Positions 1 to 64,000 of a stretch of 64,000 bases of DNA are shown piece by piece. The stretch covers positions 1-64,000 of the forward strand of contig MPNL01000002.1 of NCBI GenBank assembly GCA_002239005.1, in the 5' to 3' direction. The position numbers were made by a program, and so were the translations under genes. Source of the stretch: Truepera sp. bin119. GTDB taxonomy: Bacteria; Deinococcota; Deinococci; Deinococcales; Trueperaceae. Position 1 is the stretch's first letter. Each line of letters begins with the position of its first letter. The notes below the pieces were generated by a model. The model worked only from the letters and a program-made list of their open reading frames with translations. It had not been told where the DNA came from and did no database searches.

Positions 1-72
1 CCGTACCCGCTCCAGGTGCGCGATACAGGCGTGCTGGTCGGGAAAACTCTTGAAAACTGACACGATGTTCAT
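1..72 (-). mobile_element. IS1595-like transposase, N-terminal fragment (runs off window)
   Basis: Reading the minus strand from an ATG at 72 gives 24 codons, MNIVSVFKSFPDQHACIAHL and onward, ending at the window edge. The pattern 'FPDxxACIxxLExxRW' is typical of the N-terminus of IS1595/ISXO2-type transposases, just before their zinc ribbon. An AAGGA ribosome site precedes the ATG. The rest of the element lies outside the window, so it cannot be said whether the copy is intact. Its left end is probably near 112, where GGGC/GCCC-type inverted sequence flanks the promoter. Confidence 0.7.
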
Positions 73-78
73 GTCCTT

Positions 79-107
79 ATTGTGGCATGAATGGGCTCAA
101 AAGTCAA
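79..107 (-). promoter_or_regulatory. Promoter of the IS1595-like transposase
   Basis: On the minus strand TTGACT (102-107) is followed after exactly 17 bases by CACAAT (79-84), 6 bases before the ribosome-site/start region of the transposase. The -35 box lies inside what is probably the terminal inverted repeat, a common arrangement in insertion sequences. Confidence 0.45.
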
Positions 108-281
108 GCCCGTAACCGCTCATTCCGTAAAAGTATTTCTCGCCGTAGTCCTAAGCGTTTATCCGGGGAGGTGAGACTCGCTGGAGGCCCAACTACGGCC
201 CTGCCCAGGGCTATGAGATCGCTGCTCAGCGAACATGGACGAGAGAACCAGCCAGACCCCATCACCACTTCGACCGGGGCC

Positions 282-1364
282 TCAGTCCGCCACCTCCCTG
301 AGCATCTCCCCCCTCACGCCCCGGAGGGCAGCCAGAACCTCTGCAACGATGCTCACGGCGATCTCCTCCGGACCCTCGGCACCGATGTCGAGCCCGACCG
401 GATTGTGGATCCGTTCGAGCTGCTCGAGGCTGGGCGTGAAGCCCTCTTCTGCGAGCTCAGCTAGCAGCTTCTTGAAGCGGTGAGTGGGGCCGAGCACGCC
501 GACGTAGGGTGCCCCCATCTCAAGTGCGAAGCGGAGCGAGTAGCGGTCGCGCTCGTAGTGGTGATTCATGATGACAACCGAGCTGTTGGGTCCCAGATGC
601 ACCCTCTCGGCAAAGCCCGAAGGGTGAGCAAGAACCCGTTCGACATCCGGAAAGCGCCCCTCACTGAGAAACGCCTCCCGGGGATCCACCACGGTGATGA
701 CGAACCCGCAGCGGCGGGCAAGTTCCGCTACCGGCTGGGCGTCCACCCCGGCCCCGAACAGAACTAGTTCGGGGGGCGGTACGGAAACGTCAAACAGGAC
801 TTTGACCCGGTCCAGGATTCTGGCGAAGGTCTGGGGATTCCTTTGGGCGAGGAGTTCGGCGGCGGTCTCGGCGACAGCGGCGGTAAGGTCGCGGGGTCCC
901 AGGTCACCGACGGGCCGCCCCCCGGCGGCGACGACCAGACTCGCGCCGAGGGCCACGTCGTCCCGCTCGGACGCCGTGATCAGCGCCCGGACAACCCGGC
1001 GGCGCTCCAGCACGGCCCCGCCCCAACTGCGGAAGGCGTCATCCTCGGAGAGCGGCTCGATGAACACATCTACCACCCCACCACAGCCCGAACCTAGGCC
1101 GAAGATGGCATCCTCGCGAAGGTCGAAGCTCTCGCGTCGCGGCCGCCCCTGTTCAAACACCTCGCCAGCAATGGTGGCAACCTCACCCTCGAGACAGCCA
1201 CCGGAGATGATGCCGACCGGTATCCCATCCTCGTGTACGAGGAGCTTCGCGCCTTCGCGTCGGTAGGCGGAGCCGTCGACGGCCACCACGGTGGCCAGCG
1301 CGACCATGCGACCGCCGCCCAGGGCCTCTTCGGCCTCCTCAATCAACTGGCGCGTCTGAATCAT
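282..1364 (-). CDS. xdhC: XdhC/CoxI family molybdenum-hydroxylase maturation factor
   Basis: XdhC-type proteins bind molybdenum cofactor and help its sulfuration and insertion into xanthine-dehydrogenase-family enzymes. The 360-residue product has the N-terminal XdhC_CoxI domain (GSAYRREGAKLLV, then the conserved GISGGCLEGEV) and a C-terminal Rossmann domain (LFGAGVDAQPVAELA, then VVDPREAFL). The start at 1364 is chosen because AGGAGGG sits just upstream; an in-frame extension to 1472 lacks similarity. It is read divergently from the cox-type operon at 1650-8660, which encodes the enzyme it most likely matures. Confidence 0.92.
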   Translation of the reverse strand: MIQTRQLIEEAEEALGGGRMVALATVVAVDGSAYRREGAKLLVHEDGIPVGIISGGCLEGEVATIAGEVFEQGRPRRESFDLREDAIFGLGSGCGGVVDVFIEPLSEDDAFRSWGGAVLERRRVVRALITASERDDVALGASLVVAAGGRPVGDLGPRDLTAAVAETAAELLAQRNPQTFARILDRVKVLFDVSVPPPELVLFGAGVDAQPVAELARRCGFVITVVDPREAFLSEGRFPDVERVLAHPSGFAERVHLGPNSSVVIMNHHYERDRYSLRFALEMGAPYVGVLGPTHRFKKLLAELAEEGFTPSLEQLERIHNPVGLDIGAEGPEEIAVSIVAEVLAALRGVRGEMLREVAD

Positions 1365-1541
1365 GGCAACCCTCCTGTCGCCCAAGTCTAGTCCACCGCC
1401 GCGCAGGCAACGAGGCCCCCGACTACCAGCGGGGCCAGCTCCACCCTGCCAGCTGGCAGAGCGCCGGGGCAAGGGAGAGATGTCTCCCCGGCGGGGACAC
1501 AGACGCCGGATCAGCCAGGATTCGGAGCCGGGTTCGGCGCG

Positions 1542-1570
1542 TTGACGCCCCCCGGGCGGTGGGCTAGACT
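1542..1570 (+). promoter_or_regulatory. Sigma-70-type promoter of the cox-like operon
   Basis: TTGACG (1542-1547), a 17-base spacer and TAGACT (1565-1570) form a good housekeeping-type promoter in the divergent intergenic region. Transcription would begin near 1577, giving a leader of about 70 bases before coxG. Confidence 0.6.
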
Positions 1571-1649
1571 ACGGGTACGGTTTTCGTCTCACCGACGCAA
1601 CTTTCCAGCGGCACATCGTTGCACCGCTCACACCGGGAGGGGATAGTCC

Positions 1650-2081
1650 ATGAAGGTCACGGGAACGCACACCATCGCTGCGCCGAGAGCGCGCGTCTGG
1701 GAGCTTCTGAACGACCCCGATGTACTCGCCCGGACCACCCCTGGGATCGTCGAGATGGTCGCTGAGCGAGAGGGGCGCTACCGGGCCACCCTCGAGCTCG
1801 GTATCGGACCCGTAAAGGGTCGTTTCCAGGGTCACCTCGAAGTGACTGAGCAAGAGGAGCCGGAAGCGATGACGCTCTCGGTCGAGGGTCAGGGTGGACC
1901 CGGCGGCGTGAAGGCCGCCGGGCGGCTTCAACTCAAGGAGGAGGGTGATACCACGATCATCCACTACGAGGGGGAACCTCAGCTCACGGGTCGGCTGGCC
2001 TCGGTAGGAGCGCGACTCCTCACCGGGGTTGCAAAGAAGATGGCCGGCCAGTTCTTCAGTCGTCTGGAGCAGGAAGCTTAG
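1650..2081 (+). CDS. coxG: CoxG family SRPBCC protein
   Basis: This 143-residue protein belongs to the CoxG branch of the START/SRPBCC fold. In carboxydotrophs CoxG helps anchor the Mo-hydroxylase to the membrane. The start MKVTGTHTIAAPRARVWELL and the mid-protein GIGPVKGRFQGHLEV pattern are characteristic. GGGAGGGG precedes the ATG. It is the first gene of the operon, 91 bases before the iron-sulfur subunit, which supports a role tied to that enzyme rather than general lipid binding. Confidence 0.88.
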   Translation: MKVTGTHTIAAPRARVWELLNDPDVLARTTPGIVEMVAEREGRYRATLELGIGPVKGRFQGHLEVTEQEEPEAMTLSVEGQGGPGGVKAAGRLQLKEEGDTTIIHYEGEPQLTGRLASVGARLLTGVAKKMAGQFFSRLEQEA

Positions 2082-2172
2082 TGCCGCCGGGAGCGGGCCC
2101 CAGCCTTAAGCCCGGCTCCCCCTGCCGCCGCTACGCACCAGCGCCCTCGAGGCGTGGGATTGGATGTGATGG

Positions 2173-2667
2173 ATGGATAAGGTGTCGGTCACCCTCACCG
2201 TTAACGGCCAGAGCTATAGCCGGGAGGTCGAACCGAGGACGCTACTCGTTCACCTGATCCGCGAGGGCCTGGGTCTAACCGGTACCCATGTCGGCTGCGA
2301 CACCTCGAGTTGCGGCAGTTGCACCGTGATCGTCGACGGTCTCGCGGTCAAGTCCTGCACCCTCCTAGCGGTACAGGCGGACGGCTCGGAGATCACCACT
2401 GTGGAGGGGCTCGCCTCGAACGGCGAACTCCACCCTATCCAAGAGGGCTTCTGGGAGATGCACGGGCTCCAGTGCGGCTTCTGCACCCCCGGCTTCCTGA
2501 TGGCCAGCCTCCAACTCCTCGAGCGCAACCCCGACCCTAGCGAGGAGGAGATCCGCCACGAACTCGAGGGCAACTACTGTCGCTGCACCGGCTACCACAA
2601 TATCGTCCGGGCCATCCGCTACGCAGCGGACAAGCTGAGCGCGGCCGAAGCCGTGGCTGGCGACTGA
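2173..2667 (+). CDS. coxS: Molybdenum hydroxylase small subunit, two [2Fe-2S] clusters
   Basis: Electron-transfer subunit of a three-part Mo-hydroxylase. Eight cluster cysteines are visible: C42, C47, C50 and C62 (plant-type ferredoxin cluster) and C101, C104, C136 and C138 (second cluster, motifs CGFCTPG and CRCTGY). The length of 164 residues is normal. The gene order S-L-M differs from the M-S-L order of true form I CO dehydrogenase operons and fits form II operons. No strong ribosome site is seen before the ATG at 2173. Confidence 0.95.
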
Positions 2668-2682
2668 GCTGGGGAGGCGGGT

Positions 2683-5049
2683 ATGGACAAGGGGTTTGTT
2701 GGCCAAGCCGTAAAGCGCAAAGAGGATCCGCGATTCCTGACCGGCACCGGGAGCTACGTCGACGACCTGAACCTCGCAGGACAGGTCCACGCCGCCATGG
2801 TGCGCAGCCCCTTCGCCCACGCCGACATCCGCAGTATCGACCCCTCGAAGGCCCTGGCGCTTCCGGGGGTCGTCGCCGTGATCGTGGGGCAGGACCTTGT
2901 GGACGCCGGGATCAACGGTCTCCCGGTGGGTTGGCTGCTCGACGGCCTCAAGACCCCCGACCACCCCTCGATCGCGGTGGGCAGGGCGCGGCACGTAGGC
3001 GAGATCGTGGCGGCCGTGATCGCCGAGGATCGCTATCTCGCCGAGGATGCCGCCGGTCTAGTCGAGGTGGACTACGGCACCCTTCCCTCGGTGGCCGATG
3101 TCTCCGATGCGCTCAAGCCGGGTGCCCCGACGGTTCACGACGACGCCCCCGGCAACATCTGCTTCGAGTGGTCGATCGGCGACAAGGATGCCACCGACGC
3201 GGCGTTCGCCGAGGCCGCCCAGACGGTCTCCCTGACCCTGCGCAACCAGCGGTTGGTGGCCAACGCCATCGAGCCGCGGGCCTCGCTAGCCCAGTTCAAC
3301 GCCGGCACCGAGGAGTACACCCTCTACACGACGAGCCAGAATCCGCACGTGCATAGGCTGCTGCTGGCCGCCTTCATCTTGGGCATCCCCGAACACAAGC
3401 TGCGGGTGATAAGCCCCGACATAGGTGGTGGTTTCGGCTCGAAGATCTTCAACTACCCCGAAGAGGTCATCGTCCTCCACGCCGCCCGCAAGCTGAAACG
3501 CCCGGTGAAGTGGACCGCCAAGCGCTCAGAGAGCTTCCTCTCCGACAGCCAGGGGCGCGACCACGCCACCGAGGCGGAGCTGGCGGTCGACGGGAGCGGT
3601 CGGGTGACCGGCCTCAGGGTCAAGACCCTCGCCGCCATGGGTGCCTACCTCACCACCTTCGCACCGGCGGTGCCGACCTACCTCTACGGCACCCTGATGT
3701 CGGGGCAGTACGCACTGCCCAACATCTACTGCGAGGTGACCGGGGTCTTCTCCCACACGGTGCCGGTAGATGCCTACCGCGGGGCCGGCCGTCCCGAGGC
3801 CACCTTCCTGGTCGAACGGATCATGGACCGGATGGCCCAGACGCTGGGCGAAGACCCCGCCGAGTTCCGCCGCAAGAACTTTATCGGCAAAGATCAGTTC
3901 CCCTACCAGACGCCGGTGGCGCTAAGCTACGACAGCGGCGACTACGAACCCGCACTCGACCGGGCGCTGGAGATGGTCGACTACCGGCAGTTCCGGCAGG
4001 ACCAGGCGGAGGCGCGGCGGCAGGGCCGTTACCTCGGCCTAGGTCTCTCCTCCTATATCGAGGCCTGCGGCCTCGCCCCCTCGGCGGTGGTCGGCAGCCT
4101 CGGTGCCCAGGCGGGGCAGTGGGAGAGCTCGCTGGTGCGGGTCGCCCCTACCGGCATCATCGAGGTCTTCACCGGCTCACACAGCCATGGCCAGGGGCAC
4201 GAGACCGCCTTCGCCCAGATCGTGGCCGATGAACTCGGTGTCGAGTTGGACGCCATCGAGATCGTCCACGGCGATACCGGCAAGGTGCCGTTCGGCTGGG
4301 GCACCTACGGCTCGCGCTCGGCCGCCGTGGGCGGCAGCGCAGTGGTCACGGCGGTGCGCAAGGTGCGCGACAAGGCCCAGAAGATCGCCGCCCACCTGCT
4401 CGAGGCCAGAGAAGAGGATCTCGAGTACGTGAGCGGTCAGTTCCAGGTCAAGGGCTCGCCCGACCAGGCGGTCAGCTTCGGCGACATCGCGCTGCAGGCA
4501 CACCTAGCCCACAACTACCCGGAGGATCTCGAGCCGGGCCTCGAGGCTAGCGCCTTCTACGACCCCAGCAACTTCGTCTACCCCTTCGGCACCCACATCG
4601 CGGTGGTCGAGGTGAGCCCCGAGACCGGAGCGACCAAGCTGCTCCGCTACGTGGCGGTGGACGACTGCGGGCCGCTGATCAACCCGCTGATCGTGGCGGG
4701 TCAGGTCCATGGCGGGATCGCCCAGGGGGCCGGACAGGCCCTCTTGGAGCACGCCGTCTATGAGAGCGACGGCCAGTTCCTAACCGGCTCCTATCTGGAC
4801 TACGCGGTGCCCCGCGCCGAGCACCTGCCGAGTTTCGAGACCGATCACACCTTCACCCCGTCGCCGCACAACCCCCTGGGGGTCAAAGGCATAGGCGAGG
4901 CCGGCACCATCGCCAGCTCGGCGGCGGTGGCCAACGCCGTGATCGACGCGCTCAGCCCGTTCGGCATCACCCACCTGGACATGCCCCTGAGCTCTCAGCG
5001 GGTGTGGAGGGCGATCCGAGACGCCCAGCCGGCGGCGGCCGCCGACTAA
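2683..5049 (+). CDS. coxL: Molybdenum hydroxylase large subunit, form II CoxL type
   Basis: This 788-residue protein carries the molybdopterin cytosine dinucleotide active site of the xanthine dehydrogenase family. Its active-site loop at residues 364-370 is AYRGAGR. That marks form II proteins, whereas form I CO dehydrogenase has AYRCSFR with the copper-binding cysteine. The catalytic glutamate is present (E739 in GIGEAG), and VGGG-type motifs are intact. Oxidation of a carbonyl, aldehyde, purine or similar substrate is therefore expected, but the substrate cannot be read from sequence. GGGGAGGCGGG precedes the ATG, and the subunits follow at short spacing. The 'coxL' name is used by homology only. 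Confidence 0.93.
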
Positions 5050-5063
5050 GGAGGCGACCCGAT

Positions 5064-5921
5064 ATGTATCCCGAAAGTTTCAGCTATCATGCCCCTTCGA
5101 CGCTGGACGAGGCGCTCGGCCTCCTGGCTCAGCACGGCGACGACGCCAAGCTGCTGGCCGGCGGCCACAGCCTGCTGCCGGCTATGAAGCTGCGGCTCTC
5201 AACGCCGGCCCATCTGGTCGACCTGAAGGGGCTCAGGGGTCAGCTGCAGTATATCCGCGACGAGGGCGACACCATCGCCGTAGGGGCCCTGAGCACCCAC
5301 CATCAGATCCACACTTCGGAACTCCTCGGCTCGAGGGCGCCGCTCCTGGCCGAGACCGCCGGCCATATCGGCGATATGCAGGTGCGCAACGTGGGCACTC
5401 TGGGCGGATCGCTGGCCCATGCTGACCCGGCGGGCGACTTCCCCGCGGCGATCCTCGCCGCGGAGGCCGACCTGGTGCTGCAGGGGGCCGGGGGCCAGCG
5501 CACGGTCGCGGCCACCGACTTCTTCCAGGGCTTCTTCGAGACTGCGGCGGAGCCCGGCGAGATCCTGATCGAGGTGCGGGTCCCGGTCCAGAAGGGGGGC
5601 TCGAGCTATCAGAAGTTCTACCACCCCGCCTCCGGCTACGCCATCTGCGGCGTTGCGGCGGTGATCGAGGGGACCAACGGCACCGTCAGCCGCTGCCGCG
5701 TAGGGGTTACCGGCGTCTCCGACGCGGGCTACCGGGCCACGGCGGTCGAGCGGGCGCTCGAGGGACAGACCTTCAGCGCCGAGCTGGCAGCCAGTGCGGC
5801 CGAACAGGCCGCCGCCGGGGTCGACCCCCTGGAGGACCCCTTTGCCAGCGCCGACTACCGCAGCCACCTGGCCAGGGTGCATACCAGGCGCGCCCTGACC
5901 GCAGCCTGGGAGCGGAACTAA
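5064..5921 (+). CDS. coxM: Molybdenum hydroxylase medium subunit (FAD-binding)
   Basis: FAD-carrying subunit that passes electrons from the Fe-S subunit to an acceptor. The 285-residue protein shows both FAD loops of the family: AGGHSLLPAMKLRL near residue 32 and TLGGSLAHADPAGD near residue 112, followed by the CO_deh_flav_C domain. The start at 5064 follows AAGGAGG; a longer reading to 5004 would run back into coxL. It completes the S-L-M set with its neighbours. Confidence 0.94.
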   Translation: MYPESFSYHAPSTLDEALGLLAQHGDDAKLLAGGHSLLPAMKLRLSTPAHLVDLKGLRGQLQYIRDEGDTIAVGALSTHHQIHTSELLGSRAPLLAETAGHIGDMQVRNVGTLGGSLAHADPAGDFPAAILAAEADLVLQGAGGQRTVAATDFFQGFFETAAEPGEILIEVRVPVQKGGSSYQKFYHPASGYAICGVAAVIEGTNGTVSRCRVGVTGVSDAGYRATAVERALEGQTFSAELAASAAEQAAAGVDPLEDPFASADYRSHLARVHTRRALTAAWERN

Positions 5922-5930
5922 AGGATCCGA

Positions 5931-5956
5931 GCTGGCCCGGGGATCCCCGGGCCAGC
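5931..5956 (+). terminator. 26-base perfect palindrome after coxM
   Basis: Positions 5931-5943 and 5944-5956 form a perfect 13-bp inverted repeat (GCTGGCCCGGGGA and its complement) 10 bases after coxM. No T-run follows, so it is more likely an RNA stability or partial attenuation hairpin than a full intrinsic terminator. It would separate the enzyme subunits from the accessory genes coxD and coxE. Confidence 0.45.
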
Positions 5957-6020
5957 CCAGCCCCCTTAGCGCCGGTTAACAGATCGCCCGACCCGAAACT
6001 CCTGGTAGACTCGGGGGGCA

Positions 6021-6962
6021 ATGCACTCCGACATCGACGCTATCCAGGCCTCTCTCGCCGAACAGAGCTATATCGCCGACCGGCCGACCGCCACCGCCCT
6101 GGGGCTGGCCCGGGCACTCGAGCGCCCCCTGCTAGTCGAGGGACCGGCGGGGGTAGGCAAGACCGAGATCGCCAAGGCGATGGCGCAACTCCTGGAGACG
6201 GAGCTGATCCGGCTACAGTGCTATGAGGGACTCGACACCGCCGCCGCCATCTACGAGTGGAACTACCAGCGGCAACTCCTCCACATCCGCTTAACCGAGG
6301 AGAGCAGTCGCAGTCTCGAGGCGCGCGAGACCGAGATCTTCAGCCACGACTTCCTGCTCGAGCGGCCCCTGCTAAAAGCGGTCCTGGCCAAGCGCAGCGC
6401 CGTCCTCCTGATCGATGAGATCGACCGCACCGATGAGGCGTTCGAAGCCTTCTTGCTCGAGCTGCTTTCGGACTGGCAGCTGACCATCCCCGAGCTGGGC
6501 ACCCTCACGGCCGCCCACCCACCGCTGACGATACTGACCAGCAACCGGACGCGTGAACTCTCCGACGCCCTCAGGCGCCGCTGCCTCTACTTGTGGATCG
6601 ACTATCCCAGCTTCGACAAGGAGTTGGAGATCCTGCGGGCGCGGGTACCCGCCGCGGGCGAGGCGCTGACCAGGCAGGTCACCGCCTTCGTCCAACTCCT
6701 CAGGCGGCTACCGCTCGAGAAGACCCCCGGAGTCGCGGAGAGCCTCGACTGGATCTCCGCCCTGGTGGTGCTCGACGCCGACAGCCTCGGCGAGGAGGTC
6801 GTGACCGCCTCGGCCGGGGTCATCCTCAAACATGTCGAGGACCAGGGCCGCTTCCGCTCGAAGTGGCTTACGGTGCTACTCGAGGCGGTCTCCGGTCCTG
6901 AGGGGTGGCGCGAGCAGGTCTGGCTCGAACGGGCCTGGCAACAGCTGGCGAGCAAGATCTGA
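6021..6962 (+). CDS. coxD: CoxD, MoxR-family AAA+ ATPase
   Basis: CoxD is an AAA+ chaperone-like ATPase needed to build the active site of cox-type Mo-hydroxylases. The 313-residue protein has Walker A (EGPAGVGKTE, about residues 40-49), Walker B (LLIDEIDRTDEAF), and the sensor region LTSNRTRELSDALRRRC of MoxR proteins. A TAGACT box lies 9 bases before the ATG, so a local transcript could start almost at the start codon. The next gene starts on the base after this stop codon, which implies co-translation with coxE. Confidence 0.93.
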   Translation: MHSDIDAIQASLAEQSYIADRPTATALGLARALERPLLVEGPAGVGKTEIAKAMAQLLETELIRLQCYEGLDTAAAIYEWNYQRQLLHIRLTEESSRSLEARETEIFSHDFLLERPLLKAVLAKRSAVLLIDEIDRTDEAFEAFLLELLSDWQLTIPELGTLTAAHPPLTILTSNRTRELSDALRRRCLYLWIDYPSFDKELEILRARVPAAGEALTRQVTAFVQLLRRLPLEKTPGVAESLDWISALVVLDADSLGEEVVTASAGVILKHVEDQGRFRSKWLTVLLEAVSGPEGWREQVWLERAWQQLASKI

Positions 6963-8087
6963 GTGGGCCCCTACGCTAGAGCCCTGGACGCCAACCTGCT
7001 CACCTTCGGACGGCTGCTGCGGAGTCAGGGGCTGCTGGTGAGCGCCTTCGAGGTCGGGCTCGGCGCCAGAGCGCTGGCGGTCGTCGACCTGAGCGACCCG
7101 GAGGCGGTACACCTGGGGCTCCGCACGGTCTTCGCCAAGAGCCCGCTGGAGCAGCGCCGTTTCGACCGGCTGTTCGAACGGTTCTGGTCGGGCGATCTGG
7201 CCTCGGGCACCGAGAGTCCGTTCGATGAGCTGCAGGCACGGATCCCCAACTCGCCCCAGCCGCAGGGTCTGAGCGTCCTGGACTGGTCGCAAGGGCGCGA
7301 GAGCGAGGAGCGGGTCGACACGATGGGTTACAGCCCGGCCGAGGTGATCGCCGGTCAGGACTTTGCGGGGGTCGAGACCGGGCAGGTGGAGACGCTCAAG
7401 CGCCTGGTGGCGCGCCTGGGGCGGAAGCTCGCCACCAGGTTGTCACGGCGGCACCGGCTGAGCCAGCGGCGGGGTCAGCAACTCGATTTCCGGCGCACCC
7501 TGCGCCACAGCCTCGCCCATGGGGGGGAGCCCTTGGAACTGTTCCGGCGCAGGCGCAGGCGCGAGAAGACCCGCCTCGCCTTCCTCTTCGACGTATCGGG
7601 CTCGATGATGATCTATAGCCAGTTCCTCCTCCAGCTCGCCTACGCCTTCGTGCAGCAGCGGGCGCTGGGGCGAACCGAGGTGTTCGGCTTCGCCACCGAC
7701 CTCTACCGGCTCACCGACACACTGCGCCTCCTAGGGGTCGAGGACGCCATCGGGGCGGCGCGGATGGCGATGCCGGGCCGCAGCGGCGGCACCAAGATCG
7801 GCACGAGCCTGGCGCGGTTCCTCGAGCGCTACGGTGCCGCGCTCGACCCCTCCACAGTGACGATCATCGCCAGCGATGGCTGGGACACTGGCGATCTGGA
7901 GGTGCTCGAGCGGGCGATGCGAAGCCTCAAGCGCCGGAGTGCGCAGGTGATCTGGCTGAACCCCTTAGCCGGCAGCCCCGGATACCGACCGAGCGCCGCC
8001 GGTATGAAGACCGTACTACCCTTTGTAGATGTGTTCGCGCCGGCTCACAACCTCGACAGTCTGAGGGCTCTCGAGGGCCACCTCTAG
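6963..8087 (+). CDS. coxE: CoxE, von Willebrand factor A domain protein
   Basis: CoxE proteins pair with CoxD in maturation of Mo-hydroxylases. The 374-residue product has a C-terminal vWA domain beginning LAFLFDVSGSMM, with an intact metal-ion site DxSxS, after an alpha-helical N-terminal half. It begins with GTG directly after the coxD stop, with no gap. MoxR plus vWA pairs normally act as one machine, and here the context ties them to the Mo-enzyme at 2173-5921. Confidence 0.92.
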   Translation: MGPYARALDANLLTFGRLLRSQGLLVSAFEVGLGARALAVVDLSDPEAVHLGLRTVFAKSPLEQRRFDRLFERFWSGDLASGTESPFDELQARIPNSPQPQGLSVLDWSQGRESEERVDTMGYSPAEVIAGQDFAGVETGQVETLKRLVARLGRKLATRLSRRHRLSQRRGQQLDFRRTLRHSLAHGGEPLELFRRRRRREKTRLAFLFDVSGSMMIYSQFLLQLAYAFVQQRALGRTEVFGFATDLYRLTDTLRLLGVEDAIGAARMAMPGRSGGTKIGTSLARFLERYGAALDPSTVTIIASDGWDTGDLEVLERAMRSLKRRSAQVIWLNPLAGSPGYRPSAAGMKTVLPFVDVFAPAHNLDSLRALEGHL

Positions 8088-8096
8088 AGAGCTCCG

Positions 8097-8660
8097 GTGA
8101 TCGCTGCAGTGGTACTGGCAGGTGGGGAGAGCCGCCGCATGGGGCGGCCCAAGCTCCTGCTGGAGCACGGCGGGAAGACGCTCCTGGCCGGAGCGGTCGA
8201 GCGGGCCGGCCGGGTCGCCGACAGGGTGATCGCGGTGGTGGGTGCCTACGGTGACCTCTACCGACCCGAGGCCGAGTGGGCAGGTGCCACGGTGGTGGAC
8301 AATCCCGAGTGGCCCGAAGGTCTCGCCTCCTCCCTACGGGCGGGAGTCTCCTCCCTAGGTGAGGCGACCGAGGCCGCGCTGGTGATCCTTCCAGACCAGC
8401 CGTTTATCACCTCCGGCCATCTCGAGGCGCTGATTGCGAGATACCGGGAGACGGACGTTCCGCTAGTTTTCTCCCGTTACCACAGCACCCTCGGGCCACC
8501 GGCGCTGATCGCCCGCCCGCTCTTCCCCAACGTCCTAAAGCTCCGTGGCGACAGGGGGGCCAAGGCGCTCGCTGGTGGCTCAGGGCCCTACGCCGAGGTC
8601 ACTCTCCCCGACGGGCGCGATGTGGATACTCCTACCGATCTCGATTGGCTGGATACCTAA
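8097..8660 (+). CDS. mocA: MocA/MobA-like molybdenum cofactor nucleotidyltransferase
   Basis: This 187-residue GT-A fold protein probably adds CMP to molybdopterin to form the cytosine dinucleotide cofactor used by CoxL-type subunits. The signature VVLAGGESRRMGRPKLLLEH (residues 5-24) is the NTP-binding loop, and LPDQPFIT near residue 98 is the second conserved block. GTG start at 8097 overlaps a GAGCTCCG weak ribosome site. As last gene in the operon it supplies the cofactor form the enzyme needs. Confidence 0.9.
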   Translation: MIAAVVLAGGESRRMGRPKLLLEHGGKTLLAGAVERAGRVADRVIAVVGAYGDLYRPEAEWAGATVVDNPEWPEGLASSLRAGVSSLGEATEAALVILPDQPFITSGHLEALIARYRETDVPLVFSRYHSTLGPPALIARPLFPNVLKLRGDRGAKALAGGSGPYAEVTLPDGRDVDTPTDLDWLDT

Positions 8661-9166
8661 GCTAGTCGATCCTGAAAAAGCCTGTCGTCAGGGCTATCCG
8701 GTAAGTGGCAAATGTTAATGGTCGCATTGACACTCTTTACGGCACGCGCATAGGACCAAGCCCCATACCACTGACGATATCCCAGGCACGTCACAAGACC
8801 GGTTCCAGGCACTCGCTGACACCCAACAAATATCCACTCGACAGCTGGAGCAGTCGCTGGGTCAGGTGGGGCAGGCCGCAGGATATAGCGGGGTAGACGA
8901 CGGTGTGCTGCCCCGTCAGAGGCGAATATCCGCTGATACGCCTCCACATCAACATGCCGCAGCGCACAGCCCCAAACACCACGCACCTTCTCATCAAAGC
9001 CATCCCATTCTGACCCTAGCGCTACTATCTCACCTTCACCAAGCGCCTGGACTTTCAATTCAGGACCTCTATAAGGTGGGGGGTCGTGGTGTGAGATTAT
9101 CTCACACCACGACCAAGTGGGACTTAGGTCTGAAGTTGATTCTCCGGTGAGCTTTGAAGGTCGCAA
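8657..9166 (-). CDS. Unrecognised open frame, doubtful gene
   Basis: An open frame of up to 169 codons runs on the minus strand and ends inside the stop region of mocA. Its central part (VRGVWGCALRHVDVEAYQRI, then LPRYILRPAPPDPATAP and VEWIFVG) looks protein-like, but no family was recognised. The first third reads through a perfect hairpin (9082-9114), so the true start, if any, is probably downstream. Codon use is poorer in third-position GC than in neighbours. It may be a remnant. Confidence 0.25.
   Translation of the reverse strand: MRPSKLTGESTSDLSPTWSWCEIISHHDPPPYRGPELKVQALGEGEIVALGSEWDGFDEKVRGVWGCALRHVDVEAYQRIFASDGAAHRRLPRYILRPAPPDPATAPAVEWIFVGCQRVPGTGLVTCLGYRQWYGAWSYARAVKSVNATINICHLPDSPDDRLFQDRLA
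9082..9114. repeat. 15-bp perfect inverted repeat with 3-base loop
   Basis: GGTCGTGGTGTGAGA (9082-9096), loop TTA, then its exact complement (9100-9114). No T-run follows on either strand. It lies in a stretch otherwise full of gene fragments, so it could be a mobile-element end, a protein site or an RNA hairpin. Confidence 0.6.
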
Positions 9167-9173
9167 TGGGCGG

Positions 9174-9210
9174 GTTTCAATCCCCTACTAAGCGGGGCTT
9201 GGGTTGGAAG
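9174..9210 (+). repeat. Solitary CRISPR-repeat-like 37-mer
   Basis: A 37-base segment begins GTTTCAATCCCC, holds a short inverted repeat (CCCC...CGGGG) and ends GGGTTGGAAG. This layout (GTTTCAAT at one end, GGAA-type at the other, central palindrome, 36-37 bases) is that of many type I/III CRISPR repeats. Only one copy is present here and no cas gene is nearby, so it is an orphan or chance match. Confidence 0.35.
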
Positions 9211-9236
9211 TACCCATGCCCGCGCGGGGGATCCCC

Positions 9237-9800
9237 TTATTGTGTCGTCACCTCGATCAACACGGATGACGAGCAGTTGTTTGTCGTTCTGGACTCCCCC
9301 GCCACCGCGTCCACGCATGCGCCATAGTAGTACGTTCCGGTGGTCGACGGTGCCGTCCTCGTATCCCCACCAACGGTTTGCTTCCCCGAAGCAGCAAGCG
9401 CCTTCACCGCGTCCGTGCCCACCTCCGTGTCCGATGTCGAGATCGTCGCGTCTGTAGACCGGTAGTAGCGCAGCGTCGTAGCTAGCGCGTCACCGCTCCC
9501 AGCGTTCCGCACCCCTGCCCAAAGTCGGAAGGTCCCTCCCGGATGAAGGCCGTAGAGGCTGATAGGGTTGGTAAAGGCGAAGACTCTGTAGACTATTAGG
9601 TCTGGAGCGGCAACGGTTACGGTAGGGGTTTCTTTCGGAGCCGGCGGTACGGTAGGGGTTTCTTTCGGAGGCGGTGATGGCTGGTGCCCGCCGCAAGCCG
9701 CAAGCCCAGCGCAAATCATCACGATAAGCCCAATAGACACGATAGACACAAGTTTGTGTGAACGAGTCCAATAGGGTGTGGTTGGCCCAGTTTGGGGCAT
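9237..9800 (-). CDS. Lipoprotein with CARDB-like domain
   Basis: The 187-residue product has a lipoprotein signal: a hydrophobic stretch LVSIVSIGLIVMICAG followed by lipobox LAAC with C36. After it comes a proline/threonine linker made of a duplicated KETPTV unit, then a domain like CARDB (PDLIVYRVFA..., GVRNAGSGDALATTLRYYRS). This domain is common in secreted adhesion or scaffold proteins. Start ATG 9800 is chosen to put the lipobox at a normal distance, although no clear ribosome site is seen. Its neighbours are degraded, so it may belong to acquired DNA. Confidence 0.6.
   Translation of the reverse strand: MPQTGPTTPYWTRSHKLVSIVSIGLIVMICAGLAACGGHQPSPPPKETPTVPPAPKETPTVTVAAPDLIVYRVFAFTNPISLYGLHPGGTFRLWAGVRNAGSGDALATTLRYYRSTDATISTSDTEVGTDAVKALAASGKQTVGGDTRTAPSTTGTYYYGACVDAVAGESRTTNNCSSSVLIEVTTQ
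9619..9670. repeat. Two 22-base direct copies, 30-base period, in lipoprotein linker
   Basis: ACGGTAGGGGTTTCTTTCGG-AG occurs at 9619-9640 and again at 9649-9670. It encodes the duplicated KETPTV linker of the lipoprotein and could vary in copy number by slippage. Confidence 0.7.
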
Positions 9801-9944
9801 GAGAAGAGGGAGCGCTGGTGAGCGCCCCCGCCAAGTCCAGTATTTATTGTGCGCTAGCTCAAAGCAGCTGCCCTGACTCTGTACACGAGCCCGTGACCTC
9901 ATTAGTTGAATTGTTGAGTTGCCTCTTCTCAGTCTATCGCGGGG

Positions 9945-10151
9945 GTGAACCGGGGCCATTCAACAACAAGTTTAGCATCGTATCCAGAAGAGAGACGCGC
10001 CGCGATTGTCCCTTTCGTCAAGCGGTCTCAATTCGCAGACCAGCGAGAGTACCGCTTCACCATATCGACTACCGGCAAGCCGAAGAAGCAGGTGCTGTGT
10101 CTGCCCGTTTCTGACGACCTTCGCACCCTAGCCGAGACGGGAGACTCGTAA
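9945..10151 (+). pseudogene. Fragment of an unrecognised protein (QREYRF motif)
   Basis: This frame of 68 codons contains VPFVKRSQFADQREYRFTI, then KPKKQVLCLPVSDDLRTL. It resembles the C-terminal part of uncharacterised proteins that carry a 'KRSxFxxQxEYRF ... LPVSxxLR' stretch. The upstream part of such a protein is missing, and overlapping frames are open but unlike it, so this is probably a remnant. Confidence 0.35.
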
Positions 10152-10250
10152 GGAGATGCCCCCGCCACGCTTTCCGCATCGTTGACAGCCGCCGACGGTC
10201 TCGAGTAGCCTGAAGACCTACACCCCCTGCCTGCTTCGGCGGCAGGGCGC

Positions 10251-10280
10251 AAGGCTGCCTTGCGGCAGCCTTAGCTTTTT
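10251..10280 (+). terminator. Intrinsic terminator
   Basis: Stem AAGGCTGC / GCAGCCTT (10251-10272) with a short loop is followed by AGCTTTTT ending at 10280. A second GC-rich hairpin (CCCTGCC...GGCAGGG) lies just upstream. It would end plus-strand transcription coming from 9945-10151. Confidence 0.7.
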
Positions 10281-10296
10281 ATGGGGATGGCCCCTC

Positions 10297-10675
10297 ATTC
10301 GTACCAACGTATACATCGACGGCCTCAATCTGTACTACCGTGCCCTGCGGGGGGACGCCGTACCGCTGGCTGGACGTCGGGAAGCTGGCGCGGCCATTGC
10401 TGCCCCGGCACGACATAGGCCGGATACGCTACTTCACCGCCCTCGTCGCCAACCGACCCGGCGACCCCACGCAGACGCAACGGCAGCAGGCTTATCTTCG
10501 CGCCCTACAGACCGTACCTAGCCTGAGCATCCACTACGGGCACCTCCTCGCCAAGAGGAAGCGCAGGCCGTTGGCAGCACCAGCCACTTGGACCGCCTCG
10601 TCCCACGCCCTTGAAGTCGCTCCTCACGCGACGCTCCAGACCTCTTCTTCGCGCAACCACTCACCGAAGGAGTAG
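10297..10675 (+). pseudogene. NYN-domain nuclease-like gene, frameshifted and truncated
   Basis: The first frame gives RTNVYIDGLNLYYRALRG, the start of NYN (PIN-like) domains, with the conserved aspartate in 'YIDGLNLYY'. At a run of six G (about 10349-10354) the reading must shift to continue TPYRWLDVGKLARPLL, then RIRYFTALV and LRALQTVPSLSIHYGHLL, all NYN-like. After KRKRRPLA the sequence loses similarity and stops at 10675. NYN proteins are putative RNases; this copy lacks a clear start codon and its C-terminal part, so it is most likely dead unless the shift is a sequencing error. Confidence 0.6.
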
Positions 10676-10815
10676 CAGGTCAGACGGATGGCGAGCCCCT
10701 CTGCAACTCCCCTACCCTACCGGGGCCGGGTTTGACCCCCATCCGCACCTCGATTTACGATCAGGTCACGCTCCCTGGGGAAATCCGCCGGGGTCGAGAA
10801 GGTGGCACACGGCTT

Positions 10816-11812
10816 ATGGATATCGTCTGTATCGGAGAGGCCCTCATCGACTTTAAGGACCGCGGACGGCTCGCCTTCCAGGGCTATGTTGGTGGTTCAC
10901 CGCTCAACGCCGCCGTGAGCGCCTCGAGGCTTGGCGGTGACGTCGGTTTCGCCTCACGGGTCTCCACCGACCGGTTCGGCACAGCCATAGTCGAGCACCT
11001 GCGCGATAACGGCGTCGACACCACGTTGGTGGAACGCAGCGACGACCCCTCGACCCTGGCCTTCGTCTCCGAACGGGGCGGTGAGAACCACTTCAGCTTC
11101 CTAGGCAGCGGTGCCGCCGACACCCGCTACGATCCCAGGCCCCGCCCCCGCCTCCCCGACACCGTCCGTTTCGTGCAGTTCGGCTCCATCAGCCTGCTTC
11201 AGGAGCCGACCGCCAGCTCCGTAAGCGACACCGTGGCGTTCCACTCGGGCCGCGCTACCACGGTGTTCGATCCCAACATCCGCCCCGCCCTCATCCCGGA
11301 CCGGGAGGCCTATCTGGAGCGCCTCGGGGGCTGGCTCGCGCTCGCTACGCTCGTCAAGACAAGCGATCGGGATCTGCGCTGGCTCGCCCCAGAAACCGAC
11401 CCGCTCACCACCGCCCGGGACTGGCTCCCGCCCGGCCCCCCGGGGGGGGGCGGTGCCCCCCCCGAAAAGGGGGGGGGCCTGGCTCCCCCCCGGGCGCGGC
11501 CCCGAGGCGGTGGTCGTCACCCGCGCAGAAGAGGGAGCGGTCCTGCTCCGCCTCGGTCGGCTGCCCATCGAGGTGGCGGCGCCTGCAGTCGAGGTGGTGG
11601 ACACCATCGGCGCGGGTGACATCTTCACCGGCACCCTCATGGTCGCCCTGGCCGAAGCCACCGCCCCGCTGGAGGAGCTCTCAGGCGCGGCCTGGCTCGG
11701 CGCGCTCCGCCTCGCCGCAACCGCAGCGACGCTCAGTTGCACTCGCGAGGGGGCCGATCCACCCTCCCGCGCAGAGGTCGACAGCTACTTGAGGCCGGGT
11801 CGAGGTGGCTAG
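10816..11812 (+). pseudogene. PfkB-family sugar kinase (fructokinase-like), frameshifted
   Basis: The start MDIVCIGEALIDFKD and the GGSPLNAAVSASRLGG block mark a ribokinase/fructokinase-type enzyme. Similarity runs to DLRWLAPETDPLTTARDWL near 11428, is lost in a C/G homopolymer stretch (11436-11477), and resumes in another frame with EAVVVTRAEEGAVLLR and the catalytic DTIGAGDIFTGTL, ending at 11812. Without the insertion the protein would be about 310-330 residues, normal for the family. The insertion looks like an assembly fault or a recent lesion, since the two halves are otherwise undamaged. Confidence 0.75.
11436..11477. repeat. C/G homopolymer cluster inside the PfkB gene
   Basis: The segment holds 6 C, 9 G (11442-11450), 8 C (11456-11463), 4 A and 9 G (11469-11477), which can fold on themselves. 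CTGGCTCCC occurs on both sides, as if a short piece was duplicated. Such runs are prone to slippage in cells and in sequencing. Confidence 0.7.
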
Positions 11813-11853
11813 CGCACCCGCTCAGGCGGGACCCAAGAGGTAGCAACCGAACT

Positions 11854-14184
11854 TCACCGGTCCCCAGGGGTGGCGGGCCGCCTTAACTTCGCCTCCAGGA
11901 TCCCCCTCGTCAACTGCGGATTGGCCTTGCCCCCGGTCTCGCGCATCACCTGGCCCATGAAGAAGCCGAGCAGGCCGGTCTTGCCCTGGCGAAAGACCTC
12001 GACCTTCTCGGGGTTGGCTTCGAGCACCCGGGTGATGACCGACTCGAGGGCGCTGGCGTCGCTGACCTGGGTGAAACCGCGCGCCGCGACGATGGCATCG
12101 GGATCGCCCTCCCCCGCCAGCATCCCCTTGAGGACCTCCTTAGCCGCCCGCGAAGAGAGGGCATTATCGTCCACCAGCGCCACCAGCCGAGCGAACTCGG
12201 CGGGGCCGAAGGGCAGCTCTGAGAGCGGGATCACCTTCGCCACCCGCAAGAGTTCGTTCACTACCCAGTTCGCCAGCGAGGCGGGGGAGCCTTGGTGGGC
12301 GAGGGCCTCCTCGAAGAAGTTCGCCAGGTCACTGTTCCCAGCTAAGAGGGCGGCCTCGTTCCGGCTAAGCTCCAGGGCGCTGTAGCGCTCGAAGCTCGCC
12401 CGCTGCTCGGCCGTGAGGGCCGCCACCGGGTCCGGGGCCTCGCCGGGAGGGCTCGCTTGTGCCCCCCCAGACTTGGTCGGGTCGTCCCTGCGGACTTCGC
12501 CCCCAGCGTTCCAGCTACTGCGCAGGGTGATGATGCGATTGAACACCAGCCCCACAGGCGCCGAACTCTTCGGATCGCGCCAGAAGTAGCCGAGGCGCTC
12601 GAACTGGTAGCGGGTCTCGGCTGAATCGTGCGCCACGCTCGGCTCGACGAAGCCGTGGCAGACGGTTAGCGACTCCCGGCTGGCGTCTCCGCCTAAGGGA
12701 GGGTCGGGGCTCGGGACCCGGAACAGGCGATCGTAGAGCCGGAACTCCGCCGGGAGGGCCGAGGGTGCCGCCAGCCAGTGGATAGCTCCCGCTATCCTGC
12801 GGCCGGGGGGGTTGACGCCCAGGCTGTCGGGATCGTAGCTACAGCGCAACTCGAGGAGTTCACCCTCCTCATCCCGGACGACCTCGTCACAGCGGATCAG
12901 GTAGGCGTGGCGCAGCCTCACCTCCGCTCCGGGCGAGAGCCGACGCCAGCCCGGCGGCGGATCCTCGCTGAAATCGTCGCGCTCGAGGTAGAGCTCCCGG
13001 GCGAAGGGAAGTTCGCGCGAGCCCCGATTTGGGACATCGGGCGGCCAGTAGGGGGCGGCGAGCCGCTCGACCTTCCCCCCGGGGTAGTTGCTAAGTACCG
13101 CCCTGAGCGGTCTGGTCACCGCCAGCACCCGAGGTGCGTGCCGGTTGAGGTCGTCGCGAATGGTGTACTCGAGGAGCCCGAGGTCGGCGACGCTGTTGGT
13201 CTTGGTCACCCCCAACCGGTCGACGAACTCCCGGATCGCCGCCGGCGTCACCCCGCGGCGCCTGAGCGCCGCCAAGGTGGGCATGCGGGGGTCGTCCCAA
13301 CCCTCCACCAAGCCGCTCTTGGCCAGGGGGGTGAGCAGGCGTTTGGACATCACCGCGTGCTCGAAATTGAGGCGGGCGAACTCGTACTGGTGAGGCCTCG
13401 GGGGCTCGAACAGCTCATCGACAAGCCAGTCGTAGATCTCGCGGTTGTTCTCGAATTCCAGCGAGCAGAGGCTGTGCGTCACCCCCTCGATGGCGTCGGA
13501 GAGCGGGTGGGCGAAGTCGTACATGGGGTAGACGTGCCAGCGGTCGCCGGTGCGGTAGTGAGGCTCGTGGAGGATCCGGTAGAGGATGGGGTCACGCATG
13601 ATCATGTTGGGCGAGGCCATGTCGATCTTCGCCCTCAGTACGTGCGCCCCCTCCGCGAACTCGCCTCTGCGCATGCGGTCGAACAGCTCGAGACTCTCGG
13701 CTGCCGATCGGCTCCGGTAGGGACTCTCCCGACCCGGCTCGGTTACGGTGCCGCGGTACTCGCGGATCTCCTCCTCGGAGAGGCTGTCCACATAGGCCTT
13801 GCCGACCTCGATCAGGCGCACCGCCATGGCGTAGAGTTCGTCGAAGTAGTCCGAGGCGAAGAGGACATTCTTCCAGCTGTAGCCGAGCCAGCGGATGTCT
13901 TCCTGTATCGCCTCGACGCAGACGGGGTCGGCGGTGGTCGGGTTGGTGTCGTCGAAGCGGAGGTTGACGTAGCCGCCGTAGTCCCTCGCCACCCCGAAGT
14001 TTAAGCAGACCGCCATGGCGTGGCCGATATGCAGGAAGCCGTTCGGATCCGGGGGGAAGCGGGTGACGATCTCGCTGTGGAGCCCTGCAGCTATCTCCCC
14101 ATCGATCAACTTGGTGATGAAGTTGGGACGCACCGAGCGCTCGTCGTCGGCGGGGATCAAGGGGCTGGAAGGGGTATCGATCAT
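11854..14184 (-). CDS. glnS: Glutaminyl-tRNA synthetase with C-terminal GatB/YqeY-type domain
   Basis: Class I synthetase that charges tRNA(Gln). The catalytic motifs are present: HIGH at residues 52-55 (FPPDPNGFLHIGHAMA) and VMSKRLL near residue 280, then the beta-barrel anticodon domain. The last 200 residues or so (from about PDPVAALTAEQ) form a GatB/YqeY-like helical domain including GFFMGQVMRETGGKANPQL. That appended domain is a known feature of Deinococcus GlnRS, where it aids tRNA binding. At 776 residues it is longer than E. coli GlnRS, as expected for the fusion. It points to Deinococcota ancestry. Confidence 0.96.
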   Translation of the reverse strand: MIDTPSSPLIPADDERSVRPNFITKLIDGEIAAGLHSEIVTRFPPDPNGFLHIGHAMAVCLNFGVARDYGGYVNLRFDDTNPTTADPVCVEAIQEDIRWLGYSWKNVLFASDYFDELYAMAVRLIEVGKAYVDSLSEEEIREYRGTVTEPGRESPYRSRSAAESLELFDRMRRGEFAEGAHVLRAKIDMASPNMIMRDPILYRILHEPHYRTGDRWHVYPMYDFAHPLSDAIEGVTHSLCSLEFENNREIYDWLVDELFEPPRPHQYEFARLNFEHAVMSKRLLTPLAKSGLVEGWDDPRMPTLAALRRRGVTPAAIREFVDRLGVTKTNSVADLGLLEYTIRDDLNRHAPRVLAVTRPLRAVLSNYPGGKVERLAAPYWPPDVPNRGSRELPFARELYLERDDFSEDPPPGWRRLSPGAEVRLRHAYLIRCDEVVRDEEGELLELRCSYDPDSLGVNPPGRRIAGAIHWLAAPSALPAEFRLYDRLFRVPSPDPPLGGDASRESLTVCHGFVEPSVAHDSAETRYQFERLGYFWRDPKSSAPVGLVFNRIITLRSSWNAGGEVRRDDPTKSGGAQASPPGEAPDPVAALTAEQRASFERYSALELSRNEAALLAGNSDLANFFEEALAHQGSPASLANWVVNELLRVAKVIPLSELPFGPAEFARLVALVDDNALSSRAAKEVLKGMLAGEGDPDAIVAARGFTQVSDASALESVITRVLEANPEKVEVFRQGKTGLLGFFMGQVMRETGGKANPQLTRGILEAKLRRPATPGDR

Positions 14185-14612
14185 CGCTGCCTCGCAGGCG
14201 GGAGCTACCTCCCGGCACTAGAGGTGAGGGTAGCAACTAGGAACCGCTATAGGCAAGGGGCTCCCCTGTCTCGCACCGTCCGTCACCTCTCTGGAGATTC
14301 GGTCGTAATGATTAAGACGATCTCACAATACCTCTGGTCGAGTAGCAAACGACGTGATTCTCGCGTGGTATTGGGTGCAGCTGACCTCCATCGATGCTTT
14401 CGCGAGAACCTCAGCCCCTAGGTCGGCACGCCGAGAGCAGCTTGAAGCGGGTCCGGGTCTCGGGGACCGAGTCCGGCCCCCTGCTCGGCGAGGCTGCCCC
14501 CGACCCGGCCGCTGGCGGTTACCCTCGCTGCCGGGGCGCCACGCCCGGGCCGAACCTGCGAGTCGGGGTGCGGCGAGACCGCGGGGACCGACCTTAAGCG
14601 TAGAGTGGAGGT
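14185..14612. other. Intergenic region without recognised gene
   Basis: This 428-base gap between divergent glnS and the ankyrin gene contains short open frames with no family resemblance. Part of it (14290-14420) is less GC-rich than the surroundings. It must hold the glnS promoter, but no clear -35/-10 pair was found. Confidence 0.4.
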
Positions 14613-15584
14613 ATGAAGATAAGAGATCTACTGGTTGGGAGCGTACTCGCGCTAGTGGCGCAGGCGTTCGCTGCGGAGTGTGCGGAGTGGAACACGCGGC
14701 ACTTCTTCGAGTCAGCCACCCTGGAACAGGTGGCCGAATGCCTTGCTGCTGAGGCGGGGGTGAACGCCCGGGATGAGTATGGCAGCACCCCCCTGCACAG
14801 TGCGGCTGGGCATAATGCCGACCCTGCCATCGTCGCAGCCCTGATAGCTGCCGGGGCAGAGGTAGATGCTCGAGACGGGGACGGCTGGACTCCCCTGCAC
14901 CTTGCGGCCCTGCTCACCGACAACCCCGCTACCATCAAGGCCTTGATGGACGCTGGGGCAGAAGTGAACGCTCGAGACGGGGACGGCGACACCCCCCTGC
15001 ACCTTGCGACCTGGGGCAAAGCCAACCCCGCCATCGTTGCAGCCTTGGTGACCGCCGGAGCAGAGGTGAATGCTCGAGATGGGGACGGCCGCACCCCCCT
15101 GCACAGTGCGGCCGGGCACAATGCCGACCCCGCCACCGTCACAGCTCTGATAGCTGCTGGAGCAGAGGTGAACGCTCGAGATGGGGACGGTCACACCCCC
15201 CTGCACCTTGCGACCTGGGGCAAAGCCAACCCCGCCATCGTTGCAGCCTTGGTAGCCGCCGGAGCAGAGGTGAATGCTCGAGATGGGGACGGCCGTACCC
15301 CCTTGCACCTTGCAGCCCTGCTCACCGACAACCCCGCCATCATTGCAGCCCTGACCGATGCCGGGGCGTGGGTGGACGCCTGGGACAACTACGGCCTGAC
15401 TCCTCTGCACCTTGCGGCTCTGCTCACCGACAACCCCGCAGTGATCGCGGCCCTGCTGGACGCCGGGGCGGACGCGGCTGCCCGAGATGATGATGGCAAG
15501 ATTCCCTGGGACTACGCCAGAGAGCGCGAGGGACTCCACGGCACTGATGCCTACTGGCGACTACGTGAAGGGCGCTTCAGGTAA
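14613..15584 (+). CDS. Secreted ankyrin-repeat protein (paralogue A)
   Basis: The 323-residue product has a signal peptide (MKIRDLLVGSVLALVAQAFA, cut near residue 20) and about eight ankyrin repeats of 34 residues with the TPLHxAA core, ending in GKIPWDYAREREGLHGTDAY. Ankyrin repeats bind proteins; a periplasmic or secreted place is inferred from the signal. The ribosome site and start, TGGAGGTATGAAGAT, are identical in the paralogue at 17019-17783. Several repeats are nearly identical at DNA level, showing recent internal duplication. A binding partner cannot be named. Confidence 0.88.
   Translation: MKIRDLLVGSVLALVAQAFAAECAEWNTRHFFESATLEQVAECLAAEAGVNARDEYGSTPLHSAAGHNADPAIVAALIAAGAEVDARDGDGWTPLHLAALLTDNPATIKALMDAGAEVNARDGDGDTPLHLATWGKANPAIVAALVTAGAEVNARDGDGRTPLHSAAGHNADPATVTALIAAGAEVNARDGDGHTPLHLATWGKANPAIVAALVAAGAEVNARDGDGRTPLHLAALLTDNPAIIAALTDAGAWVDAWDNYGLTPLHLAALLTDNPAVIAALLDAGADAAARDDDGKIPWDYAREREGLHGTDAYWRLREGRFR
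14955..15304 (+). repeat. Near-identical ankyrin-coding DNA repeats (102-base unit)
   Basis: The stretch 14955-15100 recurs at 15159-15304 with few changes, an offset of 204 bases or two ankyrin units. Another unit (HSAAGHNADP) recurs at an offset of 306 bases (14787 and 15093). The spacing is an exact multiple of 102, so copies can be gained or lost in frame by recombination. Confidence 0.85.
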
Positions 15585-15799
15585 CGTTGGGAGCCCCTGC
15601 CGACCCACCGGTGTTGAAATGGGATATCACCGTGCCTTGAGCGACACAAACGTTTCGACCTGCCACCGTGCGAAGCGTACACTAGCAGCTTTGGAAGCTG
15701 GTGGACGCCCAGTGAACCGCGTCACCCAGGGTATTTGGAGGCAAGCATGCACAGCCTGAATCGGCGATTCCAGCTCCTGGTCATCGTCGGCGGGGAATC

Positions 15800-16825
15800 G
15801 TGAGCGGCACCATGCTCGCCGGGGTGTTCTTCGGGGAAGGGGTCCTCGAACTGCAGCCGCGTCCCCTGCCCACCCTTCCGGCAGCCGACTGGGTGATCGT
15901 GGAGAACGAGGGCTGCGGGGTGTGCGGCACCGACCTGCACATCCTGTCGGTCCCCCCCAGCTTCGTGGCTGTTCCGGGGACCATTCTGGGTCACGAGTTC
16001 ATCGGCAGGGTGGTCGAGGTCGGTGCAGAGGTCAGGGAGGTGGCGCCGGGGGACCGCGTCGCGGTGGCTGCCAATCTGACCTGCGGCCTATGCCGCTACT
16101 GCAAGGCCGGCAAGAGTCTCTACTGTGAGAACTGGACCACCATAGGTATCGATCGCGATGGGGGATTCGCGCGCTACAGCGCCGCCCCGGAACGGGCCCT
16201 GCACCGGATCTCCCCCGAGGTGCCCTTCGAGGAGGCGGTGTGGACCGAGCCGCTCTCGTGCGTGGTCAACAGCACCGACAGGCTGGCCATCCAACCGGGG
16301 CAGACGGCGGTCGTCATCGGGGCAGGGCCGATCGGCGCCCTGCACGGGATGATGTTCGCTGCCGCTGGTGCCCACGTGATCATCGCCGACCTCACCCCCT
16401 TCCGGCTCGAGGTCGCCGCCGCAGCGGGCCTACACACCACCGTCGATGCTCACAGCGAGTCCTTGCGAGAGTGCGTCATGGACCTCACCAACGGGCTCGG
16501 CGCGGAGGTGGTGGTGGACGCCGTCGGCAACCAGTTCGGGGCGGTGCTCGAACTCGCGGCGATGGAGGCGAGTATCGCACTGTTCGGACTCAACGAGCGC
16601 GCCCTGCCCACCGTCCGGCAGTGGGACATCACCCGCAAGCAACTCACCATCTTCGGCAGCTTCGTCGGTGCCTCTACCTTCCCCCGTGCCATTCAGATCC
16701 TGGAGAGCGGGGCACTCAAACCCTCAGTCCTCAATACCATGACCCTGCCGCTGCCGGAGCTGCTGTCCGGGATCGAGGCCGCGCGTCGCGGCGAGGCGGT
16801 CAAGGTCCTGGTCCTGCCGGAGTAA
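15800..16825 (+). CDS. Zinc-dependent medium-chain dehydrogenase (sorbitol/threonine type)
   Basis: NAD(P)-dependent polyol or alcohol dehydrogenase of the MDR family, 341 residues. Catalytic zinc ligands lie in GCGVCGTDLH and in GHE (LGHEFIGRVVEVG); four structural-zinc cysteines appear in CGLCRYCKAGKSLYC. The Rossmann motif is VVIGAGPIGALHG. The start may be GTG 15800 or ATG 15812 (MLAGVFFG); the ribosome site does not decide. It sits between two convergent ankyrin paralogues. With the sugar isomerase and sulfatase-like genes nearby, a sugar or polyol substrate is likely but unproven. Confidence 0.88.
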   Translation: MSGTMLAGVFFGEGVLELQPRPLPTLPAADWVIVENEGCGVCGTDLHILSVPPSFVAVPGTILGHEFIGRVVEVGAEVREVAPGDRVAVAANLTCGLCRYCKAGKSLYCENWTTIGIDRDGGFARYSAAPERALHRISPEVPFEEAVWTEPLSCVVNSTDRLAIQPGQTAVVIGAGPIGALHGMMFAAAGAHVIIADLTPFRLEVAAAAGLHTTVDAHSESLRECVMDLTNGLGAEVVVDAVGNQFGAVLELAAMEASIALFGLNERALPTVRQWDITRKQLTIFGSFVGASTFPRAIQILESGALKPSVLNTMTLPLPELLSGIEAARRGEAVKVLVLPE

Positions 16826-17018
16826 CTGGCATGCGCCATTCCCCAGTGGGCTGGAGGGTCGCGTCGCCCTGGTGGGTTTTGCGGAGACGCGCCCTTCGAC
16901 TCCTGCGGAGTCTCCCTGACGGACTCGCCGAGCTGCCGGAGCTCCAAGAGCGCAGGGGCTTGAGGGGGCTCCTCCCGCAGGATGAAGGTCCATCTTGGCT
17001 GTAGTACCCCCTTGAGAG

Positions 17019-17783
17019 CTACCTGAAGCGCCCTTCGTTCAGTCGCCAGTAGGCATCAGTGCCGTGGAGTCCCTCGCGCTCTCTGGCGTAGTCCCAGGGA
17101 ATCTTGCCATCATCATCTCGAGCAGCTGCGTCTGCCCCGGCGTCCAGCAGAGCGGCAATTACTCCCGGGCTACTGCTGAACCGGGCCGCAAAGTGCAGCG
17201 GGGTCCAGCTATGTCCATCCCGGGCGTTTACTCTCGCCCCGGCTGCCAGCAGGGCCTCGATCACCGCCGGGTTGTCGTTCGACCGGGCTGCATTATGCAG
17301 CGGGGTCCAGCCATTCACCTCCCGGGCGTTTACTCTCGCCCCGGCTGCCAGCAGGGCTGCGACGATAGCGGAGTCGCTATTCGATTCGGCCGCATCGTGC
17401 AGCGGGGTCCAGCCTCCACCATCCCGAGCATCTACCTCGGCACCAGCAGCGACCAGAGCTTCGATGATAGTCGGACTGGTGCTGGACTGGGCCGCATTAT
17501 GCAGCGGGGTAGAGCTATATTCGTTCCGGGCATCTACTCTCGCCCCGGCATCGATCAGGGCGGCGATCAGGGCCGGGTTGGTGCTGGCTAGAGCTGCGTA
17601 GTGCAGGGGGGTGCGACCATACGCGTCTCGAGCGTTCACCCCCGCCTCAGCAGCAAGGCATCCGACCACCTGTTCCAGGCTGGCCGCTTCGAAAAAGTCC
17701 GGGGTGTTCCACCGGGCACACTCCCCAAACACCTGGGTCGCTAGCGAGAGTACGCCCCAAGCTAGTAGGTATCTCATCTTCAT
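17019..17783 (-). CDS. Secreted ankyrin-repeat protein (paralogue B)
   Basis: The 254-residue product has a signal peptide (MKMRYLLAWGVLSLATQVFG) and about six ankyrin repeats (TPLHNAA, TPLHDAA, TPLHFAA). Its C-terminal block AARDDDGKIPWDYAREREGL and the start context match paralogue A at 14613-15584, but it lies in inverted orientation. It has two fewer repeats, and its repeat sequences are more diverged. The two genes converge on the dehydrogenase at 15800-16825, which suggests an inverted duplication. Confidence 0.87.
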   Translation of the reverse strand: MKMRYLLAWGVLSLATQVFGECARWNTPDFFEAASLEQVVGCLAAEAGVNARDAYGRTPLHYAALASTNPALIAALIDAGARVDARNEYSSTPLHNAAQSSTSPTIIEALVAAGAEVDARDGGGWTPLHDAAESNSDSAIVAALLAAGARVNAREVNGWTPLHNAARSNDNPAVIEALLAAGARVNARDGHSWTPLHFAARFSSSPGVIAALLDAGADAAARDDDGKIPWDYAREREGLHGTDAYWRLNEGRFR

Positions 17784-17968
17784 ACCTCCATCCTATGCCC
17801 CCGGCCCGATGGCGAGTCGGACCTGACGAGTCCGTCCTCAGAACTCTTTACCGACTGTAGCGCAATCTGGCGACTTGTGTGGACAGGCACCGAGGGTGAC
17901 TGCCGGCCTGTTGCATTATGGAGGAGATCTCGAACCTGCCCTTAGCCGTCGGGCACTCCCGGGGCCGG

Positions 17969-18772
17969 TCAGCGGGCGCCGCAGGCCTGCAGGGACGCCT
18001 GCATATGCCCACGGGATTCCGCAGCGATCACGCAGCACTGCTCGAGCGTGGTCCCCTTGGCCTTGGTGCCGATGACCTCGAGGTTTAGGGGGCCAGCGTA
18101 GCCGTGGTCATGCAGGGTGGCGACGTAGCCGACCAGGTCGATGTCACCGCGGCCGTTGGTCTGCTCCTCCGGTTCACCAGGTCCCTCCTGCCGACCCTTG
18201 CAATCGCGGATGTGGACGTGCTTGATCCGCGAGATGACCGCCCCGAGGGCTTCGACCGCATCCTCGCCGGCGCGGTGGATATGTGACGGGTCCATGTCGA
18301 GGCCGAAGGCGGGTGAGGTGATGGCCTCGAGGACGCGCAGGCTCGTGGGGGTGTTGTAGATAGCCGCCCCGACATGCGCCTTGACACAGAGCGTCACCCC
18401 GTAGTGCTCTGCCCTGGCGGCCAGTCTGCCGAGCGAGTCGATCGAGGCCTGCAGGCTCCCCTCATTATCGGACTCGCCGCCAGGACCGCAGTTGACGACA
18501 GGGATGCCGATCTCGGCGGCGGCCTGGAAGGCCTGCTCCATGAGGTCCGGATCCTGGCTCGACTGCTCCATCGCCAGTAGCTCCAGTCCGTAGGCCCGCG
18601 AGAGGCCCTGGATCTCCGAGACCTGATCGCGCCAACGGGTCAGGTCCAAATGATCGCTCATGAGCGGGATCGCCGAAAGCTCAATGCCGTCGTACCCGGA
18701 CGCGGCCAAGTACTTGAAGGCGGTCTCCATGTCGAAGCTGCCGAAAAGGAGCGAGTTCGCACCTAGTTTCAT
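17969..18772 (-). CDS. Sugar phosphate isomerase/epimerase family TIM barrel
   Basis: The 267-residue protein belongs to the xylose-isomerase-like/AP endonuclease family 2 fold: MKLGANSLLFGS start, SGYDGIELS, VNCGPGG, FGLDMDPSHIHRAGED and IKHVHIRDCKG, which supply metal-binding E, D and H residues. Such enzymes isomerise or epimerise sugars or inositol derivatives. It begins 10 bases after the sulfatase-like gene (18783-20204) on the same strand, so both are co-transcribed. The exact substrate is unknown. Confidence 0.88.
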   Translation of the reverse strand: MKLGANSLLFGSFDMETAFKYLAASGYDGIELSAIPLMSDHLDLTRWRDQVSEIQGLSRAYGLELLAMEQSSQDPDLMEQAFQAAAEIGIPVVNCGPGGESDNEGSLQASIDSLGRLAARAEHYGVTLCVKAHVGAAIYNTPTSLRVLEAITSPAFGLDMDPSHIHRAGEDAVEALGAVISRIKHVHIRDCKGRQEGPGEPEEQTNGRGDIDLVGYVATLHDHGYAGPLNLEVIGTKAKGTTLEQCCVIAAESRGHMQASLQACGAR

Positions 18773-18782
18773 CTGCCTCTCC

Positions 18783-20204
18783 CTATCCTTCGCTGCGCGA
18801 CTCCGCCTGGATACGGATCGCCGTTTTCAAGTCGCCTATGTGGAGGGTGTCGTAGGCCTGCTGCGAAGTCTTGAATGGCCCCAACCCCTGGTAGCCATGC
18901 CAGTCTCCTTGGGTGTATATCGGGGCGGTCAGACCGGTCTCGCACTCACGCTTCTCGATCCACGCCTCCATCCGGCTCGTGAGCAGCGCCACCACCTCAG
19001 GTTCACTCTCAGCCAGGTTGCTATTCTCTTCGGGGTCGCGAATCAGATTGTAGAGCTCGACCTCAGGCTTAAAGTGGAAGTCGGGCTCGAGCGCTCGGAT
19101 CAACTTCCACTCCGGGGTGCGCCAGCCGTGCTTGCGCATCCAGGTGCACTCGGTGACATAGAACTCGCTTTCGAACGATGGCTCCTCACCCCGCACCAGC
19201 GCCATCAGGCTACGCCCGTCGAAGCGCTTCTCGCTGGGCCAGTCGATCTCGTCGGGATCGAGGTTGGCCAGGTCGAGCAGGGTCGGCAGCAGATCCTTGT
19301 GCTGGTTGTAGCCGGCCACGCGCAGACCCGCCGGTATCCGGGGCGGATAGCGGAGGATGAGCGGGACGTGCAAGACGTTGTCGTAGATGCCGTGGTGGTC
19401 GAACCAGCACTCATGGTCGTAGAGGGTCTCGCCATGATCGCCATTGATCGCAACGATGGTCTCGTCCAGGATGCCATAGGTCTCGAGGGCGGTAAAGATC
19501 GTCCGGATGCAGGCGTCCATGTAGGCGATGGCCCCGTCGTACTGAGCGATCACATAGTCTTTATCGGTGATACCGGGCGGCATCCAGGAGGCAAAGAAGT
19601 CCCCGAACGGCTTGAAGTTCATAACCGGCTCCATGGACCTGTTGCTGGGATCGGTCTCGTCACCGTGGTAGAACATACGCTCGTACGGCTCGGGCGGGAG
19701 GTAGGGAGCGTGCGGATCCAGATGTCGCAGGAAGAGGAAGAAGGGCTCGCCATTCTCAACTAACCGCTCAAGCTCCCGCAGGCTCACCTCGTTCAGATTC
19801 TGTGCCTTGGGGCTGCGACCCTGATCCCAGCTTCCCCATGAGAGGTAGTCCAGATAGCGGTCGAAGCCCCTCGAACTGGGATTTCCGGTGAAGCCGACGC
19901 TGGTGGTGTCGTAGCCGAAGCCCCTGAGGATCTCAGCAGCTGTCAGAATCTCGCTGCGGACCGGCCCCCGGTGCCTTAGCGCCACCACCTGGGTGCCGAA
20001 GCAGTCCATGCCGGTCAGCATCGAGGCGTAGGCGCTGGTGGTGGGAATGTGGGCGCTGTAGGTTCGCTCGAACAGCGCCCCGCCCTGGGCGAAGCGGTCC
20101 AGGTGGGGCGTAGTCTGCCGAGAGTATCCGTAACAACTCATATGGTCAGCACGCAACGAGTCGATGCCCATCAGAACGATGTTGGGGGGGCGGTCCTTGG
20201 CCAT
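18783..20204 (-). CDS. Sulfatase-superfamily hydrolase lacking the formylglycine cysteine
   Basis: The 473-residue protein has the alkaline-phosphatase/sulfatase fold: metal ligands in LMGIDSLRADH (D15) and INGDHGETLYDH. In sulfatases the motif C/S-x-P-x-R precedes ASLLTG. Here the aligned segment is IPTTSAYASMLTG, with T55 where the modified cysteine should be, S57 for proline and Y59 for arginine. It cannot form formylglycine. A threonine nucleophile is used by related phosphodiesterases and phospho-transferases, so a phosphate or phosphonate ester may be the substrate. Start 20204 follows AAGGAGAGG. It shares an operon with the sugar isomerase downstream. Confidence 0.87.
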   Translation of the reverse strand: MAKDRPPNIVLMGIDSLRADHMSCYGYSRQTTPHLDRFAQGGALFERTYSAHIPTTSAYASMLTGMDCFGTQVVALRHRGPVRSEILTAAEILRGFGYDTTSVGFTGNPSSRGFDRYLDYLSWGSWDQGRSPKAQNLNEVSLRELERLVENGEPFFLFLRHLDPHAPYLPPEPYERMFYHGDETDPSNRSMEPVMNFKPFGDFFASWMPPGITDKDYVIAQYDGAIAYMDACIRTIFTALETYGILDETIVAINGDHGETLYDHECWFDHHGIYDNVLHVPLILRYPPRIPAGLRVAGYNQHKDLLPTLLDLANLDPDEIDWPSEKRFDGRSLMALVRGEEPSFESEFYVTECTWMRKHGWRTPEWKLIRALEPDFHFKPEVELYNLIRDPEENSNLAESEPEVVALLTSRMEAWIEKRECETGLTAPIYTQGDWHGYQGLGPFKTSQQAYDTLHIGDLKTAIRIQAESRSEG

Positions 20205-20555
20205 GATCCTCTCCTTACCTAACCGATTAGCCAGTCTACTGTGACGCCCCCTACTGTCGAGCAGGGGCGGACGCAAGTAAGATCTAGCGCCCAGTGCCAG
20301 CCGGGAGAGCGTTGCGACGTTCGAGACCGGCCGACGGCGCGTCGACTCTAGGGAGGTCGCACCCGAGCATCCTCTCACCGATTAACCGAGGTCGCTCAGG
20401 GTCACAGCATGCTGCGGGCCACCGATAACCGGGGCTTTCGGAGAGCGGTTCGAAGGTGCGTGGCGGCGGATCCAGCCTCCACCTTCGATCTGCGAGTTGG
20501 TATCCTGTCCGGGACCGCATGAGCAGCCACGCCTAGCCAAGGAGATGAGACCCCG
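20205..20555. other. metK leader/intergenic region with a hairpin
   Basis: This 351-base gap between divergent transcription units holds TCGAAGGTG (20450-20458) and its exact complement (20480-20488), a 9-bp stem 68 bases before metK. No core of a known SAM riboswitch was recognised. No convincing promoter pair was found. Confidence 0.35.
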
Positions 20556-21746
20556 TTGCGAAAGTTGATCACCGCAGAATCTGTAACCGAAGGGCACCCG
20601 GATAAGCTCGCGGACCGTATCAGCGACAGCGTGCTCGACGCCATCCTCACCACCGACCCGTACGCGCGGGTGGCTGCGGAAACCATCCTCACTACCGGCC
20701 TCGCGCTCATCACGGGCGAGATCTCCTGCCACGGCTACGTCGATTTTCAGGAGATCGTACGCAAGGCCGTACGGGAAGTCGGTTACACTGACAGCAGCTA
20801 CGGGATCGACGCCGATCACAGCGCCGTGCTGATCGCCGTCAATGAGCAATCGCCCGACATCGCCCTCGGCGTGGACGCAGCGCAAGAGTCTTCATCTGGA
20901 GACGCCTTCGACCGGCTCGGGGCGGGAGATCAGGGCCTCATGTTCGGTTACGCTACGGTGGAGACACCCGAGCTGATGCCGCTTCCGGTCAGCCTCGCCC
21001 ACCGACTCGCCTCCCGACTCGCCGAAGTCCGCAAGACCGGCCTGCTCCCCTATCTGCGGCCCGACGGCAAGACCCAGGTCACTATCGCCTACGAGGGTGA
21101 CCACCCGGTGGAGGTGGCTGCGGTGGTCCTCTCGGCGCAGCACGCGCCCGAGATCGACCAGGAGACCCTGCGCCGGGACCTCGAGGGGTCGGTGATCCGC
21201 GAGACCATAGCTGAGGAGTTGCTCACGGTCGATACGGCCCTCTACATCAACCCGACCGGTCGCTTCGTAGTGGGGGGGCCGCAGGCCGACGCAGGCTTGA
21301 CCGGACGGAAGATCATCGTCGACACCTACGGTGGTGCCGTGCCCCACGGCGGCGGGGCCTTTAGCGGCAAGGATCCTACAAAAGTGGACCGGAGTGCCAG
21401 TTACTTCGCCCGCTACATCGCGAAAAATGTCGTGGCGGCCGGCCTAGCACAGCGCTGTCAGGTGCAGCTGGCCTACGCCATCGGAGTAGCGCACCCGATC
21501 GGTATGTATGTCGACTCCTTCGGCACCTCAAGTCTCGGTGACGAGAACCTGAGCGAACTCATCCGGCGCACCTTCGACGCCAGACCTGCTGCCATCATCA
21601 AGCAGCTCGACCTCCGACGACCGATCTACACAGCGACCAGTAGCTACGGACACTTTGGACGGGGCGGATTCCCCTGGGAACGGACCGATGTGGCGGAGCG
21701 GCTCCGCAAGGAGGCGCTGACGCTGAGCTTAAGGCCGGGCCGCTAG
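20556..21746 (+). CDS. metK: S-adenosylmethionine synthetase
   Basis: Makes S-adenosylmethionine from methionine and ATP. The 396-residue protein carries [17 protein letters not shown] at the N-terminus and the [19 protein letters not shown] loop near residue 270, both diagnostic, with ATP- and metal-binding residues intact. Translation starts at TTG 20556, 11 bases after AAGGAG; this puts the usual [15 protein letters not shown] start at the N-terminus. It appears to be transcribed alone. Confidence 0.96.
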
Positions 21747-21981
21747 CCGATTCCCCTGGCGAGGCCTTCCGGCAAACTGACAGGAGGCGACCGACAACCT
21801 CGCTCGAGGCTTAAGTGGCCGGGCCGCGAACGCCCTCCCGATCAGGAGATTTCGGGAGCACGCCTGGCTACCTTAAGATCTGCCCACAACCCCTTTGTGG
21901 TCTCGGTCAACCCTTATACCGCTTCTCACCTCGGAGACCGCTATCATCCAAACAAGACACTCTCGACTTGGAGTGATACCC

Positions 21982-22530
21982 ATGCAACGAACGCTTCCCA
22001 TCCTCCTGCTAGCGAGCCTGTTGGCGGGTGCGGCGTGGGCTCAGAGACCCGGGCAGCAGGCCCCCGATTTCACGCTGGTCGACCAAGAGGGCCAAGTCGT
22101 CACGCTTAGGGATTTTGCAGGCAAGCCCGTGGTCCTCAACGCCTGGGCCAGCTGGTGCGCGTTCTGCATCGAGGAGATCCCGCTCTTCCAGCAGGTGCAC
22201 GATGCCGTCAATCTGGATGGGACCCGGGTCACCTTCCTGTTGGTGAACCTAGCCGAGGACTTCGGGGTGGCCACGTCATTCCTTAGCGAGGAGGTCGACA
22301 CCACACTCCGGTCGCTTTACGACCCGAGCCAGCAGCAGAAGGAGCGGTTCGCCGATGTCGACTTCGACAGCACCCGCAACCTGCTCACCAGGACCTACCG
22401 GGTTCGCGGCATGCCGACCACCTTCTTCATCGGTGCGGATGGGTCGATCTCCAGTGTCAAGATCGGTCCCCTTACCGCCGGAGAACTCGCCAGCCACCTC
22501 GCAGGGTTGGGGGTGGAGTGGACCCCATGA
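21982..22530 (+). CDS. TlpA/ResA-like thioredoxin, exported
   Basis: Extracytoplasmic thiol-disulfide protein, 182 residues. A signal peptide (residues 1-20, ending GAAWA) is followed by an AhpC/TSA-Redoxin fold with the active site WASWCAFC (C59 and C62) and the cis-proline loop RGMPTTFF. The signal and the adjoining CcdA gene, which overlaps its stop codon, indicate that CcdA keeps it reduced. Cytochrome c maturation or cysteine repair outside the membrane is the likely role. Start ATG 21982 lies after GGAGTGATACCC. Confidence 0.9.
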   Translation: MQRTLPILLLASLLAGAAWAQRPGQQAPDFTLVDQEGQVVTLRDFAGKPVVLNAWASWCAFCIEEIPLFQQVHDAVNLDGTRVTFLLVNLAEDFGVATSFLSEEVDTTLRSLYDPSQQQKERFADVDFDSTRNLLTRTYRVRGMPTTFFIGADGSISSVKIGPLTAGELASHLAGLGVEWTP

Positions 22531-23303
22531 GCGACATCCCCCGGAACAACGGGGCCACGCCCAGAGGCCTCACTGTCCGCTGGCACCTCACCTTTCACAG
22601 CCTGGCATTCGTATTGGGCCTCGCAGCAGTGTTCGTCGCACTCGGATTCAGCGCCGGGCTAATTAGCAATCTCCTGTTCGATTTCGGCGACATCATTCGG
22701 ATCGCGGCCGGGGCGTTTCTGGTGCTAATGGGGCTGCTCATGCTCAGGCTCATCCCCATCCCCTTCCTGGAGCGCGACATGCGGATGCATATGCAGAACA
22801 AACCCACCGGGTATGCCGGTTCAGCCCTAGTCGGAGTCGCCTTCGCCGCTGGCTGGACCCCCTGCATCGGGCCGATCCTGGCCGGAATCCTGGGCATCGC
22901 CGCCACCACCGGTGGTGCGGGACAGGGCGGACTCCTGCTCGGATTCTACGCGCTGGGATTCGCCGTGCCGTTCCTGGTCTTTGCGCAGCTCCTCACCGCC
23001 TGGAAGGTGCTCAGGCGCTACGCCGGTGTCATCGAGAAGATCGGTGCGGTGCTGCTCATCCTGGTCGGCGCTCTGCTACTCACGGGAGCGGTCAACGCGT
23101 TCGCCCCCTACCTTGCCAGCCTCGGTAGCCTCGAGGGTGCCGTGCTCGGCGGTGCCAGCACACCCACCCTGGGGGTAGCCTTCCTGGCCGGCGTGCTCTC
23201 GTTTCTCTCCCCCTGCGTACTGCCAATCCTCCCCTCGTTCCTCGGGTATCTCACCGGAATGAGTATCGACCAACTCATGGAGCGGGTGCAGGTGCCTGCC
23301 TGA
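22527..23303 (+). CDS. CcdA/DsbD-type membrane thiol reductant carrier, apparently circularly permuted
   Basis: CcdA carries reducing power from cytoplasmic thioredoxin to exported thiol proteins by two membrane cysteines. Usual CcdA begins with a helix holding 'FLSPCVLP' and has 'GWTPCxGP' in helix 4. Here the order is changed: the 258-residue protein starts in what is normally helix 2 (SLAFVLGLAAVFVALGFSAG), has GWTPCIGPI with C113 in its third helix, and ends with LAGVLSFLSPCVLPILPSFL (C230), the usual first helix. Six helices remain. Moving helix 1 of an even-numbered bundle to the C-terminus keeps every helix orientation. ATG 22527 overlaps the tlpA stop (ATGA). Confidence 0.85.
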   Translation: MSDIPRNNGATPRGLTVRWHLTFHSLAFVLGLAAVFVALGFSAGLISNLLFDFGDIIRIAAGAFLVLMGLLMLRLIPIPFLERDMRMHMQNKPTGYAGSALVGVAFAAGWTPCIGPILAGILGIAATTGGAGQGGLLLGFYALGFAVPFLVFAQLLTAWKVLRRYAGVIEKIGAVLLILVGALLLTGAVNAFAPYLASLGSLEGAVLGGASTPTLGVAFLAGVLSFLSPCVLPILPSFLGYLTGMSIDQLMERVQVPA

Positions 23304-23503
23304 ATCATCCCCCGGTTTCAGGGCCTGCGGCTCAGGGCAGGCGCACGGCCGGGTGCACCCCACACGGGCCACCAACTCTGCAACCAGAACGCCGACCGGT
23401 AGCAGGTCCTGATGTCATACGGCCTAGAGTTCCCGGAAGATCCGGAGACCGCAACCTGCCCGGCGCCACCAACCAAGCGACCCCCATGGAGCCAGCTTCG
23501 CCG

Positions 23504-25546
23504 TTACGACGCTGCCACCGCTTGGCTGGCAAGTACCCTGCTTGTCAAGTGGTCCGGCACAGGGGCGTGGTGATCGAACTTCAGGCTGAACGCCCCCCGA
23601 CCGCCGGTCATCGAACGCAGGTCCGGGGAGTAGCTCTGGATCTCGGCCATCGGCACGTGGGCACTGACGACCGAAACCGAGCCCTCGGCGTCCATACCGA
23701 GAATCCGACCCCGGCGCGTATTCAGGTCGCTGATGACGTCGCCCGTGTAACGGTCGGGCACCCGCACCTTCAGCAGTGCAACCGGCTCAAGGAGCACGGG
23801 GCGGGCCTGCTGCATCGCCTCCTCGAAGGCGCTGGCCGCAGCGATCTGAAATGCTATATCCTTGGAGTCGACCGGGTGGCTCTTGCCGTCGTAGATCGTG
23901 ACCCTGACGTCCATCACCTGGAAGCCGCCCAGCACCCCCTCGGCCAGCGCGGCGCGGATCCCCTTCTCGCAACTGGGAATGAACTGGCTGGGAATGGCAC
24001 CGCCGACGACCTCGTTCTCGAACTCGAAACCGCCCCCCTTAGGCAGCGGCTCGACCCGGAGCACTACCTCGGCAAACTGACCGGCGCCGCCGGTCTGCTT
24101 CTTGTGACGGTAACGAGCATTCCCCCTGCCGGTGATGGTTTCCCGGTAGGCGATGGTGGGGGTGGCGGTGGCGACCTCGACGTTCGAGCGCTCCTTGAGT
24201 ACGTTCACCGCCACCTCGAGGTGGACGTGACCCATCCCCCACAGCACCGTCTCGTTGGTCTCGGCGTTGCGCTCCAACTGCAGTGTCGGATCCGCCTCGA
24301 GCAGCTTCGAGAGGCCTTCACCCAATTTGTGCTCATCCGACCTGGTTCTCGGGGTGAGGGCCAACGCCATGACCGGAGAGGGGAAGCGGATCGGGGCGAG
24401 CATAAAGCTGGCATCCCGGGTGGCCAGGGTGTCCCCCGTACGGATCGCTTCGACCTTGGTAACAGCACCGATCTGGCCCGCTGTAAGCTCCCTGACCTCC
24501 TTGAGATCCTTGCCGTGAGGGATGTAGAGGTGTGCAGCCCGCACATCCTCCTCTTGATTGACGTCGTAGACGGTGTCGCCCGTCTTGAGACTCCCCGACA
24601 GCACCCGCATGATCGAGACCTTACCCATGTAGGGGTCCACCACCGTCTTGAATACCCGAGCGCTGAACGGTTGTCCCTCACCCAGAACCGGAGGGTCACC
24701 CGATAGGGTCGGCAGCGGGGCGTGATCCTCGACCCGGCGAACTCCCTGAGTCATGAAGTCGAGGAGCAGACTCACCCCTATCAGTTCGGTCGACGAGGTC
24801 AGCAGCACCGGGGTGAGTTCATTGGCCCGAACAGCGGCATAGAACGCGGCGAGCAGTTCGTCGTCGCCGATAGCCTCATCCTCGAGGAATTGCAGCATCA
24901 GATCATCATCGGTCTCGACGATGGCCTCGACCAGTCGGTCGCGGTATTCCTGGGCCACGCCGGCCACCTCGTCGGGGACCGGCGTCTCCTGGGGCTCACC
25001 GTCGGTCCAGATGTACGCCTTCATGGTCAGCAGATCGACGACCCCTCGGAAGTCCTCTGCCTGACCGATCGGCAGCTGGATGGCGGCGATATTACCTGGG
25101 AGGCTCGATTCGATAGCGGCCATGGTTCGGAAAAAGTCGGCGTTTTCTCGGTCCATCTTGTTGATCACGAGCAAAGTGGAGAGTTCGCGCTCACTCGACG
25201 AGGTCCACACTCGCTCGGTGCCGACCTCGACACCAGAGACCGCCGAGACCAGAACGACCACTGCATCGACCGCCACCTGGGCACCCCGGATCTCGCCCAC
25301 GAAGTCGGCGTAGCCGGGGGTGTCGAGCAGGTTGAATGCGTTGCTCTTCCAGGTGAAGGGGTGGATAGTGGTGTAGATCGAGATCTTGCGGCGCTTCTCC
25401 TCGGGGGTGTAGTCCGAGGCGGTGGTTCCATCCTCCACGGTGCCGAGCGCGCCGATGGCACCGGTCTGTTTGAGGACGGCTTCGACCAGCGAGGTCTTGC
25501 CTGCCCCACTATGGGAAAGCACCGCGACGTTGCGAATCTCCGACAT
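23504..25546 (-). CDS. EF-G-like translational GTPase (EF-G paralogue)
   Basis: The 680-residue protein has the five-domain EF-G layout: P-loop SHSGAGKTS (residues 11-19), G4 motif INKMDREN, and domains III-V (VHLEVAVNVLKERSNVEV, RYRHKKQTGGAGQFAEV). It differs from housekeeping EF-G. The P-loop is S-G-A-G-K instead of I-D-A-G-K, and the G3 motif is DTPGYADF with Y79 in place of the catalytic histidine. These traits match the EF-G2/FusA2 group seen in Thermus and mycobacteria, whose role is unclear. Start 25546 follows a GGAACGTGGAG ribosome site. Confidence 0.92.
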   Translation of the reverse strand: MSEIRNVAVLSHSGAGKTSLVEAVLKQTGAIGALGTVEDGTTASDYTPEEKRRKISIYTTIHPFTWKSNAFNLLDTPGYADFVGEIRGAQVAVDAVVVLVSAVSGVEVGTERVWTSSSERELSTLLVINKMDRENADFFRTMAAIESSLPGNIAAIQLPIGQAEDFRGVVDLLTMKAYIWTDGEPQETPVPDEVAGVAQEYRDRLVEAIVETDDDLMLQFLEDEAIGDDELLAAFYAAVRANELTPVLLTSSTELIGVSLLLDFMTQGVRRVEDHAPLPTLSGDPPVLGEGQPFSARVFKTVVDPYMGKVSIMRVLSGSLKTGDTVYDVNQEEDVRAAHLYIPHGKDLKEVRELTAGQIGAVTKVEAIRTGDTLATRDASFMLAPIRFPSPVMALALTPRTRSDEHKLGEGLSKLLEADPTLQLERNAETNETVLWGMGHVHLEVAVNVLKERSNVEVATATPTIAYRETITGRGNARYRHKKQTGGAGQFAEVVLRVEPLPKGGGFEFENEVVGGAIPSQFIPSCEKGIRAALAEGVLGGFQVMDVRVTIYDGKSHPVDSKDIAFQIAAASAFEEAMQQARPVLLEPVALLKVRVPDRYTGDVISDLNTRRGRILGMDAEGSVSVVSAHVPMAEIQSYSPDLRSMTGGRGAFSLKFDHHAPVPDHLTSRVLASQAVAAS

Positions 25547-25762
25547 CTCCACGTTCCTTTCGTCCAGAGGGTCCTCAAGGCCTCGATTCAAATCCGTAAA
25601 GCCTGTCTACCCGAAGTGCTGTGGGATCTGGCAAGTTTACAGAGTATAGCAGGCATGGGGCCAGGAACTGCGCGGGGGCACCCGAACGCGCCTACCAGGC
25701 GGCTCAGACCTCAACGATTAGGGGCGTTAGCCTACCCGGCGATGAGTTGCTAGACTCTGAGC

Positions 25763-26920
25763 GTGAAGGCAACGGCAGAACGGCTTGAGACCCGCCCGAA
25801 GCTGATCATCGGCTGGCTGGTGGCTTCCGATCTGCGCGATCCCGAGCTGCTCGAGATCTATGCGAGGGCCCGCAGCTTACTTACTGAGCAGCTGCGGGAG
25901 CAGTTTCCCATGTTCGACTGGCGGATGCCTCAGATCGAACGTCGCAACTTCGCGCCCCGGGGCTCGCTCAAGCCGCTGAACCTGCTCGAGATGGGCAGTG
26001 AGGAGAGGCTCTTCCAGCGCTGGGACTACGCCCTGGTCGTAGTCCCGAACGAACTGCAACCCAGGCGCCGCATCTCGGCTCTCGGGGTTCCGTCCAGCGC
26101 CCTCGAGGTGGCGGCTCTCTCCAGCGCCAGGCTCGGCCGCAAGGATGAGGACTTGGCCGAACGGCTGGCGGCGTTGGCCCAACACCTGCTCGGCCATCTG
26201 TTCACCCTCGAAACCCGTGACGAGGGCCCCATGCGCCCGCCCGGAGAGGTCGAGGACCTCCGGCTCTACCCCTTCCCCAAAGACCAGGAAGAGGAGTTGA
26301 TCAGTATCCTCAGCTACGTGACCGATACCCGCCTTGAGGAGAGGAAACGCAGCTGGAACACCGTCAATTTCTACATCCGGAGCTTCTTCAGCGACTGGTG
26401 GGGGATCCTTAAGAGCATCGGGGGCTACCGGCCCTGGCGCATCCCGCTCTTCCTCGGCCGGCTCACGGCGACGGTAGCCGTGTCGCTGCTGCTCCTCCTG
26501 CTCACCGCCGAATCCTGGGAGGCGGGGACCCACATGCGCACGCTGTGGCTCGGAGTGGGATCGGTGGCCGCCATGATCACTGCCTGCCTGTTTATCTTTT
26601 TCGGCCAACACCTCGACCAGGTAGGGCGCGGTCGTGGCTGGAGCGAGCAGTTGGCACGCAGTCGAATCGTGCTGTTCGGCACCCTCTTGGCAGGCATGAT
26701 GTCTCTGTGGGTGATGCTGTTCGCAGCCATCCTCACCTTCTCGTTTCTGCTACCAGCTTCCGTGACTTCCGGTTGGACCGGGTTCGACCCCGCAGATCTC
26801 CCCCGTGCCCGCTACGCTGCTTTCCTCGCCTCGATCGGCATCCTCGTAGCGGCCCTAGGCGGCAACCTCGAAGAGGAGGACGCTATCAAGGCCGAACTCT
26901 TTTTCGATCAGGAGGTCTAA
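25763..26920 (+). CDS. Conserved-looking membrane protein of unknown function
   Basis: The 385-residue product is not recognised. The N-terminal half is soluble (RPKLIIGWLVASDLRDPELL; WDYALVVVPNELQPRRR), followed by a charged segment and four hydrophobic segments in the last 160 residues (LTATVAVSLLLLLLTA; VGSVAAMITACLFIFFG; LLAGMMSLWVMLFAAILTF; AAFLASIGILVAALGG). It starts with GTG 25763, and TAGACT (25751-25756) lies only 6 bases upstream, which suggests a leaderless transcript. It stands alone between EF-G and a degraded region. Confidence 0.75.
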   Translation: MKATAERLETRPKLIIGWLVASDLRDPELLEIYARARSLLTEQLREQFPMFDWRMPQIERRNFAPRGSLKPLNLLEMGSEERLFQRWDYALVVVPNELQPRRRISALGVPSSALEVAALSSARLGRKDEDLAERLAALAQHLLGHLFTLETRDEGPMRPPGEVEDLRLYPFPKDQEEELISILSYVTDTRLEERKRSWNTVNFYIRSFFSDWWGILKSIGGYRPWRIPLFLGRLTATVAVSLLLLLLTAESWEAGTHMRTLWLGVGSVAAMITACLFIFFGQHLDQVGRGRGWSEQLARSRIVLFGTLLAGMMSLWVMLFAAILTFSFLLPASVTSGWTGFDPADLPRARYAAFLASIGILVAALGGNLEEEDAIKAELFFDQEV

Positions 26921-27424
26921 AGTAGGGTGCTTCCGAAGTCATTCACAGGGGTTGAAGCCGTACGACGTATTATTTACGCCGCTTGCTACTTGATCCGCAG
27001 GTATAGAAAGCGGCACGCCGGTATGCCCGATCCGAGCTTGCTAACAGGGGTGGTGGCTAGGTTGAGGTATCGGAATGCAGTAGCAGAGGGGGTCACCATC
27101 TGGTGGCCGTGGGCGTGCTCTCGGCATCGGCACGAGCGTTGACATGGGTATAAACTCCTGAGTCTCAATCCTCACCTGCCCCTGAAAACGCAGGCATCTA
27201 CGTGCCGCCCGACATGATCCACCGCCTGAAGCCGACCGCCGTTGCCGAGATGTGTGGCCCTCCAAATCTGGTGGGTACAGCTACTTGGAATACCACCCCC
27301 GAGAGTTCCAGCACGTCAACAGACCCCCCGCCCCCCCAAATCTGGTATGTGGAACCATCTGGAGTACCGCACCTTGGGCGGCCACTCGACTTACGGAACA
27401 GATTCTGACATCGCGGTTTCCGCG
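26921..27424. other. Intergenic region with CRISPR-like repeat and no clear gene
   Basis: This 504-base stretch holds the repeat copy at 27162-27186 and a rough duplication of CCAAATCTGGT (near 27265 and 27338). Short frames such as one reading SYLEYHPREFQHVN look protein-like but are interrupted. It may hold remnants of an inserted element. Confidence 0.35.
27162..27186 (+). repeat. CRISPR-repeat-like sequence, copy 1
   Basis: This 25-base segment starts GTCTCAATCCTCACCTGCC and matches the copy at 27827-27851 at 23 of 25 positions. It continues into CCTGC...GCAGG, a short inverted repeat. The GTTTCAATCC start plus central palindrome is typical of CRISPR repeats, but no array follows. Confidence 0.4.
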
Positions 27425-27808
27425 TTAAGGAGCCCTTCGCAACTTGCGATCGAAATGGAACGAGCCAGCCAGCCATACCAGCGCCAAAGCTGCAGGTATC
27501 GTCTCCGGTCCTTCTCCCGCGGCCAGATGCGCGGTCACGGCGAGGAGCAGGAGATAGAGAAACCCCGCGTATGCCAGATTCTTGAGCAAGTAAGATCTGT
27601 TGCTCAGCACTGCGGCCAGCCCTAGCAATTTGGCCATCGCTAGGGGATAGAGGATGTAGGCCGGATAGCCTAAGCGTATGAATCCCTCACGCCCCATGTC
27701 AGGGTTGAACAGTTGCATTCCCGCAGTTCCCAGCATCTGGACAGTCAGCAAACCGGTGAAGATCCTATAGAGCACCCTATCCCTGTTGCTTCGTGATTCC
27801 TCGCTCAT
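27425..27808 (-). CDS. DoxX-like membrane protein
   Basis: The 127-residue protein has four hydrophobic segments and the pattern RIFTGLLTVQMLGTAGMQLF, then RLGYPAYILYPLAMAKLLG, found in DoxX-like small membrane proteins. Some relatives work in thiosulfate oxidation or redox balance, but most are uncharacterised. The gene has no partner in its operon and is bracketed by two CRISPR-repeat-like copies (27162 and 27827), which suggests it may have moved as a unit. Confidence 0.75.
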   Translation of the reverse strand: MSEESRSNRDRVLYRIFTGLLTVQMLGTAGMQLFNPDMGREGFIRLGYPAYILYPLAMAKLLGLAAVLSNRSYLLKNLAYAGFLYLLLLAVTAHLAAGEGPETIPAALALVWLAGSFHFDRKLRRAP

Positions 27809-27826
27809 GTCATATCCCTTCTCATG

Positions 27827-27851
27827 GTTTCAATCCTCACCTGCCTCTGAA
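27827..27851 (+). repeat. CRISPR-repeat-like sequence, copy 2
   Basis: It begins GTTTCAATCCTCACCTGCC and matches copy 1 for 25 bases, after which the two diverge. It lies 18 bases upstream of the DoxX-like gene start, in the opposite sense to that gene, and 665 bases from copy 1. Confidence 0.4.
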
Positions 27852-27945
27852 GGGGGGTCGCCAAGATCTGTGTGTCCATTGACGTTTCTGTCGCTCAGGA
27901 TGCGAGTGGACCTCAAGATTGCTGCCCTCAACCTGCTCCATGTAA

Positions 27946-27974
27946 TTGACACAATGTAATATTAAGATTAGCAT
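27946..27974 (+). promoter_or_regulatory. Promoter of the PhyH gene
   Basis: TTGACA (27946-27951), a 17-base AT-rich spacer and TAGCAT (27969-27974) lie 9 bases before the GTG start at 27984. Transcription would start within about two bases of the start codon, giving a leaderless or nearly leaderless mRNA. Confidence 0.6.
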
Positions 27975-27983
27975 CAAAAGGCC

Positions 27984-28808
27984 GTGGCTGAAAACCCATT
28001 CGAACTCCCGGATCTCTCCGCCCTCTACACGCTCTCCCCCGAACAGATCGAGGCCTTCCGGCGAGATGGGCACATCCACCTGCCGGCCGTCTGCTCGCCC
28101 GAGGAGGTTGCAGTCTACCGAAAGGTCATCACCGAGACCGCCTACGCCGCCTTCCCCGACAAGGGGTCACTCGAGGAGCGCGATAGCGTCGGCAAGGCGT
28201 TCCTGCAAACGCTGAACCTCCGGTTCAAGAGCGACGGGGCCAGGGCCTTCGTGCTGGCGAAGCGCTTCGCCAAGATCGTGGCCGACCTGACCGGGGTCGA
28301 CGGGGTGCGGATCTACCACGAGCAGGCGCTCTTCAAGGAACCTGGCGGTAGCATCACCCACTGGCACCAGGACCAGTACTACTGGCCACTGGCGACCGAC
28401 AAGGCCGTGGGCTTGTGGATGCCGCTGGTCGACGTCTCACTGGACATGGGCCCGATCCGCTACGCCAGCGGCTCGCATCACGAGGGCTTCCTCGGGCAAT
28501 ATGCCATCTCGGACACCTCTCAGGATGTCTTCGACCGAGTCATCCAGGACCAGGGCTTCCCTATCTGGCAGGAGCCCATGAAGGCCGGCGACGCGCTCTT
28601 CCACAATGCCTGGATCCTCCACGGCGCCACATCCAACCGCTCGAGCACCATGCGCGAGGCGATGATCGTGACCTATTACCCCGACGGCACCCGGGTCGAC
28701 GAGTTGAGCAACCCGAACCGGGAGAACGACGCCCGGGTCTACCTCGGAGGCAAACGGCCGGGCGAGTTGGCCGACAGCGAGCTGAACACGGTAGTGTACC
28801 AACGGTAA
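27984..28808 (+). CDS. Phytanoyl-CoA dioxygenase (PhyH) family oxygenase
   Basis: Fe(II)/2-oxoglutarate-dependent oxygenase of 274 residues. The iron site is visible as H128-Q-D130 in SITHWHQDQYYW and a distal histidine in NAWILHGATSN, followed by an arginine region expected to bind 2-oxoglutarate. The GTG start is supported by the promoter directly upstream and a normal N-terminus (YTLSPEQIEAFRRDGHIHLP). It is the first gene of the carbohydrate locus, 170 bases before a sugar transporter. Members of this family often modify or release substituents of small molecules. The substrate is unknown. Confidence 0.88.
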   Translation: MAENPFELPDLSALYTLSPEQIEAFRRDGHIHLPAVCSPEEVAVYRKVITETAYAAFPDKGSLEERDSVGKAFLQTLNLRFKSDGARAFVLAKRFAKIVADLTGVDGVRIYHEQALFKEPGGSITHWHQDQYYWPLATDKAVGLWMPLVDVSLDMGPIRYASGSHHEGFLGQYAISDTSQDVFDRVIQDQGFPIWQEPMKAGDALFHNAWILHGATSNRSSTMREAMIVTYYPDGTRVDELSNPNRENDARVYLGGKRPGELADSELNTVVYQR

Positions 28809-28981
28809 TGGTAGCCGAAACGCCGCCGGGTACCCGGTCCCCTTGCGCAGCGCCGCTCCTCCAGCGCAGACCTGCGCCCACCGGGCTCTGAAACGGAGGT
28901 GCATCGAGGTCCAACACTAGATAACGTCCAGCAACAGGATTCGATCAAAGCCGATCAAGTTGAAAATCGATGGGAGGAAAG

Positions 28982-30316
28982 ATGTTTAAGAGACTGAAAC
29001 CCCTCACTTCCGCACTCGCGCTGGCCCTGCTCCTGGGCAGCCTTGGTGCCACTTTTGCTCAGCGCGTGGAGCTGACCTTCACCTTCTGGGGGTCGCCCTT
29101 CGAGCGCGAAGCGGTGGAGCAGATGATCCGGGCGTTCAACGAGAGCCACCCCGATATCCGCGTGCGCGGCCAGCACATCCCGGACGGCTACGCAGAGAAG
29201 ATCAGCACCATGGTCGCCGGCGGCACCGCACCCGACGTGGGCTACCTCTCCGAGTCGCTGGCCTTCCCCTGGTCTCTGGAAGGTGTCATCGCCGACCTCA
29301 CCCCGCACTTCAATGCGGACCCGGAGGCCAGCAGCCGGCTCGAAGCCTCTTACTATAGGTACAACAACGGCGAAAGTTCCCTGGGCACCAACACCGCCGC
29401 CGAAACGATCATTATGTACTACAACAAGGGCCTGTTCGAGGCAGCGGGTCAGGACTTCCCGCCCTCGAAGGCCTCCGAAGCCTGGACTTGGGACGAGCTT
29501 GTCGAAGTAGCCAAACAGCTCACCGTCGACCGCAACGGCAACAACGCGGCCAGCGCCGAGTTCGATCCCGACAACATCGAGACCTTCGGCATCTCCTTCC
29601 CGACCTGGTGGGGCGGCTACCTGCCGCTAATCTACAGCAACGGAGGCCAATTCGCCAGCGACGATGGCACCGAACTGCTGCTCAACCAGCCCGCGGCCGT
29701 CGAGGTGCTCCAAGCGATGCAGGACCTGATCTACGTCCATCACGTCGCACCCACCCCCGCCCAGTCCGAATCCCTGCCCTCGGCCGATATCATGATGCAG
29801 ACCGGCAAAGTCGCCATGGCCATCGACGGTCACTGGAAGGTGCTCGACTACAGCCAGCTCGGCTTCGAGTGGAGCATGGGGGTGCTGCCCTACTTCAAGG
29901 AACCCACCACCATCCTGCTCGGCTCCCCCTCGGTCATCTTCGCCGGGACCGAGCACCCCGACGCGGCCTTCGAATTCTACAAATTCCACAACGACCCCAC
30001 CCAGGTCGACCTCTACGCCAAGGGCCTGTGGATGCCGCTGCAGCTCGCCTACTACACCGATGAGGCCAAGACGGCAGAATGGCTCGACGCCATACCCGGG
30101 GTCTACCCGCCCGAGGCGAGAGACGTGCTGGTCGACTACACTCTGAACAACACCCCGCGCCAGCCGCCCGCCTACTGGCTCAAGAACCTCGGTCAGATCT
30201 TCTCAGAGGCGGTCAACCCGGCCATCCAGCTACTGTGGGCCGGTGAGGCGACCGCTCAGGAGGCCACGGATCAGGCCGTCCGCGACGCCGGACCGGTCAT
30301 GCAGGGACGGTGGTAG
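28982..30316 (+). CDS. Sugar ABC transporter substrate-binding protein
   Basis: Family 1 extracellular sugar-binding protein, 444 residues. Signal peptide (MFKRLKPLTSALALALLLGS ... TFAQ), then VELTFTFWGSPFEREAVEQM, VAGGTAPDVGYLS and TIIMYYNKGLFEAAG, typical of this class. ATG 28982 is chosen over ATG 28970 because GGGAGGAAAG lies between them. It captures an oligosaccharide for the two permeases that follow. A strong hairpin (30344-30372) after its stop would favour high binding-protein output over permease. Confidence 0.93.
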   Translation: MFKRLKPLTSALALALLLGSLGATFAQRVELTFTFWGSPFEREAVEQMIRAFNESHPDIRVRGQHIPDGYAEKISTMVAGGTAPDVGYLSESLAFPWSLEGVIADLTPHFNADPEASSRLEASYYRYNNGESSLGTNTAAETIIMYYNKGLFEAAGQDFPPSKASEAWTWDELVEVAKQLTVDRNGNNAASAEFDPDNIETFGISFPTWWGGYLPLIYSNGGQFASDDGTELLLNQPAAVEVLQAMQDLIYVHHVAPTPAQSESLPSADIMMQTGKVAMAIDGHWKVLDYSQLGFEWSMGVLPYFKEPTTILLGSPSVIFAGTEHPDAAFEFYKFHNDPTQVDLYAKGLWMPLQLAYYTDEAKTAEWLDAIPGVYPPEARDVLVDYTLNNTPRQPPAYWLKNLGQIFSEAVNPAIQLLWAGEATAQEATDQAVRDAGPVMQGRW

Positions 30317-30343
30317 GGGCCGAACACCTGCTCCATACAGCTA

Positions 30344-30372
30344 GAGGGGGCGGGCGAGTCGCCCGCCCCCTC
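30344..30372 (+). promoter_or_regulatory. Intra-operon hairpin between binding protein and permease
   Basis: GAGGGGGCGGGCGA (30344-30357) pairs with its exact complement up to 30372, leaving a minimal loop. There is no T-run. Such hairpins after binding-protein genes commonly protect the upstream mRNA and lower downstream expression. Confidence 0.55.
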
Positions 30373-30429
30373 CGGGCGTCCAGCGTGGCCAAGCCGACCC
30401 TGACACCCGCCCCGTAAGGACCGGGGGCG

Positions 30430-31368
30430 ATGACGGCGATACCGAGTCAGGAGCCGCCGAGGGGCCGGAAGCGACCCCGCCGCCTCAGCCGGCATCGGCG
30501 CCGGGAGGCCATGTGGGGCGTCCTCTGCGTCGCACCGGCGGTGCTGGGATTCCTGCTGTGGCAGCTGGGGCCGATCCTCGGCAGCTTCTACATCGCCCTC
30601 ACTGACTGGCGCATCGCGGGCACGCCCAACTGGATCGGGTTCGAGAACTTCAGGCAGATCTTCACCGAGGACAGGCTGTTCCGGAAATCGCTCGGGGTCA
30701 CCACCTACTACTCGTTCGGCAGCGTGCCGCTGCGCATGCTGCTCGCCTTCGCCCTGGCGGTGCTACTGAATCAGAAGATCCGCGCTCTACCGATCTTCCG
30801 TACCATCTTCTACCTCCCCTCGATCGTACCCTTGATCGCCAGCAGCGTCCTGTGGATCTGGCTGTTCAACCCCGACTTCGGGCTCCTCAACGCCATCCTC
30901 AGGCCGCTGGGGTTCCCCAAATTGCAGTGGATCTACGGCAGCGACAGCGTCATCCCGGCCCTGATCCTGATGAGCCTGTGGGACATCGGCCCGATGATGA
31001 TCATCTTCCTGGCCGGGCTCCAGGGTGTCCCCCGGCAGCTCTATGAGGCCGTCGAGATCGACGGCGGCAACCCCTGGCACAAGATGCGCCACATCACCAT
31101 CCCGATGGTCACCCCGACCATTCTCTTCAACCTGATCCTGAGCATCATCGGGACCATGCAGACATTCGTGCAGCCCTACGTAATGACCGAGGGTGGCCCC
31201 AACAACTCGAGCCTGCTCTATGTTCTCTACCTCTACAACAAGGCCTTCGAACAGAGCCAGATGGGCTACGCCTCGGCGCTCGCCTGGATCCTGTTTGTAG
31301 TGATTGCCATCCTCAGTATCTTCGTGTTCCGCACCTCATCCCGCTGGGTCTACTACGAAGGCAGGTGA
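30430..31368 (+). CDS. Sugar ABC transporter permease (MalF/UgpA type)
   Basis: The 312-residue inner-membrane protein has six predicted helices (first VLCVAPAVLGFLLWQLGPIL) and the EAA loop that docks the ATPase: EAVEIDGGNPWHKMRHITIP. A basic N-terminal tail of about 28 residues precedes helix 1. It forms a heterodimer with the next gene, 4 bases downstream. No ATPase gene lies in the locus, so a shared MsiK/UgpC-type ATPase elsewhere must energise it. Confidence 0.93.
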   Translation: MTAIPSQEPPRGRKRPRRLSRHRRREAMWGVLCVAPAVLGFLLWQLGPILGSFYIALTDWRIAGTPNWIGFENFRQIFTEDRLFRKSLGVTTYYSFGSVPLRMLLAFALAVLLNQKIRALPIFRTIFYLPSIVPLIASSVLWIWLFNPDFGLLNAILRPLGFPKLQWIYGSDSVIPALILMSLWDIGPMMIIFLAGLQGVPRQLYEAVEIDGGNPWHKMRHITIPMVTPTILFNLILSIIGTMQTFVQPYVMTEGGPNNSSLLYVLYLYNKAFEQSQMGYASALAWILFVVIAILSIFVFRTSSRWVYYEGR

Positions 31369-31372
31369 GCGA

Positions 31373-32242
31373 ATGGCTACTCCCATCCCCTCGAGACGCT
31401 CCCTGGGGCGCACGACCCGGACCCGGATCAGCAAGGGTGTCTTCTACATCCTGCTGCTGTCCGGAAGCGTGGCGATGCTCATCCCCCTCGTGTGGCTGAT
31501 TCGCAGCTCGTTCATGGGCTTGAGCCAGATCTTCATCTTCCCGCCCGAATGGCTCCCCGACCCGTGGCGCTGGGACAACTACCCCAAGGCGCTCACCACC
31601 ATCCCCTTCGTGCGCTACTTCTTCAATACCCTCTACATCCTGATCCCGACCGTAATCGGCACGGTCATCACCGCTGCGCTGGCCGCCTACGGCTTCTCGA
31701 GGCTGCGCTGGCCCGGCCGCGACCTAGTGTTCGGCATCCTGCTGACTACCCTGATGCTGCCCTACGCGGTGACCCTGATCCCCACCTTCCTGTTGTGGGC
31801 CAACCTCGGCCTGGTCAACACCTACTGGCCACTGATCCTGCCCGACTGGTTCGGCGGCTCGATCTTCTACATCTTCTTGCTACGCCAGTTCTTCTTGACT
31901 CTGCCTAGAGAGCTCGACGAGGCCGCCATCATCGATGGGGCCAACCCGCTGCAGGTGCTCCGCTTCGTGATCGTGCCGCTAAGCCGACCGGCGCTGATCA
32001 CCGTCGCCATCTTCTCCACCCTGTTCGAGTGGAACGACTTCCTGGGGCCGCTAATCTACCTGAACGACTCGAGGCAGTTCACCCTGGCTCTGGGACTGGC
32101 GGAGTTCACCGGGCTCTACACCTCGCAGTGGCATCTGCTGATGGCCGCCGCGACGGTGGTGATTGCGCCGGTGCTGGTCCTGTTCTTCTTCGCCCAGCGC
32201 TACTTCATCGAGGGGATCGCCCTCACCGGCACCAAGGGCTAG
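31373..32242 (+). CDS. Sugar ABC transporter permease (MalG/UgpE type)
   Basis: Second permease of the pair, 289 residues, six predicted helices, and the EAA motif region ELDEAAIIDGANPLQVLRFV. ATG 31373 lies 4 bases after the previous stop, within a GTGAGCGA stretch that gives only a weak ribosome site, so translational coupling is probable. It is followed 25 bases later by the GH127 gene, joining uptake and hydrolysis in one transcript. Confidence 0.93.
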   Translation: MATPIPSRRSLGRTTRTRISKGVFYILLLSGSVAMLIPLVWLIRSSFMGLSQIFIFPPEWLPDPWRWDNYPKALTTIPFVRYFFNTLYILIPTVIGTVITAALAAYGFSRLRWPGRDLVFGILLTTLMLPYAVTLIPTFLLWANLGLVNTYWPLILPDWFGGSIFYIFLLRQFFLTLPRELDEAAIIDGANPLQVLRFVIVPLSRPALITVAIFSTLFEWNDFLGPLIYLNDSRQFTLALGLAEFTGLYTSQWHLLMAAATVVIAPVLVLFFFAQRYFIEGIALTGTKG

Positions 32243-32267
32243 AGCTAAGACAAGATCAAGGAGACGC

Positions 32268-34133
32268 ATGGACTACCCCATCACACCGGTCCCCTTTACA
32301 GCAGTGTGCTTCACGGACAGGTTCTGGCTGCCGCGGCTCGAGACCAACCGCCAAGTCACCATCCCTTACGACTTCGAAAAGTGTGAGGAGACCGGCCGCA
32401 TCGATAACTTCGCCAAGGCCGCTAGCCTCATGGAGGGCCCCCACGAAGGTCTCTTCTATAACGACTCCGATGTGTTCAAGGTGGTCGAGGGGGCCGCCTA
32501 TTCGCTAAGCCTCCACCCCGACCCCGAACTCGAAGGCTACCTCGATGATCTGATCAAGAAGATCGCGGGCGCCCAGGAGAACGATGGCTACCTCTACACC
32601 GCCCGTACCATCGATCCCGAGGTGGTCGACTCGGAGCAGGAGGGGCTGGAACGCTGGTCGAACCTGCGAATCAGCCACGAACTCTACACCGTCGGCCACC
32701 TGTACGAGGCGGCTGTCGCCCACCACCAGGCCACCGGCAAGCGCACTCTGCTGGACGTGGCGCTCAGGAATGCCGAACTGATCGACAGCGTCTTCGGCCC
32801 CGACAAGATCCGCGACGTGCCTGGCCACCAGGAGATCGAGATCGGCCTAGTGAAGCTCTACCGGACGACGGGCAAACGCCGCTACCTCGAACTGGCGAAG
32901 TTCTTTCTCGACCAGCGCGGCCAGCCGGATCGGGGCAACCTGCAGACCAACTACGACCTCCCCGGCTATATGCAGGACCACCTGCCGGTCACCGAGCAGC
33001 GCGAGGCGGTCGGTCACGCGGTCCGGGCGGCCTACATGTATAGCGGCATGGCCGATGTCGCTGCGCTGACCGGCGATGAGGCCTACATCGCAGCCCTCGA
33101 CACCCTCTGGCAGAACGTCGTCTCCAGGCGCATGTACGTAACCGGCGGCATCGGCTCCCGCCATCACGGAGAAGCGTTTGGCGAGGACTTCGAACTGCCC
33201 AACGCTAAGGCCTATGCCGAGACCTGCGCGGCGATTGCCAACGCCATGTGGAACCACCGCATGTTCTTGCTACACGGCGACGGGAAGTACCTCGACGTGC
33301 TCGAGCGTACCCTTTACAACGGCCTCCTCTCGGGGGTCTCCTTGCAGGGTGACACCTTCTTCTACGTCAACCCCCTCTCCTCGGATGGTGCCTGGGCCTT
33401 CAACGTCCGCGCGGGTGCCGTGCGCAGCCCCTGGTTCACCACTTCCTGCTGCCCCACCAACGTTGTGCGGCTGCTCCCGTCGCTGCCGGGCTACACCTAC
33501 GCTCACCAGGACGATCGCCTGTTCGTGAACCTCTACATTGGGGGCAATGCCACGATCCCCCTGATCGCGAGCGAGGTGAAGCTCACCCAGGAGACCAGCT
33601 ACCCCTGGTCGGGTGCTGTGAAGCTCACGATCGACCCATCCGAGCCGACCGAATTCGCCCTCCACCTCCGCATCCCCGGCTGGGCCAGGAACGAGCCCGT
33701 GCCCAGCGACCTCTACCGCCACCTCGACCGCTCCGACGAGCCTGTGACACTGCGGGTGAACGGCGCTTCGGTCGCCACCGAGTTGAACCAGGGCTTCGCG
33801 GTGGTGCGCCGGAACTGGCGCTCTGGAGACACAGTCGAACTCGACCTGCCGATGCCGGTCAGGCGGGTAATGAGCCACGAGAACATTGAGGACAACCGTG
33901 GCCGCGTCGCCGTCGAGCGGGGGCCGCTGGTCTACTGCGCCGAGGGGGTTGACAACGGCGGCTCTGCTCTCGACCTGACCCTGCCCGACGACGCCCCCTT
34001 GGTAGCCGAGCGCGACGAAGGGCTACTCGGCGGGATGACGAAGATCCGCAGTGGTGGGGCCACCCTGATCCCGTACCACGCCTGGTCACACCGGGGCGCA
34101 GGCGAGATGAATGTCTGGCTAGCCCGCGCCTGA
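32268..34133 (+). CDS. Glycoside hydrolase family 127, beta-L-arabinofuranosidase-like
   Basis: GH127 enzymes release beta-L-arabinofuranose from plant-type glycans or glycoproteins with a zinc-bound cysteine nucleophile. The 621-residue protein keeps the expected residues: E302 (GEAFGE), E318 and C320 (AYAETCAA), and C394-C395 (SCCPTN). Their spacing matches the E322/E338/C340/C417/C418 set of HypBA1 from Bifidobacterium longum. No signal peptide is seen, so it acts inside the cell on imported oligosaccharide. AAGGAGACGC precedes ATG 32268. Its operon position after the ABC permeases suggests L-arabinose is one sugar of the imported glycan. Confidence 0.92.
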   Translation: MDYPITPVPFTAVCFTDRFWLPRLETNRQVTIPYDFEKCEETGRIDNFAKAASLMEGPHEGLFYNDSDVFKVVEGAAYSLSLHPDPELEGYLDDLIKKIAGAQENDGYLYTARTIDPEVVDSEQEGLERWSNLRISHELYTVGHLYEAAVAHHQATGKRTLLDVALRNAELIDSVFGPDKIRDVPGHQEIEIGLVKLYRTTGKRRYLELAKFFLDQRGQPDRGNLQTNYDLPGYMQDHLPVTEQREAVGHAVRAAYMYSGMADVAALTGDEAYIAALDTLWQNVVSRRMYVTGGIGSRHHGEAFGEDFELPNAKAYAETCAAIANAMWNHRMFLLHGDGKYLDVLERTLYNGLLSGVSLQGDTFFYVNPLSSDGAWAFNVRAGAVRSPWFTTSCCPTNVVRLLPSLPGYTYAHQDDRLFVNLYIGGNATIPLIASEVKLTQETSYPWSGAVKLTIDPSEPTEFALHLRIPGWARNEPVPSDLYRHLDRSDEPVTLRVNGASVATELNQGFAVVRRNWRSGDTVELDLPMPVRRVMSHENIEDNRGRVAVERGPLVYCAEGVDNGGSALDLTLPDDAPLVAERDEGLLGGMTKIRSGGATLIPYHAWSHRGAGEMNVWLARA

Positions 34134-34158
34134 ACAGGCTGCCCTCGGACTCAACTTT

Positions 34159-34186
34159 TCACCGGCGCCCGGCTCGGAGCCGGTGA
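34159..34186. terminator. Hairpin after the GH127 gene
   Basis: TCACCGGC (34159-34166) pairs with GCCGGTGA (34179-34186). It lies 26 bases after the GH127 stop and before the sulfatase. There is no T-run, so termination efficiency is uncertain. Confidence 0.35.
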
Positions 34187-34282
34187 TCGCTACGCTCGCA
34201 TGGGCGCAGTGCAGATGGTTCCACCACTGGCAGCGCCCGACTGCGGAAATCAGGTAAGGTCTGGCAGACGGAGGTCATTGAT

Positions 34283-35638
34283 ATGAGACCGAACGTCGTC
34301 TTTCTCCTTGCCGATCAGTGGCGCCTGCAGAGCCTCGGATACGCGGGCAACGCCCAGGTGCAGACACCCAATATCGACCGGCTCGCCAGCGAGAGCGTCA
34401 ACTTCACCCACGCGATCTCTGGATGGCCGCTCTGCAGTCCCTGGCGGGCGAGCCTGCTGACCGGACAATACCCCCTGACACACGGGGTGTTCACCAACGA
34501 TCTACCGATCAGCGGCGACCCTGTCGGAATGGGGGAAGCGTTCGAGCGGGCCGGGTACGACACCGCCTACATCGGCAAGTGGCACGTCAATGGACAGGGG
34601 CGCACGAGCTACGTCCCGCCGGAGCACCGCCTCGGCTTTAACACCTTCAAGGCGCTGGAGTGCACCCACGACTACAACCGTTCCGAGTACTACGCTGGCA
34701 ACAACGATACAAAACTTCTCTGGGACGGCTATGACGTCTTCGCCCAGGCTGGCAACGCGATGGCCTATATCCGCGAACGAGAGCGTTCCGACCCCTTTAT
34801 GCTGCTACTCTCATGGGGACCGCCACACAACCCCTACGAGACCGCCCCAGAGGCGTTCCGCACCCTCTACCAGCCGGAGGACATCGAACTGCGCCCCAAC
34901 GTGCCCGCCCCATGGGAGGAGCGGGCCCGCGAATGGATCGCCGGGTACTATGCGCACTGCACCGCTATCGACAAGAGCGTCGGCGATCTCCTCACCACCC
35001 TCGACGAGACCGGAATCGGCGACCAGACCGTCGTCGTCTTCGCATCAGATCATGGAGACATGCTCGGCTCGCAGGGACAGGAGCGGAAGCAGCGGCCCTG
35101 GGAAGAGTCGATCCGGGTCCCCTTCCTGGTCCGTCTGCCGGGGCGAGAGGGGGGGGAGGTCGATGCCATGCTGAACGCGCACGACATCCTGCCAACCCTG
35201 CTCGGTCTTTGCGGGGTGGAGATCCCGGACACGGTCGACGGTCGGGACTTCAGCCCCACCCTCACAGGCGGTCCCGACCCCTCGGGCGGGGCGGCACTGC
35301 TGGCCTCGTTCTACCCCCTGTGGGAGGCGGGTGGGGGGCGAGAGTTCCGGGGTGTCCGCACCCACCGCCACACCTACGTTCGCACACTCGAAGGTCCCTG
35401 GCTGCTCTACGACAACGAGCGAGACCCGTACCAACTGGTGAACTTCGTTAACGACCCGGCCCACTCCCAAGTCCAGGAGGAGCTCGATCGAACGCTTCGG
35501 CACCTGCTTACGGAGCTAGGGGACGATTTCGAGCGGGGCTTATCCTACGTCCAGCACTTTGGCTTCACGACCGACGCGACCGGCAGGGTTCTGCATCCCC
35601 GATGGGTAGACAGGTACCCCGGATGGGTGGCTAGATAG
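34283..35638 (+). CDS. Sulfatase (formylglycine type)
   Basis: The 451-residue protein shows the intact activation motif C51-S-P-W-R55 followed by ASLLTGQYPLTHG, the N-terminal metal site FLLADQWR (D11, Q12), and FASDHGDMLGSQG. C51 must be converted to formylglycine by a modifying enzyme not present in this window. No export signal is visible. GGAGGTCATTGAT precedes the ATG. Its place next to GH127 and the sugar transporter suggests removal of sulfate from an imported sugar. Compare the sulfatase-like protein at 18783-20204, which lacks this cysteine. Confidence 0.92.
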   Translation: MRPNVVFLLADQWRLQSLGYAGNAQVQTPNIDRLASESVNFTHAISGWPLCSPWRASLLTGQYPLTHGVFTNDLPISGDPVGMGEAFERAGYDTAYIGKWHVNGQGRTSYVPPEHRLGFNTFKALECTHDYNRSEYYAGNNDTKLLWDGYDVFAQAGNAMAYIRERERSDPFMLLLSWGPPHNPYETAPEAFRTLYQPEDIELRPNVPAPWEERAREWIAGYYAHCTAIDKSVGDLLTTLDETGIGDQTVVVFASDHGDMLGSQGQERKQRPWEESIRVPFLVRLPGREGGEVDAMLNAHDILPTLLGLCGVEIPDTVDGRDFSPTLTGGPDPSGGAALLASFYPLWEAGGGREFRGVRTHRHTYVRTLEGPWLLYDNERDPYQLVNFVNDPAHSQVQEELDRTLRHLLTELGDDFERGLSYVQHFGFTTDATGRVLHPRWVDRYPGWVAR

Positions 35639-35753
35639 GTCTGGAACCCGACTTGGAACTCAAGCACCACCTCGCGATGCGGGCAAGCTGACAGCGCTCG
35701 CAAATCGCACGATCAGGGTGGGGCGAGCAGGCCGCCCTAAGGTCTGCCGAACC

Positions 35754-36578
35754 TCAACTGACCCGATTTGCCAGGATGAGTTCCCCCACCCGGACCTCTA
35801 CCTCATCGCCGACCCGAAGGCCGAACTCCTCGGGCGGCACTATTCCCGTCCCGGTCATAAGTAGGACTCCGTCTGGAAAGGGCAGCTCCCGCCCGAGGTA
35901 TTCCACCAACTCCTCAAACGAGCGCTTCGTCTGCCCGGTATCTGTCTCGCCCTCGAAGACGACCTCGCCCTCCCGCTCAACTCGGAGACCGACAGGCAGC
36001 CCCTCAAGGTCCCAGGCATCCCCCGCTATAAGCCGGATGCCCGGGCCCAAGGCGCAGGCCCCCTCGTATACCTTGGCCTGAGGCAGATAGAGCAGGTTCG
36101 CCCCCTCGATATCGCGCGAAGAGACGTCATTTCCCGCCGTGTAGCCCACCACCTCAAAGTGGGCGTTCAGCACCAGTGCCAGCTCGGGCTCCGGGACCGA
36201 CCAGCGACTGTCGCACCGCACCCGGATCGGCTCTCCATGCCCACTCGCCCGCCAGCCGAGCGCTTTGAAGAACAGCTCCGGCCGCCCCGCGTCGTAGACC
36301 AGATCGTAGACATCGGCGCTCTGAGATTCGGCCATCCGCGCCTCCCGACTCCGCAGGTAGGTCACGCCGCTAGCCCAAACCTCCTGATTCTCATCGATCG
36401 GTGCCAGGGCATGCGCCTCCGGCGGGACCCCCTCAGGGCCAAGACACCTCTCGAGCGCAGCCACAAGACCCGACCGGGGCACTGTTAGCAGACAGGCTAG
36501 GCGGGTCCCAGCGGTTAGGAGCCGGCCGTCGAGCGACCACCTTGCCTCACCCCGATAGCGGTGCTTGGCGAGCAGCAT
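35754..36578 (-). CDS. Fumarylacetoacetate hydrolase-family enzyme, keto-deoxy-pentonate dehydratase-like
   Basis: The 274-residue protein belongs to the FAH family: [26 protein letters not shown] with metal-binding glutamates, [14 protein letters not shown], and [13 protein letters not shown]. The pattern [12 protein letters not shown] with [11 protein letters not shown] resembles 2-dehydro-3-deoxy-arabinonate dehydratases and related sugar-acid enzymes. That role would process arabinonate in a non-phosphorylating pentose route. ATG 36578 follows GGGAGG; a TTG two codons earlier is less likely. It faces the sulfatase and is transcribed apart from the ABC operon. Confidence 0.85.
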
Positions 36579-36835
36579 AGTCAACCTCCCATCCCGAATC
36601 GTACCTGCTGATGGGCTTGGTGGCGGCGATCAGGATTGTGTGCGACTGACATACTTAAACCCCCAGGGCCGACACATCACCGCCCTAGTGCGCTCAGGCC
36701 CCTCCTGTAGCTGCCAGCGGATGCGTGGATAGCAGAGACCGGCCCCGTCGACCGAGGTAGTGGACTCGGTCCGCCCACGCGACGCCCGCCCTACCCTCAG
36801 CCAAGCGGGGAGCTTGATGAGAAAGGGCACCCGAG

Positions 36836-36946
36836 TCAGGCAGTCTCTACCAGACTGCAGTCACCGGTGAAGTCGCCATGACCGGAGAAGAAGAACGCCG
36901 CAGCAGCGCCGTACATACCGGCCGCTTTCAGCGCCTCCTGGACCAT
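36836..36946 (-). other. Short coding-like fragment, unrecognised
   Basis: A 36-codon frame reads MVQEALKAAGMYGAAAAFFF, then SGHGDFTGDCSLVETA. The composition is protein-like and ends at a TGA, but no family is recognised. No ribosome site is evident. It may be the tail of a lost gene in the 412-base gap between the FAH-family gene and the oxidoreductase, a gap that otherwise shows nothing I can identify. Confidence 0.2.
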
Positions 36947-36990
36947 CGCGAACTGCAGTAGGTCGCCCGAAGCTCCGGGTAGAGTTGTAT

Positions 36991-37974
36991 ATGGCCAAGA
37001 CCATTCGCTGGGGCATCCTCGGGACCGGTGCTATCGCAAACAAGTTCGCCGTGGGTCTGAATCACCTACCCGGTACCGAGCTAGTAGCTGTCGGCTCGCG
37101 CTCAGCAGAGACCGCACGCACCTTCGGTGAGCGCTTCGGCGTCCCCCGGCGCCACTCGAGCTATCAGGGACTCGCCGACGATCCCGAGGTCGATATAGTC
37201 TACGTCAGCACACCCCATCCGTTCCATCTGGAAAACACGCTACTCTGCCTCGGTGCGGGCAAGGCCGTACTCTGCGAGAAGCCCTTCGCCATGAACGCCG
37301 CCGAGGTGGGCAGGGCCATCCACTTCGCGCGGGAGCGGGGGCTATTCCTGATGGAGGCTATGTGGACACGCTTCTTGCCCCACATGGTGCGGGTCCGCGA
37401 ACTCCTCGCCGAGGGTGCGATCGGTGAGCTCCGAATGCTTCAGGTCAACTTCGGGTTCCGCGCCGAGGTGAAGCCGCAGAGCCGCCTCTTCGACCCCGCT
37501 TTGGGAGGCGGTGCCCTGCTCGATGTCGGCGTCTACTCCGTCGCGCTCGCGCACATGCTCTTCGGCCCTCCGACCGAGGTCGCCGGCTTCGCCAACCTCG
37601 GCAGCACAGGCGTCGACGAGGAGGCGGCCCTCATCCTTCACCACAACGAAGGGCAACTCTCGCTCCTAGCGACCGCCATCCGGCTGGATACGCCCCACGA
37701 GGCCACCCTCATCGGTACCGACGGCTGGATCCAGATCCACCGCAGTTGGTGGAGCCCCGCCAACTTCACCCTCCACCGGAGTGGCCGAGACCCGGAGTTC
37801 TTCGAAATCCCCTGCCCTCTGAACGGCTACAACTATCAGGTCCTGGCTATCAACGAACACCTGAGATCAGGAGAGCTGGGGTCCAACATCATGCCTCTGG
37901 ACGACACTCTCGCTATCACCGAGACGATGGCTGGGTTGCGGGACCGGTGGGGGCTAAAGTATCCGGGCGAATGA
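36991..37974 (+). CDS. Gfo/Idh/MocA family oxidoreductase
   Basis: NAD(P)-dependent sugar or polyol dehydrogenase, 327 residues. The N-terminal Rossmann fold has WGILGTGAIANKFA and the catalytic EKPFAMN motif near residue 95; the C-terminal alpha/beta domain includes LGGGALLDVGVYSVALA. It is closest in style to dihydrodiol/xylose dehydrogenase-like members. TAGAGT (36980-36985) lies 5 bases before the ATG, so the mRNA may be leaderless. It completes the carbohydrate locus and could oxidise a pentose released by GH127, which is inference. Confidence 0.9.
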   Translation: MAKTIRWGILGTGAIANKFAVGLNHLPGTELVAVGSRSAETARTFGERFGVPRRHSSYQGLADDPEVDIVYVSTPHPFHLENTLLCLGAGKAVLCEKPFAMNAAEVGRAIHFARERGLFLMEAMWTRFLPHMVRVRELLAEGAIGELRMLQVNFGFRAEVKPQSRLFDPALGGGALLDVGVYSVALAHMLFGPPTEVAGFANLGSTGVDEEAALILHHNEGQLSLLATAIRLDTPHEATLIGTDGWIQIHRSWWSPANFTLHRSGRDPEFFEIPCPLNGYNYQVLAINEHLRSGELGSNIMPLDDTLAITETMAGLRDRWGLKYPGE

Positions 37975-38155
37975 AGTTGCCCTGAGAGAGAGCGTGCATC
38001 TTAAGCCATTTTCTGGTGGTATCCCATCCCGGTTGTGTGCCAGCCTCAATACCACACTGTCACACGGCCTGGAGACGCCTCCATCCCAGACTCCACGGTA
38101 GCGCCGAATGACCAGCAGATCTCGAGCAGGAAAGCCGTAACGCCGAATGGGCCCC

Positions 38156-38536
38156 CTACCCGCCCTTCCTGCCGATGCTTTGCAGCCTCTTCACCGCCTC
38201 CTCTGGGGTGATCTCGCCCTGCTCGAGCTCCTCGATGACCTCACTGCGGTCGTCACTGTAGTCGTCGAGGGGCTCGTAGGCGAGGACCTTGAGGAGGTTC
38301 TCGAAGCGCTGGCGGACCGTCGGATAGCTGAGGCCTAGGATCCGCTCGACCTCCTTGAGATTCCCCCGCACCTTGACGAAGATGCGCATGAACTCGAGAT
38401 GCTCTTCGGGCAGGAGGGCAAACTCGTTGGGTTGGAAGCGACCCTCAATCACGACTCCACTTGTGGGGCACTCGAGGCGGGTGACCTCAAGGGGCTCCCC
38501 GGTAACCGGGCACTGGGTGGGGAGCGGCAGGGGCAT
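38156..38536 (-). CDS. DUF2089 family protein
   Basis: The 126-residue protein has an N-terminal possible metal-binding part (CPVTGEPLEVTRLECPTSG, two cysteine pairs), a helix-turn-helix-like centre (RGNLKEVERILGLSYPTVRQ) and a C-terminal SHOCT-like helix pair (VIEELEQGEITPEEAVKRL). DUF2089 proteins are thought to be transcriptional regulators and often lie beside DUF4097 genes, as here. It is the last gene of the minus-strand group that begins near 40588. Confidence 0.88.
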   Translation of the reverse strand: MPLPLPTQCPVTGEPLEVTRLECPTSGVVIEGRFQPNEFALLPEEHLEFMRIFVKVRGNLKEVERILGLSYPTVRQRFENLLKVLAYEPLDDYSDDRSEVIEELEQGEITPEEAVKRLQSIGRKGG

Positions 38537-38631
38537 AGCGGGCTCCTCTCTTCACGATTCACGAACGGGGGAGATAGATCGGACCGAGTGTGCCTGGGGT
38601 ATGGGCCCGCCCATGTCGGGCCCATCTGTGG

Positions 38632-38997
38632 CTAGATCTGGCCAATTTCGATCAGGGCATCCCGGGTTTCGACAACGACAAAGGCTTTATCCGGGGGGAG
38701 CCGGAGCGTGTTCCTACCCTCCTCAGAGAGCAGACCTACTAGGAATCCGGCAACGTCGAATTCGCCGAAGTCGGGGGAGGGATTGCGCCGGGCGTAACCT
38801 GGGGCGTAGCGTGCCAGAACGGGCAGCAGCGGGGCGAGCTTAAGGGCGAACAACACAATCTCCTCGACCGCCCACAGCGGTATCGCCCAGCGGAGGTGGA
38901 GCCCCTTAACCCGTAGTCGGAAGGTGAGCAGGCGCGGGCGCAGATCGTCCAGGTAGGACCTTAGGCCCTCCTTGTCCAGGCAGCGTAGCTTGACCAT
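38632..38997 (-). CDS. Hypothetical protein
   Basis: The 121-residue product is unrecognised. It has a basic first third (RPRLLTFRLRVKGLHLRW), a hydrophobic stretch (AVEEIVLFALKLAPLLPVLA) that may be an amphipathic or membrane helix, and an acidic C-terminal part. It lies 61 bases after the SHOCT-like gene and 95 bases before DUF2089 on the same strand, so shared function in envelope stress is possible. Confidence 0.65.
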   Translation of the reverse strand: MVKLRCLDKEGLRSYLDDLRPRLLTFRLRVKGLHLRWAIPLWAVEEIVLFALKLAPLLPVLARYAPGYARRNPSPDFGEFDVAGFLVGLLSEEGRNTLRLPPDKAFVVVETRDALIEIGQI

Positions 38998-39058
38998 TCA
39001 GTCAGGACTGCTCTGCGGCCGCTTGGCCAGCTAGTGTTCGATCCCGACAGCGCTGCAC

Positions 39059-39511
39059 CTACACAACCTCAATGACGATCCTGGCGTTGGCGCCTTCGCC
39101 CATCTGGGAGGCGTCGATGTCGACCAACCTCCCCTCCGGCAATTCATCACCGAGCGTCTCAAGGAGTTCCTCAAGATCGATGCCCTGCATGTTGAGTTGC
39201 TCCCTGGCCTCGGTGGGCAGGAATTTCATGGCGAACCCGGCGAGTGCGAGCGGGACGTTGACCCGAACCTTGGCCCGCTCATCGCCCGCATCGCCTTTGG
39301 CGTCGATCGAGATGCTCAGGACCCGGGCGATGCCGCGCTTGGACTCCCCACCCGAACCGACTACCTGGGGGAGCACAGGCGGCCGCGGGGAACGGGGTGG
39401 CGCCTGCCGGTCGGTCCCGAGTGCCTTGAGCAACTCGGTGGCTTGGTCGACATCGATCTGGCCCGCAGCTAGCATATCCAGGATTCTGCGGCGCTCACTG
39501 GTATCACTCAT
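39059..39511 (-). CDS. SHOCT-like domain protein
   Basis: The 150-residue protein starts with a two-helix SHOCT-like unit (RRILDMLAAGQIDVDQATEL), then a linker, then a beta-rich domain (KVRVNVPLALAGFAMKFLP; GIDLEELLETLGDELPEGRL; IVIEVV) that is common in proteins beside DUF4097. It overlaps the end of the DUF4097 gene by 8 bases, so the two are translated together. Confidence 0.8.
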   Translation of the reverse strand: MSDTSERRRILDMLAAGQIDVDQATELLKALGTDRQAPPRSPRPPVLPQVVGSGGESKRGIARVLSISIDAKGDAGDERAKVRVNVPLALAGFAMKFLPTEAREQLNMQGIDLEELLETLGDELPEGRLVDIDASQMGEGANARIVIEVV

Positions 39512-40376
39512 CTTCGACCTTTACCTTCACCGCACCGGTTGAGACGCGAACCGACAGGTCGGCGTCGCCGCTTCCGATCTGGCCCTTAAAGCTGTGGCCT
39601 ATACCTTGCGCTTCCTTCTCAAACCGGCTGCCGACCCGAACGTCGCCGATGCTACTCCGCCCCTCCGCGCGTACGCTCGAGCCGGAAAGGAGGGTGAGAT
39701 TCACCTCCCCCACCGAGGTCCGAACCCTGTGTTTGCCCTCCAGGAGCCGCAGGCCGAGATTGAGCTCGCCAGCGCTCAGCGAGAGGTCAACCCCGCGAGC
39801 CGCCTCGACATCGACCTCACCGGCAAGGATACTCCCCTTGAGATAGGAGAGTTCGCCGCACACCTGGACTTGGCCCGTCTTCATCTTCAGTTCGAGGCCG
39901 TAGTCTTTGGGAATCTTAAGCCTCAGGGAGCTGCGGCGGAAGCCACCAACGAGGCGGTCGACGAGGCCCCCAGAGCCTCCACCGAGCTGTGAGACGCAGT
40001 AGTAGGAACCCTCCCTCTCAAGTCTCACGCCCTCATCGCCTACAAGGACGGGTTCACCGACGCTGCAATCGACCGTGACCTTTACTTCACCCGCCAGTCC
40101 GTCAACCACCACCCATCCACCACCGTCCTGGAGCGATCGGGGGGCGGGCTCCGTCCCCACCGCCTGCGTTTCGCCAGCGGTAGCGGAACCGGTAACAGCC
40201 GCAATCTTCGCCTCGGCCTGCCCCACCGCTGCGGGAGCGACAGGCTGCACAATCGGTTCCGGGAGGACTCTCTCAACCTCGTCGATCTCATCTAGGGTGG
40301 CGATGAGGCGTTCCGCCTCATCGCTGCTAATCCGCCCCTCCTCTACCAGGGCTCGAATGCGGTCGCGGTCGGACAT
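39504..40376 (-). CDS. DUF4097-family (YvlB/LiaX-like) protein with SHOCT-like N-terminus
   Basis: The 290-residue protein begins with a SHOCT-like helix pair (IRALVEEGRISSDEAERLIA), followed by a proline/alanine linker and a repetitive beta-helix-like DUF4097 domain (GLELKMKTGQVQVCGELSYL; GEVDVEAARGVDLSLSAGEL). Such proteins act in cell-envelope stress in Firmicutes. ATG 40376 has AGAGG at the right distance. An ATG at 40397 shares its A with the stop of the small ORF upstream, so re-initiation there would add seven residues. Confidence 0.82.
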   Translation of the reverse strand: MSDRDRIRALVEEGRISSDEAERLIATLDEIDEVERVLPEPIVQPVAPAAVGQAEAKIAAVTGSATAGETQAVGTEPAPRSLQDGGGWVVVDGLAGEVKVTVDCSVGEPVLVGDEGVRLEREGSYYCVSQLGGGSGGLVDRLVGGFRRSSLRLKIPKDYGLELKMKTGQVQVCGELSYLKGSILAGEVDVEAARGVDLSLSAGELNLGLRLLEGKHRVRTSVGEVNLTLLSGSSVRAEGRSSIGDVRVGSRFEKEAQGIGHSFKGQIGSGDADLSVRVSTGAVKVKVEDE

Positions 40377-40396
40377 CGTTGCCTCTTTCCTCCCCA

Positions 40397-40588
40397 TCAG
40401 GTCTGCGGAACGGGTCGGTTAGTTCGCAACTTGAGCCTCCCAGCAGTGTTCCTGAGAAGCCTAAGGAGGAGCTGGTGATGGTGGGTGGGGGTGGGGAGGG
40501 CGCGGTGGACGTCCGCCTGAGTCCGGTAATGCTCTAAAAGCCCCTCGGCGTACGGACGGATGTAGTGGTGCGGGCAAATAATATTCAT
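40397..40588 (-). CDS. Possible leaderless small ORF (63 aa) heading the DUF4097 operon
   Basis: A strong promoter (40595-40623) ends 6 bases before the ATG at 40588, so the mRNA would begin at or near this start codon. The product begins MNIICPHHYIRPYAEGLLEH and is rich in His and Arg; it resembles no family I know. Its TGA stop shares a base with a possible DUF4097 start (TGATG at 40395-40399). It may be a real small protein, a leader peptide controlling the operon, or non-coding leader. Confidence 0.4.
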   Translation of the reverse strand: MNIICPHHYIRPYAEGLLEHYRTQADVHRALPTPTHHHQLLLRLLRNTAGRLKLRTNRPVPQT

Positions 40589-40594
40589 ATCAAA

Positions 40595-40623
40595 AATATA
40601 GGGTATGATTTATTATCTGTCAA
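40595..40623 (-). promoter_or_regulatory. Near-consensus promoter in an AT-rich island
   Basis: On the minus strand TTGACA (40618-40623), a 17-base spacer and TATATT (40595-40600). The surrounding 40577-40675 is far more AT-rich than the rest of the window. It drives the small ORF and DUF4097 group leftward, starting near 40588. Confidence 0.75.
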
Positions 40624-40647
40624 GTAGTAGTTTCTATATTATAAATA

Positions 40648-41457
40648 TTAACTTACTCTTTTTAAATAATAGCCTCCTCCCAGGAAGCGGGTCGGCCGGT
40701 AGCCACGCCCCATGTAGCTTTGCATCGCCGACCGGACCTGCTCCTGCCAACGACGCGCGAGGGTCTCGTCCTCAACCTTCAAGCGATTGATGTCGTCGGG
40801 GATGGCAACCATAACTCGGTCGGCATCAAGATCCAGCCTAGCCTCAAAACCTCGTCCCGCCCCAAGGGGCTCGAGCGCGCTGGCCGCCTCAGGTTCAGAT
40901 TCCCCAGGACGCGGGAGTCCGCGGGCGAGATCCTCCACGGGGTCCGAGGTCAAGTCCCAGCGGACCATCATCCGATCGGTCGGAAGACCGGTGTTGAGGG
41001 ATCCCCCGAGCTGGCCGTAGAAGTCGGGAAGGTACTCGACACCTACGGCCCCTAGGTGCTCGAGGTTGAGCCGAGCATTCCTCGACTGCAGCGGGTCAAA
41101 GGTCCAACTCACCGATGACAGACCGCTGGAGAGGCACCAGTCGCGCTGGAACCACTTGAGCGCCCTGCCGAAACCTAGACCCCTATGGGCGGGAAGGATG
41201 GCGAGCATGTGCGAGTGAAGACCGGGCACTCCTCGATTTAGGACCACGAACCCAAACACGAAGCCGGCTATTTCGCCCTCAACGAAGGCGCCAGCCGCCA
41301 GCCCTCCACCGTGTACGGCCGCTCGGATCAGTGCGCCGGAGACGATCTCGAGATCGGCCATCCCCCATACGACCCGCTGGATCGCCTCACAGCGCCTCAA
41401 TTCGACCATATCCTCAATCGTTCGAACAATCACATCACGACCGGCCACATCGAACAT
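40648..41457 (-). CDS. GNAT-family acetyltransferase (COG3375-like)
   Basis: The 269-residue protein has a GNAT fold with the acetyl-CoA loop LPAHRGLGFGRALKWFQRDW and the preceding strand LHSHMLAIL. The set resembles predicted acetyltransferases of COG3375. The last codons (GYYLKRVS) lie in the AT-rich island, so the end of the gene borders the promoter of the next operon. Substrate unknown. Confidence 0.85.
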   Translation of the reverse strand: MFDVAGRDVIVRTIEDMVELRRCEAIQRVVWGMADLEIVSGALIRAAVHGGGLAAGAFVEGEIAGFVFGFVVLNRGVPGLHSHMLAILPAHRGLGFGRALKWFQRDWCLSSGLSSVSWTFDPLQSRNARLNLEHLGAVGVEYLPDFYGQLGGSLNTGLPTDRMMVRWDLTSDPVEDLARGLPRPGESEPEAASALEPLGAGRGFEARLDLDADRVMVAIPDDINRLKVEDETLARRWQEQVRSAMQSYMGRGYRPTRFLGGGYYLKRVS

Positions 41458-41497
41458 TGTAGCGAAGCCCGGCGTCGGAACGTTAGCTAGCGTTGGG

Positions 41498-41938
41498 CTA
41501 GGACCTAGCTCGCGGCGAGACGCCCCGGAACTCCAGCCTAGGCTCGTGGACCTCCCAGCCAGTCTCCTCTTCGATCCGCTCCTTAAGGTAACGGCCTAGA
41601 GGTACGCCGTCGATCTCGATCTCAGGAAGGTCTGCGACCTCACCCGACCTCTCACACAGCAGATGATCGTGGGGTCTGACATTACTGTCGTAGATCGTCT
41701 CACCAGAAACGCCCCTGAATCTCCGGAGCAGCCCGGCCTCGCAGAGGACGCCGAGATTCAGATATACCGTCGACAGGCTGAGATCTCCTCCGCGGCGCCT
41801 CAGCTCGAGATAGACGCCTTCTGCGCTAATGTGGCGTGGCCTCTCCCGGAACAGCGCGAGGAGGCTCGCCCGACGTGCGCTGTAGCGAAGGCCGTGGCGT
41901 TTAAGGAGACTCCGCAGCGATTCGACCGAGGTTTCCAT
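41498..41938 (-). CDS. Fur-family metal/peroxide-responsive regulator
   Basis: The 146-residue protein has a Fur winged helix (LRYSARRASLLALFRE; LSLSTVYLNLGVLCEAGLL) and the metal-sensing HDHLLCERSG. It lacks the C-terminal CxxC zinc pair found in many Fur and PerR proteins. Start ATG 41938 fits the family; an in-frame extension to 41974 is not conserved. It is co-oriented with the GNAT gene 40 bases downstream. Iron, zinc or peroxide sensing cannot be told apart from sequence. Confidence 0.88.
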   Translation of the reverse strand: METSVESLRSLLKRHGLRYSARRASLLALFRERPRHISAEGVYLELRRRGGDLSLSTVYLNLGVLCEAGLLRRFRGVSGETIYDSNVRPHDHLLCERSGEVADLPEIEIDGVPLGRYLKERIEEETGWEVHEPRLEFRGVSPRARS

Positions 41939-42112
41939 TGCGCCCTTTCTACAAACTACCGTTCTCGACACCAAAATTGACCGTTATTGTACCATAGCCG
42001 ATCTGATAACGGGGACGATGGGTGAAACGCAAGCCCTAATGGCGATGCTAGGCTGCCTAGGACCAGCTAGTACCTCTACACAGTAGTTTTGACGGTTTCA
42101 GGCGGCCTGATC

Positions 42113-42340
42113 ATGCACCGAACGACAGGGGCAATATCTGGCGTTCATTCATGCCCATACCAAGGTTAACGGGCGCTCACCGGCCCAAGCCGACCTGCAG
42201 CGGTTCTTCACAGTCACCGCGCCGAGTGCTCACCAGATGCTGCCGGGCCTGGAACGCCGGGGGCTCCTTCTCGCACTCCGGGACGGCCCCGCAGTCTCGA
42301 AGTGCTCATCGCCCCAGAGGGCCTTCCGGTCTTGCAATAA
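42113..42340 (+). pseudogene. LexA-like winged-helix protein, two frameshifts
   Basis: The frame reading TERQGQYLAFIHAHTKVNGR, then SPAQADLQRFFTVTAPSAHQ and MLPGLERRGLL, is a LexA-type DNA-binding domain as found in stand-alone small regulators. The ATG at 42113 is out of frame by one extra C. Near 42269 another shift is needed to reach the natural end RTPGRPRSLEVLIAPEGL, then PVLQ and TAA at 42340. Both lesions are single-base changes, so either the gene is dead or the consensus sequence is wrong. Confidence 0.6.
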
Positions 42341-42364
42341 CCGACCTGTTCCAATCGGTCAGAA

Positions 42365-43360
42365 TTACTGTGCAGAGGTACTAGGAATCAGCCTGCGAAC
42401 CGACTCCCGCTCCTCGAAGAGTTCGCGTTCCGAGGCCATCATTCCCTCACGAACGCCCTCCGAGATATCGAGACCCTCCACAACGGACACGAGCCCATTC
42501 GACACGGTGACAGGGAAGGAATAGACGATGTCTTGAGCAACCCCATACTCTCCCCTACTCAGAATACCCATGCTGGTCCAGTCCCCTTCAGGGGTTCCGA
42601 AGACCCAGTCGCGCATGTGATTGATGGCGGCAGACGCCGCAGAGGCGGCGCTGGAGGCTCCGCGAGCCTCAATGATTGCAGCTCCACGCCCCTTCACTGT
42701 GGGGACAAAGGTGTCCGCAACCCACCCTTCATCGACGAGCCCCGTCGCCCGAGTCCCCCCAACGAGGGCGTGGGAGAGGTCGGGAACCTGCGTGCTCGAA
42801 TGATTGCCCCAGATGATCATCTGGCGAACATCGGACACGCTAACGCCCATTTTCAGTGCGAGTTGGCTCACCGCACGATTGTGGTCGAGCCGGGTCATGG
42901 CAGCAAACTGCTCTGCGGCAAGGTCCGGGGCGTGGCCCAGGGCAATGAGGGCATTAGTATTCGCCGGATTGCCGACGATGAGAACCCGCACCTTCGGATC
43001 GGCTCGGTCGTTAAGGGCTCGACCCTGAACCGAAAAGATCGCACCGTTCGCCTCGAGAAGATCTTGGCGCTCCATGCCTGGACCCCGAGGCCTCGATCCG
43101 ACAAGAAGTGCGTACTGGACACCAGAAAACGCCTCTTGGGGGTCGTCGAAGGAGCGTACCTCAGCTAGCAGAGGGAACGCACAGTCGCGAAGCTCCATAA
43201 CTGTTCCCCCGAGCCTATCCATGACCTGTGGGATTTCGAGGAGGTGAAGCTCGATCGGCTGATCGCTCCCGAGCATCGCGCCGGAGGCGATCCGAAAAAG
43301 AAGGGCATATCCGATCTGGCCGGCAGCACCAGTAACCGCCACGCGAACAGGATCCTTCAT
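42365..43360 (-). CDS. mdh: Malate dehydrogenase
   Basis: NAD-dependent malate/oxaloacetate interconversion in the citric acid cycle. The 331-residue protein is of the cytosolic/Thermus type: [43 protein letters not shown] with catalytic aspartate, and [11 protein letters not shown] with catalytic histidine. Start ATG 43360 follows AAGGAG. It reads toward the degenerate LexA-like gene and is separated from parB by a parS site. Confidence 0.95.
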
Positions 43361-43404
43361 GTGCACTCCTTCACAAGCCAAGAGAACCGTCTTAAGTGCG
43401 CGGA

Positions 43405-43420
43405 TGTTTCACGTGAAACT
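43405..43420. promoter_or_regulatory. parS centromere site 1
   Basis: TGTTTCACGTGAAACT matches the bacterial parS consensus (TGTTTCACGTGAAACA) at 15 of 16 positions. It lies just after the parB stop region, between parB and mdh. ParB should load here for chromosome segregation. Confidence 0.95.
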
Positions 43421-44251
43421 TCAGGCCATATATCCCAAAAGGTCAAGGAGGCGCTCAAGTTCATCGGGCGAGTGAAAGTGGATCTCTATCCTACCCCTCT
43501 TCTCACCCTTGATTCGCACCTTCGCACTGACATGCCGGGTAAGGTCACGTTCGAGGTCGGCATACATATCTGCATATATAGAGGCCGTACGCCGGGACCT
43601 CCCCTCTCCCTCCGCAGACCTGCGGAGGGATTCGGCCTCCCTGACGCTGAGGTCGCGACGGACAATCTGATCGAGGGCCCACTCCATATCGGCCTCGTCC
43701 TGCGCGAGGATAGCCCTAGCGTGCCCGGCAGAGATCCGACCAGCAGCGAGCGCCTCGAGAGCGGAAGCGGGGAGTTTGAGCAGGCGAAGCGTATTTGAGA
43801 CGGCGCTTCTGCTCTTGCCAACCGCCCTGGCAATCTTCTCCTGGTTTAGACCGAAGCCAAGGAGTTGCTCGAGCGCACGAGCTTCGTCGACAGGATTGAG
43901 GTCCTCCCTCTGAAGGTTCTCAACGATCGCGATTTCGAGCGCCTCTTGGTCCGAGAGTTCCCGGACAATGACAGGGACTTCGGAGAGTCCTGCTCGCTTG
44001 GCCGCCCTGAACCGGCGCTCGCCTGCGACGATCTCGAATCTCCTGCCCGAGGGACGGACGAGGAGCGGTTGAAGGATGCCCCGCCTACGAATCGAGGTGG
44101 CGAGTTCAGCAATGGCTGCATCCTCGATCGTTCGGCGCGGCTGCCGAGGTGAGGCCTCTAGGTCGTCAAGCGAGACCTGTCGCACCCCCTTTTCGACCTT
44201 AGGCAAAAGCTCGTCGAGACCCCGGCCCAAACCTCTAGGCTTGACTGACAC
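43421..44251 (-). CDS. parB: Chromosome partitioning protein ParB
   Basis: CTP-dependent clamp that binds parS and directs origin segregation. The 276-residue protein has the conserved N-terminal RGLGRGLDELLP, IRRRGILQPLLVRP, the nucleotide-binding GERRFRAAKRAG and ENLQREDLNPVDEARA, a helix-turn-helix (IARAVGKSRSAVSNTLRLLK) and a C-terminal dimer domain. GTG 44251 is taken as start because it gives the usual N-terminus and overlaps the parA end by 17 bases. Confidence 0.95.
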   Translation of the reverse strand: MSVKPRGLGRGLDELLPKVEKGVRQVSLDDLEASPRQPRRTIEDAAIAELATSIRRRGILQPLLVRPSGRRFEIVAGERRFRAAKRAGLSEVPVIVRELSDQEALEIAIVENLQREDLNPVDEARALEQLLGFGLNQEKIARAVGKSRSAVSNTLRLLKLPASALEALAAGRISAGHARAILAQDEADMEWALDQIVRRDLSVREAESLRRSAEGEGRSRRTASIYADMYADLERDLTRHVSAKVRIKGEKRGRIEIHFHSPDELERLLDLLGYMA

Positions 44252-44993
44252 GTTCAAGAACCTCCCTAGACAGTGCTTGGTACGCCTCAGCCCCCGGAGA
44301 GACGGGGGCAAACTCGAAGATTGCCTGTCCGTACGATGGTGCCTCGGCAAGCCTGACACTCCGAGGTATCACCGTCTCGAAAACCTGGGTCCCGAAGTGC
44401 CGCCGGACATCTTTCTCGACCTGGCGGGATAGGTTGGTCCGCCTGTCGAACATTGTGAGAAGAATACCGAGGATGGTAATATTCGAATTCAACGACCCCT
44501 GAGCCCTTTCGACCGTGTCCATCATACTCGCGATCCCCTCAAGGGCATAGTATTCGGTCTGAAGGGGGACGATTAGATGATCGGAGGCAGATAGCGCATT
44601 CAGCGTTAGAGCGCCGAGCGACGGGGGTGCGTCCACAACGATAAAGTCGTAGTTCGGCCTCACGGCCGTGAGCGCCCGAGACAGGAGTAGCATACTGTCT
44701 GCGGTTGTATCTAGCTCCATCGCCGCGCCAGCCAACTCTGAGGATGCAGGAAGGAGGTCGAGTTCGGGAATCGATGTCTTCGAAACCGCTCGCCTAGCCG
44801 CAGTGCCGCCGACAAGCACGTGGTAGATGGTGTTTTCCGATTGAAGAACGCCCAGGCCACTACTGGCATTCGCCTGGGGATCCATATCGATGAGCAAGAC
44901 CTTCCGAATCTGCGCGAGTGCCGCGGCGAGGTTGACAGCAGTTGTGGTCTTGCCCACTCCCCCTTTCTGATTGATGATACCTACGGTCGGCAA
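44235..44993 (-). CDS. parA: Chromosome partitioning ATPase ParA/Soj
   Basis: The 252-residue deviant Walker-type ATPase has GIINQKGGVGKTTTAVNLA (signature K in KGGVGKT) and LLIDMDPQANASSGLG. It forms gradients on the nucleoid that pull ParB-parS complexes apart and may regulate DnaA nearby. TTG start at 44993 lies inside the end of rsmG, with 13 bases of overlap. Gene order mnmG-rsmG-parA-parB is the classic origin arrangement. Confidence 0.96.
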   Translation of the reverse strand: MPTVGIINQKGGVGKTTTAVNLAAALAQIRKVLLIDMDPQANASSGLGVLQSENTIYHVLVGGTAARRAVSKTSIPELDLLPASSELAGAAMELDTTADSMLLLSRALTAVRPNYDFIVVDAPPSLGALTLNALSASDHLIVPLQTEYYALEGIASMMDTVERAQGSLNSNITILGILLTMFDRRTNLSRQVEKDVRRHFGTQVFETVIPRSVRLAEAPSYGQAIFEFAPVSPGAEAYQALSREVLERVSQA

Positions 44994-45577
44994 GAGAGAC
45001 CTCCAGGCAACCTGACCATGACTAGCCTACCATGGGACTCCAGCCTTTCCTCGGCCAGAACCTGTACAGGTAGCCCCAAGGAGGCCAGCTCGCCCAACTC
45101 TTTCAGCCACCCTGGCCCCTTTCTCGACAGGATCACGATCCGTGGTGCATGCAGGTGAGAAGTCGCTTGGTAGATCGCTTCCAGCGAGCCGAACGCCTGA
45201 GCCGTGATGACAGCGAATTCCTTATCCCTAACCGATCTTACGTCCTCAATCCTCACCTCTAGGTTATCGAGGCCTAACTGAGCCTTAACGAGATTCAGGA
45301 AGGCCCCTCTCCTCCGACGTCGCTCCACTAGAACGACGGTGACCTCGGGCAGTGCGAGTCCCAAGATGACACCTGGGAATCCGGCACCGGAACCGACATC
45401 GAGAATGGTGGGGGGGAGAACCTCCCTTTCGGCAATGAGGGAGGCGAAAGCCAACGCGTCGCGGATATGGGTTCCGACGGCGGAGAAGGCGGCCTCTGAG
45501 ATCAGATTCAGGGTGGGTCTATACCTTGCTAGCAGGGAGATGTACTGTTCGACCCTACGGTTTTCAGGATGTTTCAC
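44981..45577 (-). CDS. rsmG: 16S rRNA (guanine-527-N7)-methyltransferase
   Basis: The 198-residue methyltransferase (GidB) adds N7-methyl to G527 of 16S rRNA. LDVGSGAGFPGVILGLA is the S-adenosylmethionine loop, and LNLISEAAFSAVGTHIRDAL is the family N-terminus. It starts at GTG 45577, within a parS site and within the last codons of mnmG, 14 bases of overlap. Confidence 0.95.
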   Translation of the reverse strand: MKHPENRRVEQYISLLARYRPTLNLISEAAFSAVGTHIRDALAFASLIAEREVLPPTILDVGSGAGFPGVILGLALPEVTVVLVERRRRRGAFLNLVKAQLGLDNLEVRIEDVRSVRDKEFAVITAQAFGSLEAIYQATSHLHAPRIVILSRKGPGWLKELGELASLGLPVQVLAEERLESHGRLVMVRLPGGLSCRP

Positions 45578-47393
45578 GTGAAACGCCGGTTCCGGCCCTA
45601 GTCTTCACATGAATGAGAAGCGCGGTAACGTCGCTATCTCTCACGCCTCTAAGCCTCTGCGCAGCTCCTAGGGTCTGTGGCCTCGCCCTTATGAGCTCTT
45701 CCAGGCCTTCACTGGAGAGGCTGGGGACTTCCGGATAGTGGATCCCTGTCAGCCTCAGGTTTGCCAGTCGTGCCCTTTCGTCTAGGTGCCGCTGGTTCCT
45801 GTCGATGTAGGAGCTATATTTTACCAGGATCTCGACCTCCTCCTTCTCCCCGTCGGTGAGCCTGTCTGGAGACGGTCCGAGCAACTCTTCCACCGTCTCG
45901 TAGCTGTAGTCTGGCCGGCAGAGGAGAGCCGCTCCTGATTTGCCCTGGTGATAATGATTGTGCAGGCGGTCAACCTCTTGATCGACCCTCTCTTTACTCG
46001 TTCTGACAGCGTCCCTTGTCTCCGCAGCTACAAGACCCCAACTGCAGCCCATGTCTGTCAATCTGTGGGCGGCGTTATCCTGTCTATGAAGGAGGCGGTA
46101 TTCGTTTCTCGAGGTGAGCATTCGGTAAGGTTCATCGATCCCCCACCTCACCAAGTCATCCAGCAGTACCCCCACGTAACCCTGATCCCTTGTCGGCCAG
46201 GTAGGCTCCCTGTTTTCTACGTACCTGACAGCATTGACTCCGGCAACGAGCCCCTGAACGGCCGCCTCTTCGTAGCCGCTTGTTCCATTGATCTGGCCAG
46301 CGCTGAATAGGCCCGGTACGGCCCTCGACATCATTGAAAGCGTAAGGTTTGTCGGATCCAATGCATCATACTCCACAGCGTAGGCATATCTGTGAATCTC
46401 CGCCCTTTCGAAACCCGGTAACGTGCGGATCATGCCGTCTTGCAGCTCCGGTGGTAGCGAGCTAGAGAAGCCCTGCAGGTAGACCTCGCTCGTCTTTGTC
46501 CCATCGGGCTCTACAAAGAGGATATGCCGCTCCTTATCAGCGAATCGGATCACCTTGTCCTCGATCGACGGACAGTAGCGTGGTCCGCGCCCCTCGATCT
46601 CACCCGCGTACATCGCCGACTCTTCGAGATTGGCCTCGATAAGGGCGTGGGTATCCCTCGTCGTATGCGTTATCCATGTCGGCGTCGAGGTTGCCCTTGG
46701 CCCCGGGGTACCGCTAAATGACCGCGCCGGCCGGTCGGGCGGAATCTCATTCAGAACAGAGAAATCGACCGATTGTGCTCGAACTCTCGGAGGCGTTCCC
46801 GTCTTGAACCTAGCGAGGGTGTGGCCAGTAGCCCGGAGGCTTTTCGAGAGGTGTCGGGCAGGGGGCTCCCCCTGTCTTCCCGCCTCGCGCTGTCGCTTCC
46901 CGTACCACACGATTCCTGTCAGGAATGTTCCCGTGCATAGCACGGCTGTCCTTGTGGCAATTCTTCTACCGTCTGTAAGCTGCACAGCCACAAGGCGATT
47001 TCCATGTGTGGCGTCCGTCTCGAGAGCTCCCACTTCGCCTCGGACGATAGCTATTGCGCCCGCACGTTCGACGAGGTCGCGAGCCGCGGCCGCGTACGCG
47101 TCCCGTTCGCTCTGCACCCGAAGGGACTGCACTGCCGGCCCTTTACTTGCGTTCAGGACACGCGTATGGATCGCAGTCTCGTCTGCCAGGTGTCCCATGA
47201 CCCCACCCAGCGCGGTCAACTCGAAGACGAGTTGCGATTTGCCAGGCCCCCCTATCGCGGGGTTGCAGGGCATCAGGCCAATCTTGTCCGGGTTCGGCAG
47301 GACCAGGATTACCTGGACACCGAGCCTCGACGCCGCATGAGCCGCCTCGATCCCTGCGTGTCCCCCTCCTACTACGACGACATCCGTATTCAT
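45564..47393 (-). CDS. mnmG: tRNA uridine-5-carboxymethylaminomethyl modification enzyme
   Basis: The 609-residue FAD enzyme MnmG (GidA) works with MnmE to modify the wobble uridine of several tRNAs. The N-terminus VVVVGGGHAGIEAAHAAS is the FAD fold; PCNPAIGGPGKSQLV and GTFLTGIVWYG are conserved blocks, and GLFSAGQINGTSGYEEAA is the second FAD motif. Full length. No clear ribosome site precedes ATG 47393. Its last codons encode VSRETS, which is the parS site read as protein. Confidence 0.96.
   Translation of the reverse strand: MNTDVVVVGGGHAGIEAAHAASRLGVQVILVLPNPDKIGLMPCNPAIGGPGKSQLVFELTALGGVMGHLADETAIHTRVLNASKGPAVQSLRVQSERDAYAAAARDLVERAGAIAIVRGEVGALETDATHGNRLVAVQLTDGRRIATRTAVLCTGTFLTGIVWYGKRQREAGRQGEPPARHLSKSLRATGHTLARFKTGTPPRVRAQSVDFSVLNEIPPDRPARSFSGTPGPRATSTPTWITHTTRDTHALIEANLEESAMYAGEIEGRGPRYCPSIEDKVIRFADKERHILFVEPDGTKTSEVYLQGFSSSLPPELQDGMIRTLPGFERAEIHRYAYAVEYDALDPTNLTLSMMSRAVPGLFSAGQINGTSGYEEAAVQGLVAGVNAVRYVENREPTWPTRDQGYVGVLLDDLVRWGIDEPYRMLTSRNEYRLLHRQDNAAHRLTDMGCSWGLVAAETRDAVRTSKERVDQEVDRLHNHYHQGKSGAALLCRPDYSYETVEELLGPSPDRLTDGEKEEVEILVKYSSYIDRNQRHLDERARLANLRLTGIHYPEVPSLSSEGLEELIRARPQTLGAAQRLRGVRDSDVTALLIHVKTRAGTGVSRETS
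45570..45585. promoter_or_regulatory. parS centromere site 2, inside the mnmG/rsmG overlap
   Basis: TGTTTCACGTGAAACG matches the parS consensus at 15 of 16 positions. The site lies where the end of mnmG and the GTG start of rsmG overlap, so it is coding in two frames at once. Confidence 0.95.
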
Positions 47394-47596
47394 AATTACT
47401 GACCATCCATGGTAACTTCCGAGTTGATCAATACCCCCCTAGGGTATTTCTTCAGATATTACCTCAGCGGAGATCGAGTATAGCGTAGGTGGGTTCCGGA
47501 GTTGGCAGTCTTAAGTACCCTATACTGGTAGACTGCTTCCCTAGACCCGTGAGATCGGGAGCTTCGTTGTTCCATCGGGGAGGGATCCGAGGCACC

Positions 47597-48928
47597 ATGC
47601 CTAGCAGCGAAAATGCCATCTGGGACGACATTCTTAGCTACGTCAGGGGTCAGATTCCAGAGGTCGAATACCGGACTTGGTTTGAACAGGTGCGCCCTTT
47701 GGGAGTTGAGGACGGCGCTTTTGTCATCGGAGTTCCCCACTCCTTTGCCCGCGACTGGTTGCGCAACCACTACGTAGGGGTCCTCGAGCAGGCTCTCAAA
47801 GATCTTGGAGTCGCCTCTCCCAGAATCGGGTTCCAGGTTATCCCCTTTCAGAGCACAGAACAGCGGGACATATTCAGCACTCCTAGATCCGAGACCACCC
47901 CTTCGTCTAAGCCTGCGCTCAACCCAAAGTACATCTTCTCAAACTTCGTCGTCGGCCCCAACAATAATCTGGCCCACGCCGCCGCTCTAGCGGTCGCCGA
48001 GGCACCGGGCAGAGCTTACAACCCGCTATTCCTGTACGGGGAGGCGGGTCTCGGGAAGACCCACATCATGCAGGCGGTCGGTCACTCGGTTGCCGATAGG
48101 TTCCCCAATCTCCAAGTCGAGTATGTCACTACCGAGACCTTCACCAACGATCTGATCAACGCCATCCGGGAGGACCGGATGACTTCGTTCCGCGACCGCT
48201 ACCGGTCGATCGACCTCCTTCTAGTCGACGATATTCAGTTTATCGCTGGGAAAGAGCGTACCCAAGAGGAGTTCTTTCACACCTTCAACGCGCTCTACGA
48301 ATCCGGAAAGCAGATCGTGGTCTCCTCAGACCGCCCCCCCAAAGATATCCCCACCCTCGAGAACCGGCTACGTAGCCGGTTCGAGTGGGGACTGATAACC
48401 GATATCCAGGCCCCCGAACTCGAGACGCGCATCGCAATCCTGCGGATGAACGCCGAGTATCGAGGCGTGAAGATTCCCAGTGAGGTGATCGACTTCATTG
48501 CTCGGCAGGTCACCTCCAACATCCGCGAACTCGAAGGTGCTCTACTCCGCGTCCTGGTCCACACCAGCATGAACCAAGTCACCCTGACCCGTCAGGCCGC
48601 TGCGAAGGCACTCTCCGACGTGTTCACACCCAGTGACCTCAACCCCACCATGAACGATATCCTCCGAACCACGGCCCACCACTTCAACCTCGATCCGGGC
48701 GATATCAGGTCCAAGGGACGGCGGCAGGAACTGGTGGTACCACGCCAGATCGCCATGTACCTCATCCGCGAACTCACACCGCATTCCTACCCCGAAATCG
48801 GCCACTTCTTCTCAGGTCGTGATCACTCGACTGTGATATACGCCGTCAGGAAGGTCACCGACCAGATCAACGACCAAGTGAGCGATCTCCACCAAGAGGT
48901 ACAAAACATCAAGGAGGCACTGGTCTAA
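47597..48928 (+). CDS. dnaA: Replication initiator DnaA
   Basis: The 443-residue AAA+ initiator opens the origin. Visible domains: N-terminal interaction domain ([20 protein letters not shown]), AAA+ core ([20 protein letters not shown]; Walker [10 protein letters not shown]; Walker [10 protein letters not shown]), and the DNA-binding domain IV with [16 protein letters not shown]. Start ATG 47597 gives the usual N-terminus. TATACT near 47521 may be its -10 box, but the -35 is not clear. The origin follows directly. Confidence 0.97.
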
Positions 48929-49366
48929 CCTGTTCCGGTCGGAGCGCAGACAGCCGGGGTAGGGGACCTGTCCCTCCATCTCGAACTCTGTGGATAACCC
49001 TGTGGAAAGGCTGTGATTCTCTCTGTGGATAAGTCCTACCCATCCCACCCCTGTGGATAACTGTGGATAACTGTGCAGGTTATCCACAGGGGTGGCTGAG
49101 TTATTCACAAAATCATTCACAGGCGAACCGATGTCTGAGACGCTGCAAACCTTGGTTTTCCACACTTTCCACACCCCCTACTATTAGATAGTAAAGTTCC
49201 TTTTTAAGATGCAGATTCCTTCGGAAACCGTCTGGATGTTTCAGGGGAAAAGCTGCGCGACATATAGGGTTAACTGAGGAGTTGATGTCCTGACTCCCCC
49301 CGTTTCCGGTATGCTTTCAAGGGACTTAGGCGTTACTTAGCCAACACAACACCCAGGGGTGATCTC
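48929..49366. other. Chromosomal replication origin oriC
   Basis: The 438-base dnaA-dnaN gap holds a cluster of DnaA boxes. TGTGGATAA occurs at 48989, 49024, 49052 and 49062; its complement TTATCCACA is at 49080. Variants TTATTCACA (49101), TCATTCACA (49113), TTTTCCACA (49156) and CTTTCCACA (49165) follow. An AT-rich stretch around 49179-49210 is the likely unwinding element. Boxes left of 49071 point one way and those right of 49080 the other. Confidence 0.93.
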
Positions 49367-50455
49367 ATGAACGTTCACGTTCCCAAGAAGCAGTTGGCCG
49401 ACAGTCTCGGGCATGTCGAACGCATCATCCCGAGCAAGAGCAGCAACCCAGGACTCAGTCTCCTCAGAGTCGGACTTACTGAGAGTGCACTGATTCTTAG
49501 TGGTAGTAACATGGAGATCGATATTGAGGCCAGGGTGTTGGCCGATGTAACAGGGGAGGGGAACTTCGCGCTTCCCGCTCACATGTTCAGCCAGATCGTC
49601 CGTTCTCTGCCGGGCGAAACGGTCTCCCTGGCTTTCGGTGGTAGCGAGGTCGATATCTCTTCGGATAGCTATGACACCCGGCTCCGCCTTGAGGACGTCG
49701 CGTCAGTCCCCGCTGTAACCTTCCCCGACAGCTACCATGGTGAGATAGAGGCGGAAAAGTTGGTCAGGGGCCTTTCCAGCGTTCGTTACGCCGCTGCGGT
49801 TGCCGAATACCAAGCTATCTTCAGGGGAGTGAAGCTTGAGCTGAATGACAGCAGGATCCGGGCTGTATCGACCGACGGCTTTCGCCTAGCCTACTATCAT
49901 CTTGACGAGAGCAGCGGTTTGGATGGAGAGGTTGTCGCCCCTGCTAAGAGTGTGGACGAACTGGTGCGTCTTCTGGTGGAGGATCCCGTTCGCCTTGAAC
50001 TAGTTGAGGGCCAGTTGTCGCTCCAGTCTGGCCCCTACCGGACCAATGTGAGGCTGATGGAGGGGACCTTCCCTGATTATGAACGGGTCATCCCCGGTAC
50101 GTTCCCGCTGAGCGTCACAGTGAACGCCGGGGTCCTTTCAGAGGCGGTCTCCCGCGTGGCCTTGGTGTCGGATAAGGCCGCGAACAACAGGGTCGATCTA
50201 TTTATTAAGGGTGGCCTCTTGCAGATCACTGCCGAGGGGGGCTACGGTCGTTCGCAAGAGGCCCTCGAGGTATCTCAGGAGGGTACAGATCCTGAGATCG
50301 CCCTCGCCTACAACGCCAAGTATCTTGTCGACGCCCTAGCTCCGGTCGCGGGGAACCTGAGGATTTCCTTCTCCGGTGCCACGACTCCTAGTGTGATGGC
50401 CGATCTCGGCGACCCGAGCTACTTTGCCATGGTCGTCCCGCTGAGGACAGGATAG
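49367..50455 (+). CDS. dnaN: DNA polymerase III beta subunit (sliding clamp)
   Basis: The 362-residue ring subunit that tethers the replicative polymerase. The three-domain clamp fold is evident: FALPAHMFSQIVRSLPGE, AVAEYQAIFRGVKLELNDSR, VSTDGFRLAYYHL and MEGTFPDYERVIP, with a C-terminal MVVPLR. It begins with ATG 49367 just right of oriC. As in Thermus it is followed by eno and pyk. Confidence 0.97.
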   Translation: MNVHVPKKQLADSLGHVERIIPSKSSNPGLSLLRVGLTESALILSGSNMEIDIEARVLADVTGEGNFALPAHMFSQIVRSLPGETVSLAFGGSEVDISSDSYDTRLRLEDVASVPAVTFPDSYHGEIEAEKLVRGLSSVRYAAAVAEYQAIFRGVKLELNDSRIRAVSTDGFRLAYYHLDESSGLDGEVVAPAKSVDELVRLLVEDPVRLELVEGQLSLQSGPYRTNVRLMEGTFPDYERVIPGTFPLSVTVNAGVLSEAVSRVALVSDKAANNRVDLFIKGGLLQITAEGGYGRSQEALEVSQEGTDPEIALAYNAKYLVDALAPVAGNLRISFSGATTPSVMADLGDPSYFAMVVPLRTG

Positions 50456-53208
<2,753 letters not shown>

Positions 53209-53259
53209 GCCTAGCGGACCCCCCCTCTCTGTCAGTGGCGACGGCTGGGTGCGAGGCCT

Positions 53260-53709
53260 TTACTCTTCCTCAGCACTCACCAACACCTTCAGTTCAATAA
53301 CAACCTCATGATGGGGTTTGTAGGGCACTGTGTACTCTCCGAGGAGCTTGATCGGCTCAGGGAGGTCGATCTTACGGCGGTCGACTTCGACGTTGTAGGC
53401 GGCCTCGACCGCCTCGGCGATATCACGATTGCCGACCGAGCCGTAGATGCGCTCCTCGCCAGCCCTGGCCTTAATCTCGATCTGGGCCTCTCCCAGCAGC
53501 TCCTTGAGGCGCTCGGCGTCCGCCTTGCGCTCGGAGAGTTGCCTTGCGCGCTGGGCAAGGCGTGCATCGAGTACGGCCTTGTTGGCAGCGGTGGCGGGCA
53601 GGGCAAGGCCTTGCGGGATCAGCCAGTTCCGGGCATGGCCGGGTCTGACAGTGACCATTTCGCCCGCCTCGCCGAGTGAGTCTATCGGTTCGAGGAGGAT
53701 TACGTTCAC
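53260..53709 (-). CDS. rplI: 50S ribosomal protein L9
   Basis: The 149-residue protein starts VNVILLEPIDSLGEAGEMVT and has the L9 signature GHARNWLIPQGLALPAT, a long connecting helix, and a C-terminal domain with GSVGNRDIAEAV. GTG 53709 overlaps the rpsR stop (GTGA), which fixes the start. Last gene of the rpsF-ssb-rpsR-rplI operon. Confidence 0.95.
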   Translation of the reverse strand: MNVILLEPIDSLGEAGEMVTVRPGHARNWLIPQGLALPATAANKAVLDARLAQRARQLSERKADAERLKELLGEAQIEIKARAGEERIYGSVGNRDIAEAVEAAYNVEVDRRKIDLPEPIKLLGEYTVPYKPHHEVVIELKVLVSAEEE

Positions 53710-53972
53710 TTCCGCACCAGCATCTCGGTGATCGGGATGATGGCCAGCATCCGGGCGCGCTTGACGGTCATAGCAAGCCTGCGCTGGTGCTTGGCGCACA
53801 CGCCGGTGCGACGCCGCGGAAGGATCTTGGCAGTGTCCGAGATGAACCTTCGCAGCATCCGGTCGTCATGATAGTTGGTGATCTCAAGCTCTCCACTACA
53901 GAACTGGCAGACCTTGGGGCGGCGGCCACGGCGGCCGCCGCGGCGCAATCTACGATCTCTTTCTCTTGCCAT
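53706..53972 (-). CDS. rpsR: 30S ribosomal protein S18
   Basis: The 88-residue protein is basic at the N-terminus and has VCQFCSGELEITNYHDDRML, RRFISDTAKILPRRRTGVCA and KHQRRLAMTVKRARMLAII, the S18 pattern. Three to four cysteines (CxxC and a later C) suggest a zinc-binding form. It abuts ssb with no gap and overlaps rplI. Confidence 0.95.
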   Translation of the reverse strand: MARERDRRLRRGGRRGRRPKVCQFCSGELEITNYHDDRMLRRFISDTAKILPRRRTGVCAKHQRRLAMTVKRARMLAIIPITEMLVRK

Positions 53973-54794
53973 TTAGAAGGGTAGATCCTCTTCTGGTGGA
54001 AATTCCTCATCGATATCCAGTTGACTCGCCTGAGCACCCCGGCGCACGGGCTCAGGGTGGGTACCGGCTCCACCGGTGCCGGGACCGCGGGTCAGGTACT
54101 CGACACGCGACCCTTCAATGCGCGTCGTGTAGCGTCGATTGCCTTCTTTATCGGTCCAGGAATCGTTGACCAGCCGACCCTGCACGAAGACGGCGTCCCC
54201 CTTAACCAACTCGCCCGTGGCCTCGGCGAGGTCACGCCATACGTTGACGTCGACGTAATGGGTGCGCTCCTGGTCGGAGCCGCTGCGGTCCCGGTAGCGC
54301 TCGTTCACAGCCACGCTGAAGCGGGTCACGGCGCTACCCGAGGGGGTGTAGCGCAACTCGGCATCGCGCGTAAGGTTTCCGACAATCAGGGTCTCGTTGA
54401 GCGCGTTCCGCAGACGATGCTGGCCGCGCGTATCCGTCACAGTGGCCTCGCCCTGACGGGGACCGAAACTGAGCACGTCGACCCTGAGTGCTCTGACGTC
54501 CAGGGTGCTGCGGCGTTGACCCTCTTGGCTCTCCCAGCTGCGGTAGTCGATCCTACCCTCTACGAACACCGGGGTTCCAGCCTCGACCCGGTTGACCAGC
54601 GCCTCGGCGGCGTTGCCGAAGATCGTTGCGCGGTGGTACCACGCCAGTTCACGCAGCCGGGCGTCGTCACCGATGACGTGATCGTTGCCGCCCAGGTTAA
54701 GCTCCAGGATCGCCAAACCGCTCGGGGTGTAGCGGAGTTCGGGGGGCTGGGTGAGCGTGCCCGCCAGGTAGACCTTGTTCAGTCCTCGTGCCAT
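53973..54794 (-). CDS. ssb: Single-stranded DNA-binding protein with two OB folds
   Basis: The 273-residue protein carries two OB folds, the first from residue 1 (NKVYLAGTLTQPPELRYTPS) to about 110 and the second from about 128 (NETLIVGNLTRDAELRYTPS) to 235. The acidic tail ends EEFPPEEDLPF, the docking tip for partner proteins. Most bacteria have one OB fold and tetrameric SSB; the doubled, dimeric form is a mark of Deinococcota. It sits between rpsF and rpsR as in many bacteria. Confidence 0.97.
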   Translation of the reverse strand: MARGLNKVYLAGTLTQPPELRYTPSGLAILELNLGGNDHVIGDDARLRELAWYHRATIFGNAAEALVNRVEAGTPVFVEGRIDYRSWESQEGQRRSTLDVRALRVDVLSFGPRQGEATVTDTRGQHRLRNALNETLIVGNLTRDAELRYTPSGSAVTRFSVAVNERYRDRSGSDQERTHYVDVNVWRDLAEATGELVKGDAVFVQGRLVNDSWTDKEGNRRYTTRIEGSRVEYLTRGPGTGGAGTHPEPVRRGAQASQLDIDEEFPPEEDLPF

Positions 54795-54834
54795 AAGGTC
54801 ATCTCCTTGGCCGAAAGGAGTCAGCTGTCTTCGT

Positions 54835-55188
54835 TCAAGTCCCAGTGGCAGCTTCGGGCTGCTCGGTCGTGATGGCCTTGCGGGTCTTCCACTCCGGGCG
54901 ATTCCTGACCACTAGTACGCGCATCACGTTATCACGTTGGCGCAGGGCGGCTTCGACGGCCTTGGGGCTATCGTTGGGCATCGTTAGGTGGTAGATGAGG
55001 TAGTAGCCTTCGCTGAGCTTTCGGATAGGGTACGCCAGGCGGCGGTGGCCCCACTCGTCGAGCCCGACGATTTCCCCTTGGGCACGCTCGATTTGGGTTG
55101 AGACTGCTTCTTTCTCAGTTTGAAGCTGGCTCTCGCTTAGTCCCGGACCGAGAATGATGTTGAGGTCATACTGAGCCGTTTCCGGCAT
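54835..55188 (-). CDS. rpsF: 30S ribosomal protein S6
   Basis: The 117-residue protein shows YDLNIILGPGLSESQLQTEK and DEWGHRRLAYPIRKLSEGYY, typical of S6. AAGGAGGTGACAC before the ATG is a near-perfect ribosome site. S6 binds S18, encoded two genes downstream, and in many bacteria the pair represses its own operon through the leader. Confidence 0.95.
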   Translation of the reverse strand: MPETAQYDLNIILGPGLSESQLQTEKEAVSTQIERAQGEIVGLDEWGHRRLAYPIRKLSEGYYLIYHLTMPNDSPKAVEAALRQRDNVMRVLVVRNRPEWKTRKAITTEQPEAATGT

Positions 55189-55576
55189 GTGTCACCTCCT
55201 TCGCAAGCCGGTTGCGTCCGCAGCCCCCTTCATATCAAGGGCGGGCCGACCTGAGCAGGCCCGGTGCGTCAACTCTCTCCGGCGTAGGCTCATCTCCGCC
55301 GCGCGTAGGCTTCGCGGAGGCGGCGGCTAGCTATTGTAGCATCTCGGGTCGGGCCGCGACAACGGCCCGACCCGCATATAGGCTTCGCGGAGCCAGCATC
55401 TGGCCCGCACTTGGCAACTACGGTTTGGATCTTAGGTGCCTACGTAACATCTTTTGATGTAGTCATGACCCCGTTCGCTGCCGGCAGCTTCGACCTCGAC
55501 AGGAGACAGCGGCCTCCCATCGGTGCGTGCTCTGGACCAGTCTTGCCGCTGGCGATCTGCACCTTAGTGGGGATCC
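55189..55576 (-). promoter_or_regulatory. rpsF operon promoter and leader, with structured repeats
   Basis: On the minus strand TTGTCG (55357-55362), 18 bases, TACAAT (55333-55338) is the likely promoter. The -35 box forms the loop of a perfect 12-bp hairpin (55345-55374). The leader of about 140 bases is GC-rich and structured and could hold an S6:S18 control element. TAGGCTTCGCGGAG occurs twice (55305-55318 and 55380-55393). The rest of the gap up to hemY shows no gene. Confidence 0.45.
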
Positions 55577-56911
55577 TCAGGTCTCGGCGAGGGCTGTTGC
55601 CACCCGCTTCGCATCGCGAATGCAGTCGTTGAGCCCCACCCCCCGGTAGGCGTCGCCGGTGAGCGTTACACCGGGCATATCGGCAATCAGCCTCTCGACC
55701 CGTTCGAGCCGCTCGCAGTGACCTAGGAGGTGCTGGGGGCTGCCCCGGTGCCAGTAGACCGCCTCGACGTACTCGGGTTCTGCCGTGATCCCCATGGTGA
55801 TCTCGAGGTCGCGCTGGACCGTAGCCAGCGCCTCAGTCCGGGAGAGATCCGCGAACGCGGGGTCGACCGTGCCTCCGGCGATCACCCGCAGCAGCACCTT
55901 CCCCTTGGGGGCTTGGTCGGGGAAGATCGATGAGCTCCACTGTATTCCGAGGCTGCGAACCCCTTCGCCCCGCGGCACTACGAAGCCGAAGCCGTCGAGG
56001 AGACGGGGCACGTCTATGCGGTCGAAACCGAGACCGAAGATATGCACGTTGGCGTAGGGGATGGCTGCGAGTAGCCCCGCCGCTTCCGGGCTGTGCGGCC
56101 TGAGAAGGGTGGCGCTGACAGGCGCTGGCGTGGCCAAAACCACCTGCTCCGCCACCACCTCCCCCCCCTCCTTGAGTCGGAGTATGAGACCGCCCGAGGC
56201 ATCTGGCTCGAGTGCAGTCACCTCCTCCCCCGTCAGGAGTTCTGGAGTCAAGTCCGCTCGAAGGGCGTCGATCAGGCACTGGATCCCCCCCTCCCGGAAG
56301 CTGGTTGGGAGCCCCCAGCCCCCCTGAGACCCGATCAAGCCCCTGAGGAGGCTCCTGTGCTCGCGCTCTAAGCGTCGTAGCTGCGGGAACAGGGCGTCCA
56401 GGCTCAACTCGCCTGCGTTGCCGACAGTGGTGTCCGACACCAGCGAGTCTGCGAGGGCCGCCGCTACACCAGCCCCGAAATGCCTGCTCAGGAATACGTG
56501 CACACTCTCCTCTTGGTTCACCTGTGAGGCAAGGACGGGCTCGAGGAGTGCCCGCAACTTGCCGCCTGGAGAGAGCAACTCTGACCGGAAGAAGGCTTGC
56601 GGCGAGACAGGAACGGGCCTCAGGCCCCCGTCGCGGTAGACGAAGCGGTTCCGGGCCACCTCCGAGGCGGGCAGAAGTCTCTCCGAGAGGCCCACCGCCC
56701 CTGCCAGTTCGAGGGTCTCCGGCGCATTCGCTCGGAAGCTGCTCGGCCCCCAATCGAAGGTGAACCCCCCCTCACGGGTAGATCGGGCCTTTCCGCCTGG
56801 ATCGATCTCCTTCTCAAGGAGGACGAAGCGGAGATCGGGGGCGAGTCGCCTAAGAAACGATGCGGTGGCGAGGCCGGCGATACCTCCCCCGACGATGGCA
56901 ACCTGTGGCAT
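55577..56911 (-). CDS. hemY: Protoporphyrinogen/coproporphyrinogen oxidase, HemY type
   Basis: FAD flavoprotein that oxidises porphyrinogen late in heme synthesis. The 444-residue protein has the N-terminal dinucleotide fold VAIVGGGIAGLATASFLRRL, then GGFTFDWGPSSFRA and the C-terminal FAD contact GVTLTGDAYRGVGLNDCIRD. ATG 56911 gives the correct N-terminus. It is read away from the hemA-hemL operon across a 260-base gap, so the two halves of the heme pathway share a divergent control region. Whether it acts on proto- or copro-porphyrinogen cannot be settled here. Confidence 0.92.
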   Translation of the reverse strand: MPQVAIVGGGIAGLATASFLRRLAPDLRFVLLEKEIDPGGKARSTREGGFTFDWGPSSFRANAPETLELAGAVGLSERLLPASEVARNRFVYRDGGLRPVPVSPQAFFRSELLSPGGKLRALLEPVLASQVNQEESVHVFLSRHFGAGVAAALADSLVSDTTVGNAGELSLDALFPQLRRLEREHRSLLRGLIGSQGGWGLPTSFREGGIQCLIDALRADLTPELLTGEEVTALEPDASGGLILRLKEGGEVVAEQVVLATPAPVSATLLRPHSPEAAGLLAAIPYANVHIFGLGFDRIDVPRLLDGFGFVVPRGEGVRSLGIQWSSSIFPDQAPKGKVLLRVIAGGTVDPAFADLSRTEALATVQRDLEITMGITAEPEYVEAVYWHRGSPQHLLGHCERLERVERLIADMPGVTLTGDAYRGVGLNDCIRDAKRVATALAET

Positions 56912-57156
56912 GTCTCTAGCATTATGACTTCCTCCAGCCCCCATCACTTCGCAACTTCCAGGTAGAGGGGGTCCGAGGCCAAGGCGGCTACTCTGCTGCG
57001 CGCTGTGACGCGGGATGGGTCACCGTCGTGAGAGTCGCTTGGGGCGCCTTGCGTGGGATGTGTGGTTACAGCGCTCTGATGAGGTTCGCTACCCAGGTCC
57101 GAGGGGGTGCGGTCGCCGTTTGACACTTTCATGACACTTTCTGGGTCGCCCGGCTC

Positions 57157-57162
57157 TACTAT
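57157..57162 (+). promoter_or_regulatory. Likely -10 box of the hem operon
   Basis: TACTAT lies 9 bases before the GTG start of hemA, so transcription would begin almost at the start codon. Two TGACACTTTC copies lie upstream (57121-57130 and 57132-57140 region), which could include the -35 or an operator. Confidence 0.4.
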
Positions 57163-57171
57163 GATTCGGTT

Positions 57172-58350
57172 GTGGAACGGCTCGCGCTGATCGGCGTTTC
57201 GCACCGCCGAGGTGGCGCCTCGGCGGTGGAAGCGTGGCAGGATTGTTTCGACGACGACGCTCTGGTCCGCCTCGGCTTCGACGCCTTCGTCAGGATCGCC
57301 ACCTGCAATCGCTGGGAGGTAATCCTGCAGCTTCCCGAGGGAATCGACTTAGACGGTGCGCGCCACCTGCTGGCCGTGCCCGGATATGCACGGCCATACG
57401 CCTACATGGGCGAGGCGGCGATCGAACATCTGGCCCTAGTAGCCTCCTCGATTGACGCACTCAATCCTGGTGAGGATCAGGTCGTTCGTCAGGTGCGCGA
57501 GGCCTATTCCCGGGCCAAGGCTCGGGGGGTCAGCGGTTCGCTGGCCTTCGCGTTTGATACCGCTCTGCGGATCGCTAGGAGGGTCCGCCACGAGGTGGAG
57601 CTAGCGCCCGTGAATACGTCTCTCTTTAGTTTGGTTCGGCCCGAGATCGAGGCGATCCTAGTCCCTGGGGTCGGTGCGGCCGTGCTCGGGGCGGGGGAGA
57701 TGGGGACGCTGGCCGCCACCATCCTGGCCAACATTGAGGGAGTCCGGCTCACGGTGTTTAACCGCACCCTCGCGCGTGCCCAGCAGCTCGCAACTTCGCT
57801 CCGTGCAGAGGCCCGGGCCCTCGAGGAGTTCCCGACCGGGGGTGCCGGCATTCGAGTCCTGGTCTGCACCACACCGGTTCGTGACCTCGTCGACGCCGAG
57901 GCGCTCGACCGGCTGCCCGATCTCAGGCTCATCGTCGACCTCGGCCTGCCGCGTAATGTGGCCGCGCAGGCGGCTCGGGAACGGGGTGTGCGGGTCCTCG
58001 ACATCGATACCCTCCAAGAGGCGGGCGCGCAGCGCCGCGGGGCGCTCCGTGAGCGACTCGCAGTCGCCGAGGGTCTGGTACTCGAGGAGCTGGCCACAGC
58101 CATGGCCGCCTGGAATGAACGACAGCTCGCCCCCGCCATCCGTCGCCTTCAGGAGTGGATCGACCATACTATTGAGACCACTATTGCGGAGCGGGGCTCC
58201 GGTGCCGGGATGGAACTGCTGGCTGAGGACCGAGAGCGGCTGGCCCGGCGGGTTCTGCACGTGCCGGTAAAGGGGCTGCGGGCGCTCGCCCGCGAGTACG
58301 GTCTGGAGGCAGCTAGAGTCTTCTTGGCAGAGGCCGGGCTGGCCGAATGA
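57172..58350 (+). CDS. hemA: Glutamyl-tRNA reductase
   Basis: First step of C5-pathway tetrapyrrole synthesis: reduces glutamyl-tRNA to glutamate-1-semialdehyde. The 392-residue protein has the catalytic cysteine C45 (RIATCNRWE), GEDQVVRQVREAYSRA, and the NADPH fold VLGAGEMGTLAATIL. N- and C-terminal regions are somewhat diverged but complete. GTG start. The next gene overlaps its stop by 4 bases. Confidence 0.94.
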   Translation: MERLALIGVSHRRGGASAVEAWQDCFDDDALVRLGFDAFVRIATCNRWEVILQLPEGIDLDGARHLLAVPGYARPYAYMGEAAIEHLALVASSIDALNPGEDQVVRQVREAYSRAKARGVSGSLAFAFDTALRIARRVRHEVELAPVNTSLFSLVRPEIEAILVPGVGAAVLGAGEMGTLAATILANIEGVRLTVFNRTLARAQQLATSLRAEARALEEFPTGGAGIRVLVCTTPVRDLVDAEALDRLPDLRLIVDLGLPRNVAAQAARERGVRVLDIDTLQEAGAQRRGALRERLAVAEGLVLEELATAMAAWNERQLAPAIRRLQEWIDHTIETTIAERGSGAGMELLAEDRERLARRVLHVPVKGLRALAREYGLEAARVFLAEAGLAE

Positions 58351-59264
58351 GTGCCTCCCAACCGCTGCACATCCGCATCGCTACCCGCGGGAGCGATCTG
58401 GCCTTACGGCAGGCGGTCGGTGTAAAGGAGGGTCTCGAGCACCTCGGACACTCTGCCGAATTGGTTGCCGTCGAAGCTAGAGGTGATTCCGATCTCCGGC
58501 CGTTTCGCGAACTGAGCGGCCAGGGTTTCTTCACTCAGGCTGTCCAGGAAGCGCTGCTCGAGGGCAGGGCGGAACTGGCTGTTCACTCCTACAAGGACCT
58601 GCCCTCAGCCGCTACACCGGGGTTCGAGGTGGCCGCGGTCCCCACCCGGGCCGACGCCCGCGATGCTCTGGTGATCCGTCCCGAACACTTCGATCTGGAT
58701 GCCGAGCAGCTGCCGCTCAGGCCCGGGGCGCGCGTCGGAACCGGCGCGGTGCGCCGCAGCCGGCAGCTGCAGAAGCTGCGTGGTGACCTGGTGATCGCCG
58801 ATATGCGCGGCAACGTCCCGACCCGTATCGACCGGCTCAGGGCGGGCACCGTAGACGCCGTCGTCCTAGCCGTGGCCGGTCTCGAGCGGCTCGGCCTTAA
58901 GCTGGACGATCTCGAAGTGGTGGCCTTGCACCCGCAGACCTTCGTGCCCGCCCCCGCCCAGGGCGCTCTGGCCCTCGAGATTCGCAGACACGATTACGCA
59001 CTTGCCCAGGCCCTGACCGACCTCCACGATCCGGTGGGATACCGACCGGTCGCAGCCGAGCGGGGCCTCATGTCCATGTTAAGGGGCGGATGTCAACTCG
59101 CTCTGGGGGCCCACGCTACCCTCCGGAACGGGCTCGTTACCCTGAACGCCTGGTACGAAGGGTTGAGCGTCGTCGTCGAGCACCCCTCCTCCGAAGGTGC
59201 AGCGCTACTCGCCTTCGAGGCCCTCGGTCGGCCGGATCCAGTCACCGTAGTGGAGGGGTTGTGA
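58347..59264 (+). CDS. hemC: Porphobilinogen deaminase (hydroxymethylbilane synthase)
   Basis: Joins four porphobilinogens into hydroxymethylbilane. The 305-residue enzyme has IATRGSDLALRQA, HSYKDLPSA with catalytic aspartate region, RGNVPTRIDRLRAG, and cofactor-binding C249 in LRGGCQLALGAHA. ATG 58347 overlaps the hemA stop (ATGA). Confidence 0.95.
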   Translation: MSASQPLHIRIATRGSDLALRQAVGVKEGLEHLGHSAELVAVEARGDSDLRPFRELSGQGFFTQAVQEALLEGRAELAVHSYKDLPSAATPGFEVAAVPTRADARDALVIRPEHFDLDAEQLPLRPGARVGTGAVRRSRQLQKLRGDLVIADMRGNVPTRIDRLRAGTVDAVVLAVAGLERLGLKLDDLEVVALHPQTFVPAPAQGALALEIRRHDYALAQALTDLHDPVGYRPVAAERGLMSMLRGGCQLALGAHATLRNGLVTLNAWYEGLSVVVEHPSSEGAALLAFEALGRPDPVTVVEGL

Positions 59265-59950
59265 GGGTGGCTCTTACTCAGAGCCGAGGGCGCCTCGAGG
59301 GCCTCGAAGGTGCCCTCGAAGCCCTCGGGATCACCGTGGTGCGGGTTCCCCTCATCGAGACCCGTCCCCGGCTGCAGCCGCAGGTGCGCCGTTGCGGGCT
59401 ACTCTTGGCGGAGCTGCCCTGGCTCCTGTTCTCAAGTCGCTCAGCGGTCGAGGCTTGGCAGGTGCTCGAGTTGCCGCTGGATGGCCCCCGGCTTGGCGCC
59501 GTCGGTCCGGTGACGGCTGCGGCTCTGGAGCGGGCCGGCGCGAGGGTCGAACTCCTCGGCGAGCCGGCCTCTGCCGAGGGCTTGGCGGACCGGTTCATCG
59601 CGCACATCTCGGGCCCCTCTGCCGGTCCGGTCGGTCTCCCCCAGGGGAGCCTCTCCTCTCTGCTCCTTAGTCGCCTCCAGGCCGCAGGCCTGCGCGCCCT
59701 GCCGCTGGTGGTCTATGAGACGATCCCCCTCGCCTGGTCGGTCGATACCGACGTAGACGCGGTGGTTCTGGCCAGCCCCTCGGCTGCTCGGGCCCTGCCC
59801 GGCTGGGTGGCGTACCGTTCGACCCTGATCACCATTGGGCCGAGTACCAGCCAGGCGGTCCGCGCCCGCGGACTCGTTCCGATCGAGGCCCCAGTTCCAT
59901 CTGGAGAGGCGATCCTGGGGGCGATAGACCGGCTAAGGGGGGACCGGTGA
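59261..59950 (+). CDS. hemD: Uroporphyrinogen-III synthase
   Basis: Closes and inverts the tetrapyrrole ring. The 229-residue protein starts VRVALTQSRGRLEGLEGALE and has WLLFSSRSAVEAW and ITIGPSTSQAVRARGL, the loosely conserved features of HemD. GTG 59261 shares four bases with the hemC stop and follows GGAGGGG. Its context (hemC before, hemB after) supports the call. Confidence 0.9.
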   Translation: MRVALTQSRGRLEGLEGALEALGITVVRVPLIETRPRLQPQVRRCGLLLAELPWLLFSSRSAVEAWQVLELPLDGPRLGAVGPVTAAALERAGARVELLGEPASAEGLADRFIAHISGPSAGPVGLPQGSLSSLLLSRLQAAGLRALPLVVYETIPLAWSVDTDVDAVVLASPSAARALPGWVAYRSTLITIGPSTSQAVRARGLVPIEAPVPSGEAILGAIDRLRGDR

Positions 59951-60975
59951 CGGTCCGGGTAGCCCCCCTCAAGCTCGTACGCCGCCCGCGGCGCCTGCGC
60001 CGCTCCGCCGCCCTGCGCCAACTTGTCTCCGAGACCGTGATCGAGCCCCATCGCCTGGTGCCTCCCCTGTTCGTGGTGTCTGGGGCGGGGGAGACCCAAC
60101 CCATCGCCAGCCTGCCCGGGGTGGACCGCCTCAGCGTGGACCGGCTCCTGCCCCGGCTCGAGCACCTCCTTAAACTAGGCATTCGGGCCGCCTTGCTCTT
60201 CGGGGTGGTGGCACCCGGTACGAAATCGGCTTGCGCCGCCACCGCCTTCGATCCCGAGGGGCCGGTTCCCAGGGCTCTGCGGGCGGCTCGGAGCCACTTC
60301 GGGGACGACCTCGTGCTCATCACCGATGTCTGCCTTTGCGCCTATACGGATCATGGTCACTGCGGCCTCCTCGCCGAGACCCCTTGGGGCGTGCAGGTGG
60401 ACAACGACAGCAGCCTCGAGCCGCTGGCTCGCATGGCCTTGGCCCACGCGAGGGCGGGGGCCGACCTGGTCGCGCCATCCGACATGATGGATGGCCGGGT
60501 GGCCGCCATCCGGCGGGCGCTCGACAGCGGCGGGTTCGAGGGGGTGGGCATCCTCTCCTACGCCGTCAAGTACGCCTCGGCTTTCTACGGGCCGTTCCGC
60601 GCCGCCAGCGCATCGGCCCCGAAGGGAGCATCCCTGCTACAGGACCGAACGAGCTATCAGCTGGACCCTCGCAACGCCCGGGAGGGGCTGCTTGAGGCCG
60701 CTCTTGACGAGGCCGAGGGGGCCGATGTGCTGATGGTGAAGCCGGCTTTGCCCTACCTGGACATCCTGGCCCGACTCAGAGCCCGGTCCGGGCTACCACT
60801 GGCGGCCTACCAGGTCTCAGGTGAATACGCCATGCTGAAGGCTGCGGCAGCCGTGGGGGCTCTCGACGAGCCGGCCGCAGTGCGCGAGGCCCTGCTGTCG
60901 ATCCGTCGGGCGGGCACCGATCTGATCTTCAGCTACTACGCTGCTGAGGTGATCGAGAAGGGATGGTTAATGTGA
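59947..60975 (+). CDS. hemB: Delta-aminolevulinic acid dehydratase (porphobilinogen synthase)
   Basis: Joins two aminolevulinates into porphobilinogen. The 342-residue enzyme contains the zinc-site cysteines in DVCLCAYTDHGHCG, the first catalytic lysine in SYAVKYASAFYGPFR, and MVKPALPYLDIL with the Schiff-base lysine. GTG 59947 overlaps the hemD stop (GTGA). The cysteine motif indicates the zinc-dependent class. Confidence 0.95.
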   Translation: MTVRVAPLKLVRRPRRLRRSAALRQLVSETVIEPHRLVPPLFVVSGAGETQPIASLPGVDRLSVDRLLPRLEHLLKLGIRAALLFGVVAPGTKSACAATAFDPEGPVPRALRAARSHFGDDLVLITDVCLCAYTDHGHCGLLAETPWGVQVDNDSSLEPLARMALAHARAGADLVAPSDMMDGRVAAIRRALDSGGFEGVGILSYAVKYASAFYGPFRAASASAPKGASLLQDRTSYQLDPRNAREGLLEAALDEAEGADVLMVKPALPYLDILARLRARSGLPLAAYQVSGEYAMLKAAAAVGALDEPAAVREALLSIRRAGTDLIFSYYAAEVIEKGWLM

Positions 60976-60976
60976 G

Positions 60977-61186
60977 GTGCGAGGCCGCTACCGGAACCCG
61001 ATTCGGCTTGGGGTCGACGTGGTAGAGGTGGGGTGCCTGGTCGAGCACCCCTATCGCCTTGGAGGGGAAGTGACCCGGGAGCCACTTGGGGTAGGCCGCT
61101 CTCTGGTCTGCTCCAGCACCGGAGCCACGAACGGCTGGGTTTGCGCAGCGCTCAACTCCGTCGGGCACGTTCGAGGGTCTGCATGA
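60977..61186 (+). CDS. Possible small ORF (69 aa) between hemB and the response regulator
   Basis: GTG 60977 lies one base after the hemB stop, and the TGA at 61184-61186 overlaps the ATG of the response regulator. Such a fit on both sides in an operon where every other junction overlaps favours translation. The product (includes VDVVEVGCLVEHPYRLGG and SLVCSSTGATNGWVCAAL) is not recognised. It could also be non-coding spacer. Confidence 0.35.
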   Translation: MRGRYRNPIRLGVDVVEVGCLVEHPYRLGGEVTREPLGVGRSLVCSSTGATNGWVCAALNSVGHVRGSA

Positions 61187-61911
61187 CGTGCCCTACCGTG
61201 CTTATCGTGGAGAGCGAGCCGACCCTCGCCGAGGTGCTGTGCGACAACCTCGAGCACGAGGGCTACGATGTCGCGACCGCGAACGACAGCGAGACCGGCT
61301 ACCGGGCCTGGGTCCGTGCCGCCCCCGACCTGGTGGTGCTCGACGTGACGCTCCCGGGAACCGACGGGGTCGACCTGTGCCGCCGCCGCCGCGAAGAGGG
61401 TGACCGGACCCCGGTGCTCTTGCTGAGCGCCCGCAGCCAGGCCGAAGACCGAGTTGAGGGCCTGGCCGCGGGAGGGGATGACTACCTCGCCAAGCCGTTT
61501 CACCTGCAGGAGTTCCTCCTTCGGGTCAAGGCGCTGCTGCGCCGCCGAGGTTGGGAGGGGGCGCCCTCTGCGACCTTCGCCTTTGGTGGCCACCGGGTCG
61601 ACTATCGGAGTTGGACCGCACGGCTCACCGACGGGCGCGAGGTGCCCTTAGGTGAGCGCGAACTCGGAATCTTCAGGATGCTGGCCTCGCGGGCGGGGGA
61701 GGTGGTGAGTCGCGACGACATCCTCGATGGGGTTTGGGGCAGCGACGCCTTCCCAGCTAGCCGCACCGTGGATAACTTCGTGGTAAGGCTCCGCCGACTA
61801 TTCGAGCCGGATCCGTCGAGACCCATCTACTTCCACACTGTCTGGGGGGTGGGCTACCGCTTCACACCTAGTGGGGACGGACGGGAAGATGAACCAGGGA
61901 TTGAGACATGA
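61183..61911 (+). CDS. OmpR-family response regulator inside the heme operon
   Basis: The 242-residue protein has a receiver domain (phosphorylation site D54 in VVLDVTLPGTDG; K104 in YLAKPF) and a winged-helix output domain (VPLGERELGIFRMLASRAGE, ending VWGVGYRF). The acidic triad position reads E10-S-E12, where most members have E/D-D-D/E, so phosphorylation chemistry may be altered. No sensor kinase is nearby. Overlaps with genes on both sides tie its level to heme enzymes; it may regulate this operon or respond to its output. Confidence 0.92.
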   Translation: MTCPTVLIVESEPTLAEVLCDNLEHEGYDVATANDSETGYRAWVRAAPDLVVLDVTLPGTDGVDLCRRRREEGDRTPVLLLSARSQAEDRVEGLAAGGDDYLAKPFHLQEFLLRVKALLRRRGWEGAPSATFAFGGHRVDYRSWTARLTDGREVPLGERELGIFRMLASRAGEVVSRDDILDGVWGSDAFPASRTVDNFVVRLRRLFEPDPSRPIYFHTVWGVGYRFTPSGDGREDEPGIET

Positions 61912-62024
61912 CCTGCTGCCCCAGCTGCGTCGACCCGCAGTGGCGCACCATCCTCAACCCGGTCGCCCCCCCCGCCCCGGTGTGTCGGTGGGCCCGCAGA
62001 ATCGACGGAGAAAGGGGCGATTAA
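61908..62024 (+). CDS. Cysteine-rich 38-residue microprotein
   Basis: ATG 61908 overlaps the response regulator stop (ATGA), and its TAA (62022-62024) shares a base with the hemL ATG at 62024. The product reads MTCCPSCVDPQWRTILNPVA, then PPAPVCRWARRIDGERGD: four cysteines (C3, C4, C7, C26), able to bind a metal or heme in principle. No family is recognised. The overlaps on both ends give it the same coupled layout as the rest of the hem operon and support real translation, at least as a coupling ORF. Confidence 0.5.
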   Translation: MTCCPSCVDPQWRTILNPVAPPAPVCRWARRIDGERGD

Positions 62025-63322
62025 TGGCTACCGTCACCACCGACCGATCCGTCGCACTCTTCGAAAGGGCGCTCGCGCTCATTCCTGGGGGTGTCAACTC
62101 GCCCGTGCGGGCCTTCGGCAGTGTTGGGGGTACACCCCGGTTCATCGCCCGTGCAAGGGGCTGCTACCTCTGGGATGTGGACGGCAACCGCCTGATCGAC
62201 GCTGTCGGTTCGTGGGGACCTATGATCTTGGGGCATGCCCACCCTGTAGTCCTCGAGGCGGTATCGAGTGCACTCGCCTCTGGAACCAGCTTCGGCGCGC
62301 CGACCGAACTCGAGTCGGAATTGGCTGAGCGGGTTCTGGAGCGCTACCCCGGCTGCCAGCGGGTCCGCTTCGTCAACTCGGGGACCGAGGCGACTATGAG
62401 CGCCCTGCGGCTGGCTCGTGGGGCGACCGGCCGCGACCTGACTGTTAAGTTCGAGGGCAACTACCATGGCCACGCCGATGCCCTGCTAGTGGCCGCCGGC
62501 TCGGGCGCTCTCACGACCGGTGTGCCGTCGAGTGACGGGGTACCCGAGGCGGTCGCCGGGACCACTCTGGTCGCCCCCTACAACGACCTCGACGCAGTCG
62601 CTGCCCTGTTCGAGCGCTTCCCGGACCGGATCGCGGCCGTGATCCTCGAGCCGGTCGCCGGCAACATGGGGGTTGTCCCCCCTGCAGCCGGTTTCCTCGA
62701 GGGGCTCAGGGATCTCACCCGCAGCCACGACACCCTGCTCATCGCCGACGAGGTCATGACCGGGTTCCGTCTGGCCCCGGGAGGGGCCGTGGAGCGCTAT
62801 GGGATCGATGCCGATCTCGTCTGCTGGGGCAAGATCGTCGGCGGTGGCCTCCCTGTCGGCGCCTATGGTGGACCGGCCGAACTGATGGACCAGATCTCGC
62901 CGGTGGGCAGGGTCTATCAGGCCGGCACCCTTTCGGGGAACCCGCTCGCCATGGCGGCCGGGGTCGCCACCCTGGGTTGCATGGCCGACCTTCCCGATCT
63001 CTACTGCACCCTCGAGCGCCGCGGCGCCGCCCTCGAGGCGGGTCTGCTCGAGGCGGCCCGTGGCGCTAGCGTGGCGGTAACCATCAACCGCGTCGGTTCG
63101 ATGCTGACCGTCTTCTTCACGGATATACCGGTAGTCGACCTCCCCAGTGCCCGGGCGGCCGACGAGGCGGCCTTCGGTCGCTGGTTCCACGGCCTGCTGG
63201 CGCGCGGCGTCTACTGGCCACCCAGCCCTTTTGAAGCGGCCTTCCTCTCCTACGCGCACGAGGATGCCGAGGTCGAGGTGCTGATCGAAACGGCCGCTGC
63301 GGCGTTTTGCGAAGTGACCTGA
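62024..63322 (+). CDS. hemL: Glutamate-1-semialdehyde 2,1-aminomutase
   Basis: Second step of the C5 pathway, making 5-aminolevulinate. The 432-residue PLP enzyme has ALIPGGVNSPVRAFGSVGG, VNSGTEATMSALRLARG, DEVMTGFRLAPGG and the PLP lysine in WGKIVGGGLPVGAYGG. AGAAAGGGG precedes ATG 62024. It completes the set hemA-hemC-hemD-hemB-hemL needed to go from glutamyl-tRNA to uroporphyrinogen III. Confidence 0.96.
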   Translation: MATVTTDRSVALFERALALIPGGVNSPVRAFGSVGGTPRFIARARGCYLWDVDGNRLIDAVGSWGPMILGHAHPVVLEAVSSALASGTSFGAPTELESELAERVLERYPGCQRVRFVNSGTEATMSALRLARGATGRDLTVKFEGNYHGHADALLVAAGSGALTTGVPSSDGVPEAVAGTTLVAPYNDLDAVAALFERFPDRIAAVILEPVAGNMGVVPPAAGFLEGLRDLTRSHDTLLIADEVMTGFRLAPGGAVERYGIDADLVCWGKIVGGGLPVGAYGGPAELMDQISPVGRVYQAGTLSGNPLAMAAGVATLGCMADLPDLYCTLERRGAALEAGLLEAARGASVAVTINRVGSMLTVFFTDIPVVDLPSARAADEAAFGRWFHGLLARGVYWPPSPFEAAFLSYAHEDAEVEVLIETAAAAFCEVT

Positions 63323-63417
63323 CACCGCCTCCGCCACTCTACTACCTCGGCGCTACCACTTCCCCTCGATCTCCGGTTATCCTCAGGGGGTCCCCACCAG
63401 CGGGATGAGGAGGCTCC

Positions 63418-63801
63418 ATGAAACTTGAGCACGTGGCTCTCAACGTTCCCGATCCCAAGGCGGCCGCTGCCTGGTACGCCGAACACCTGGGTTTGAAGAT
63501 CGTCCTCGCGAATGAGGAGTCGCCCTACATCCACTTCCTAAGCGACGGTGCGGGTGCGATGCTCGAGGTCTACAGCAACCCCGAAGCTGGCATCCCCGAC
63601 TACGCCGCCATTGACCCCTTCACCTTCCATGTGGCCTTCGCTGTCGACGACCTCGAAGTGGAGGTCGAGCGGCTGGTCGCAGCCGGAGCCGGCCGTGACG
63701 GCGACATCCATATGATCGGTGGCAACCGGATCGCCTTCCTGCGTGACCCCTGGGGGGTTACGGTGCAGTTGGTGTGGCGCGCCGTGCCGTTCACCTCGTG
63801 A
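63418..63801 (+). CDS. VOC (glyoxalase/bleomycin resistance) superfamily protein
   Basis: The 127-residue protein has two beta-alpha-beta-beta-beta units: MKLEHVALNVPDPKAAAAWY and FTFHVAFAVDDLEVEVERLV, with GNRIAFLRDPWGVTVQLV near the end. Potential metal ligands are H5, E50-like and H and Q residues. Function of this member is not evident. GAGGAGGCTCC precedes the ATG. Confidence 0.85.
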   Translation: MKLEHVALNVPDPKAAAAWYAEHLGLKIVLANEESPYIHFLSDGAGAMLEVYSNPEAGIPDYAAIDPFTFHVAFAVDDLEVEVERLVAAGAGRDGDIHMIGGNRIAFLRDPWGVTVQLVWRAVPFTS

Positions 63802-63876
63802 TCCGTACCCCCGCTCCAGAGCTCTCCCCCGCCGGAGCGATCTAGGCCGGGATACCTGGGAGTAAGGGAGTCCGCT

Positions 63877-64000
63877 GTGGCGATCCAGGCGCTGATCGAA
63901 ACCCTGAGGGAGCTCTACCCCGCCGAGCGGCTGCTCACCCGCCGGGCGCAACTGGCGACCTTCGAATCCGACGGGCTCACCGCCTTCAAGGCCCGCCCCG
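63877..64000 (+). CDS. GlcD-like FAD-linked oxidase, N-terminal part (runs off window)
   Basis: GTG 63877 follows TAAGGGAG. The 41 codons present read AIQALIETLRELYPAERLL, then TRRAQLATFESDGLTAFKAR, matching the N-terminus of glycolate oxidase subunit GlcD and related FAD-linked lactate/glycolate oxidases (conserved 'YESDGLT'). The FAD domain lies beyond the window. Confidence 0.75.
   Translation, partial: MAIQALIETLRELYPAERLLTRRAQLATFESDGLTAFKARP

Follow-up and report, generated by a model that had tools for sequence, protein, structure and literature searches.

The window, the whole 64,000-nucleotide stretch of DNA analysed here, encodes a protein that by its motifs and helix order is a permuted variant of CcdA, the small six-helix thiol carrier that takes reducing power across the cell membrane, and not an ordinary CcdA. 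The first helix of normal CcdA (TM1) lies at the C-terminus, so that the product runs TM2-TM3-TM4-TM5-TM6-TM1, with C113 in TM4 and C230 in TM1. Sequence comparisons support a natural circular permutation in which the chain was opened in the TM1-TM2 loop on the cytoplasmic side; the permutant is real and apparently working, not an error. The whole of the evidence is very probably best explained by a natural CcdA permutant that arose by tandem fusion and serves as a CcdA-like electron carrier to TlpA. An earlier note on this DNA had proposed such a permutation from the order of GWTPCIGP (C113) before LSFLSPCVLP (C230) in one open reading frame. The coordinates and both codons are confirmed, and the proposal is borne out by a rotated-HMM comparison, by two swapped blocks on a solved CcdA structure, by recurrence in many independent genomes and by loop charges.

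Gene architecture and family membership

The features of the locus are collected in Table 1. Six transmembrane helices are predicted at residues 14-52, 54-72, 96-128, 131-158, 166-186 and 216-243, and both membrane cysteine motifs are kept, [ST]PCxLP in TM1 (C230) and [ST]PCxGP in TM4 (C113). Whereas CcdA has an N-terminal TM1 (order TM1-6), here TM1 is C-terminal.

Table 1. Features of the permuted ccdA locus, with positions numbered along the window
Feature	Position	Strand	Remark
TlpA/ResA-like thioredoxin-fold protein, WCAFC	21982..22530	+	stop overlaps permuted ccdA start (ATGA)
Permuted ccdA homologue, 258 aa (P0001)	22527..23303	+	Pfam DsbD_TM (PF02683) 51.6 bits vs curated cut-off 27.1
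TM2-TM6 block, by homology to normal CcdA	22575..23123	+	normal-order HMM positions 45-231 align here
C113 codon in GWTPCIGP (TM4 of normal CcdA)	22863..22865	+	invariant in 16 permuted homologues
New extracytoplasmic TM6-TM1 linker, residues 187-214, zero Lys/Arg	23085..23168	+	
Relocated TM1 (LSFLSPCVLP), residues 215-245	23169..23261	+	broken helix predicted, 216-226 / 234-243
C230 codon (TM1 cysteine)	23214..23216	+	invariant in permuted homologues

The earlier reading that no N-terminal piece or frame is hidden holds. The only nearby in-frame starts are GTG 22518 and ATG 22527, above which the frame crosses tlpA out of frame. A normal-CcdA HMM has zero matches in the upstream stretch 21700-22526 and gives only negative-score noise in the downstream stretch 23303-24300, so neither a separate TM1 nor a residual TM2-6 is found. 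The same HMM thereby rules out both a TM1 missing on the N-terminal side (in another frame or upstream) and a second copy downstream.

Alignment to CcdA families places the protein above the DsbD_TM cut-off, with the best stretch covering profile positions 45-202 only, that is, without the N-terminal helix; in set A2, 15 of 15 members match PF02683 at E 0.01 or better. DsbD_2 (PF13386) is also matched above its cut-off over TM2-6. The curated cut-offs of the NCBIfam models are not reached (TsoB best, 30 bits vs 805; DsbD, 14.1 vs 330). Because the match is confined to TM2-6, family models silently label permuted proteins CcdA.

Evidence for a circular permutation

Paired HMMs were built from 84 normal-order CcdAs, one in normal order and one from the alignment rotated after TM1. 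The rotated HMM outscores the normal HMM by 38 to 57 bits in 56 of 56 permuted proteins, whereas it wins for 0 of the 84 normal CcdAs, which score 48-70 bits lower with it. The window protein itself rises from 196.5 bits with the normal HMM to 245.5 bits with the rotated one. Moreover, Thermus thermophilus CcdA (TtCcdA, 5VKV) shares the six helices and both [ST]PC motifs, and both blocks map onto it 1:1. Specifically, positions 19-196 of the permuted-protein profile correspond to chain residues 40-213 and positions 211-244 to residues 4-37, so that residues 4-37 of TtCcdA follow 40-213 in the permuted family; read from the aligned sequences, this mapping is a single cut and a single swap with nearly no loss.

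The spacing between the TM6 glycine and the TM1 cysteine has a median of 49 residues in the 56 permuted proteins. In normal CcdAs, the C-tail after the TM6 glycine has a median of 26 residues and, by inspection, a leader of about 20 residues precedes the TM1 cysteine. The linker thus approximates the sum of both old ends, which would fit tandem copies that fused end to end and were then trimmed; a 12-helix tandem CcdA-CcdA intermediate was not seen. Duplication in tandem, then fusion of the ends, then trimming is the likely course of events, and it probably took place at least twice (in Deinococcota and Chloroflexota).

Topology and predicted structure

Loop charges in 16 Deinococcota permuted proteins place the N-terminus in the cytoplasm, as had been proposed. 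The mean number of Lys and Arg residues is 2.4 in the N-tail, 4.4 in the TM3/4 loop and 2.8 in the TM5/6 loop, against 0.4 in TM2/3, 0.5 in TM4/5 and 0.5 in TM6/1; the C-tail has a mean of only 0.9. By the positive-inside rule, this pattern fits two cytoplasmic termini (N-in, C-in), whereas the termini of TtCcdA lie outside.

Structure prediction, earlier suggested as a check, gives the six helices listed above. The AlphaFold2 model from 57 sequences (pLDDT 80.6, pTM 0.75) is of moderate quality, with the TM1 helix broken at SPCVLP; it supersedes a first run with 7 sequences (pLDDT 67.6), made before normal-order TM2-6 fragments were added. Among PDB entries the model matches 5VKV best (probability 1.00, E 0.02, TM-score about 0.4); as the comparison is sequential, the match spans TM2-6 only.

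Distribution across bacteria

Dozens of bacteria, belonging to at least three phyla, have kept permuted CcdA, which is not a peculiarity of Deinococcota. It occurs in 21 of 111 Deinococcota genomes at 45-80% identity, with the motif order verified in each, and an order common to 21 genomes is not due to chance. Twenty of these carriers belong to the window's family (including Trueperaceae HKST-UBA01), and the remaining one, the single-contig genome G038, to another family of the same order. Additionally, permuted CcdA is present in at least 25 of 400 sampled Chloroflexota genomes and in 4 of 197 genomes of the Nitrospirota sample. Chloroflexota carriers known by name are MAG-54, M_MetaBat.41, Roseilinea mizusawaensis and SRR6670123_bin.33; a further carrier, FW021_bin.48, is unplaced. 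The earlier note had pointed to other Deinococcota genomes as the place to look for this order; that expectation stood, and the presence in Chloroflexota and Nitrospirota was missed.

The junction model A3 finds 0 of 227 Actinomycetota, 0 of 230 Gemmatimonadota and 0 of 299 Pseudomonadota genomes, a result that speaks for A3-like forms only. Within that scope the zeros are informative, since on known genomes the model separates permuted proteins (E <=3.3e-21) from other matches (E >=6e-16). Searches for permuted forms gave two matches in viral contigs, both in normal order, and zero matches covering 80% of the query in plasmids. One permuted match in a Bacillota-centred sample (G1050/L149) is uncounted; it groups with Chloroflexota forms, and a mis-binned contig is suspected.

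Copy number and motif vary among carriers. The single-contig relative G016 (L004) has two permuted copies, at 1927036-1927779 and 3263332-3264075, with equal scores and on opposite strands, and in some other genomes (G238, G129) the number is two or three. In many Chloroflexota permuted CcdAs (L121-L130, L133), PCIGA, PCIGV or PCIGT replaces PCIGP after the TM4 cysteine.

Evolutionary origin

Trees were built on TM2-6 only, so helix order cannot influence them. The Deinococcota permuted proteins form a single clade (100/99) that sits within a 99/93 group together with normal-order Bacillota and the normal-order Deinococcota proteins L022 and L023. Within the phylum, these two CcdAs (44 and 40% identity) are the normal-order proteins nearest to the permuted one, and they likewise follow a thioredoxin-like, tlpA-like gene, but they differ in having TM1 at the N-terminus. 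The Chloroflexota and Nitrospira-type permuted proteins are placed elsewhere in the tree, near normal-order Chloroflexota. These placements favour, but do not prove, two independent permutations at the same loop, one in Deinococcota and one in Chloroflexota. The chances are about even for a fuller version, in which CcdA was permuted at least twice in the TM1-TM2 loop, in Deinococcota from a Bacillota-like tlpA-ccdA and again in Chloroflexota/Nitrospirota, with transport kept and partner choice possibly altered. FW021_bin.48 (L037), on a long branch, may represent a third origin.

A single ancient permutation spread by horizontal transfer, a question of origin alone that leaves the main explanation untouched, is possible though rather doubtful. 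It would account for the identical order and identical cut loop found everywhere. Uniting all permuted rows under a constraint costs 21.4 and 17.3 log units in two samplings, and the AU test speaks against it in the first (p 0.014) and is indecisive in the second (p 0.063). In none of the bootstrap trees does a branch set all normal-order rows apart from the rest, which a single switch would require; the 99/93 grouping of the Deinococcota permuted forms with normal-order Bacillota and Deinococcota f2 proteins, and the tlpA-like gene that also precedes normal-order L022 and L023, further argue against it. The TM1 block alone is uninformative as a tracer of the parent lineage, scoring similarly against all normal groups.

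Gene neighbourhood and proposed mechanism

The thioredoxin-fold or ccm neighbour characteristic of CcdA is present, and the linkage to TlpA that had been proposed extends well beyond the window: tlpA overlaps the permuted ccdA start there and lies directly upstream in 18 of the 21 Deinococcota loci. The Chloroflexota locus L077 has the order ABC ATPase (ccmA-like), ccmB, ccmC, permuted ccdA, tlpA, and in L106 a ccmC-like gene precedes permuted ccdA. Two genomes (G111, G114), which may be incomplete, show the permuted gene only, with no normal CcdA at E 1e-6. The tlpA/ccm context and these two genomes support a CcdA-like role, and the most likely function, as judged from gene content, would be to pass electrons to TlpA and cytochrome c maturation as CcdA does. 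The window's genome, like many relatives, also carries a normal CcdA (L001), so the permuted copy could be specialised.

According to a passage in PMC7329351, citing Zhou and Bushweller 2018, TM1 and TM4 of CcdA are proposed to move like an elevator within a scaffold formed by the remaining helices and in this way to carry the cysteine pair from one side of the membrane to the other. The permutant would adopt the O-shaped bundle of CcdA, with its two termini in the cytoplasm. The position of TM4 would be kept, while the tether of TM1 would shift from the inside (TM2) to the outside (TM6), leaving this proposed mobile elevator helix with its outer end tied to TM6 and its inner end free. Cytoplasmic thioredoxin would reduce the putative C113-C230 pair, which would then move outward and reduce the co-encoded TlpA, and reduced TlpA may feed cytochrome c/oxidase maturation or periplasmic thiol reduction.

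It is unlikely that the protein folds but has an altered job or assembly, either as a domain-swapped dimer in which TM1 binds to a neighbouring chain or as a TlpA-dedicated carrier outside cytochrome c maturation. Swapping could be permitted by the 49-residue median spacing, but TM1 is already packed, with fair confidence, in the model of a single chain; a different job could be read from the coexisting normal CcdA and from the loss of PCIGP in some Chloroflexota forms, but the permuted gene of L077 has ccmABC on one side and tlpA on the other, and in G111 and G114 the permuted form is the only one seen. Between the window gene and its G016 homologue (NG86), dN is 0.138 and dS 0.98, and over the last 45 codons, which hold the relocated TM1, dN is 0.157 and dS 1.10; both blocks, TM2-6 and the relocated TM1, are under purifying selection, with dN/dS about 0.14. 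A functionless, degenerate paralogue retained by chance after a rearrangement, for which the normal copy in the window's genome would leave room, is very improbable in the face of that constraint, of many invariant columns (both cysteines included) in an alignment of 16 diverse permuted homologues, and of its occurrence across many genera and three phyla. An assembly or binning artefact, the kind of rearrangement the earlier note had named as fatal to its reading, is practically out of the question: the window's assembly has 91 contigs, but the same order recurs in 21 of 111 Deinococcota genomes and across many assemblies made separately, two of which (G016 and G038) consist of a single contig.

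Other neighbours were also recorded. In several loci (L013:5-928; L014-L016, L034), the tlpA-permuted ccdA pair is preceded by a DUF3179 gene that carries an FCPLC motif, and this position suggests a shared redox role. L008 (G014) retains the metK ... fusA setting of the window (names by inspection), with tlpA replaced by a hemC-like gene (L008:2262-3143) that overlaps the permuted ccdA start. In the Nitrospirota-sample loci L154-L157, the surroundings of permuted ccdA include a cytochrome P460 gene (L155) and a small gene encoding a CxxCH heme motif.

Comparison with known systems

DsbD beta and DsbD_2 belong to the same superfamily as permuted CcdA. Permuted CcdA differs in having six helices and a separate TlpA, where DsbD beta has eight helices, with periplasmic domains fused to it. 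No earlier description of a circularly permuted CcdA or DsbD was found in open-access full text. Few natural circular permutations of polytopic membrane proteins are on record, and those found in the literature lie between families. Natural helix reordering is described for the repeat shuffling of Mem_trans versus SBF_like (PMC8396727) and for the type I ABC importer TMD versus MacB (PMC6588880). Unlike these between-family differences, permuted and normal CcdA are about 35-45% identical over TM2-6 and occur together in one genome.

For this small elevator-type carrier, whose structure has been solved, the same genomes thus contain both permuted and normal forms as recognisable homologues. It becomes possible to test how the order of insertion influences membrane folding, whether elevator motion needs the TM1-TM2 tether, and why the TM1-TM2 loop tolerates a cut, perhaps repeatedly. 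If CcdA was indeed permuted at least twice, one of its two mobile elevator helices would have moved to the other end of the chain with transport still working.

Elsewhere in the window, a 385-aa open reading frame at 25763-26920, with zero Pfam matches at E 1e-5, contains hydrophobic stretches and adjoins an EF-G-like gene (23504-25591, minus strand).
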